Positions 1 to 35,821 of a stretch of DNA of 35,821 nucleotides are shown piece after piece. This DNA comes from Chloroflexota bacterium. Lineage in GTDB: Bacteria > Chloroflexota > Dehalococcoidia > Lucifugimonadales > UBA3495. The number at the start of each line of letters is the position of its first letter. Positions within the stretch are counted from its first letter, which is position 1. Below the pieces are notes generated by a model. That model was not told where the DNA came from, made no database searches, and saw only the letters and a list, made by a program, of their open reading frames with translations. The stretch covers positions 1 through 35,821 of the forward strand of contig VXTR01000076.1 of the NCBI GenBank assembly GCA_009837355.1, written 5' to 3'. The position numbers and the translations under genes are program-made.

Positions 1-2
1 GG

Positions 3-74
3 GTGTCCGTCAACCACCTGGTGGACGAACAGGGTTGCTCCGCCATGCTGAAGAAAGCAGTGACCGCCGCATAG
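3..74 (+). CDS. C-terminal end of a gene truncated by the window edge
   Basis: An open frame enters from the left edge and ends with TAG at 72-74, giving 23 residues that end in AMLKKAVTAA. The call rests on the open frame and on the strong hairpin starting 13 bases after the stop, as expected for a transcription unit end. Too little is visible to name a family. Confidence 0.45.
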   Translation: MSVNHLVDEQGCSAMLKKAVTAA

Positions 75-87
75 CACGCACTCGTCT

Positions 88-122
88 GGGGAAGATGCCG
101 TATTCTATTCGGCATCTTCCCC
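88..122 (+). terminator. strong hairpin, likely transcription terminator
   Basis: Perfect 13-bp inverted repeat (88-100 with 110-122) with a 9-base loop. It lies just after the stop of the left-edge gene. No clear T-run follows, so it is a strong hairpin rather than a textbook intrinsic terminator. It separates the left-edge gene from the defence module. Confidence 0.7.
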
Positions 123-498
123 GGCTATAGATATGCGCTGTCCAGCCTATGCGCCGTATGGGGTCGTGGGCCGAGTATGTTGTCCTTTGGTTGCAAAGAC
201 ATGCAAATGCCGCTCATCAAGCATACCAAGATCGCCGGCGCGGCCCGACTGCGGTCAAAATCGGATATAATGATTATCCGAAGCCATAGGCATTTCCGGC
301 TTGGAATCGCGGCGCCCGACTTCCGCTCACGGCGGGTTCCCGAGAGCGCAAGGGGCTGCTTGATAGGTTGGGCGTAGATGCTCCGCCAATAGCAATTGCA
401 GGCTCGACGAAACAGGGGATATGTGCCAGACGGCTGGATCCGCCAAATGAGAAGCCGAAACGGATGACAATATCCGAGAGTAATAACCCAGTGTCGCC
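123..498. other. intergenic region upstream of the helicase-methylase module
   Basis: About 375 bases with no convincing gene; the short frames here (for example 177-377) have no recognisable protein features. It is less GC-rich than its surroundings and presumably carries the promoter and control sites of the downstream operon. The 7-mer TCGGATA (either orientation) occurs at 261-267, 275-281 and 471-477. Confidence 0.5.
261..281 (+). promoter_or_regulatory. candidate -10 box inside a small inverted repeat
   Basis: A perfect TATAAT hexamer (266-271) overlaps a 7-bp inverted repeat TCGGATA / TATCCGA (261-267 and 275-281). A third copy of the half-site lies at 471-477, just before the helicase start. 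This arrangement could be a promoter with an operator for the defence operon. No good -35 box was found, so this is tentative. Confidence 0.3.
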
Positions 499-3400
499 AT
501 GCCGCGTATTTTCGACAACCTAACTCCCGACTCCAGCCTCCTGCCCGCCTTGCAGGACACGTTGGGCATCTCGGACAGAGCCGACTTCTGCGTTGGCTAC
601 TTCAACCTGCGCGGATGGGGCGGCCTCGCGCCGTTTGTGAACGGTTGGCAACCGGAGGATGGGCCGTGCCGCGTGCTCATCGGGATGCAGCGACTCCCGC
701 ACGACGACCTCCGGCAGAGCGTCAGCCTGGTTGACGGCCCGGCCGGAATGGACAACCAGACTGCCCATCGTCTGCGGGTACAGATGGCGGAGCAACTGCG
801 CCAACAGCTGACGATGGGCGCTCCCACCAACGCCGACGAAAGGACCCTGGGGCAGTTGGCGGACCAACTCCGCGCCAAGAAAGTGGTGGTCAAGCTCTTT
901 CTGCGCCATCCCCTGCACGCCAAGCTCTACCTGCTCTACCGCGACGATCCCGTCAACCCCATCGTGGGCTACCTGGGCAGCAGCAACCTGACCTTTGCCG
1001 GTCTTGCCGGACAGGGCGAATTGAACGTGGACGTTCTCGACCACGACGCGACTCTCAAGCTTAAAGCGTGGTTTGAGGCCCGCTGGAGCGACCGCTTCTG
1101 CGTGGACGTTTCGGACGAGCTGCTCCAGATCATTGAAGAGAGCTGGGCGCGAGAGACGTTGATACCGCCCTACCACGTCTACCTCAAGATGGCCTACCAC
1201 CTTTCCCGCGAAGCCCGCGCGGGACTGGCCGAGTTCAGGATTCCCAAAGCGTTTGGCGACCGCTTGTTTGACTTCCAAGCGGCGGCCGTCAAGATAGCGG
1301 CCCACCACCTCAACCGGAGGAACGGCGTGCTGATCGGGGACGTTGTGGGGTTGGGCAAGACCCTGATGGCCACCGCGCTGGCCCGCATTTTCGAGGACGA
1401 CTACGGGCTGGAGACCCTGATCATCTGCCCGAAGAACCTGGTGCCCATGTGGGAGGACTATGCCTACCAGTACCAACTGCGGGCCAAGGTGATTTCGCTG
1501 AGCACGGTAATTGGCGAGTTGCCCACGTTGCGCCGCTATCGGCTGGTGGTAATCGACGAAAGCCACAACCTACGCAACCGGGAGGGCCGCCGCTACCGGG
1601 CCATCCAAGAATACGTCCGGGCCAACGAGAGCAAGTGCATTCTCCTATCGGCCACTCCCTACAACAAGACCTACCTGGACCTGTCCAGCCAGTTGGGAAT
1701 TTTCGTGGAGGAGGACCGGGACCTGGGCATCCGGCCGGAGCGGCTGCTTCGGGAGTTGGGGGAGGTCGAGTTCGGCAGGCGCCACCAGGCCTCGCCGCGT
1801 ACCCTGGCCGCCTTTGACTTCAGCCCGTACGCTGACGATTGGCGCGACCTGATGCGCCTGTTCCTCGTGCGCCGCACCCGGAGCTTCATACAGAACAACT
1901 ATGCGGAGACCGATGGGGAGACCGGCCGCAAGTACCTGACCTATGGGGACGGCGCGCGTTCCTACTTTCCTAACCGGGTGCCGAAGACCGTCGGGTTCGC
2001 CATTGACGATGCCGATCCCAACGACCAGTACGCGAAGCTGTACTCGGCCCAGGTGGTAGATCTGGTGAACGACCTGAGCCTGCCCAGGTACGGACTCGGC
2101 AACTATGTCGTCAAGAACCAGGCAAAACCGCCCACCGGGAATGAGAAGCGGCAGGTTGACGACCTGTCGCGGGCCGGCAAACGATTGATGGGGTTCTGCC
2201 GCACCAACCTGTTCAAGCGCCTGGAAAGCAGCGGCATGGCATTCCTGCAATCGGTGGAGCGGCACGTGCTGCGCAACTACGTTTTCCTCTACGCCATCAA
2301 GAATGGACTGCCCCTGCCCATCGGAACTCAGGATGCCGAGATGCTGGACTCCCGCTTCACCGACGAGGACGCGGACCGGGCCAAGGGGTCTCTCTTCGAC
2401 CCCGACGACGACGAGCAGGAAGAGAACGTCGAGGATACCGACCGCGCGTGGACTGCCTCCGATTTCGAAGCGCAGGCGGAACGGATTTACGCCGAGTACC
2501 GGGGCCGTTTCCACAGCCGCTTCCGGTGGCTGAGGGTTGATCTGTTCAAGAGTTCCCTGCGGGCAGACCTTCAATCGGACTCCGATGCCCTGCTCAGGCT
2601 GCTCCGGGGCTATGGGAGATGGGACCCGAACCGCGACGCCAAATTGGACGCGCTCGAACGTCTGTTGAGGGAGAGGTATCCCGACCGGAAGGTGCTGGTC
2701 TTCTCCCAGTTCGCCGACACCGTCCACTACCTGGAGGCGCAACTGAAGGCCAGGGGGATTGAGGCTATGGCCGGCGTCACGGGGAGCTCCGCCGACCCCA
2801 CGGAACTGGCGCGGCGGTTCAGTCCGGAAAGCAACCGGCGGGCCGGACGGGACGAACCCGACCAGGAACTCCGCGTGCTGGTAGCCACCGACGTGCTGAG
2901 CGAGGGCCAGAACCTCCAGGACTGCCACGTCGTGGTGAACTACGACCTGCCCTGGGCCATCATTCGCCTGATTCAACGGGCGGGCCGCGTGGACCGGATT
3001 GGCCAGAAAGCGGAGGAGATTCTGTGCCACTCGTTCCTGCCGGCCGACGGGGTTGAGCGGATCATCGACCTACGGGGAAGGGTTCGGAACCGCCTCCGGC
3101 AAAACGCCGAGGTGGTCGGCGCGGACGAGACCTTCTTTGAGGATGAGGACGATGAGCAGGCCGTCGTCAATCTCTACCACGAACGGGCCGGAGTCCTGGA
3201 CGGCGACCCCGACGGGGAGGTTGACCTGGCCTCACACGCCTACCAGATCTGGAAGAACGCGGTTGGAGCGGATCCCCGGCTGGAGAAGACGGTGGCCGAA
3301 CTGCCTGACGTTGTATTCTCCTCTCGCAGATACTTCCCCATTGCCCAGCGACCGGAGGGCGTCCTGGTATTTCTGCGCACTGCCGACGGCAACGACGCCC

Positions 3401-3891
3401 TGGCGTACGTGGACCGGGAGGGCCGGAGCATCACCGAGTCGCAGCTGGAGATACTCTCAGCGGCCGAGTGCGAGCCCGGCGCCCCGGCGCAACCTCGCCA
3501 CGAAAGCCACCACGACCTCGTTGCCCATGGCGTGCGGCGCCTGACGAGAGAGGAGAAGCGGGCCGGCGGCCAGTTGGGGCGGCCTTCCGGCGCGCGCTTC
3601 CGGACCTACACTCGACTCAGGGACTATGAAGACGCCATCAAGGGCCAACTGTTCGACGTGGAGGCTTTGCACAGGGCCATTGACGACATTTATCGCTATC
3701 CCCTGCGCCCGTCGGCGGTGGACACCCTGAACCGGCAACTGCGCAGCGGAGCGGACGACGGTCAACTGGCCGATATAGTCATGACGCTCAGGGAAGAAGA
3801 CCGGCTCTGTCTGACCACGGGGGAGGAAGAGGCGCGGGAACCCCAGATTCTCTGCTCCCTGGGCCTGTTTCAAGGGGACGACGAGGTATGA
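499..3891 (+). CDS. PLD-nuclease-like / SNF2 helicase fusion, defence-type
   Basis: 1130-residue protein predicted to translocate on or remodel DNA using ATP, acting with the methylase encoded next. The N-terminus carries one phospholipase-D-like nuclease domain (H140, K142, then GSSNLT at 160-165). A SNF2-type superfamily 2 helicase follows: Walker A GDVVGLGKT with K287, DESH at 353-356, SATPY at 384-388, and motif VI QRAGRVDRIGQ at 826-836. A roughly 290-residue C-terminal region is unassigned. An acidic stretch lies near 635-650. The ATG at 499 is preferred because the MPRIFDN start leads straight into the PLD domain, although the ribosome site is weak. The stop overlaps the methylase start by 4 bases, implying coupled translation. 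The helicase resembles DISARM DrmD in type, but here PLD and SNF2 are fused and no drmA or drmB is nearby. The defence role is inferred. Confidence 0.9.
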   Translation: MPRIFDNLTPDSSLLPALQDTLGISDRADFCVGYFNLRGWGGLAPFVNGWQPEDGPCRVLIGMQRLPHDDLRQSVSLVDGPAGMDNQTAHRLRVQMAEQLRQQLTMGAPTNADERTLGQLADQLRAKKVVVKLFLRHPLHAKLYLLYRDDPVNPIVGYLGSSNLTFAGLAGQGELNVDVLDHDATLKLKAWFEARWSDRFCVDVSDELLQIIEESWARETLIPPYHVYLKMAYHLSREARAGLAEFRIPKAFGDRLFDFQAAAVKIAAHHLNRRNGVLIGDVVGLGKTLMATALARIFEDDYGLETLIICPKNLVPMWEDYAYQYQLRAKVISLSTVIGELPTLRRYRLVVIDESHNLRNREGRRYRAIQEYVRANESKCILLSATPYNKTYLDLSSQLGIFVEEDRDLGIRPERLLRELGEVEFGRRHQASPRTLAAFDFSPYADDWRDLMRLFLVRRTRSFIQNNYAETDGETGRKYLTYGDGARSYFPNRVPKTVGFAIDDADPNDQYAKLYSAQVVDLVNDLSLPRYGLGNYVVKNQAKPPTGNEKRQVDDLSRAGKRLMGFCRTNLFKRLESSGMAFLQSVERHVLRNYVFLYAIKNGLPLPIGTQDAEMLDSRFTDEDADRAKGSLFDPDDDEQEENVEDTDRAWTASDFEAQAERIYAEYRGRFHSRFRWLRVDLFKSSLRADLQSDSDALLRLLRGYGRWDPNRDAKLDALERLLRERYPDRKVLVFSQFADTVHYLEAQLKARGIEAMAGVTGSSADPTELARRFSPESNRRAGRDEPDQELRVLVATDVLSEGQNLQDCHVVVNYDLPWAIIRLIQRAGRVDRIGQKAEEILCHSFLPADGVERIIDLRGRVRNRLRQNAEVVGADETFFEDEDDEQAVVNLYHERAGVLDGDPDGEVDLASHAYQIWKNAVGADPRLEKTVAELPDVVFSSRRYFPIAQRPEGVLVFLRTADGNDALAYVDREGRSITESQLEILSAAECEPGAPAQPRHESHHDLVAHGVRRLTREEKRAGGQLGRPSGARFRTYTRLRDYEDAIKGQLFDVEALHRAIDDIYRYPLRPSAVDTLNRQLRSGADDGQLADIVMTLREEDRLCLTTGEEEAREPQILCSLGLFQGDDEV

Positions 3892-6800
3892 CGCCGGTTG
3901 CCATTGAAGAACTTCGTCCTTTTCTACAGGGCTTTGACTTTCCCGGGCTTTTCGTCGAGGGCTTGGGGTGGAACTACCACCGGGGCGAGCCGTTGACCGT
4001 GCAAGTCAACGGACAGGATCACACGCTGACGCCCGTTGCGGAAAAGGCCGGGTTCCAGGTATTCTCCTGCTCCCCGGGCCAGGACAGCGCCATTCCCGAA
4101 TACCCGATCCGCCGCCGGATTGAGAGCCAGGTTGCCAAGAGCGCCTTTGAGCATCTGATCATCTTCGTTGACGCCAACCAGGAAAACCAGGTCTGGCAGT
4201 GGGTGAAACGCGAGGTGGGCAAACCCGCCGCCTGCCGCGAGTATGCCTACGCCTCCTCCAGCAGCGGCGTCGCCCTGCTCCAGCGCCTGCAACCCCTGTT
4301 CGTCGCCCTGGAGGAAGAAGCGTCCCTGAACATCACCCTGGTCACTTCTCGAGTCCGCGCCGCCCTAGATGTGGAGCGGGTCACCAGACGCTTCTATGAC
4401 CGCTTTCGGGCTGAGTTGACGGCCTTCGGTAACTTCGTCGAAGGCATATCGGAGCAGGGCGACCGGGACTGGTATGCGTCCCTGATGCTCAACCGGATGA
4501 TGTTCGTTTACTTCGTGCAGAAGCAGGGTTTCCTGGACGGCGACATCGACTACCTACGCAACCGCCTGAAGATGGTGCAACAGCGGAACGGCGACGGACG
4601 CTTCCAGCAGTTCTACCGCATCTTTTTGCTGCGGCTGTTCCATGAAGGGCTTGGGCAACCGGAAGGCCAGCGCGCGCCCGAGTTGGCCGCCCTGCTGGGC
4701 CGGGTGCCTTTCCTCAACGGCGGTTTGTTCGACGTTCACGACCTGGAGCGGGATTACCCGGACATCGCCATTCCCGACGAAGCCTTTGAGCGGGTCTTCG
4801 ATTTCTTCGACGGCTACCGCTGGCACTTGGACGAGCGGCCCTACCGGGAGGACAACGAGATCAACCCCGACGTGCTGGGCTACATCTTCGAGAAGTACGT
4901 CAACCAGAAGCAGATGGGGGCCTACTACACCAAGGAGGACATCACCGGCTACATCTCCCGCAACACCGTTATTCCCTTCCTGTTCGACGCGGCGAAGAGG
5001 GAATGTCCCGTAGCCTTTGGGCCGGACGGCGGCGTCTGGCGTCTCCTACAGGACAATCCTGACCGCTATATCTACCCCGCCGTCGGCCACGGCATCGCCT
5101 GGAATGCGAGACAGCCGGAAGATCCCAAGCCCTTGGATGCGCCACACGAGCTCCCTGTCGAGATTGGTGCCGGCGTAGATGACGTTTCCAAGCGCGGCGG
5201 CTGGAACCGCCCCGCTCCCGACGACTATGCCCTCCCCACCGAGACCTGGCGGGAGGTGGTCGCCCGCCGCACTCGCTACCACGAAGTCCGGGACAAGCTG
5301 GCCGTCGGCAAAGTTACCGAAATCAATGACCTCATCACCTTGAACCTGGACGTCGAGCGGTTTGCCAGGGACGTAATTGCCCAGAGCGAAGGACCGGAGC
5401 TGCTGCGCGCCTTCTGGTACGCCATGCGCGACGTGTCGGTGCTGGACCCTACCTGCGGCTCCGGCGCCTTTCTGTTCGCCGCCCTCAACATCTTGGAACC
5501 CCTCTACACCGCTTGCCTGGAGGGAATGGGGGGCTTCCTGGACGACCTGCAGCGTTCCGAGCGTCCTCACAGCCCCAATGCCCTGAGCGACTTCCGTGAC
5601 GTTCTGGCGCAGGTCGAAAGGCACCCCAGCGAGCGCTACTTCATCCTCAAGTCCATCGTCCTCAACAACCTTTACGGCGTGGACATCATGGAAGAGGCGG
5701 TGGAAATCTGCAAGTTGCGCCTCTTCCTCAAGCTGGTGGCCCAACTGGAGAGCTACGACCAGATTGAGCCGCTGCCCGACATCGACTTCAACGTGAAGGC
5801 TGGCAACACGCTGGTGGGCTTCACGTCGCTGGACGCCGTGCGCCAAGCCATGACCATTACCCCGGACGGGCAGTTGCGGGCTCTTGACGCCGAGCAGCAG
5901 CAAGTCTTGGATCAAATCGAAGCCGACGCCGGCGCCGCAAGCGAAATTTACGACCACTTTCGGCGCTACCAAATCACCCCGGACAGCGACTTGGACTCGA
6001 TCCCGAAGCAGCAAATCAAGGATGGGTTGGACAGTTTGCGAACTCGGCTGGACCGATACCAAGCCAGCCAGTACGGAATCTACCGGGATGATGGCACCGC
6101 CTACGCCAACTGGCGCGCCAGTCACCAACCCTTCCACTGGTTCGTGGAGTTCTACGGGATTATGAGCAAGGGCGGGTTTGACGTGGTGATCGGCAACCCG
6201 CCGTACGTGGAATACTCAAAGGTGAAGAAGGAGTACACAATCCGTGGATATCGCACTGAGAGTTGCGGCAACTTGTACGCTTTTGTTATGGAGCGCTGCA
6301 AGCAAATCAGCAGTGACCACAGTACCTCAAGCATGATAGTCCCCCTCAGCGGTAACAGCACTAAGCGTATGGTTCCTTTGATGCGAAACTTTTACGATAC
6401 TTACGAGTCGGTTCATTTGCAAACAATCGGCTCGGATTCGCATCCGAGCCGATTGTTTGACGGCGTGAAATTTCGCTTGGCAATTTTCGTTGTTTCAAAC
6501 CTGGGGTGCGGTACATATACGTCGCGTTATATGCGTTGGTATGCAGATGAGCGAACATGGTTGTTTGATAGGGTGGAATACGCTTCCATAGGAGAATTCC
6601 GTTATGAGACGGCGATTCCAAAGGTTTCGTGCCCTTTACACTTGAGTATTTTGGGTAAACTCGCAGCTCTCGGTGGCAAATGGAACGAATCGACCTCCCG
6701 AGATAACCGGGTACTTTACCACTCAGCACCTGTAAATTGGATCAGGGCGCACACGCTCGTTCCGTACTCGCACAGTGAGCGTGATGGGCAGAAAGCATCA

Positions 6801-7193
6801 GTAGAATTAAGGTCGCTGTTCTTCCCTAAACGAAGCTTGGGTAGCATCCAATCGATTCTCTGTTCAACTACATTCTTTTTGTGGTGGTTATTTAACTCAG
6901 ACTGCTACCATTTGAACCGCCCGGAGATCGACGCGTTTCCTCTATGCGCGTTCGACGAATTGGAAGACCTTTCAATTCGACTTGAGGAGGATATGAGGTC
7001 AAAGACCAGACGCCGAGTCTATCATTACAAGGCAACTGGCCGGGTGGAGTACGATGAATTCTACCTGAAGCTCTCCAAGCCCATTATCGACGAAGTCGAC
7101 CAAGTGCTAGCCAAGCACTACGGTTTCACCCAGGAGGAGCTGGACTTCATCATCAACTACGACATCAAGTACCGCATGGGGCGGGAGGGTTGA
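3888..7193 (+). CDS. N6-adenine DNA methyltransferase (Eco57I/PglX-like class)
   Basis: 1101-residue S-adenosylmethionine-dependent methylase expected to modify adenine in a host recognition sequence and mark self DNA for the upstream helicase. Visible features: QMGAYYTKEDITGYI near residue 345, SAM-binding motif I DPTCGSGAF at 520-528, catalytic NPPY at 770-773, then a specificity (target recognition) region at about 775-1030 and a conserved C-terminus. I see no clear PD-(D/E)XK nuclease motif in the N-terminal 300 residues, so cleavage, if any, probably lies in the PLD domain of the partner. The ATG overlaps the helicase stop (ATGA). Bases about 6210-7010 are much less GC-rich than the rest: 27 of 60 G+C at 6481-6540 against 41 of 60 at 5401-5460. 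This fits recombination of the specificity domain. Related types include DISARM DrmMI, BREX PglX and type IIG enzymes. Confidence 0.9.
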   Translation: MTPVAIEELRPFLQGFDFPGLFVEGLGWNYHRGEPLTVQVNGQDHTLTPVAEKAGFQVFSCSPGQDSAIPEYPIRRRIESQVAKSAFEHLIIFVDANQENQVWQWVKREVGKPAACREYAYASSSSGVALLQRLQPLFVALEEEASLNITLVTSRVRAALDVERVTRRFYDRFRAELTAFGNFVEGISEQGDRDWYASLMLNRMMFVYFVQKQGFLDGDIDYLRNRLKMVQQRNGDGRFQQFYRIFLLRLFHEGLGQPEGQRAPELAALLGRVPFLNGGLFDVHDLERDYPDIAIPDEAFERVFDFFDGYRWHLDERPYREDNEINPDVLGYIFEKYVNQKQMGAYYTKEDITGYISRNTVIPFLFDAAKRECPVAFGPDGGVWRLLQDNPDRYIYPAVGHGIAWNARQPEDPKPLDAPHELPVEIGAGVDDVSKRGGWNRPAPDDYALPTETWREVVARRTRYHEVRDKLAVGKVTEINDLITLNLDVERFARDVIAQSEGPELLRAFWYAMRDVSVLDPTCGSGAFLFAALNILEPLYTACLEGMGGFLDDLQRSERPHSPNALSDFRDVLAQVERHPSERYFILKSIVLNNLYGVDIMEEAVEICKLRLFLKLVAQLESYDQIEPLPDIDFNVKAGNTLVGFTSLDAVRQAMTITPDGQLRALDAEQQQVLDQIEADAGAASEIYDHFRRYQITPDSDLDSIPKQQIKDGLDSLRTRLDRYQASQYGIYRDDGTAYANWRASHQPFHWFVEFYGIMSKGGFDVVIGNPPYVEYSKVKKEYTIRGYRTESCGNLYAFVMERCKQISSDHSTSSMIVPLSGNSTKRMVPLMRNFYDTYESVHLQTIGSDSHPSRLFDGVKFRLAIFVVSNLGCGTYTSRYMRWYADERTWLFDRVEYASIGEFRYETAIPKVSCPLHLSILGKLAALGGKWNESTSRDNRVLYHSAPVNWIRAHTLVPYSHSERDGQKASVELRSLFFPKRSLGSIQSILCSTTFFLWWLFNSDCYHLNRPEIDAFPLCAFDELEDLSIRLEEDMRSKTRRRVYHYKATGRVEYDEFYLKLSKPIIDEVDQVLAKHYGFTQEELDFIINYDIKYRMGREG
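6420..6459. repeat. perfect 18-bp palindrome inside the methylase gene
   Basis: Bases 6420-6437 are the exact reverse complement of 6442-6459, separated by a 4-base loop (TCGC). The hairpin is entirely coding, covering the segment that reads TIGSDSHPSRLF, at the start of the low-GC specificity region. It could form a very stable mRNA hairpin or a cruciform. Confidence 0.9.
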
Positions 7194-7330
7194 AAGAAAG
7201 GATCGAGCATGAATTACATGGAATTCCCTCACACTTTAGACTGTCTATTCCATTCGGGAGGTCGCAGAGCGTTGGGACCTCGTTTTCTGCCAGCACAGCT
7301 TCCTTCATAAAAGGATAAGGAGACGAACCC

Positions 7331-7564
7331 ATGCAAAAGGCATTATACGTGAGAACAACGGTTCAACCTGGGGGCAAGGTGGAGTTTGCCAACCCTGAGT
7401 TGGAAGCGGGTCAGACAGTGGACGTGGTGGTGCTACACGAATCCGGTGTCAAGGGCCGGTCCATCATGGAAATCCTCAACAGCGGTCCGGAGCTTCGGCT
7501 GTTCCAGACCGCTGAAGAGGTTAGGGCATACCTGGCGGAAGAGAAAGCGTCATGGGACCGCTGA
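7331..7564 (+). CDS. antitoxin of a VapBC-type pair
   Basis: 77-residue small protein beginning MQKALYVRTTVQPGGKVEF. A beta-rich N-terminal half is followed by a charged helical tail (AEEVRAYLAEEKASWDR), the usual layout of PIN-toxin antitoxins of the DUF2281/AbrB-like sort. It is expected to bind and neutralise the PIN toxin next to it and to repress its own promoter. A good Shine-Dalgarno AAGGAG lies at about 7316-7321 before the ATG. Its 3' end overlaps the toxin gene by 13 bases. The antitoxin call rests mostly on this position; the family name is uncertain. Confidence 0.7.
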   Translation: MQKALYVRTTVQPGGKVEFANPELEAGQTVDVVVLHESGVKGRSIMEILNSGPELRLFQTAEEVRAYLAEEKASWDR

Positions 7565-7989
7565 TCCTTCCCTTCGCTGGCTTGGTTTACATCGATGCCA
7601 ACGGCCTCATCTACAGCGTGGAACGGGTGGAGCCGTACCGCACGCTGCTGGAACCCATGTGGCAGGAAGCTCAGGATGGCAACCTGACCATAGTAAGCAG
7701 CCCCGTCTTGGTGATCGAGGCGCTGGTAAAGCCGCTCCGGGACGGCAACAGGGGCATTGAATTGCAATACCGAGAGCTGTTTGCGTCCAATGCGGTGAGA
7801 TTGCTGGATGCTTCTTACCAGGTGTTTGAGGACGCCGCCCGGCTGCGGGCGGAGACCAGTCTGAAGACGCCCGACGCCCTCCACGCGGCGACAGCACTCA
7901 GGGCAAAATGCGCGCTCTTTGTCACCAACGACACCGATTTTCGCCGTGTTCAGGGCTTGCCCGTAATGGTCTTGGATGATCTCCTCTAG
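7552..7989 (+). CDS. vapC: PIN-domain toxin (VapC family)
   Basis: 145-residue PIN-domain ribonuclease, predicted to cut RNA when free of its antitoxin. The acidic metal-binding residues are all in place: D15 (YIDANGLIY), E56 (VIEAL), D108 (TPDALHAAT) and D127/D129 (TNDTDF), so the toxin looks intact. The length is normal for the family. It starts within the antitoxin gene, consistent with a coupled toxin-antitoxin operon, and follows the helicase-methylase module, where such addiction modules often accompany defence genes. Confidence 0.88.
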   Translation: MGPLILPFAGLVYIDANGLIYSVERVEPYRTLLEPMWQEAQDGNLTIVSSPVLVIEALVKPLRDGNRGIELQYRELFASNAVRLLDASYQVFEDAARLRAETSLKTPDALHAATALRAKCALFVTNDTDFRRVQGLPVMVLDDLL

Positions 7990-8247
7990 CTGCAATTGGG
8001 ACCACGAATCGTGCGAGATGACAACTTCAACCGCCACTGCGAGGAGGTACAGGTAAAGTGGCTAAATCTCCCTTACTTTCCCTTGGTCGAGTGGTACATG
8101 CCGACACGACGGGACTGTCCGCCGCCATGTGCGAGTCGTGTATGATAGGATGCCTGAGTTTCCGGGAAATTGACCAAGTGGGGCAAATAGTAGGGAGATA
8201 CAATTCGCCGTCCTGCAGATGTTCCGCTGGGGAGCACGGTCTCGAAG

Positions 8248-8466
8248 TTGAGGGGTTTGATTTTGTCGAAAATAGTGCAACCGTTTCTGGGGCTAATGGA
8301 GCAATGGCTGCTTATTTTGTACGGGGCAATGTCAATCTACATCTCACTGGGTTGGTTTGCAAACTACGGGACCGTATGGGAGCCGACAGTCATCTTTCTT
8401 GCAAGTCTATTGGCATTCGTATTTAGCGTTTACTTGGCTTGCGCTAGTTCACGCGGCGATTTCTGA
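8248..8466 (+). CDS. possible small membrane protein
   Basis: 72-codon frame opening with TTG (alternatives TTG 8263 or ATG 8296). It encodes two strongly hydrophobic segments (roughly MEQWLLILYGAMSIYISLGW and TVIFLASLLAFVFSVYLACA), the only protein-like signal in this stretch. A GAGGGG at about 8250-8255 would suit the TTG at 8263. An overlapping frame at 8058-8426 has no such features. No family recognised. The low-GC setting suggests acquired DNA. Confidence 0.4.
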   Translation: MRGLILSKIVQPFLGLMEQWLLILYGAMSIYISLGWFANYGTVWEPTVIFLASLLAFVFSVYLACASSRGDF

Positions 8467-8645
8467 CGACTGAACCACCAAAACGCCGCTGACCCATGTG
8501 CTAAAGGGCGGATGCTTCCAGAGGTACCGTGCCTGCACTGGAGGAATGTCCTGCCGTGAAGGAAGCCCGGCCCGACCAAATCAGGTTGCATTAGGGCTGA
8601 GAAGGATCGAGCCTGAAACCAAGCTAGCGACAAGGGTGAATTGCT
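8467..8645 (+). other. non-coding stretch, possible structured RNA or leader
   Basis: 179 bases with no open frame, ending directly at the ATG of the next gene with no clear Shine-Dalgarno except AGGGTGA. The sequence has many short self-complementary stretches. From memory, its 3' part loosely resembles RNA found around group II introns, but no reverse transcriptase follows. Treat as unexplained. Confidence 0.25.
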
Positions 8646-9080
8646 ATGTGGCGCTGGCTCAATAAAATGATTTCACCAACCTCGGGAGCTATCTATGTAA
8701 CCGCCGCTCTTACCGTTACTGCGTGGTTGGTAAGCGACTGTCAAGACAGGCAGTATCAACTAGATCAATGGAAGACGGAGAGATACCACGCCTTGGTTGA
8801 ATCTGCCAGAGGTTTCCACGCTGGCGCAGACCCCAGTTCCAGTTGGGAACTCCGGGAGGAATTCATTACGCAACTGGATCTTTGCTGGGTATATTGTTCA
8901 GACGCTGTGATCCGGAAGGCTTATCGATTTGTAGGGACCGTGAAAACCGGGCAGACCAGCACCGATGAGGAAAAGAAGCGTGCCTTTAAGGAATTTATCG
9001 CCGAAATCCGCAAAGAAATCGTTCGGGATAAATCGACCTTGACGTGGGAAGAGTTTCGTATACTCAGTGCGACCAAATAG
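8646..9080 (+). CDS. hypothetical membrane-anchored protein
   Basis: 144 residues: a short cytoplasmic start, one hydrophobic anchor (about residues 13-30, AIYVTAALTVTAWLV), then a soluble, charged, mostly helical domain with aromatic residues (LDLCWVYCSDAVIRKAYRF) and a lysine-rich helix. Codon usage and GC are low (26 of 60 G+C at 8641-8700), unlike the flanking chromosome. I do not recognise a family. A terminator-like hairpin lies about 100 bases after the stop. Its place beside a toxin-antitoxin pair and a methylase module suggests island cargo; no function is assigned. Confidence 0.65.
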   Translation: MWRWLNKMISPTSGAIYVTAALTVTAWLVSDCQDRQYQLDQWKTERYHALVESARGFHAGADPSSSWELREEFITQLDLCWVYCSDAVIRKAYRFVGTVKTGQTSTDEEKKRAFKEFIAEIRKEIVRDKSTLTWEEFRILSATK

Positions 9081-9182
9081 CGTATGGTTGATCCCTCCTG
9101 GCGACGGTTCAAGATAGGCTGACTTCCCACCGGAAAGTTCGCAGTTCGGTACGCTTAGGCCCACCAACACGCCAATCGTGTG

Positions 9183-9209
9183 AACCCTCCCGCATCGGGA
9201 GGGTTTGTT
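9183..9209. terminator. terminator hairpin between convergent genes
   Basis: AACCCTCCC (9183-9191) pairs with GGGAGGGTT (9197-9205), with one further G-C pair closing a 3-base loop. On the plus strand a T-rich tail (TTTGTTCTT) follows, as for an intrinsic terminator. It serves the hypothetical gene ending at 9080 and may also stop the minus-strand transporter operon. Confidence 0.75.
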
Positions 9210-9275
9210 CTTGGGCGAGGACTTGAAGAGGCTGGCAAGGCTGCCGGTGAGTGCGGTTATGCTGCATCGTTGGCC

Positions 9276-10934
9276 TTAACCTCGGCGGCGTTCCTCGCGC
9301 ATCGTGATGAGGGCTAACGGGACCGATGAGACCGCGACAAGGAGCAGGGCAGGCGCGGCGGCGCGGGCAAAGAACGCCTCCTCCGCTGCAGCCCAGATAG
9401 AGGACGCCAGGGTGGTGAACCCGATGGGGCTCAGTATCAGGGTAGCCGGCAACTCCTTCATGGTAAGGAGGAATACCAGCGCGGCGCCCGTCAGGATCCC
9501 AGGGCGTATTAAAGAGAGCGTGATGGTGAACAGTACAGTCAGAGGAGATTTGCCGAGGCTGCGGGCGGCGTCCTCGAACTCGGGACGCACCTGAACCAGG
9601 GATGTGCGTAATGATCCGACTGCGGCCGGCAGGAACAGGGTCACGTATGCCAGCGCCAGCATCGCCAGTGATTGGTAAAGCCATGGCGCATAGTTCGCGC
9701 CAAAATAGACGAGGCCCAGCGCAATCACGATGCCGGGCAGCGCGAAGCCGATGAAACCCAGCCTTTCGAGCCAACGACTGAACAGGCCCGGGTAGCGAAC
9801 CGCCAGCACGGCGATCGGCGTGGCGCAGAGCACCGTCAGGACCGCGGCCAGGGCCGAGACACCTACCGAGTTGGCCGCCGCTCGCCAGAGCAATTCCAAC
9901 GGCTCGCCGGCCAGCACGCCCCTCACGGTCCAATATGCGAGCACTGCCACCGGCAAGCCGAGAGAAACAATCGCCACCAGGCCACAATAGAGCAAGGCGG
10001 GCCAGCGCCAGTGCCCCAGAGGGACAGGCGTGGGCAGCCGAGTTGCGCCGCCGCCGCTGAGGTAGTAGCGACCCCCGCCAGCGTTGCGGGCCACGTGCTC
10101 TCCCCACACCACTGCTAAAGCCAGCACAATCAGCCCCAGAGACCAGGCCGCCGCCAGCGTGCGGTTCAGCGCGGCGCCGTACTGGATGAATATGCTCCAG
10201 GTGAACGTCTCGTAACGCATGATGGCCACCGCTCCGAAATCGCTCAGCGCGTACAGCGCAGCGAGCAAACCGCCGGCCAGGATGGCCGGGCGCAGCATGG
10301 GAAGCGTAACGCTGGTGAAGGTCTGCCGCCGGGTGCGGCCCAGGACCCGCGCCGATTCCTCAAGGGAGGTGTCCATGTTCCACAGGGCGGCGCGGATTGG
10401 CAGCAAGACGTAGGGGAAGCTGATGATGATGAGCGTGAAAGCCGCGCCGGGAAATCCGTAAATGCTGGGAATACGGTCGATTGTTATGGAGAATGGGGCG
10501 AAGGCGGCCTCCAGCCAACCCTGCAGGATGCCTCGTGGTCCCAGGCCCACCGCAATGGCGAACCCTACGATGTAGGATGGCAGAGCCAACGGGAGCATGG
10601 TGGCAACGCGCCAAAATCCCCGGCCGGGCAGGTCGGTACGCACGGTGAGCCAGGCCAACGGAGCAGCAATCGCGATGCAGCCGATCATCACGGCAGCCAT
10701 CAACGCGACGGTGCGGACGATCACCGCAACAGTCCGTGGGCGTAAGATTAGATCGATGGCCTCTGGGCCGGCGCCCAGTGTTCTCAGGGTGAGATAGGCC
10801 GGGCCGGTGAGCAGGAGCCCGGCAATCAGCAGCGCCGGAGCCCACACGACGGCGGACGGGCGTGTCGTTCCTTCAAACAGCCACCCCAGCGGCGAGCGCG
10901 GTACCGAGCGACCCAGATCGGCTATTGAAAACAT
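9276..10934 (-). CDS. iron(III)-type ABC transporter permease, two fused domains
   Basis: 552-residue inner-membrane permease with two repeats of the binding-protein-dependent transport domain and about 12 hydrophobic segments, the layout of FbpB/ThiP-type permeases. The coupling loops that dock on the ATPase are visible as EESARVLGRTRRQTFTSVTL (first half) and EDAARSLGKSPLTVLFTITL (second half). It would move a metal (probably ferric iron) or another small ligand across the membrane, powered by the ATPase at 11840-12997. The ATG at 10934 is the first usable start after an upstream in-frame stop; no strong ribosome site is visible, so translation may be coupled to the DtxR gene 37 bases upstream. 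No substrate-binding protein gene lies in this window, so the substrate is inferred from family and from the neighbouring regulator. Confidence 0.88.
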   Translation of the reverse strand: MFSIADLGRSVPRSPLGWLFEGTTRPSAVVWAPALLIAGLLLTGPAYLTLRTLGAGPEAIDLILRPRTVAVIVRTVALMAAVMIGCIAIAAPLAWLTVRTDLPGRGFWRVATMLPLALPSYIVGFAIAVGLGPRGILQGWLEAAFAPFSITIDRIPSIYGFPGAAFTLIIISFPYVLLPIRAALWNMDTSLEESARVLGRTRRQTFTSVTLPMLRPAILAGGLLAALYALSDFGAVAIMRYETFTWSIFIQYGAALNRTLAAAWSLGLIVLALAVVWGEHVARNAGGGRYYLSGGGATRLPTPVPLGHWRWPALLYCGLVAIVSLGLPVAVLAYWTVRGVLAGEPLELLWRAAANSVGVSALAAVLTVLCATPIAVLAVRYPGLFSRWLERLGFIGFALPGIVIALGLVYFGANYAPWLYQSLAMLALAYVTLFLPAAVGSLRTSLVQVRPEFEDAARSLGKSPLTVLFTITLSLIRPGILTGAALVFLLTMKELPATLILSPIGFTTLASSIWAAAEEAFFARAAAPALLLVAVSSVPLALITMREERRRG

Positions 10935-10971
10935 CGAAAACAGGGGAGCAGCAACGTGCTCTTAACCACCG

Positions 10972-11727
10972 TCATTCGGACTCAGCCGGCCGTACGATGA
11001 TGAGCTTGGCGACGTCGTAGCCGATGGACACCCGGTCCACCTCCGTCTCCACCTGCATGACGCCCAGGTAGGGCATCGCCTCCAGGAGCGTCATCCGGCA
11101 TCCCGGCACCAACCGCGCGCCATCCAGGAACCTGAGCAATTCGGCGTTCTCTTCGGGTACGCGATCAACGACGTAAGGCACGTCGTGGGTCGCATTTTCC
11201 AGGGTTACGGATCCGGGCGTGGACCCGGCCGCGCCGCTCCCCGGAATGGGCCACCCGAATGGCGAATGGGTAGGATTGCCCAGCCGCTCCCGGAGTTTGG
11301 TTACCAGGGAGTCGGACATACCGTGCTCCAGCTGGTGCGCTTCGATATGGGCCTCGCGCAGTTCCATACCCAGCAGGCGCACTACCAGCCACTCTGCCAG
11401 GCGATGGCGCTGGGCGATGCTTGCACCCTCCTGCTGGCCCCGGTCGGTGAGGCGGATGCGTTTGTCACCGCCCACGTCAACCAGTGCCTGGTCCTGCATG
11501 CGCCGGAGCATTCCGGCCACGGAAGGGACGGAAGTCCCCAGCCCCTCGGTGGGGGGCAATTGTCGCAGGGCTTCCGTCAGTTGGGTAAGAGTGGGCGCCT
11601 CCGAGGCCTCCCACATCTTGTACAGCGACAGGAGGTAGTTCTCCGTAACCGGAGACAGCCGGTCGGCAACGTTGGGCCTGCGCTCGCGGCGGCTGGAACC
11701 GGCGGTTGTTGTCCTGGGACGCGGCAC
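10972..11727 (-). CDS. DtxR/MntR-family metal-dependent transcription regulator
   Basis: 251-residue repressor of the iron- or manganese-sensing DtxR family. The basic N-terminal tail is followed by a winged helix-turn-helix (about residues 25-90, including SVPSVAGMLRRMQDQALV), the dimerisation and metal-binding part (HRLAEWLVVRLLGM, EAHQLEHGMSD) and a C-terminal SH3/FeoA-like domain (about 175-250). It starts with GTG at 11727. It lies between the ATPase and permease genes of an ABC transporter, all on the minus strand, which supports metal-responsive control of that transporter and of itself. A candidate extended -10 promoter lies about 45 bases upstream, so it may be transcribed separately as well as from the ATPase. 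Confidence 0.88.
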   Translation of the reverse strand: MPRPRTTTAGSSRRERRPNVADRLSPVTENYLLSLYKMWEASEAPTLTQLTEALRQLPPTEGLGTSVPSVAGMLRRMQDQALVDVGGDKRIRLTDRGQQEGASIAQRHRLAEWLVVRLLGMELREAHIEAHQLEHGMSDSLVTKLRERLGNPTHSPFGWPIPGSGAAGSTPGSVTLENATHDVPYVVDRVPEENAELLRFLDGARLVPGCRMTLLEAMPYLGVMQVETEVDRVSIGYDVAKLIIVRPAESE

Positions 11728-11771
11728 GATGTATCCCGATGGCGGCGATAGTGATTGAAGTAGCCGCCCGG

Positions 11772-11780
11772 ATTATAGCA
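11772..11780 (-). promoter_or_regulatory. candidate extended -10 promoter for the DtxR gene
   Basis: On the minus strand this reads TGCTATAAT, a perfect -10 hexamer with the TGn extension, 45 bases before the GTG start of the DtxR-family gene. No clear -35 box, which extended -10 promoters can lack. The same 9-mer precedes the MFS gene at 31908-31916. Confidence 0.45.
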
Positions 11781-11839
11781 TAACGTCCCGCCTTGGCCTT
11801 TTTGCGGCAGTTTTCCGCCGCGATGTCCCTGCCCTCGCG

Positions 11840-12997
11840 TCAGCGCGACGCGGCGCTGAGTTGCTCCATATACTCGGGGGCATTGAAAAAGGCGCGCCCG
11901 CCGATGAAAGGCAGCAGCCTGTGTCCTTCCCGTGGGGATACGGCCACCCGTGTCCCGGTGTCGATATGGACAATGTGCGACATCATTACGCGCACACGGT
12001 TTCTGGAAGGCAGTTCCACCGTATAGATGTTGAACGCGCCCAGGAAGTCCTTGCTCAATACCAAGCCATTGCCCTTCTCATCCGCAGCGATGTCCACACA
12101 GTCGGGGCGAACCATCACCCGGAGCTCCCGGTCGCCGGGCCATGGCGACGGCCAGAATGACGGCCAGGCGGTTCGTCCAACCTCGCTGACGAGGTAATCC
12201 CCTTCCTGCCAGGCGGGCAGAAAGTCGGCCAAGCCGAAGAACTCCGCCGTAAACTTGGTGTCGGGATTGTGAAACACTTCTTCGGGGGTTCCGAACTGCT
12301 CGATGCGGCCTTCGTTCATCACCGCCACCCGGTCCGCAAGCTGCATCGCCTCTTCCTGGTCGTGGGTTACCCAGACCACGGTGGCTTGCCGCTCCTTCAG
12401 AATCGCCCGCACTTCGGCCCGCAGCTGTCCGCGCAGGCCGGCGTCAAGGCTGGAAAAGGGCTCGTCCATGAGTATCAGGTCGGGCGACGGGGCCAGCGCC
12501 CGCGCCAGCGCCACCCGCTGCTGCTGGCCGCCGGAAAGCTGGTAGGGATAACGATTGTCGTAGCCCTCCAGGTTCACTATGCGCAGCGCCTCGGCGGCCT
12601 TCGCCCCCCGCTGTTTCGCCCGGGGCAGGCCGAAGGCCACGTTCTGCGCCACCGTCAAGTGCGGGAACAGCGCGCCCTCCTGGAAGACCATGCCCACGCG
12701 CCGTTTTTCGGGGGCGTGGTTGACGCCCGGGCCGGACACCGGCCTTTCGTCGATGTGAATCGTTCCGGCGTCGGGGACGTCAAAGCCGGCGACCAGTCGC
12801 AGCGTGGTGGTCTTGCCGCAGCCGCTGGGGCCCAACAGGCACAGAATCTCGCCGCGGGCCACGTTGAGGCTCACGTCGGCGACCGCCGCCACGTCCCCGA
12901 AGGACTTGGACAGGCCCGACAACCGCAGGGCGCTGCGCCCGGAGACCGGAGCGGTTGCCCCAGGCTGCGTTCTATCGTTAGAAGAGACGAGCGTCAT
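11840..12997 (-). CDS. ABC transporter ATP-binding protein, iron(III)/FbpC-like
   Basis: 385-residue cytoplasmic ATPase that energises the permease encoded downstream. All nucleotide-binding motifs are intact: Walker A GPSGCGKTTT, signature LSGGQQQRVALARAL, Walker B LILMDEPFSSLD and the switch histidine in VTHDQEEAM. A C-terminal TOBE-like domain (about 275-385) is typical of the FbpC/PotA/ThiQ group. The FbpC-type reading is favoured by the fused two-domain permease and the DtxR regulator in the same transcription unit. ATG start at 12997; no clear Shine-Dalgarno, so the message may have a very short leader. It is the first gene of the minus-strand set ATPase, regulator, permease. Confidence 0.9.
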   Translation of the reverse strand: MTLVSSNDRTQPGATAPVSGRSALRLSGLSKSFGDVAAVADVSLNVARGEILCLLGPSGCGKTTTLRLVAGFDVPDAGTIHIDERPVSGPGVNHAPEKRRVGMVFQEGALFPHLTVAQNVAFGLPRAKQRGAKAAEALRIVNLEGYDNRYPYQLSGGQQQRVALARALAPSPDLILMDEPFSSLDAGLRGQLRAEVRAILKERQATVVWVTHDQEEAMQLADRVAVMNEGRIEQFGTPEEVFHNPDTKFTAEFFGLADFLPAWQEGDYLVSEVGRTAWPSFWPSPWPGDRELRVMVRPDCVDIAADEKGNGLVLSKDFLGAFNIYTVELPSRNRVRVMMSHIVHIDTGTRVAVSPREGHRLLPFIGGRAFFNAPEYMEQLSAASR

Positions 12998-13112
12998 TTA
13001 TCGTCAACGTTATGCAGAATGATGAATACTGCGAAAAAGCCCGGTCAGTCTAGGGATAGACGCAAAGATTGTCAATCCGATGGACAGCTGTAAATGGGCA
13101 TTCCCGGCGCCG

Positions 13113-13718
13113 CTATGGCAGCCAGGCGGTTACCTGGTCGGCCGGGGCGCGCACGGACGCGGAGGGTCGGGACGGTTGCCCGATGAACAGGGCTCCGACC
13201 ATGGTCCAGCCGGGCTCTGCGCCCAAGGTTTCCGCCAACCGGGGATGGCGGGTGACGTTGCCGGTGCTCCAGTCGCCGGCCAAGCCCTCGGCCACGGCGG
13301 CCAGGAGCAGGTTCTGCACGGCGCAGCACGCGGCGGCGTAGTTCTCCTGGGTCAACTCTTCGCTGTCTCCGGGGATGCTGTAGGCGTAGATGAGGGCCGG
13401 CGCTTCCAGCACCCGCTGCCGGCTGCCGTTGGCGTGTTCCTCGTTGCCGCTGCGGGCGAACAGGGCGTCGTAGGCCAGCTGGGCCACCTCGGCCCGCTTC
13501 TGACCGCCCTTCTCCAGCACGTAGAATCGCCAAGGGTTGGTGAGGCGATGGTTGGGCGCCCACACCGCGGCGTCGAGCATCCGCTGCAGGGACTCCCGGC
13601 CGGGGACGAAGTCGGAAAAGTCGTTATTCATGCGGCGTTCGTGGATTGCCTGGTACACCGACACCCCGGTTTCCGGCGCGGTAACGTTGCCGCTGCGCAA
13701 GCTGTTGCTGGTTGTCAT
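13113..13718 (-). CDS. nitroreductase-family flavoprotein
   Basis: 201-residue FMN-dependent oxidoreductase of the nitroreductase fold. Family landmarks are the N-terminal IHERRMNNDF (family RRS/R-type FMN-binding arginines), AAVWAPNHRLTNPWRFYVL (flavin and substrate pocket), and the GLAGDWSTGNV segment that covers the flavin near the C-terminus. The family reduces nitroaromatics, quinones or related acceptors with NAD(P)H; the substrate here is unknown. The start ATG at 13718 has a GAGGA ribosome site 8 bases upstream. It sits alone between the ABC operon and the arylsulfotransferase-like gene, all on the minus strand. Confidence 0.88.
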   Translation of the reverse strand: MTTSNSLRSGNVTAPETGVSVYQAIHERRMNNDFSDFVPGRESLQRMLDAAVWAPNHRLTNPWRFYVLEKGGQKRAEVAQLAYDALFARSGNEEHANGSRQRVLEAPALIYAYSIPGDSEELTQENYAAACCAVQNLLLAAVAEGLAGDWSTGNVTRHPRLAETLGAEPGWTMVGALFIGQPSRPSASVRAPADQVTAWLP

Positions 13719-13804
13719 GGCGAAATCCTCGTTTCCGGCATACGCATATTGCGATTAAGTGCCTACACTATACAGGCATAAGCCGCCGGCAACAAGATGT
13801 TAAT

Positions 13805-14959
13805 TCAGACGTATAGCCGATTCAGATTGGCGAGTCGTTGGGGATCGAGGTCTCGGCCGGCCAGGGCGGGATGGTCGGGACCGTACCGGTGGGCACGAAA
13901 TACGGAGTTGGCCTGGCCCGTGATGGAACCGCCCACGCCGAATCCGCTCTGCCCCATGAAGGGATTGATGTACTCCCATACGATTTCTTTGGCGGGTGTC
14001 ACCTCGAAGATGCGGCCCGGGGCGCCCTCGCAGATGAGCGTGTTGCCGTTGGGCAGCCGTTCCGCTCCGCTGATGTGGTAGCTGTAGAAGGATATGGGCG
14101 GGTCGCCCCGGTATTCCCAGGCAACCTCATTCGTAGCGGGATCCACCTCAATGACCCGCGAGTGGGTGAAGTCTCGCTTGTGCGGCCCGTTGTCGAAGAG
14201 AAGCACGTTCCCGTTGGCCAGCATCGTCGGATGATGCTGGCGTGAGATATGGCCGGGGCCCCACTTCCAGCGGAACTCGCCGCTGGCTTTGTCGACAATG
14301 CCCACCGTATCGGTCTGTCGGAAACTGACCAGCAAGTCCCCTTCAGGCGTAACGTTGAGGGCGTTCTGGTGTGTCCATTCGCCGCGACCTTCGGGGAGGC
14401 CGATCCGGTCCTCTTCCGGGTCCAGGTATTCCCACGATATCCATTCGTACACGATGTCGCCCGCCGGCGTGATCTCGCGTACGACGTCGCCGAGCATACC
14501 CGGGGCCTCGCCGTCAGCAAGCCCGCCTTGCACCCGCCGCGAGATGTCCTCGGGGATGATTTCCCACGCCAGCACGAGGGTGTTGCCGTTGGGCAAACGT
14601 TCGAAATCGTGGTGCAACAGCGGATACCGGTACTCCCAGACCACGTTGCTGTCCCAGTCCAGCTCCAGGATGGCGCCGGACGCCGTTCGACCGCCCCGGG
14701 GCAGCAATTCTAAAGCCGGATGCTGCTGGAACGAGACTTCTTGTCCAGCAGGGCCGGTGCGCAGCAGCAGGTTGCCATTGGGGAGCAGATAAGAGTAGCT
14801 GATGCCCTGGTCACAATTCCATCTATGGCAGATCCGGCCCTCCATATCGATGAGACGCGATTCATGGCTGTTGAGGTTGGTGACCAGGGTGTAGCCCCGG
14901 TAGGCCTGACGGGGCGCGTAGTGAATCAGGCCGTTCGGATGGTTGTTGGACCAGCCCAT
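13805..14959 (-). CDS. arylsulfotransferase-like beta-propeller protein
   Basis: 384-residue protein of the arylsulfotransferase (ASST/Arylsulfotran_2) type. It contains repeated propeller-blade motifs: LLPNGNLLL, RLPNGNTLVL, MLANGNVLLFD and RLPNGNTLI, each followed by a WEYR or WEY strand. No signal peptide is seen, so a cytoplasmic location is likely. Members transfer sulfate between phenolic compounds or are uncharacterised; the exact reaction here is unknown. The start chosen is the ATG at 14959 (MGWSNNHPNG), preceded by AGGAG about 8 bases upstream. A longer frame to 15184 would run through the promoter and leader of the divergent gene and is rejected. Confidence 0.82.
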   Translation of the reverse strand: MGWSNNHPNGLIHYAPRQAYRGYTLVTNLNSHESRLIDMEGRICHRWNCDQGISYSYLLPNGNLLLRTGPAGQEVSFQQHPALELLPRGGRTASGAILELDWDSNVVWEYRYPLLHHDFERLPNGNTLVLAWEIIPEDISRRVQGGLADGEAPGMLGDVVREITPAGDIVYEWISWEYLDPEEDRIGLPEGRGEWTHQNALNVTPEGDLLVSFRQTDTVGIVDKASGEFRWKWGPGHISRQHHPTMLANGNVLLFDNGPHKRDFTHSRVIEVDPATNEVAWEYRGDPPISFYSYHISGAERLPNGNTLICEGAPGRIFEVTPAKEIVWEYINPFMGQSGFGVGGSITGQANSVFRAHRYGPDHPALAGRDLDPQRLANLNRLYV

Positions 14960-14999
14960 GCTGTTGCTCCTGCTACGTATTTGGCGCGAGCGCGGGCGG

Positions 15000-15005
15000 T
15001 ATAAT
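15000..15005 (+). promoter_or_regulatory. candidate -10 box for the DUF1801 gene
   Basis: Perfect TATAAT on the plus strand in the divergent gap between the arylsulfotransferase-like gene and the DUF1801 gene. The 10-mer GCGGTATAAT occurs again at 18501-18510 before the CDF transporter gene. No convincing -35 box. Confidence 0.4.
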
Positions 15006-15077
15006 ACCCCGGACGAGGGACGGGAGCATAGCAAGGTGACCAATTGGACCAATACGCACTGGTTGGGGGTGAATGGT

Positions 15078-15545
15078 ATGGCAGGCGGTGGGCGCAGGAG
15101 GGCAACTGGGGATGTTCCGAAGGCGGGGGACGGCTCCGGCGGCGAGGTGAAGCTGCTGTCGGGCGGGAATCCGCAGATTGCCAAGGCGGACGGCGACGCT
15201 CCGGTGCAGGCTTACATCGCGGCGATGCCGGGCTGGAAAAGCGAGGTGGGTCGCCGCATCGACGACCTCATCGTGAGCAACGTGCCCGACGTGCGCAAGG
15301 CCGTCCGGTGGAACTCGCCCTGGTACGGCGTTGAGGGCGAGGGCTGGTTCGTGAGCTACCACGTCTTCACCCGCTACGTGAAGGTTACCTTCCTCAACGG
15401 GGCCGCGCTGAGTCCGGTTCCGCCCGGCGGCGGCAAGGACCCCGATGCGCGTTGGGTCGATATTTACGAAGGCGCGCTGGACGAGGAACAGCTGGTGGAT
15501 TGGGTTCGACAGGCCGCTGCGCTGCCGGGCTGGAAGGGATTTTGA
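15078..15545 (+). CDS. DUF1801-domain protein
   Basis: 155-residue protein of the DUF1801 family (YdhG/YjhX-like fold), function unknown in the family. The conserved core is clear: DGDAPVQAYIAAMPGWK, VPDVRKAVRWNSPWYG, GWFVSYHVFTRYVKVTF and the C-terminal WVRQAAALPGWKGF. The start is uncertain: ATG 15078 has a GGGGGTGA site about 7 bases upstream, while an in-frame GTG at 15036 with GGGAG upstream would add 14 residues. The frame continuing to 14943 overlaps the promoter region and is too long. It is transcribed divergently from the arylsulfotransferase-like gene and ends 9 bases before the convergent FAD oxidase. Confidence 0.85.
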   Translation: MAGGGRRRATGDVPKAGDGSGGEVKLLSGGNPQIAKADGDAPVQAYIAAMPGWKSEVGRRIDDLIVSNVPDVRKAVRWNSPWYGVEGEGWFVSYHVFTRYVKVTFLNGAALSPVPPGGGKDPDARWVDIYEGALDEEQLVDWVRQAAALPGWKGF

Positions 15546-15554
15546 TACCTGGGG

Positions 15555-16748
15555 TTATTCTTCCACCGGTGGGACGTTGGCGAGGAAGTCGCCGTCGGCG
15601 AAGTCTGCGAAGCGGTCGGGGAGGAATTCGCTCATGTCGGAGACGACTTGGGTTGAACCGCGGCAGATATAGTCGGCGATGATACGGCCGGTGATGGGCC
15701 CCAGGTGGATGCCTTTGGTGGTGTGGCCGGTGGCGAGGAACACGCCATCCCGACCGGGGACCGGGCCGATGATGGGCTTGCTATCGGGACTCAGCGGGCG
15801 GGAACCGGCAAGCTGCTGGACCAGTTCGGCGCGCTCCAGGTCTGGAAGTACGTCGATGGCGCGCCGGAGGAGCTCCAGACGGGCGGATTCGGTGGGTTGG
15901 CGGTCAAAATTCTCGCCCAGGAACAGTTCCTTCTGGTCGTAGTCTCGACCGCCGGTGCTGCCGACGCTGGTGAGGCCGTCCAGCCGGCTGATCATGTGGC
16001 CGCGCCTGGGTGAGCTTATCAGCGCCGGCAGTGGATCGCCGGGATAGTTGAGCAAGAGGCGCTCGCCTTTCATGGGGCGAACGGGAACGGGGAAATCCAG
16101 CCAGGGAGTGAAGGCCCGGCTCCAAGTGCCGGCAGCCACCACCACCGAGCCGCAGTGCATGTCGCCGGAGGCGGTCTTGACGCCGGAAATCGTGGAGCCA
16201 CTGGCGACCAGGCCGATCACTTCCCGATTGAGGATGGCGGCACCCTTGAGTTCTGCGGCCTGGGCCAGGGCCAGATTGAGGCGGTAGCTGTCCAGTTGCG
16301 CTGACTCTTCCTCATACACTCCGCCGACGATGGAGGGGGAGAGGCGCGGTTCGATGGCGTGGACTTCTCGGGCATCGATCCAGCGCATGGTGACGTGGGG
16401 CTGCTGCCAGACCATCAGGCTTTTGATCAGATCGGCCTCGTCGTCGTCCAGAGCCAGCCGGAGAGAAGGACGACGCTGGTAGAGCAGGTCCATGCCGGTG
16501 GCGGATTCCAGTTCGGGCACGATTTGCGGAAATTCGGCATAAGAGGCCCGGGCGATTGCGAAGGAGGCCCCGGGGGAGAACTCGGCTCCCAGCAGGCTGA
16601 GGGAGCCGGTGGCGTGAGCTGAGGCCCCGCTGCCAATGGCTTCGCGCTCCAGGAGGGCCACGGCGACACCCTCCCGAGCCAGGTAATAGGCGACCGAGCA
16701 ACCGACCACGCCGGCGCCAATCACAACTACTTCGGCAGTTTCAGGCAA
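15555..16748 (-). CDS. FAD-dependent amino-acid oxidase-like protein (DAO family)
   Basis: 397-residue flavoprotein of the D-amino-acid / glycine / sarcosine oxidase family. An N-terminal Rossmann motif GAGVVG (residues 11-16) binds FAD, followed by ALLEREAIGSGASAHATGSL. The C-terminal substrate half includes MKGERLLLNYP and the FAD-closing ATGHTTKGIHLGPITGRIIAD. Likely oxidises an amine or amino acid. The start is taken as TTG at 16748 because GGAGG stands 9 bases upstream and the protein then begins right before the Rossmann strand; the frame continuing to 16892 would add 48 residues with no family resemblance. It is divergent from the NAD-binding dehydrogenase at 16908 across a 159-base gap, suggesting joint regulation. 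Confidence 0.85.
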   Translation of the reverse strand: MPETAEVVVIGAGVVGCSVAYYLAREGVAVALLEREAIGSGASAHATGSLSLLGAEFSPGASFAIARASYAEFPQIVPELESATGMDLLYQRRPSLRLALDDDEADLIKSLMVWQQPHVTMRWIDAREVHAIEPRLSPSIVGGVYEEESAQLDSYRLNLALAQAAELKGAAILNREVIGLVASGSTISGVKTASGDMHCGSVVVAAGTWSRAFTPWLDFPVPVRPMKGERLLLNYPGDPLPALISSPRRGHMISRLDGLTSVGSTGGRDYDQKELFLGENFDRQPTESARLELLRRAIDVLPDLERAELVQQLAGSRPLSPDSKPIIGPVPGRDGVFLATGHTTKGIHLGPITGRIIADYICRGSTQVVSDMSEFLPDRFADFADGDFLANVPPVEE

Positions 16749-16907
16749 GTCGCTATACCTCCAATGCCCTTGCGAGGGGGATCCGATGGGGCGCCCGGCA
16801 GTGTAATTCGCAGAGTTTGGCCCGTCAATTGACAGCCCTCCAAGGGAGTACCTACAATCGCGAAAATTTGACAAATACGCCGGCATCCGCATAGAGAGAG
16901 ATCATCC

Positions 16908-17810
16908 ATGAATATTGGCACGGTAGCGATTTTGAGTCCCGGCGACATGGGCCACGCGGTGGGGCGGCGGCTGAGGGAGCACGAGCTGGACGTAGTCACG
17001 TGCCTGGTCGGGCGCAGTGAGCGGACGCGGACGCTGGCGGAGCAGGCCGGCATCCGGGACGTGGCGACGATGGAGGAACTGGTTGAGCAGTCGGACCTGG
17101 TGATGTCGATGACGGTGTCGGCGGCGGTTCCCAGCCTGTGCCGGCAAGTTGCCGACGCTATCGCCGCCACCGGCGCGGATACGCTGTTTGCCGAGTGCAA
17201 CGCCATCGCGCCGCAGCTGGCGCGGGAGCTGGAGCCGGTCATCACCGACGCCGGTGGGCGGTACGTGGACGCCTCCATCATCGGCGGGCCGCCGCGGCCC
17301 GGTTACAGTCCGCACTTTTACGCTTCCGGCCCGAATGCTGCGGAGTTTGCCCAACTGAACGACTTCGGGCTGACGGTGCTGAAACTGGACGGCGAGGTGG
17401 GGCAGGCTTCGGGCATCAAGATGTGCTACGCCGCCATGACCAAAGGTTCCTGGGCGCTGTATTCCCAACTGCTGATGGCCGCCGAGCTGATGGGTCTGAC
17501 GGAGCCGCTGCTGGCCGAGTTTCAATCGGGCCAGGAGTCGGTGCTGCAACGGATGGAACGCTCGCTGCCCACGGTGCCGCCCCGGGCCCGACGCTGGGTC
17601 AGCGAGATGGAGGAGATTCGCGACACCTTCGCTCACTTGGGGATGACGCCGCATCTCTTTGAGGGGGTGGCCGATATGTACGGCTTCATCGGCGACACGC
17701 CGCTGGGCGAGGAGACGCCGGAATCGAGAGACCGGGACCGCTCCTTTGCCGAAACCATCCGCCAGTTGGCCGAACAGATAGAGCCGCCGGCGGAGGGCAG
17801 AGCGCGGTGA
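16908..17810 (+). CDS. NAD-binding dehydrogenase with DUF1932 domain
   Basis: 300-residue oxidoreductase of the 6-phosphogluconate / beta-hydroxyacid dehydrogenase superfamily. The N-terminal Rossmann fold begins VAILSPGDMGHAVG (GxGxxG variant), and ECNAIAPQLARELE plus DASIIGGPPRPGY form the family's substrate loops. The catalytic-lysine region reads SGIKMCYAAMTKGSWAL. The C-terminal helical part matches the DUF1932 type. Substrate unknown; the divergent amine-oxidase-like gene suggests amino-acid or hydroxy-acid catabolism. ATG at 16908 with a weak purine-rich site upstream. Its stop overlaps the start of the next gene by 4 bases (GTGA), so the two are co-translated. Confidence 0.85.
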   Translation: MNIGTVAILSPGDMGHAVGRRLREHELDVVTCLVGRSERTRTLAEQAGIRDVATMEELVEQSDLVMSMTVSAAVPSLCRQVADAIAATGADTLFAECNAIAPQLARELEPVITDAGGRYVDASIIGGPPRPGYSPHFYASGPNAAEFAQLNDFGLTVLKLDGEVGQASGIKMCYAAMTKGSWALYSQLLMAAELMGLTEPLLAEFQSGQESVLQRMERSLPTVPPRARRWVSEMEEIRDTFAHLGMTPHLFEGVADMYGFIGDTPLGEETPESRDRDRSFAETIRQLAEQIEPPAEGRAR

Positions 17811-18490
17811 TTGCCGCGACACTGCTGGTCATCCACATCGCGGCCGGGTCGGTGGCGCTGCTGACGGCTCTGGTAGCGCTGGTAACGGCCAAGGGCGGCG
17901 TGATGCACGTGCGGGCCGGCCGGGTGTACGCCATCGGGATGACGCTGATTTTCCTGACCGCGGTGCCGCTGGCGGTACTGGGTGCGGACGTGTTCCTGCT
18001 GCTGATTGCCTTTTTCAGCTTTTACCTGGTATTCGCCGGCTGGCGTTTTGCCCGGAATCGCAGTCGGAGACCGCAGCCGGTGGATTGGGTTGCCGTGGCC
18101 ATCCTGGGGCTGACGGGGTTGGCGATGTGGGGTTACGCCGTGGCGCTGGCTCTCGGCGGCGATGGACAGTGGGTAACGATGCTGGTGTTCGGAGGGATCG
18201 CCGTGGCGTTGAGCGTGGCGGACGGGCTGTTTTTCCGGCAGGGCCTCCGTCGGGAACGCCGGCCGGCGCCATACTTGCGTGTCCAGCGGCACCTGACCAA
18301 CATGATGGCCGGCACCATTGCCACAGTTACCGCGGTGATGGTGGTCAACGTGAGCCTCAACCCGGTGTGGCTGCCCTGGATACTGCCTACTATCGTAATT
18401 ACGCCGCTCATCGTGTGGTGGAACGTGAGGACGGCGCGGCAGGCGCGGCAGGCGCGGCGGCCGGCGAGTGCCGATAGGGTGATGCAGTGA
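17807..18490 (+). CDS. DUF2306-like multi-pass membrane protein
   Basis: 227-residue integral membrane protein with about seven hydrophobic segments. The early H-x9-G and HVRAGRVYAIGMTLIFLTAVPL segments match the DUF2306 family, where conserved histidines may bind haem or metal; the function is not established. The C-terminus is a basic tail (ARQARQARR). It starts with GTG at 17807, overlapping the upstream dehydrogenase stop by 4 bases, so the pair is probably one operon. Confidence 0.78.
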   Translation: MIAATLLVIHIAAGSVALLTALVALVTAKGGVMHVRAGRVYAIGMTLIFLTAVPLAVLGADVFLLLIAFFSFYLVFAGWRFARNRSRRPQPVDWVAVAILGLTGLAMWGYAVALALGGDGQWVTMLVFGGIAVALSVADGLFFRQGLRRERRPAPYLRVQRHLTNMMAGTIATVTAVMVVNVSLNPVWLPWILPTIVITPLIVWWNVRTARQARQARRPASADRVMQ

Positions 18491-18504
18491 TGGCATTATG
18501 GCGG

Positions 18505-18510
18505 TATAAT
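18505..18510 (+). promoter_or_regulatory. candidate -10 box for the CDF transporter gene
   Basis: Perfect TATAAT in a 53-base gap, 33 bases before the transporter ATG. It is within the same GCGGTATAAT 10-mer that precedes the DUF1801 gene. No clear -35 hexamer at the usual spacing. Confidence 0.4.
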
Positions 18511-18543
18511 TGACCTGCGCTACAGAGGGAGGGAGTAACTCTG

Positions 18544-19284
18544 ATGCAGCAACATGATGCCATGCGGCGGACGGCGCTGGTTCTGGTGTCCATCGGCCTG
18601 GTGTGGAATGTGGCGGAAGCCGCGGCCGGTTTCTGGGCGGGCGTTGAGGCCGGCAGCGTGTCGCTGCTGGCTTTCGCGCTGGACAGCATAGTTGAGCTGT
18701 TTGCCGGCGGCGTGCTGGTGTGGCGGCTGCGGGCAGAAGGGGAGGGAGATGATTCGGAGGCGGCGGAGCAGCGGGCCCGGCGGCTGATTGGGTGCACCTT
18801 TTTCCTGCTGGCGGGTTATGTGGCTTTGCATTCCATCGCCAGCCTGGCGGGATGGCTGCCCCGGCCGGAACCGAGCCTGGCCGGCGTTATCATCGTAGTG
18901 GCCAGCGCGCTGGTGATGGCGGCGCTATACGTCGGCAAGATGCGCATCGCGGCGCGGATGCAGTCGCGGGCGCTGCGGGCCGAGGCCATCGAAAGCCTGT
19001 TCTGCGATTTGCAGGACGTGGCCGTGCTGCTGGGAATCGGGCTGAACGCGCTCATGGGCTGGTGGTGGGCCGACCCGGTGGCCGGTCTGCTGCTGATGCC
19101 CTTCTTCATCAAGGAAGGGTGGGAAAACTTCGCCGGCGATGAGCACGGGCATGGGCATCACGATGACCATGACGATGAAGAGGAGTCGGAGCGGGGACAT
19201 GGGTACCTGGCCCGCGTGGTCTGCTTCTGCGCGAACTGTATCTATGGGCTGCGGGCCTGCCGGGCGATGTGCTGCCGGGCGTAG
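18544..19284 (+). CDS. cation diffusion facilitator-like transporter with His/Cys-rich tail
   Basis: 246-residue inner-membrane protein with six predicted hydrophobic helices and the CDF landmarks FALDSIVELFAGG (helix 2 metal site) and EAIESLFCDLQDVAVLLG (helix 5), plus WWADPVAGLLL. It likely exports a divalent metal such as zinc by proton exchange. The usual long cytoplasmic CTD is absent; instead there is a His/Asp-rich stretch HGHGHHDDHDDEEE and a cysteine cluster CFCANC...CRAMCC. ATG 18544 has a GGGAGG site 9-10 bases upstream. The last 43 bases overlap the 3' end of the convergent transglutaminase gene. Confidence 0.85.
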   Translation: MQQHDAMRRTALVLVSIGLVWNVAEAAAGFWAGVEAGSVSLLAFALDSIVELFAGGVLVWRLRAEGEGDDSEAAEQRARRLIGCTFFLLAGYVALHSIASLAGWLPRPEPSLAGVIIVVASALVMAALYVGKMRIAARMQSRALRAEAIESLFCDLQDVAVLLGIGLNALMGWWWADPVAGLLLMPFFIKEGWENFAGDEHGHGHHDDHDDEEESERGHGYLARVVCFCANCIYGLRACRAMCCRA

Positions 19285-20171
19285 TTTTCCAGCAGGGCCA
19301 GGGCGTCTGCCACCGTAACCGTTTCGCGGCCGAAGTACACTTCCGCGGTGGTGAAATTCAGCCATCCTTGACCCCCTGATACGAAGGAACCGGATACCGG
19401 GGGCACGTGGGAATAGTCCCGGCCCACGGCGAATTTCAGGTAGTCGGCGGCGGTATGCTTTACGAGGCCCCGGGTCGGGTCGGCAGGGAGCCAGCCCTGC
19501 TGCGGGTGTAGGAACTCCAGCCAGGCGTGGGTTTCGCCGGGCTGGCGAGTGAGCAGGCCGCTGACGTAACGCGCGGGGACGCCTTTGGCCCGCAGCATAG
19601 CCAAGCCGAGGTGCGTCATATCCTGGCACACGCCGGTCATGGATGCCAGCACGTCGGCGGCGTTGGTGTTGACCGACGTGTTGCCGCGCTGGTAGCGCAC
19701 GTTTTCGTAAATCCAGGCAGTTATCCGGCGCACCGTTTCCAGGAGAGTTTCGGCGTCGCCGGCGATGGTCTGCGTGGCGTCGCGGACGCTGTCGGGATTG
19801 ACCAGGTTAGTAGCGGAAAGGAACTCCTTCGCCTCCGGGCCGTAGGCCAGGGCAGCCAAAGGCGGGTCGTCAACCGTCAACTCAGGATCGTGCAGGCAGA
19901 CGTGGCCGGCGGCGGCGATGATGAGCTCGCGGTGGGGTGACGTAATCCGAATCCGGTTGACGGTGTTGCCCAGGCGGTCTGGATAGGTAATCTGCTGCCC
20001 GGCCGGTATGGTGGCGACTTCACAACCCCCGTTGGCCGGTGTCTGATACCGGTCGGCACAGGGCGACAACATCAGCCGGTTGTCGTTTTGTACTACAACG
20101 TCGGAATATGCGTAGCGGGCCACGTAGACGTAGTGCGCCGGCTCGCTCGCTCCGGTTCCCATAGCGTTCAT
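19242..20171 (-). CDS. transglutaminase-like cysteine peptidase family protein
   Basis: About 309 residues: a bacterial transglutaminase N-terminal beta domain (HYVYVARYAYSDVVVQNDNR) followed by a transglutaminase core. The catalytic triad is visible as Cys in GVCQDMTH (about residue 182), His in ETHAWLEF (about 215) and Asp in ADPTRG (about 231). Members are usually peptidases or amidases rather than cross-linking enzymes; no signal peptide is seen. Start uncertain: ATG at 20171 is chosen, with TTG at 20180 and ATG at 20162 as alternatives, none with a strong ribosome site. It converges on and overlaps the CDF gene by 43 bases. Confidence 0.85.
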   Translation of the reverse strand: MNAMGTGASEPAHYVYVARYAYSDVVVQNDNRLMLSPCADRYQTPANGGCEVATIPAGQQITYPDRLGNTVNRIRITSPHRELIIAAAGHVCLHDPELTVDDPPLAALAYGPEAKEFLSATNLVNPDSVRDATQTIAGDAETLLETVRRITAWIYENVRYQRGNTSVNTNAADVLASMTGVCQDMTHLGLAMLRAKGVPARYVSGLLTRQPGETHAWLEFLHPQQGWLPADPTRGLVKHTAADYLKFAVGRDYSHVPPVSGSFVSGGQGWLNFTTAEVYFGRETVTVADALALLENYARQHIARQARSP

Positions 20172-20248
20172 CGGAGACAACTCTATGGTTCAGGGAGGCT
20201 TCCGTCAATCCCGGCACGAAGAGTTCCGGTGCTTGCAGCCGGCGGTAA

Positions 20249-20470
20249 ATATCAGTACCAGATCGGTCAATTGTCGCGAGCGGCGGGAACGTGACGAGGG
20301 CCAAGCGGCTGGAACGGGGCAGCAACGTGGGCTGGCGGGTCCACGTCAGGCCGGACGGCGCGGTGAGCATCATCCTGCCGGTGACCATGGACTGCGAGGC
20401 GACGGGCGCCATCTGCACCGGGGACGGACGGATGCTGTCCAACCGCAACGAGTTGACGGTGAGCGGGCCG
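20249..20470 (+). pseudogene. remnant of a fibronectin/SwmB-like surface-protein domain
   Basis: The plus-strand frame after a stop at 20246-20248 reads through SGGNVTRAKRLERGSNVGW, RPDGAVSIILPVTMDCEATG and AICTGDGRMLSNRNELTVSG. From memory this matches the last domain of large Calx-beta/fibronectin-type repeat proteins common in this lineage (SwmB-like repeat). There is no start codon, signal or upstream domain: the fragment begins abruptly after a stop and ends at a hairpin. It is therefore the decayed 3' end of a once larger gene whose body has been lost. Database naming not verified. Confidence 0.6.
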
Positions 20471-20490
20471 CCGGTACTCCGGCGGCCCGC
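20463..20490. terminator. GC-rich terminator-like hairpin
   Basis: Perfect 12-bp inverted repeat (20463-20474 with 20479-20490) and a TACT loop, at the end of the surface-domain remnant and 30 bases before the stop of the minus-strand peptidase gene. No T-run on either side. Probably the old terminator of the lost gene, now also usable by the convergent one. Confidence 0.6.
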
Positions 20491-20519
20491 CTCATCAGGT
20501 CGGCCGAAGCCACAGGGAT

Positions 20520-22007
20520 CTACTGCCCGAAGCCGGGCAGGCCATCGACGTTCTGCAGCAGGTTCAGCGCCAGAAACGCCGCGTCGTCCAGCAGGCGGGG
20601 GTTGATATGTTCCATGGTGTCGGCGGGAGAATTGACGCGCGACACGTCGTCGGACCGGAAAGAGACCACCGGCACCCAGGCGTTGCGGAAAGGAGCGTGG
20701 TCGCTCCGCAATCTTGCCGGGGCGCTCCGTTCCAGCAAAACTCCCTCTCCGGCTGCGGTGTCCACGACGTGGCGGACGACCCAGCGGTCTCCCGAGACCA
20801 CCAGTCGTTCGCCGGAACCGATCGCGTCCACGTTTATCATCAGGTGGGTGTTCGCCAGTTCTTGCGGCGAGAGGTTTTCCACGTAATGTCTGCTGCCGCG
20901 GAGCCCCGTTTCCTCGGAACCGAAGGCCACCAACCGCAGTGTGAAGGGAAGGGGCCGGTCATGGAGGCGTTCCGCAATTGCCAGCAGGACGCCCACCCCC
21001 GATGAATTATCGGATGCGCCGATGGAATCGGGCACGGTGTCGTAGTGGGCTCCCAGCACAACAATGCCCTGGCCGGCGCCTGGAAGTTCTGCGATGACGT
21101 TGCGAGACGGGACTGTGTTGACCTGAACGTCGACGGTGACTTCCACCGGTTCGGCCTGTTCCATCAGACCGACGAGTTTGCGGCCCTCCTCCTGAGAAAG
21201 GGAGATGGCGGGTATCAGGCTGCGCTCCCCGAAGTTGCCTCGGAAGTTTCCCGGTCTGTTGTTGTAGATGATGGCGGCCACGGCGCCGGCGATTTGCACC
21301 CGGGACACCTTGTCGGCGAAGCTGATCTCTCCTCGCTCGATCAGGGCTATTTTGCCTTCCAGCCCCGCGGCGGGAACATCTTCCGGCTGAGCCAAACCCA
21401 CCAGTTCCAGAACCGCCGTAGCCTGGCCGGTTGCGGAGCCGTCCAGTCTATAGGCGTCCAGGTTCATCGGTTCCGGTTCAGAGAGGGTAAGGCTCGCTGT
21501 GGCTTGTTCCCACGTAAACTCCTGGATTTCGGGCTGGTATCCCAATCCCTCCAGGGTCTGTACCAGGTACTGGGCGGCCGCTTCCTCCAGGTCGGTGCCG
21601 CTGGTCCTGACCCCTGCGTCCTCCACCAGCTGGCTGAGATAGGCGTATGCGCGTTCCTCCAGCAGAGTTCGTTCTTCGAATAAGCCTGAGCTGCTGGCTG
21701 TGGGTTGCTGACCGCTCGCGGTGGATGCTTCCGGCGCGGCGGTGGGAGATGCAGCGGTGTCTTCCGTCGGCCTCGGCGCTGACATTGAGGCCAGCGCGTC
21801 AGCGCCGGAAGCGTCAGCAGTTTGGAGCGTCGGCTCCAGGGTCTGCGTCGGCGGAGCGCTGGTAACGACAGTGGAGTCTGCGGCGGTGTTCCCAGTTGCC
21901 GTATTACCGGTTTGAGCCGGAGAACATGCCGTGACCGAAAACCATAAGATGGCGAGGATCGCCAGAGCCGGAAGGACGGGACGGAACTTGTGGGCGATAT
22001 TGGTCAT
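20520..22007 (-). CDS. secreted M28-family metallopeptidase, lipoprotein
   Basis: 495 residues. A lipoprotein signal peptide ends in SVTAC (lipid-attached cysteine near residue 28), followed by a long Ser/Thr/Ala/Pro linker (about 30-110). Next is a PA domain inserted in the peptidase (about 205-290), then the M28 zinc aminopeptidase core. Zinc-ligand motifs are present: GAHYDTVPDS, GASDNSSGVG, FGSEETGLRGS, NVDAIG and a C-terminal TMEHINP. It probably releases N-terminal amino acids from peptides at the cell surface. The ATG at 22007 is well placed before the signal peptide, with GGAGG in the leader upstream. The gene is convergent with the surface-protein remnant and divergent from the regulator at 22208. 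Confidence 0.92.
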   Translation of the reverse strand: MTNIAHKFRPVLPALAILAILWFSVTACSPAQTGNTATGNTAADSTVVTSAPPTQTLEPTLQTADASGADALASMSAPRPTEDTAASPTAAPEASTASGQQPTASSSGLFEERTLLEERAYAYLSQLVEDAGVRTSGTDLEEAAAQYLVQTLEGLGYQPEIQEFTWEQATASLTLSEPEPMNLDAYRLDGSATGQATAVLELVGLAQPEDVPAAGLEGKIALIERGEISFADKVSRVQIAGAVAAIIYNNRPGNFRGNFGERSLIPAISLSQEEGRKLVGLMEQAEPVEVTVDVQVNTVPSRNVIAELPGAGQGIVVLGAHYDTVPDSIGASDNSSGVGVLLAIAERLHDRPLPFTLRLVAFGSEETGLRGSRHYVENLSPQELANTHLMINVDAIGSGERLVVSGDRWVVRHVVDTAAGEGVLLERSAPARLRSDHAPFRNAWVPVVSFRSDDVSRVNSPADTMEHINPRLLDDAAFLALNLLQNVDGLPGFGQ

Positions 22008-22155
22008 TGCAGTCTCCTCCTTTTGAAGCTGTAATAGTAGTTACGAAGGCGATGCTGCCATAGATTTATCGTCCGTCCGTCTGGCTTCGACAACTTCACG
22101 CCGGGGCCGCCACTGTGTCGGATAATTCCCGCTGTTGCGTGGGGGGTATTTATTT

Positions 22156-22202
22156 GTAACAGAAGCGTAACGGGTTGGTAATTCCCCGTTAACGCCTTAA
22201 CG
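22156..22202 (+). promoter_or_regulatory. 11-bp periodic direct repeats, candidate winged-helix operator
   Basis: GTAA occurs at 22156, 22167 and 22178, and TTAA at 22189: four sites on an exact 11-bp period. PhoB/PhoP-type regulators bind direct repeats of this spacing. The last part also forms a 6-bp inverted repeat CGTTAA-CGCC-TTAACG (22187-22202). It lies directly before the start of the OmpR/PhoB-type regulator, so autoregulation is likely. Confidence 0.55.
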
Positions 22203-22207
22203 GCAAT

Positions 22208-22963
22208 ATGGAGGGGATGACGAGATACGATAACAATTCCGCCGATGTCAACTCCGCAAGCTCATCCGGCGCGCATCCGGCCAGGGTGCTCCTGTTGGGC
22301 GAGGGCTGGGAGAGCATGGACGGCGCGTTGGCCGCCGCCGCCGACACCGGAGCGGTGGTTCTGATGGGGCCGGAGCCGGCCTACGACGCGTTCTTCGGCG
22401 ACGAAAGCGGGGGCCACGGTAGCGGGCACAACGGCAGCGGGCCGAGCGTGCTGCTGATGTCGCCGGACGCCGAGCTGGACGCCCCCGATTTCAACGGCGA
22501 CGAGTCTGCGCCGCTGGTGCTGCGCTGCGTTGCGGACGACGACTTGGACGCGCCGGACCTTTACCAGGACTCCGACGATTTCATCACGGTGCCGTGCGCG
22601 CCCACCGAGCTGATCAAGCGCATCCTGCGGTTGGCCCGGCGGCGGCGGGCGGCGGCTGACGACGTTGAGTTGATTCGCGTGGGCGGCATCACGCTCAACC
22701 CGGCCACCTACCAGGTAACGGCCAACGGGCGGCCGGTGGATTTGGCGTGGCTGGAGTTCCAGCTGCTGCTGTTCCTGATGGAGAACGTGGGCAAGGTGTT
22801 CACGCGGGACCAGCTGCTGGCCAACGTGTGGGGCGTGGAGAACATCGGCGGCACCCGCACGGTGGACGTGCACATCCGCCGGCTGCGGTACAAGCTGGAA
22901 ACGGGCAACGCGACTTACTTCAGGACGGTGAAGAACGTGGGCTACGGGATGATGGAGCCGTAG
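22208..22963 (+). CDS. OmpR/PhoB-type DNA-binding regulator with degenerate receiver
   Basis: 251 residues. The C-terminal winged helix-turn-helix (about 155-250) is typical of OmpR/PhoB regulators: ITLNPATYQVTANGRPVDL, FTRDQLLANVWG, TRTVDVHIRRLRYKLE and RTVKNVGYG. The N-terminal 135 residues take the place of a receiver but lack a recognisable acidic pocket and phospho-aspartate; they include a Gly/His/Ser-rich insert (GGHGSGHNGSGPS). This suggests an atypical, phosphorylation-independent regulator. No histidine kinase is adjacent. The start is uncertain because no Shine-Dalgarno precedes the ATG at 22208. Its promoter region contains an 11-bp repeat array that it may bind. Confidence 0.85.
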   Translation: MEGMTRYDNNSADVNSASSSGAHPARVLLLGEGWESMDGALAAAADTGAVVLMGPEPAYDAFFGDESGGHGSGHNGSGPSVLLMSPDAELDAPDFNGDESAPLVLRCVADDDLDAPDLYQDSDDFITVPCAPTELIKRILRLARRRRAAADDVELIRVGGITLNPATYQVTANGRPVDLAWLEFQLLLFLMENVGKVFTRDQLLANVWGVENIGGTRTVDVHIRRLRYKLETGNATYFRTVKNVGYGMMEP

Positions 22964-22969
22964 CCGTTA

Positions 22970-24199
22970 CTACCACTGAGCGGGGAGGCTGGTTACGCCG
23001 CGGATGTTGAGGAGGTTGTGGTATTCCAGCCGGTCGGGGTCGGTGGCGAACTTGAAGGGAGGGAACCTGCGGGTGAGGGCGCGGAAGGCTTCCTGGCCTT
23101 CCAGGCGGGCCAGGTTGGCGCCCAGGCAGTGGTGGATGCCGCCGCCGAAGGCCACGTGGGGGTTGGGGTAGCGGGTGATGTCGAGGTCTTCGGGGTTCTC
23201 AAAGGCCATGGGGTCGCGGTTGGCGGCGTTGATGATGACCATGACCTTTTCGCCCTCGCGGATTTCCTGGCCGGCCAGCTCGATGTCCTCCAGGGCGATG
23301 CGGGGGGCGCGCTTGACGGGGGAGTCGTAGCGCAGGAGTTCCTCGGTGGCGCGTACCAGGAGGCTGTCGTCCTCCTTGAGCATCTGCCACTGGTCGGGGT
23401 TGCGCATCAGGGCCATGGTGCCGTTGCCGACGAGGTTGATGGTGGTCTGGTGGCCGGCGATGAGCAGGAGCAGGGTGTTGCCCAGGACTTCCTCGCGGCT
23501 GAGCTCGCCCTCGCGCTCGCCGATGGCCAGCACGGAGAGGAGGTCGTCGGAGGGTTGGCTGACGCGCTGTTCCACCAGGGGGTTCACGTAGTCGTTGAGC
23601 GTGGTGATGGCTTCGTGGACGCGGGTATGGCGGTCGGGCGATTCCTGGTCCAGGGAGAGGAGCTGCCGGGACAGGGTGCGGATGAACTCGCGGTCTTCGC
23701 CGGGCATTCCCAGCCAGTTGGCGATGACCAGGACGGGCATGGCGTTGGCGAAGTCTTTGAGGACGTCCATCTGGCCGCTTTCGGGGTCAAAGTCCTTGAG
23801 CAGGTCCTGGATGATGTTCTGCACCATGGCGCGGAAGCGGTTGTCGATGTACTTGGGGTTGAAGACGGGATGGACGGCGCGGCGCATCCGCAGGTGGTCG
23901 GGCCGGTCGCGGCGGATGAACCAGTTGTTCATGTAGTCCAGGTTGAACTTGTACTTGGGGAAGTCCTCCTCGGAGATGGGTGGGCTGGGCGGCTTTTCGT
24001 CGCGCAGGAAGACCTCGGAGGAGAAGTACTCGGGATGGCGCAGGGCCCAGACCACGGCCTGGTAGGAGGTGACGACCCAGGTGTCGAACTTGGCGTTCCA
24101 ATAGACCGGGGCTTCCTCGCGCAGCATGGCGTAGTACGGATAAGGATTGCGCAGGTTCTCCGGGGAGAGGAGTTCGTCGTGAATCCGGTCTTTCAGCAT
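22970..24199 (-). CDS. cytochrome P450
   Basis: 409-residue soluble bacterial P450 monooxygenase, which would insert oxygen into a substrate using electrons from a ferredoxin or similar partner not encoded nearby. Conserved elements: I-helix oxygen-binding AGHQTT, K-helix EELLRYDSP with the ExxR pair, the PERF-region PEDLDITRYPNPH, and the haem-binding loop FGGGIHHCLGANLAR with the ligand Cys at residue 358. Length is normal and all key residues are present. ATG at 24199 has GAGG 7-8 bases upstream. It converges on the regulator gene with only 6 bases between the stops. Substrate unknown. Confidence 0.93.
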   Translation of the reverse strand: MLKDRIHDELLSPENLRNPYPYYAMLREEAPVYWNAKFDTWVVTSYQAVVWALRHPEYFSSEVFLRDEKPPSPPISEEDFPKYKFNLDYMNNWFIRRDRPDHLRMRRAVHPVFNPKYIDNRFRAMVQNIIQDLLKDFDPESGQMDVLKDFANAMPVLVIANWLGMPGEDREFIRTLSRQLLSLDQESPDRHTRVHEAITTLNDYVNPLVEQRVSQPSDDLLSVLAIGEREGELSREEVLGNTLLLLIAGHQTTINLVGNGTMALMRNPDQWQMLKEDDSLLVRATEELLRYDSPVKRAPRIALEDIELAGQEIREGEKVMVIINAANRDPMAFENPEDLDITRYPNPHVAFGGGIHHCLGANLARLEGQEAFRALTRRFPPFKFATDPDRLEYHNLLNIRGVTSLPAQW

Positions 24200-24231
24200 G
24201 GCGGAGCCTCGCAGGCGTGGGTTGAATGGGG

Positions 24232-24288
24232 CTAATCTAGCCGGCGGGCGGTTGGGGTGTCAACCGCAGTGGGTTGGGCGGTGGTCAT
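24232..24288 (-). other. possible 18-residue leader peptide before the P450 gene
   Basis: On the minus strand, ATG at 24288 follows an excellent GGAGGT ribosome site (7 bases) and encodes MTTAQPTAVDTPTARRLD before TAG. It lies 32 bases upstream of the P450 start and is out of frame with it. It could be a leader peptide, or a shifted remnant of a longer N-terminus. Confidence 0.3.
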
Positions 24289-24772
24289 GGCGTTACCTCC
24301 GACGGGGAGAACTCACATGGACGGGGAGGATGAAGGGGATGGCGGCTTGTTGGATTGGGAAAAGGGCGATTTCCCACTCGTATCCTCTCATTTCCTCTAA
24401 TCCACGCAGGGGATGGAGTGAATGGTGAAAGGCGAATGGTGGTGAATTGGGTGGTTTGGAGGTGGAAATGCATGGTTTTGACGGGTCGGTGATAGGGTTT
24501 GGAAGGTCGATGTTGCGATGTTTGGACGTGGGTATAGGATGGCTCTGGGCTTGGGTGGCAGGATGTATTTGGGCACTGACCAACATAGTACATGCGTGCG
24601 AACAGGGAGGTCAAGGGGGAAGTGTCATGCGATTGTAGTCTGCCGGAGGCGAGGAAGTTATAGGGACAGGGACAATCGAAAAGGCTCTAGTTGGGACGGC
24701 GGCGATGGACGGAGGGCGGCGGCTTTGCTAGACTGTCCGGCGCAAGCGGCATCACTCATGGAGGCGGCAGCG
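24289..24772. other. 484-base gene-free region with strong strand bias
   Basis: No convincing gene. From about 24310 to 24560 the plus strand is rich in G and T with few C (many GGTG, GGATGG and TTGG runs), unlike its surroundings. The minus-strand frames are Pro/His/Ser-rich low-complexity strings and are not believed to be proteins. It holds the promoter of the divergent P450 and THI5-like genes and perhaps a dispersed non-coding element. Confidence 0.4.
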
Positions 24773-25690
24773 ATGAAGAAAGTTGTGAGCGAAATCAGCG
24801 GCGTGGTTTTCAGCCTGCCCTGGCTGGTGGCCAAGGACGAAGGGCTGTTTGAGGCCGAGGGCATCGACATGGAGTTCGTTCGGGCGCTGAACAGCGGCAA
24901 GGTTACGCCCACCGAGAACCCCGAGGACGTGAATCCGATCCTGGGCCACGTGGCGTTTGAGGACGCGCAGGTGGCAATCTACCGCGCTTGAGAGGAGGGG
25001 CAGGTCCGTCGGGCCTACGAAAGCAAACAGGGCGCGCGCATCATCGCGCTGCGTTCGGCCGTGGCCACGCAAGCCATAATGGTGCGTCCCGACTCTACCC
25101 ACTACTATCCCGGCACGCTGGGCAACAAGCCGGTGGCGGTGCAGTTCCACGCCGGCTCCCACTACGTCGCCCTGCGGCTGCTGTCGGGCTATCTGCCGGA
25201 GGAAAAGCTGAAGCTGGTTCACTATGGCTCGCCGCAGTTCCGGTTTGAGGCGATGATGAAGGGCGAAGTGGAAGCCGCCGCGCTGATGGAGCCGTGGATT
25301 ACGCTGGCCGAAAAGCTGGGCTGCCGCGCCGTCTGCGAGGGGCACTACCTGGGCGCCGAGAACGCCAGCGACAACATGGACGAGGAAACCTTCGCCGCCA
25401 TCAACCGGGCCATCGTCAAGGCGGTGAACCTGATTAACGACGACAAGCGAAAGTATCTCCACTACCTCATCGAGGAACCGCGCTTCGCAGCAGCGGCGGC
25501 GCAGCACGGCGGCATTACGCCGGAGGACTTTCACCTGCCGCGCCTGCGCTACTCGTACAACACGCCCTACACCGACGAGATAGTGGAGGACACCTACCAC
25601 TGGATGGTGCGCTGGGGTCTGCTGGACGGGGCGGCGTGCAGCAACGAACTGGTGGACAACCGGATGGCCGAGCCGGCCGCCGCCGATTAG
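24773..25690 (+). pseudogene. THI5/NMT1-like protein interrupted by an in-frame TGA
   Basis: One reading frame of 306 codons with a single TGA at 24989-24991 (codon 73). Both sides belong to one protein: VVSEISGVVFSLPWLVAKDEG and DAQVAIYRA before it, EEGQVRRAYES and ALMEPWITLAEKLGC after it. This is the THI5/NMT1-like periplasmic-binding fold, but without a signal peptide. ATG 24773 is chosen for a GGAGG site 8 bases upstream. From memory, relatives carry Cys where the TGA stands, so this is either a TGC-to-TGA nonsense mutation or selenocysteine. A 6-bp hairpin follows 10 bases later (25002-25016). The rest shows no further damage, which favours a recent mutation, recoding or a sequencing error over old decay. 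The epimerase gene follows 21 bases downstream. Confidence 0.7.
25002..25016 (+). promoter_or_regulatory. hairpin just after the in-frame TGA, SECIS candidate
   Basis: AGGTCC (25002-25007) pairs with GGGCCT (25011-25016), including one G-U pair, around a GTC loop. Sixteen bases separate the TGA from the loop, and the loop starts with G. This is at the edge of what I recall for bacterial selenocysteine insertion elements. A short stem like this can arise by chance in GC-rich DNA. Confidence 0.25.
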
Positions 25691-25711
25691 CTCCGCTGTA
25701 GGAAAAGTGTC

Positions 25712-26692
25712 ATGGCAACCCTGGTAACCGGAGGCGTTGGCTTTGTGGGGGCCAACATCGTGAAGGAGCTGGCGGCACGCGGGCACGACGTGGTGAGCCT
25801 GGACGTGCTGCCGCCCGATGGGCTGATGCAGGGATTCCTGGGGGACCTGGCCGGCCGGGTCGAGTTCGTCACCGGAGACATCCTGGACGCGGCGGGGCTG
25901 GACGCGCTGCGCACCAGCCACGGGTTCGACAAGGTGGTGCACGCCGCCGTGTTCACCGTGAACCGCACCGACCTGGAAACCGCGCGCAGCAAGGACATCC
26001 TGGACATCAACCTGACCGGCACGGGAAACCTGCTGGAACTGGCGCGGGTGTCGGGCGTGGAACGGTTCGTGTACATCAGCTCGGGCGCAGCCTACGGACT
26101 GTGCCGGGAGCCGGACCAGACCTACAACGAGGACGACGCGCCGCAGCCGGAGAACCTGTACGGCATCACCAAGCTGGCGAGCGAGGGCCTGGCCCGGCGC
26201 TACGGGCAGCTGCATGGCTTCAGCAGCGTAAGCCTGCGCCTCAGCACCCCATACGGCCCAATGGAACGGGTTACGGGGCACCGGGGCAATATGTCCACGC
26301 CGTACCAGTGGACGGGGCAGATGCTGCGGGGCGAGGCCATCGCGCTGGATAACACCGACTACGGCCGGGATTACACCTACGTGCTGGACACGGCGGCGGC
26401 GGTTGCCACGGTGGTGGACGCGCCACGTCTGCCTCACGATCTCTACAACGTTACCAACGAGATGCCGGTTACCGGCGAGCGGATTCAGCGCACGCTGGCT
26501 GAGCTATTCCCGGAAACGCGGCTGGTGGCGTCGGACGCGGATGATTCTGCCGGAAGCTCGTTGGGGCCAACGCGGGGGCCGTTGTCGGGCTATCGGTTGT
26601 GGCACGACCTGGGCTGGACGGCGCAGTACGACCTGGCGTCGGGCCTGGCCGATTACGTGCGCTGGCGAAGGGAGTCGGGGTTTCTGGACTAG
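25712..26692 (+). CDS. NAD-dependent epimerase/dehydratase (extended SDR)
   Basis: 326-residue Rossmann-fold enzyme of the extended short-chain dehydrogenase family. It has the nucleotide-binding motif TGGVGFVG (residues 6-13), the DILDINLTGTGNLLELAR helix, the catalytic serine region YISSGAAYG and the YGITK Tyr-Lys pair. It likely acts on a nucleotide sugar or related hydroxy-ketone; the substrate cannot be told from sequence. It follows the THI5-like gene by 21 bases, so both may be one operon. Its last 75 bases are duplicated at 27359-27433. Confidence 0.9.
   Translation: MATLVTGGVGFVGANIVKELAARGHDVVSLDVLPPDGLMQGFLGDLAGRVEFVTGDILDAAGLDALRTSHGFDKVVHAAVFTVNRTDLETARSKDILDINLTGTGNLLELARVSGVERFVYISSGAAYGLCREPDQTYNEDDAPQPENLYGITKLASEGLARRYGQLHGFSSVSLRLSTPYGPMERVTGHRGNMSTPYQWTGQMLRGEAIALDNTDYGRDYTYVLDTAAAVATVVDAPRLPHDLYNVTNEMPVTGERIQRTLAELFPETRLVASDADDSAGSSLGPTRGPLSGYRLWHDLGWTAQYDLASGLADYVRWRRESGFLD
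26618..26692 (+). repeat. 75-bp direct repeat, copy 1 (epimerase 3' end)
   Basis: The last 25 codons of the epimerase, including its TAG. Identical at 69 of 75 positions to 27359-27433, 741 bases downstream. Confidence 0.92.
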
Positions 26693-26739
26693 CTGAACCC
26701 GCCGAAAGAATAGCGGCGCTATGGATACGGAGGATGAAA

Positions 26740-27309
26740 GTGTTCAAGTGGTTAGCGCCCCGCGACCTGAGCCCGATTGCGGCCGCTGCCGCCGTGGGGC
26801 TGTTAACGCTTGCCCTCTTCGGATGGGCTGAGCGAGCGGTAGTCGTTGACCCCGACGGCGTGCATAACTGGGGTTGGAAAGTATGGCAGCTTGGGGCTCT
26901 GGCCGTGGGCGTCGGCGGCGTCTGGTGGCTGTGGCTCAGCACCCGACGTGTGGCCTGGATACGCAGTTTGGCCCTGGGCATAATGGCCTTGGTGGTTCTG
27001 CTGAACGGATACGGAGACCTTTTCGGCGACTACTGGGCCGAGGTGTTCAGAGTGCACAACCCACTGTTCATTGGCTGCGCCAGTGTGGCCGCGGTCGTAC
27101 TATGGCGCAACGGTTCTCCGATGGCTCGTTTGGGAGCTGTGGCTTCGGCTGCGGTGGGAATTTTCCTGTTTCTCTCTTTCAATCTGCTAATCAATGAGGT
27201 CTCCGACGTGGTTTGGCAGATATTGAAGCCTTTGAGGATGGTCGTTGACTTGGCTTGGGCTGCCGGCGCAGCTTCGACAGGAATCGCCAAACCGGAGGGT
27301 ACAACCTGA
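26740..27309 (+). CDS. hypothetical multi-pass membrane protein
   Basis: 189 residues with about five or six hydrophobic segments (for example AAAAAVGLLTLALFGW, WQLGALAVGVGGVWWLWL, ALGIMALVVLLNGYG, CASVAAVVLW and AVGIFLFLSFNLLI). No known family recognised. GTG at 26740 is taken as the start because GGAGG lies 7 bases upstream; the ATG at 26734 is only one base from that site. It is flanked on the right by a second, degenerate copy of the upstream epimerase tail, so it lies inside a duplication or insertion. Confidence 0.7.
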   Translation: MFKWLAPRDLSPIAAAAAVGLLTLALFGWAERAVVVDPDGVHNWGWKVWQLGALAVGVGGVWWLWLSTRRVAWIRSLALGIMALVVLLNGYGDLFGDYWAEVFRVHNPLFIGCASVAAVVLWRNGSPMARLGAVASAAVGIFLFLSFNLLINEVSDVVWQILKPLRMVVDLAWAAGAASTGIAKPEGTT

Positions 27310-27358
27310 TCGCACCAGCCGGCGGGGTGTCACTTCTTCCGCTGCTTGAACTAGCCAG

Positions 27359-27433
27359 ACGGCGCAGTACGACCTGGCGTCGGGGCTGGCCGACTACGTG
27401 GGCTGGTGAAGGGAATCGGGGTTTTTGGACTAG
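27359..27433 (+). repeat. 75-bp direct repeat, copy 2 (degenerate epimerase tail)
   Basis: Matches the epimerase 3' end at 69 of 75 bases. One change turns CGA into TGA, so the copy cannot be read through, and no start or upstream homology is present. It overlaps the last 4 bases of the minus-strand protease gene. A vestige of a duplicated epimerase end. Confidence 0.92.
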
Positions 27434-28014
27434 AGGGGAAAGCCGGGGCCGGCCAGCCGATAGATTACATAGGCGGTGCCGGCGACGACCAGGACGCGCC
27501 AGAGCGTCCAGCCCCACAGGTGCAGCTTGTAGTCGTGGGCGATGAGCCACACCGGGCCGGCGATGAGGTAGCAGGGGATGGTGAGCAGGCTGAATGGCTG
27601 CTGGAAGGTGCCTGCCATGTCCAGCGGGCTGGGCAGCGCGGCGTAGGTGGCCGCCGCGGTCATCCAGGCTGCGACCAGCAGTACGCCGACTTGCCAGAGG
27701 GCGATTTGCCCGTCGCTCAGCCAGAACCAGCCCAGTCCCAGCGTTACGGCCCAGACGGCGAATCCCATCAGCAGGGGCGCGATGCCGATGAACAGGTGGC
27801 GGGCGACGCCGGGCGGCCCCTGGTGCAGCACATAGCCGGCGTAGGCGGGGTTATCCCGGACGATGTAACGCACTTCCAGCACTCGGTGCCCGACCAGGTA
27901 GCAGGCCAGTTGGTGGGCGAGCTCGTGAAAGAAGGAACCGGGGATGGTGATGAAGTGCATCACCAAGCCGGTGGTCTGAATGAGGAGGCGGATGAAGTGG
28001 AGAGGGCCGAGCAT
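27430..28014 (-). CDS. membrane metallopeptidase-like protein with HExxH (M50-like)
   Basis: 194-residue integral membrane protein with about five hydrophobic segments and a zinc-protease motif HELAH at residues 30-34 inside the first membrane region (PGSFFHELAHQLACYLVG), as in M50/S2P-like and DUF3267-type proteins. A second metal-ligand motif of the NPDG type is not obvious, although SPLDMAG could serve, so peptidase activity is not certain. ATG at 28014 lies 13 bases after the stop of the upstream CoA-transferase gene, suggesting cotranscription. Its 3' end overlaps the degenerate epimerase-tail repeat by 4 bases. Confidence 0.75.
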   Translation of the reverse strand: MLGPLHFIRLLIQTTGLVMHFITIPGSFFHELAHQLACYLVGHRVLEVRYIVRDNPAYAGYVLHQGPPGVARHLFIGIAPLLMGFAVWAVTLGLGWFWLSDGQIALWQVGVLLVAAWMTAAATYAALPSPLDMAGTFQQPFSLLTIPCYLIAGPVWLIAHDYKLHLWGWTLWRVLVVAGTAYVIYRLAGPGFPL

Positions 28015-28027
28015 TTTACGTCAAGCG

Positions 28028-29263
28028 TCATTCCAGCGCGCCGGCTTCGGCCAACTCCTGGTACTCCTCCTCGGTAAGGCCGATGATTTGGCGCAGGGCG
28101 TGCTCGGTGTCCTGACCGAGGAGCGGCGCGGGACGGTCAAGGCGGCCCGGCGTCGCCGAGAGATGCGATTCCGCGTAGTCGGTGGCGTATCGCCCCATCT
28201 CGGGGTGGTTCAGCCAGGTGAAGTGGTTGCGGTGCTGGAGCTGCGCGTCCTCGAACAAGTCGCGGGTGTCGTTGACCACGCCGGCGGGGACGCCGACGGC
28301 CTGGAGACGGCGCATCAGCTCGTGGCGGTCGTGGTTGGCCGTCCAGCCGGCGATGATGCCGTCCAGCTTGTCCTCATGGGCCTTGCGGACGCGGAAGGTG
28401 CGAAACTCGCCGGACTGCGCGTCGGCCACGCCGTCAGCGGCCATTTCGTCGCGCAGGGCGGCCCACTGGGCGTCGGTGAAGACGGCGATGGCAATCCAGC
28501 GGTCGGCCTCGCCGTTGGCGTCGGGGGCGCAGGGGTACGCGCCATGGGGCGATGCGGCGGGATGGCGGTTTCCCACCAATTCCGGCTCGTGTCCGTTGAC
28601 GGCGGCGTCCAGGAGCATGGGGCCGCCGAAGTGCAGGCTGGTTTCCAGCTGGGACATATCCAGGTGGGTGCCTTGACCGGTGGCACGCTGTCGGTCAACG
28701 GCAGCCAGGATGGCGGCGACGGCGAACTTGGGGCAGACGAAGTCGGTATAGGCGCCGTAGGGGTTCACCGGCCCGCGGTCGGGCCAGCCGATGATGTTGG
28801 TGTAGCCGGCCAGGGAGGACAGCACGGCGCCGAAGCCCGGCTGGGTCTGCATCGGCCCGCCGCGTCCCAGCATGGACGCGCTGAAGAGCACGATGCGGGG
28901 GTTGACCTGGCTCAGCCGGTCGTAGCCCAGGCCCCAGCGTTCCAGCGTGCCGGGGGTGAAGTTCTCGGTAATCGCGTCGGCCCACTGGGCGATGCGCAGA
29001 ATCAGCTCAGGCGCTTGCGGGTGGCCCATGTCAATCGAGAGGCCGTACTTGTTGGCGTTGTAGTTGGCGAAGTAGCCGGAACGGTTGACGCCGGACTGCC
29101 CGCCGGCGAAGGGGCCGGCCCGGCGCAGGGTCTCGGGCCGTTTGGCTGACTCCACCCGCAGCACCGTAGCGCCGTGCTCGGACAGGTACTTGGTGGTCAT
29201 GGGGCCGACGGCGACCCAGCAGAAATCGAGGACTTTCAAGCCTTCCAAAGGCAGAGCAGCCAT
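28028..29263 (-). CDS. CaiB/BaiF family CoA-transferase, catalytic Asp present
   Basis: 411-residue class III CoA-transferase, moving CoA between carboxylic acids. Family features: N-terminal GLKVLDFCWVAVGP and LSEHGATVLRVES (CoA-binding Rossmann half), NANKYGLSIDM, FTPGTLERWGLGYD, FSASMLGRGGP, then the catalytic Asp D174 in GAYTDFV, followed by DRQRATGQGTHLDMSQLE. ATG at 29263 overlaps the upstream gene's stop (TGATG) with GGAG 8 bases before it. It pairs with a paralogue that lacks the Asp, as in heteromeric enzymes such as benzylsuccinate CoA-transferase. Substrate unknown. Confidence 0.92.
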   Translation of the reverse strand: MAALPLEGLKVLDFCWVAVGPMTTKYLSEHGATVLRVESAKRPETLRRAGPFAGGQSGVNRSGYFANYNANKYGLSIDMGHPQAPELILRIAQWADAITENFTPGTLERWGLGYDRLSQVNPRIVLFSASMLGRGGPMQTQPGFGAVLSSLAGYTNIIGWPDRGPVNPYGAYTDFVCPKFAVAAILAAVDRQRATGQGTHLDMSQLETSLHFGGPMLLDAAVNGHEPELVGNRHPAASPHGAYPCAPDANGEADRWIAIAVFTDAQWAALRDEMAADGVADAQSGEFRTFRVRKAHEDKLDGIIAGWTANHDRHELMRRLQAVGVPAGVVNDTRDLFEDAQLQHRNHFTWLNHPEMGRYATDYAESHLSATPGRLDRPAPLLGQDTEHALRQIIGLTEEEYQELAEAGALE

Positions 29264-30540
29264 CAAATCACTCCAAGTTCGGCGAGGCGGTTGAGGTCAC
29301 GGTGGTTCAGGCCCAGTTCGCCGCCGAGGATTTCGCCGTTGTGCTCGCCGACGTGGGGGGCGCGGCGACGGACTCCGACGCGGCTGGCGTCGTGCATATC
29401 CTTGACGAAGTGGCCGGGATAGGTAACGGTTTCGCCGATGTCGTCGTGCTGGATGCGGTCGTAGTAGTCGCGGGCGGCCAGCTGGCGGTGGGCCAGGATG
29501 TCCGACGGTGTGGCTACGGGGAACAGCAGGATGCGCCGTTCCAGCGCGCCGTCGGCCAGTTCGTTGCGGGTGTGGGTCATAAAGAAGGGAGCGACATCGG
29601 CGACGGTCTGCTCCATGATTTCGGCGCGGGCGGTGCCGTAGCCCAGTTCCTCCCAGTTGACGGCGTCCAGTTCGGGGCTGCCCATGCCCTCCTCGGCCAT
29701 CCACTCCAGCAGGGCGCGGACGCTGCGGGCGGAGCCGGCGGTGCCGCCGCCGGGTTGGAAGTTGACGTAGCCGTCCTTGCAGGGCCAGTTGATGCGGGTG
29801 TAGGTGCCGCCGGCGGATTCGCGGTAGGCTCCCATGCGGCGCAGGATGGTCTGCTCCAGGTCCCAGTACTGCGGGGCGTGGGCCAGGGTGCGGGCCACGG
29901 CCTGCTGGCAGGAAACGTCCACGTGCTGGCCTTCGCCGGTGAGTTGGCGATGGGTGTGGGCAATCATGGCGGCGGCGGCTCCGGCGGCGCTGCCGTGCTG
30001 GTAGAACTGGGGCATACTGACCCGCAGGGGCGGACGGTCGCCGTCGCCGGTGAGGTGCATAAAGCCGCCCAAGGCCATGCCCACGATGTCGGACGCCTGG
30101 TAGTCGGCGTAGGGGCCGTCCTGTCCGAAGGCGGTGATGGACACCATCACGAGGCGGGGGTTGATAGCCTGCAGGTCGGCGTAAGCCAGGCCCAGCGCCG
30201 CCATGCGGCCCGGGTCGGCGGACTCGATGAGGAAGTCGGCGTTGGCGACGAGGCGGCGCAGCAGGGAGGCTCCATCGTCGGTGGCGACGTTCAGGGTGAT
30301 GCCGCGCTTGTTGGCGCAGTAGGCCCACCAGAAGAGGCTGCGTTCGGCTCCCGGATTGTCGTGGTAAAAGGGGCCGACGTTGCGAGCCGGGCTGCCGCCG
30401 GGCGGCTCCACCTGCACCACGTCGGCGCCCAGGTCGGCCAGCATCTTGCCGCAGAGGAGGCCGCGGCCGTCGGTGAGGTCGAGGACGCGGTAGGGAGCGA
30501 GGAGGCCGGGGCCGTAGTGGTCGTGGGAGTTGTTGGTCAT
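29263..30540 (-). CDS. CaiB/BaiF family CoA-transferase, catalytic Asp missing
   Basis: 425-residue paralogue of the downstream gene. It keeps the family framework (APYRVLDLTDGRGLLCGKML, LGADVVQVEPPGGSPAR, NKRGITLNVATDDG, ITAFGQDGPYADY, TGEGQHVDVSCQQAV). In the segment that aligns with the catalytic Asp of its partner it reads MPQFYQHGSAAG with no acidic residue. It is therefore probably a structural or regulatory subunit of a heteromeric CoA-transferase. ATG at 30540; the stop overlaps the next gene's start. It is the promoter-proximal gene of the pair. Confidence 0.9.
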   Translation of the reverse strand: MTNNSHDHYGPGLLAPYRVLDLTDGRGLLCGKMLADLGADVVQVEPPGGSPARNVGPFYHDNPGAERSLFWWAYCANKRGITLNVATDDGASLLRRLVANADFLIESADPGRMAALGLAYADLQAINPRLVMVSITAFGQDGPYADYQASDIVGMALGGFMHLTGDGDRPPLRVSMPQFYQHGSAAGAAAAMIAHTHRQLTGEGQHVDVSCQQAVARTLAHAPQYWDLEQTILRRMGAYRESAGGTYTRINWPCKDGYVNFQPGGGTAGSARSVRALLEWMAEEGMGSPELDAVNWEELGYGTARAEIMEQTVADVAPFFMTHTRNELADGALERRILLFPVATPSDILAHRQLAARDYYDRIQHDDIGETVTYPGHFVKDMHDASRVGVRRRAPHVGEHNGEILGGELGLNHRDLNRLAELGVI

Positions 30541-30550
30541 GGGCGGAGGT

Positions 30551-30571
30551 TCCTGCCGTTTTCAGGCAGGA
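30551..30571 (-). terminator. short hairpin between MFS gene and CoA-transferase gene
   Basis: TCCTGCC (30551-30557) pairs with GGCAGGA (30565-30571) around a 7-base loop. It lies after the MFS stop and just before the CoA-transferase start on the minus strand. It could weaken read-through from the MFS gene or mask the ribosome site. No T-run. Confidence 0.35.
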
Positions 30572-30614
30572 TTGTATTGCCCTTTTGCCGTACCGGTCAA
30601 CGACGCCGCTGCGC

Positions 30615-31880
30615 TTACGCTTCGCGGAGGCGGCGGGAGAGGAGGCAGAGGAAGACGGCTATGCTGCCGCCGATGCCCAGGTAGAGGGCCGTCAGGGGTG
30701 CGCCGATGTGGGTTACCATCCAGCCGTTGAGCGCGCTGGCGGGGAAGTGGGCCTGGATCGCCAGCACCCGCATTCCGCCCATGCGTCCGCGATACTCGGG
30801 GTCGGAGTTGCCCATGAGCACGGTCATCACCAGCACCAGGGAGCCGGCCCGTCCGATGCCGGTCATCACCTTGATGGCCAGCAGTATCGCCAGCACTGCC
30901 CCGAAGGGCAGCAGGCCCGGCAGTGTCATCACCGCGACGGCGAACAGTATCATCGAGGCGTGCCAGCCGCCGTTGACGGCCCAGACCAGCCACCAGCCCT
31001 GGCGCCGCAGATTGCCCACGCCGGCGACGGTCAGCGAGCCGATGATGGCGCCGGCGCCCATGGCTCCGTTGAGCAGGCCCAGCACGTCCACGCCGGCTTT
31101 GAGCACGTCGCGGGTGAAAATGGGCATCAGCGCGGTGGTGAAGGGAAAGCCGGTAACGTTGTACATCGCCGCGATGAGCAGCGACATGAACAGCTCCTTG
31201 CGCTGCCAGACGTGTCGCAGCCCCTCGCCGACGCCGACGAGAATCTCCCGGGGCGTGGTCTGGCCGACGGTGGTGTTGCGCGTGCGCACCAGCAGGGCCA
31301 GCAGGCCGCCGGCCGCGTAGAGGGCGCCGATGAATGCGAACAGTCCAGCGGGGGTGAGCGGAGTGTAGAGAAAGCCGCCCACTATCGGCCCCACGAACTG
31401 CGTCAGGTTCTGGCCCAGGCCCAGCATGGCGACGGCGTTGGTGAGCCGGCGACGGGGCACGGTGTCGATGAGCAGGGCGTTGGTAACCGGCAGCTCGAAG
31501 GTGCGAAACATACCGCCGCCGATGATGATGACGAAAATCATCCAGACGCGCAGGCCGTCGGCGAGCAGCAGCAGCATGAAGATGAAGGCCAGCGCCGCCG
31601 CGATGAACTGCATGGTCGCCAGCAGCAGGCGTCGGGGCAGCCGGTCCACCACCGCGCCGGCGAACACGGACAGGAAGGCCAGGCTCAGCGGCGCCCCGCC
31701 GGCCAGGCTGACCAGCAGGGCGTTGCTGTCGGTCAGCTCGGCCACCAGCCACAGGATGGCGATGACCTCCATCTGCCGCCCGGCCATGGCGATGTTTCCC
31801 GACACCCAAACCAGGGTGAAATCGCGCCGGCGGAAAGACTGAAACGTTTGGGAAGCGCGCGCGCCGAGGTTCGTGGCCAA
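30615..31880 (-). CDS. major facilitator superfamily transporter, exporter-like
   Basis: 421-residue membrane protein with about 12 hydrophobic helices. It has the MFS cytoplasmic loop motif between helices 2 and 3 (GAVVDRLPRRLLL) and an N-terminal FRRRDFTLVWVSGNIAMAGRQ typical of the MFS_3/EntS-like efflux group. Likely exports a small molecule. The start is taken as TTG at 31880 because GGGGGAG lies 6-8 bases upstream and MATNLGARASQTF leads into the family start; the ATG at 31934 would include the promoter. Divergent from the flavin monooxygenase at 31973 and upstream of the CoA-transferase pair. Confidence 0.88.
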   Translation of the reverse strand: MATNLGARASQTFQSFRRRDFTLVWVSGNIAMAGRQMEVIAILWLVAELTDSNALLVSLAGGAPLSLAFLSVFAGAVVDRLPRRLLLATMQFIAAALAFIFMLLLLADGLRVWMIFVIIIGGGMFRTFELPVTNALLIDTVPRRRLTNAVAMLGLGQNLTQFVGPIVGGFLYTPLTPAGLFAFIGALYAAGGLLALLVRTRNTTVGQTTPREILVGVGEGLRHVWQRKELFMSLLIAAMYNVTGFPFTTALMPIFTRDVLKAGVDVLGLLNGAMGAGAIIGSLTVAGVGNLRRQGWWLVWAVNGGWHASMILFAVAVMTLPGLLPFGAVLAILLAIKVMTGIGRAGSLVLVMTVLMGNSDPEYRGRMGGMRVLAIQAHFPASALNGWMVTHIGAPLTALYLGIGGSIAVFLCLLSRRLREA

Positions 31881-31907
31881 AAAGTCTCCCCCTTCAAAAC
31901 GGCGGTG

Positions 31908-31916
31908 ATTATAGCA
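31908..31916 (-). promoter_or_regulatory. candidate extended -10 promoter for the MFS gene
   Basis: Minus strand reads TGCTATAAT, 28 bases before the TTG start. A TTGTAT at 31929-31934 lies 15 bases upstream as a poor -35. On the opposite strand TACAAT (31930-31935) could be the -10 of the divergent monooxygenase gene. Confidence 0.45.
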
Positions 31917-31972
31917 TCGGGCTGCGTGATACAATCCGGGAGATTATCTGCACTTGATTTGGAGGCATGGCA

Positions 31973-33034
31973 ATGGAAATCGGCGTCGGACTGGACCACA
32001 CCCTAGGCATGAACTGGGACGACCAGGCGAACCTGGCCCGCGAGGCGGCGAAATTGGGCTACGAAAGCATCTGGACGCCCGAGAACATCGGCACCGATTC
32101 CTTCCAGGTGTGCGCCCGGCGGTGGCAGGCCAGCTGCGACGTGGTGGAGGGAGGCCTGACCACCGGCATCGGCGTTTCGCCAGTGATGTACCGCACGCCC
32201 ATCGGGTTCGCCATGTCCGGCGGCACGCTGAGCCAGCAGACGGGCGGCAAGTTCATCATGGGCATCGGCGCGGGCAGCGCGTATCGTCCGGCCAACCGCC
32301 GCGATTTGGGCTTCCCTCGCGTGTCGGCCCTGAACCTGATGCGGGACTACCTGACCACCATCAAGGGGCTGGTCAACGGAGAGCGGGTGTCCCACCAGGG
32401 AGAGCACATCAACTACAACAACATCCGTATGGCCATCCGGCCCGCGCCGAACACGCCGGTGTACCTGGGCACGTTGGGCCCCGAGATGCTGCGCCTGGCC
32501 GGGGAAATCGCCGACGGGGTCTGCCTGAACTGGTGCACGCCGGAGCAGATTGCCTGGAGCCGTGAGCGCATTGCCGAGGGCGCCGAGCGTGTGGCCCGGG
32601 ACCCCGCGGAGGTCAAGGTCGTCGAGTACATCCGCATCTGCGTGGACGACGACGAGGACGTGGCGCGCCGGGCCTTCGCCAAGAACTGCTTGGGGTATCC
32701 GCTGGGCGCGGCGGTGCCCACTGAGCGGGAGCGGCAGTTCGGCTACCGCGCGCACTTTGAGCGCATGGGCTACACCGAGGAGCTGGCCGGAGCCGACGCC
32801 ATCCGTCGCGAGGGCGGCGACATGGACGCCGTGGCCGACGCCTATCCGTCGGATGCGCTGCTGGCGGTGGGCTACTACGGCAAGCCCGACGGCGCGGCGG
32901 CGGCATTCGCCAAGCTGGCCGAGGGGTTGGACGTGGCATTGGTGCGGGTCATTGCGGCTCGACCGGAGATCGCTTCCACGCAGGCGGTGATGCAGGCGTG
33001 CGCGCCGGAGCGGGTGAGGGCGGCGTTGGCCTGA
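31973..33034 (+). CDS. luciferase-like flavin-dependent monooxygenase (LLM class)
   Basis: 353-residue TIM-barrel oxidoreductase of the bacterial luciferase / F420-dependent family. Family signatures: N-terminal EIGVGLDHTLGMNWDDQ, AAKLGYESIWTPENIG, GGKFIMGIGAGSAY (flavin-phosphate binding), and PVYLGTLGPEMLRLAGEIAD with DGVCLNW. The cofactor could be F420 or FMN. ATG 31973 is preferred over 31967 because GGAGG (31961-31965) is 7 bases away. It is followed by a second member of the family 43 bases downstream, forming an operon-like pair divergent from the MFS gene. Substrate unknown. Confidence 0.92.
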   Translation: MEIGVGLDHTLGMNWDDQANLAREAAKLGYESIWTPENIGTDSFQVCARRWQASCDVVEGGLTTGIGVSPVMYRTPIGFAMSGGTLSQQTGGKFIMGIGAGSAYRPANRRDLGFPRVSALNLMRDYLTTIKGLVNGERVSHQGEHINYNNIRMAIRPAPNTPVYLGTLGPEMLRLAGEIADGVCLNWCTPEQIAWSRERIAEGAERVARDPAEVKVVEYIRICVDDDEDVARRAFAKNCLGYPLGAAVPTERERQFGYRAHFERMGYTEELAGADAIRREGGDMDAVADAYPSDALLAVGYYGKPDGAAAAFAKLAEGLDVALVRVIAARPEIASTQAVMQACAPERVRAALA

Positions 33035-33077
33035 TTGACCAACCCCAGCGTCAAGGACTTTGCCACGGAGGGCCATC

Positions 33078-34148
33078 ATGCACGTCGGCGCCGCTACCAT
33101 CTTTCAGAACCCGGGCAAGTTCACCTCGGATTACCAGGTGTATCGGGAGGAGCTGCGGCTGGCCGACCTGGCTGAGCCGCTGGGGTTTCAGTCCATCTGG
33201 GGCGTGGAGCACCACTTCACCGACTACACCATGTGTCCCGACGTGCTGCAGTTCCTGACCTACATGGCGGGGCGCACGACGGACATGCAGCTGGGGAGCA
33301 TGGTGTGCGTGCTGCCGTGGCACGACCCCATGCGCGTGGCCGAGCAGGTGTCGATGCTGGACAACCTCAGCGACGGCCGGTTCATCCTGGGCGTCGGGCG
33401 TGGGCTGGCCAAGGTGGAGTACGACGGCTTTCGGGTGGACATGAACGAGTCGCGCACCCGCTTCATCGAGTCCGCCGAGTGTCTGCTGGCCGGCCTGGAA
33501 AGCGGCTTCTGTGAGTTCGACGGCGAGTACATCAAGCAGCCCCGCCGGGAAATCCGGCCCAATCCATTCCGGACCTTCAGGGGGCGCACCTACGCTGCCG
33601 CCATCTCGCCGGAGAGCAGCCGCATCATGGCGCAGCTGGGCGTGGGTATGCTGGTCATCCCGCAGAAGCCGTGGGACGAGGTGCAGCGCGACCTGTCCAA
33701 CTATCGCGCCGCCTGGGACGAAAGCCATACTGCCGGCCAGAACCCGCCGGCTCCGGTGGTCGCCTGCTGGACCTTCTGCCACGAGGACGCCGACCACGCC
33801 CGGGACATGGCCCGCCGCTACATCGGCGGCTACTGGCACACCGTGATGGAGCACTACCAGTTCAAGGCCGACCACCACAAGGACATCAAGGGCTACGAAT
33901 ACTACGGCAAGGTGGCCGAGAAGATGTTTGACTACGGCGACGACGAGGTGGTTGACTTCTTCGTCAATCTGCAAGTGTGGGGCACGCCGGAGCAGTGCTA
34001 CGACAAGATACTGCAAATCCGCGAGCGGACGGGCCACGACACCTACGTGGGCGCGTTCAGCTACGCCGCCATGCCGTATGACGAGGCTGAGGTGAGCATG
34101 AGGTTGTTTGCGGCGGAGGTGATGCCGGAGTTGAAGGCGGTGGGTTAG
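33078..34148 (+). CDS. second luciferase-like flavin-dependent monooxygenase
   Basis: 356-residue LLM-class oxidoreductase, clearly distinct from its neighbour. Features: EPLGFQSIWGVEHHFTDYTM (the EHH motif typical of the luciferase alpha-type subgroup), LPWHDPMRVAEQVSMLDNLS, GRFILGVGRGLAKVEYDGF and the C-terminal WGTPEQCYDKILQI. Predicted to oxidise an aliphatic or ring substrate with reduced FMN or F420. ATG 33078 has GGAGGG 5 bases upstream. The pair of monooxygenases with CoA-transferases, an exporter and a CoA ligase nearby fits breakdown of recalcitrant organics. Confidence 0.93.
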   Translation: MHVGAATIFQNPGKFTSDYQVYREELRLADLAEPLGFQSIWGVEHHFTDYTMCPDVLQFLTYMAGRTTDMQLGSMVCVLPWHDPMRVAEQVSMLDNLSDGRFILGVGRGLAKVEYDGFRVDMNESRTRFIESAECLLAGLESGFCEFDGEYIKQPRREIRPNPFRTFRGRTYAAAISPESSRIMAQLGVGMLVIPQKPWDEVQRDLSNYRAAWDESHTAGQNPPAPVVACWTFCHEDADHARDMARRYIGGYWHTVMEHYQFKADHHKDIKGYEYYGKVAEKMFDYGDDEVVDFFVNLQVWGTPEQCYDKILQIRERTGHDTYVGAFSYAAMPYDEAEVSMRLFAAEVMPELKAVG

Positions 34149-34157
34149 CGATTACCG

Positions 34158-34271
34158 ATGTTCCAACTCCGCCCTTACCAGGAGGCTCTGCTGCGCGATG
34201 TTCAGGACGGGCTGGTCGCCGAACCCAAAGGGCGCTTGATGCGCTACAATCGAAATGTGCATAGTCCGTAG
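34158..34271 (+). pseudogene. N-terminal remnant of a superfamily 2 helicase
   Basis: The frame starting ATG 34158 reads MFQLRPYQEALLRDVQDG and then EPKGRLM, the classic start of a DEAD/DEAH (type III restriction-like) helicase just before Walker A, then departs from the family at RYNRNVHSP and stops at 34269-34271. No Walker A follows. This is the leftover 5' end of a helicase gene, apparently cut off where the toxin-antitoxin genes now begin. Confidence 0.6.
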
Positions 34272-34295
34272 TGCCCGGGTCGGAGGAGGCTAGCC

Positions 34296-34538
34296 ATGCT
34301 CAAGACTATAAAAGCCCGTTGCGTGAACGGCGCGCTGGTGCCGTTGGAGCCGGTTGAGCTGATCGAGGGCGATGAATACCTGATGACGCTTGACGCTCTG
34401 CCAGTGCCTTCATCCACAGACGGCGCCAGGCCAGGGCCGTCCACCGCCGGCGCGTGGCAGGATGAGGATGAGTATTGGGAAGCGACAAAGCGAATGCTTT
34501 ACGAAGCCCGTAGCGCCGGCTCTAGGTTTCCAAACTGA
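34296..34538 (+). CDS. AF2212-like (DUF104) antitoxin-type protein
   Basis: 80-residue protein. The N-terminal half KTIKARCVNGALVPLEPVELIEGDEYLMTL has the typical DUF104/AF2212-like antitoxin beta pattern (I.A...NG.L.PLEP..L.EG). An acidic helical tail (DEDEYWEATKRMLYEAR) would bind a toxin. Such proteins usually pair with a PIN toxin, but here the next genes are BrnT and BrnA, so it is either an orphan or part of a hybrid module. GGAGG lies 10-12 bases before the ATG. Confidence 0.7.
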   Translation: MLKTIKARCVNGALVPLEPVELIEGDEYLMTLDALPVPSSTDGARPGPSTAGAWQDEDEYWEATKRMLYEARSAGSRFPN

Positions 34539-34552
34539 ATGGAGGCGCATTG

Positions 34553-34837
34553 TTGATCTGGACTTGGGACCCGGACAAAAACTTTGTCAACCAAGACAAA
34601 CATCGCGTCAGCTTTGAGACGGCGCAGCTAGTCTTTGACGACCCGCTTGCTCTGATGCGGCCCGACCCGTACCCTTACGAATCACGCTGGCAAACCGTCG
34701 GAACGGTGAATATGGTCACTCTGTTAGTAGTCGATACTCGGCTAGACTCTGACTCAGACCTACAGGGTGGACGTATTATCAGCGCGAGGAGAGCCACCAG
34801 GGTTGAGAGACGCGCTTACGAGGAAGGAGATTTTTGA
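34553..34837 (+). CDS. brnT: BrnT-family ribonuclease toxin
   Basis: About 94 residues matching the BrnT toxin: WTWDPDKNFVNQDKHRVSFE at the start, AQLVFDDPLALM, YESRWQTVG, the hydrophobic LLVVDT strand and RIISARRATRVERRAYEEG at the end. BrnT is a ribonuclease of the RelE-like fold that inhibits translation. Two TTG codons are possible starts (34550 and 34553); 34553 is chosen because GGAGG (34541-34545) is 7 bases upstream. One base separates its stop from the BrnA start. Confidence 0.88.
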   Translation: MIWTWDPDKNFVNQDKHRVSFETAQLVFDDPLALMRPDPYPYESRWQTVGTVNMVTLLVVDTRLDSDSDLQGGRIISARRATRVERRAYEEGDF

Positions 34838-34838
34838 T

Positions 34839-35111
34839 ATGACCGACCAGCAAAAGGCCGAACTCGCCGCTCTGGCCGCAATGTCTGATGACGAGATTGA
34901 CACCAGCGAAATCCCCGAAGTTACGGATTGGTCTAATGCTAAACGCGGCGTGTTTTACCGCATGACCAAGCAGCAAATTACGCTGGACCTGGACGCCAAC
35001 GTAATCGCCTGGTTCAAGTCCAATTCCAAGACGGACATTGACTGCCAGACCGCCATCAATCAGGTATTGAGAGAGTACGTTCGGCGTCAAATTACTGCTC
35101 CCGCCGACTGA
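34839..35111 (+). CDS. brnA: BrnA-family antitoxin
   Basis: 90-residue antitoxin that neutralises BrnT and represses the operon. The C-terminal part QQITLDLDANVIAWFKS and YVRRQITAPAD with INQVLREYV matches the BrnA/ribbon-helix-helix type; the acidic N-terminus (MSDDEIDTSEIPEVTDWSNA) matches the usual BrnT-binding arm. ATG 34839 has AGGAAGGAG about 8 bases upstream, inside the end of brnT. The gene order toxin then antitoxin is standard for brnTA. Confidence 0.88.
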   Translation: MTDQQKAELAALAAMSDDEIDTSEIPEVTDWSNAKRGVFYRMTKQQITLDLDANVIAWFKSNSKTDIDCQTAINQVLREYVRRQITAPAD

Positions 35112-35136
35112 TTTACTGCCGCGGAGGCCACCACTT

Positions 35137-35821
35137 ATGCCTGATTGGTTTGACAAGCAGACCGTTGGCGACCTGCTCAACCGGGCCGCCGAGCGATTCG
35201 GCCCCCGCGAGGCTCTGGTGTATGAGGGCCAGCGCTGGAGTTTCGACCAGTTCCGCGAGGAGACCGACCGCGTCGCTCGCGCCCTCATCGGGCTGGGCAT
35301 TCAGCCCGGCGACAAGGTGTCCATCTGGATGCCGAACCGGGCCGAGTGGCTGTTCCTGTTCGGCGCGGTGGCCAAGATTGGCGCGATTCTGGTGCCCATC
35401 AACACCCGCTTCCGCACCGGGGACATGGAGTACCTGGTGAACCATTCCGACTCGGCGGCGCTGATCTTGATGGATCAATCGGGCCCGGTGAATTATTTGG
35501 ATATGCTGCGGGAGGTGGCGTCGGAGGTGGATACCGGGAATCCGGCCGAGCTGCGTCCGGCGGCCTTTCCCGCCCTGCGCAACGTTCTGCTGCTGGACGA
35601 TGGACGGCTGGGCGATGCGCGGCCCGGCGGCGTCGTGGGCTGGGACGCCATGCTGGCCGGCGCGGGAGAAGTGCCGGCCGCCGAGCTGGCGCAGCGGGAG
35701 GACGGGGTCAGTCCCAACGATACCTTCCTGCTGATGTACACATCGGGCACCACCGGGTTTCCCAAGGGAGCCTGTCTCAAAAGTCGGGATGCCGGTTGGG
35801 GTGTAGACTGTGAGCAAGCCT
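35137..35821 (+). CDS. AMP-forming acyl-CoA synthetase, truncated at the right edge
   Basis: N-terminal about 228 residues of an ANL-superfamily ligase that would activate a carboxylic acid as acyl-AMP and then acyl-CoA. Family landmarks: DLLNRAAERFGPREALVYEG, ARALIGLGIQPGDKVSIWMPN, GAVAKIGAILVPINTRFR and the ATP-binding P-loop YTSGTTGFPKGA (about 205-216). After that the frame stays open but the residues (LKSRDAGWGVDCEQA) no longer resemble the family, which should continue with a histidine-containing motif. An insertion or assembly junction near 35773 is suspected. ATG 35137 has GGAGG 9 bases upstream. Confidence 0.85.
   Translation, partial: MPDWFDKQTVGDLLNRAAERFGPREALVYEGQRWSFDQFREETDRVARALIGLGIQPGDKVSIWMPNRAEWLFLFGAVAKIGAILVPINTRFRTGDMEYLVNHSDSAALILMDQSGPVNYLDMLREVASEVDTGNPAELRPAAFPALRNVLLLDDGRLGDARPGGVVGWDAMLAGAGEVPAAELAQREDGVSPNDTFLLMYTSGTTGFPKGACLKSRDAGWGVDCEQA
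35771..35821. mobile_element. possible insertion-sequence end
   Basis: The sequence CCTGTCTCAAAAGTCGG starts where the ligase frame stops resembling its family. Ends containing TGTCTCAAAA are, from memory, seen in several insertion sequences. Only 51 bases are visible and no transposase can be read, so this is tentative; a contig-edge artefact would look similar. Confidence 0.35.

Follow-up and report, generated by a model that had tools for sequence, protein, structure and literature searches.

How the single in-frame TGA codon of a THI5/NMT1-like gene is read is the question raised by a 35,821 nt stretch of DNA from a Chloroflexota bacterium (termed the window in the following). The open reading frame extends on the plus strand from an ATG at position 24773 to a TAG that ends at position 25690, and translation of the frame reveals one internal stop, the TGA at 24989-24991, which occupies the place of residue 73. 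A ribosome-binding site, GGAGG, can be read directly from the sequence on the same strand (24760-24764), with the ATG 8 nt downstream. In the initial annotation the gene had been described as free of any defect apart from the TGA, which agrees with the occurrence of only one stop in a frame of 305 codons, and the TGA itself had been left as either a nonsense mutation or a codon for selenocysteine (Sec). By all computational tests used, the gene is predicted to encode a new family of selenoproteins, a reading to which we assign a probability of about 92%.

Gene and reading frame

A check of the gene ends shows that no fewer than seven further genes of the window terminate with TGA, in keeping with what had been claimed before, and general recoding of TGA is thus excluded. 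A gene for an NAD-dependent epimerase/dehydratase follows on the plus strand (25712-26692) and is possibly co-transcribed. A conserved operon was considered and rejected, because neither this downstream epimerase nor the P450 encoded upstream turned out to be a conserved neighbour when gene neighbourhoods were compared. Further genes of the window include two large adjoining ones (499-7193) encoding an SNF2/DEAD helicase with a PLD domain and an Eco57I/MmeI-type methylase, a pair that probably represents a restriction-modification or phage-defence system. A gene of the arylsulfotransferase (ASST) family is situated on the minus strand (13805-15184) near ABC transporter genes (9276-12997).

Selenocysteine machinery of the source genome

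The source genome (3.25 Mb, 89 contigs) contains a tRNA-Sec scoring above the Rfam cut-off, the anticodon UCA of which was confirmed by ARAGORN, as well as SelA (457 bits), SelB (355 bits vs. a cut-off of 242) and SelD (382 bits). A lack of this machinery had been named in the initial annotation as an argument against selenocysteine; selA, selB, selD and tRNA-Sec are all present. The selD gene (L157:1478-2528) bears an in-frame TGA of its own near the start in the context HCAG-U-AAK, followed by a hairpin GGACCU...AGGUCC. SelD is a known selenoprotein family and the SelD of the source genome thus serves as an internal positive control.

As tRNA-Sec occurs in nearly all relatives from the order, be it with or without the window gene, co-occurrence of the two carries little weight. 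Several of the TGA-bearing genomes do not yield a clear match for tRNA-Sec, and these are incomplete MAGs. Four near-complete relatives (G003, G007, G014 and G025) possess tRNA-Sec and SelA and lack the window gene, so that the Sec machinery there must be kept for other selenoproteins.

Conservation of the TGA codon among close relatives

In 50 genomes from the same bacterial family as the source, we found 35 intact copies of the gene, one each in 30 of the genomes and a second paralogue in five of these 30. All of them contain a single TGA at the Sec codon and none encodes cysteine or another residue at this place. The non-redundant set comprises 35 distinct sequences from SAR202/Dehalococcoidia Chloroflexota that are 67-95% identical to the window protein, again with TGA in 35/35. 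One copy (L110), which is located at a contig end and features a second TGA eight codons upstream, was excluded from this set.

These data bear on the possibility of a pseudogene in which the TGA arose by nonsense mutation or by an error of assembly. The frame is indeed interrupted, the assembly is fragmented, and a genuinely decayed copy exists: in one genome, found twice (L080 and L107), the gene has TAA in place of TGA and has also suffered an internal deletion, which is the pattern expected of decay. Such an explanation is at odds with the recurrence of the very same TGA across the family, in 35 intact and mutually distinct copies whose genomes were assembled separately; these copies take the place of the read support that had been asked for in the initial annotation. 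Purifying selection speaks against it as well, being equal on either side of the TGA (median pN/pS of 0.28 before and 0.26 after the codon). The sequences thereby indicate that protein-level constraint does not differ between the stretches before and after the TGA, and we regard a pseudogene or an assembly error as the least probable of all explanations, with hardly any likelihood left to it.

Cysteine homologues and evolution of the family

All 29 distinct homologues of 28-48% identity have cysteine at the aligned codon, mostly within the sequence CEWG. They span Chloroflexota of other families (L160-L162), Alphaproteobacteria (L153, L154), a cyanobacterium (L155) and a haloarchaeon (L156). 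A YRACEWG motif with cysteine at this site had been put forward in the initial annotation, and it is literally found in homologues such as L160 and L153; the alignment at this codon that had been advised there gives cysteine in 29/29 distant and TGA in 35/35 close homologues. When Sec is written as C in an alignment of 23 rows, the residue at the site is invariant and the subsequent Glu, Gly and Arg are nearly so. In a maximum-likelihood tree, the 22 Sec sequences from SAR202 make up one clade with a support of 100, beside cysteine homologues of other groups.

It could be argued that the UGA simply terminates translation, giving rise to a peptide of 72 residues, and that an internal start yields a separate product from the sequence downstream. 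An open reading frame with a GTG start that would serve this purpose exists (25061-25690). The cysteine homologues, however, are all continuous across the site, and with two separate products nothing would maintain TGA over TAA or TAG at residue 73, nor the codons of the hairpin described below. Split translation therefore appears highly improbable.

A 34%-identical sequence from another Chloroflexota family (L163:1501-2376, corresponding to G258:C194:21662-22537) also features a TGA in frame at this position, within LFQG-TGA-ECGNNRR, and its genome yields two matches for tRNA-Sec above the cut-off. The hairpin 3' of this TGA fails the bacterial SECIS model, being too close to the TGA. In the tree, L163 is placed among the cysteine sequences, as a single sequence on a long branch, and Sec thus probably arose twice. 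A second, independent change from Cys to Sec within Chloroflexota is probable on the basis of this sequence and is taken here as a lead rather than as a finding.

The putative SECIS element

A hairpin of 6 bp that begins 10 bases past the TGA, with a loop starting in G at a distance of 16 bases, had been noted at the outset and was recovered exactly. The apical hairpin of the putative SECIS (25002-25016, plus strand) is formed by the stem AGGUCC/GGGCCU, in which positions 25002-25007 pair with 25011-25016, and by the loop GUC (25008-25010). According to the model for bacterial SECIS elements (PMC13188914), a loop of 3-9 nt with a G in its first two positions sits on a stem of 4-16 bp and is separated from the UGA by 16-37 nt. 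With a loop of 3 nt, a stem of 6 bp, G in first position and a UGA-loop distance of 16 nt, the latter at the lower edge of the range, the window hairpin fits the model in every respect.

Codon usage provides a second line of evidence. Among the 112 alignment columns with an invariant residue, seven are without any codon variation across the 35 sequences. Six of these seven are codons 72 and 77-81, which surround the TGA and extend into the hairpin. They fall within the nine invariant-residue columns of codons 72-81, an enrichment with a hypergeometric p of 2.4e-7 when shared ancestry is ignored. The hairpin codons are unchanged at synonymous sites in 35/35 relatives, the hairpin is present in 0/29 cysteine homologues, and those homologues that encode GQVRR or GQIRR choose other codons. 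As far as sequence comparison can tell, this synonymous-site constraint is stronger evidence for a SECIS than the fit to the model. A second patch of unusual synonymous conservation is located at 25358-25378 (codons 196-202), where all 35 sequences use AGC for codon 199.

Covariation in the apical stem received no support from the 35 sequences; the stem is free of any variation and covariation is uninformative for this reason. The folding energy of the hairpin is not significantly better than that of shuffled sequence. In a wider SECIS region (24986-25024, plus strand), a lower helix may be formed by GCUU (24986-24989), which includes the U of the UGA, and RAGY (25021-25024). Here, 100% of the cells in the alignment are paired, the two variable pairs exhibit only changes from G-C to G-U and from U-A to U-G and none that is two-sided, and the score is equalled by shuffled controls, so that this helix as a part of the SECIS is suggestive only.

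Near-cognate tRNAs can read through UGA, and it is conceivable in principle that tryptophan, cysteine or another standard amino acid is inserted at residue 73 without any involvement of selenium. Against this stand the complete Sec machinery, the presence of a correctly spaced SECIS-like hairpin, the fact that homologues have cysteine and nothing else at the site, and the use of TGA as a regular stop in other genes. We consider such readthrough very unlikely. The choice between nonsense mutation and selenocysteine posed by the initial annotation is consequently decided in favour of selenocysteine by the machinery, the cysteine homologues, the family-wide TGA and the conserved hairpin that is limited to this lineage.

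Conservation and gene content point at the following route to the selenoprotein. SelA and SelD would produce Sec-tRNA(UCA) with selenophosphate as the source, SelB would bind the hairpin at 25002-25016 and deliver the Sec-tRNA to the ribosome at the UGA at 24989, and the full protein of 305 residues would result.

Protein family, fold and possible role

Similarity of the predicted selenoprotein to the Pfam families NMT1/NMT1_2 (PF09084, PF13379) is weak and stays below the curated cut-offs (21.7 vs. 24.7 bits, and 19.0 vs. 20.5 bits in the case of PF09084), and PF09084 is matched at an E value of 0.01 or better by 19 of 23 family members. At an E value of 0.01, a scan against NCBIfam returned TIGR01728 only (22 bits vs. 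a cut-off of 163.5), with the models for SaoX (NF040735) and SaoB (NF040727) unmatched. A sequence search of the PDB with the protein alone gave nothing meaningful, while sulfonate- and nitrate-binding proteins as well as Thi5 were found with a profile. The predicted structure (mean pLDDT of 67) exhibits an NMT1/THI5/SsuA-like substrate-binding-protein fold and matches SsuA (Z 16.6), CmpA/NrtA, Thi5 (Z about 13), DszB (Z 12.5) and MqnD (Z 12.2). Residue 1 of the model aligns with residue 28 of SsuA and a signal peptide therefore appears to be missing. Conserved adjacent genes for a transporter (permease/ATPase) are absent from the neighbourhoods compared, and our search for relatives in phages or viral contigs yielded none.

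By analogy with Thi5, DszB and MqnD, we somewhat favour the view that the protein is a cytoplasmic enzyme built on the substrate-binding-protein fold. Sec73 may reside in the active site or ligand cleft, in a region where the model is too uncertain for placement (pLDDT about 30). There, its role as the reactive residue would be that of a nucleophile, a proton donor or a redox centre, with a small organic or organosulfur molecule as the substrate. It is also possible, with a clearly lower though still appreciable probability, that the selenoprotein is not an enzyme at all and serves in the cytoplasm as a binding protein or sensor, with Sec73 as a ligand for a metal or metalloid or for a compound of selenium or sulfur. 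The top structural matches are binding proteins for transport, and both SaoX and SaoB are selenoproteins that function as binding subunits in ABC transport, with a role of Sec as a metal ligand having been proposed for SaoB (PMC13188914). The apparent lack of a signal peptide and of a conserved adjacent transporter argues against a binding or sensor function, as does the failure of the SaoX and SaoB models to match.

For the enzyme, the gene neighbourhoods offer candidate partners. Genes for luciferase-like flavin monooxygenases recur upstream in many loci outside the genus of the window (L058-L081), and the proteins encoded alongside in these relatives possibly cooperate with the Sec enzyme. 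SAR202 genomes can encode over 100 such monooxygenases (PMC6946804), and because of this abundance their adjacency to the Sec gene is weak evidence. Genes for SppA and MazG recur downstream in some relatives. SAR202 bacteria have been reported as users of organosulfur compounds (PMC5864207), and involvement of the protein in C-S or related chemistry is a reasonable guess but no more. Going further, it is a speculative and rather unlikely scenario that recalcitrant organic compounds, perhaps organosulfur ones, are cleaved or reduced in the cytoplasm of SAR202 by the Sec enzyme together with luciferase-like flavin monooxygenases, with cysteine having been changed to Sec at least twice in Chloroflexota. 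If this were true, it would constitute a Sec-dependent enzyme in the periplasmic-binding-protein fold, where the selenoproteins of the published inventory are transport subunits.

Comparison with known systems

In its main text, an inventory from 2026 that lists 119 families of prokaryotic selenoproteins (PMC13188914) does not contain an NMT1/THI5-like family. The ABC substrate-binding type is represented there by two entries, SaoX and SaoB, which carry different motifs. The passages searched in the GOS and deep-Sep papers hold nothing similar, and in the part of the literature accessible to searching, none was found that links 'selenoprotein' with SAR202, and 'selenocysteine' co-occurs with SAR202 by single mentions only. 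The family may have been recognized independently elsewhere. It would add to the inventory a selenoprotein family with a fold that seldom contains selenium, from a host lineage, SAR202, that is credited with the degradation of recalcitrant organic matter in the deep ocean. Gene callers that stop at TGA are expected to split or discard the gene in every such genome, and a conserved reactive Cys/Sec in proteins annotated merely as ABC transporter substrate-binding makes their real function testable.

Among characterized proteins of this fold, SsuA/TauA sulfonate-binding proteins (TIGR01728) comprise the closest solved structure and share weak sequence similarity with the window protein, the score of which is far under the curated cut-off. 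They differ in being periplasmic transport proteins with a signal peptide. SaoX and SaoB resemble the window protein as Sec-containing proteins of the substrate-binding type, yet they are annotated as ABC transporter subunits and their Sec motifs are UxP and CUxxT. THI5/NMT1 HMP-P synthase (PF09084) shares the fold and a cytoplasmic location. The active-site motif of this enzyme is CCCFC, and such a motif is not encountered in the window translation.

The 2'-hydroxybiphenyl-2-sulfinate desulfinase DszB has the same fold as well and is a cytoplasmic enzyme with an essential cysteine. In DszB, Cys27 is catalytic and the substrate is anchored by His60, Arg70 and Gly73 (PMC12168087). The window protein differs in that it does not contain any cysteine within residues 1-72, and the reactive residue is predicted to be residue 73. 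Sec73 is located at a sequence distance similar to that of the anchoring residues, and His59, Arg71 and Sec73 may overlap with His60, Arg70 and Gly73 of DszB in a part of the model that is unreliable.

Compared with bacterial selenoproteins that depend on a bSECIS, the window protein lacks a redox CxxU or UxxC motif and a thioredoxin fold, its motif being YRA-U-EEGQVRR. With these selenoproteins, SelD of the same genome among them, it nevertheless has in common an in-frame UGA at the site of a cysteine, a hairpin with a small loop that starts with G, and the Sec machinery.
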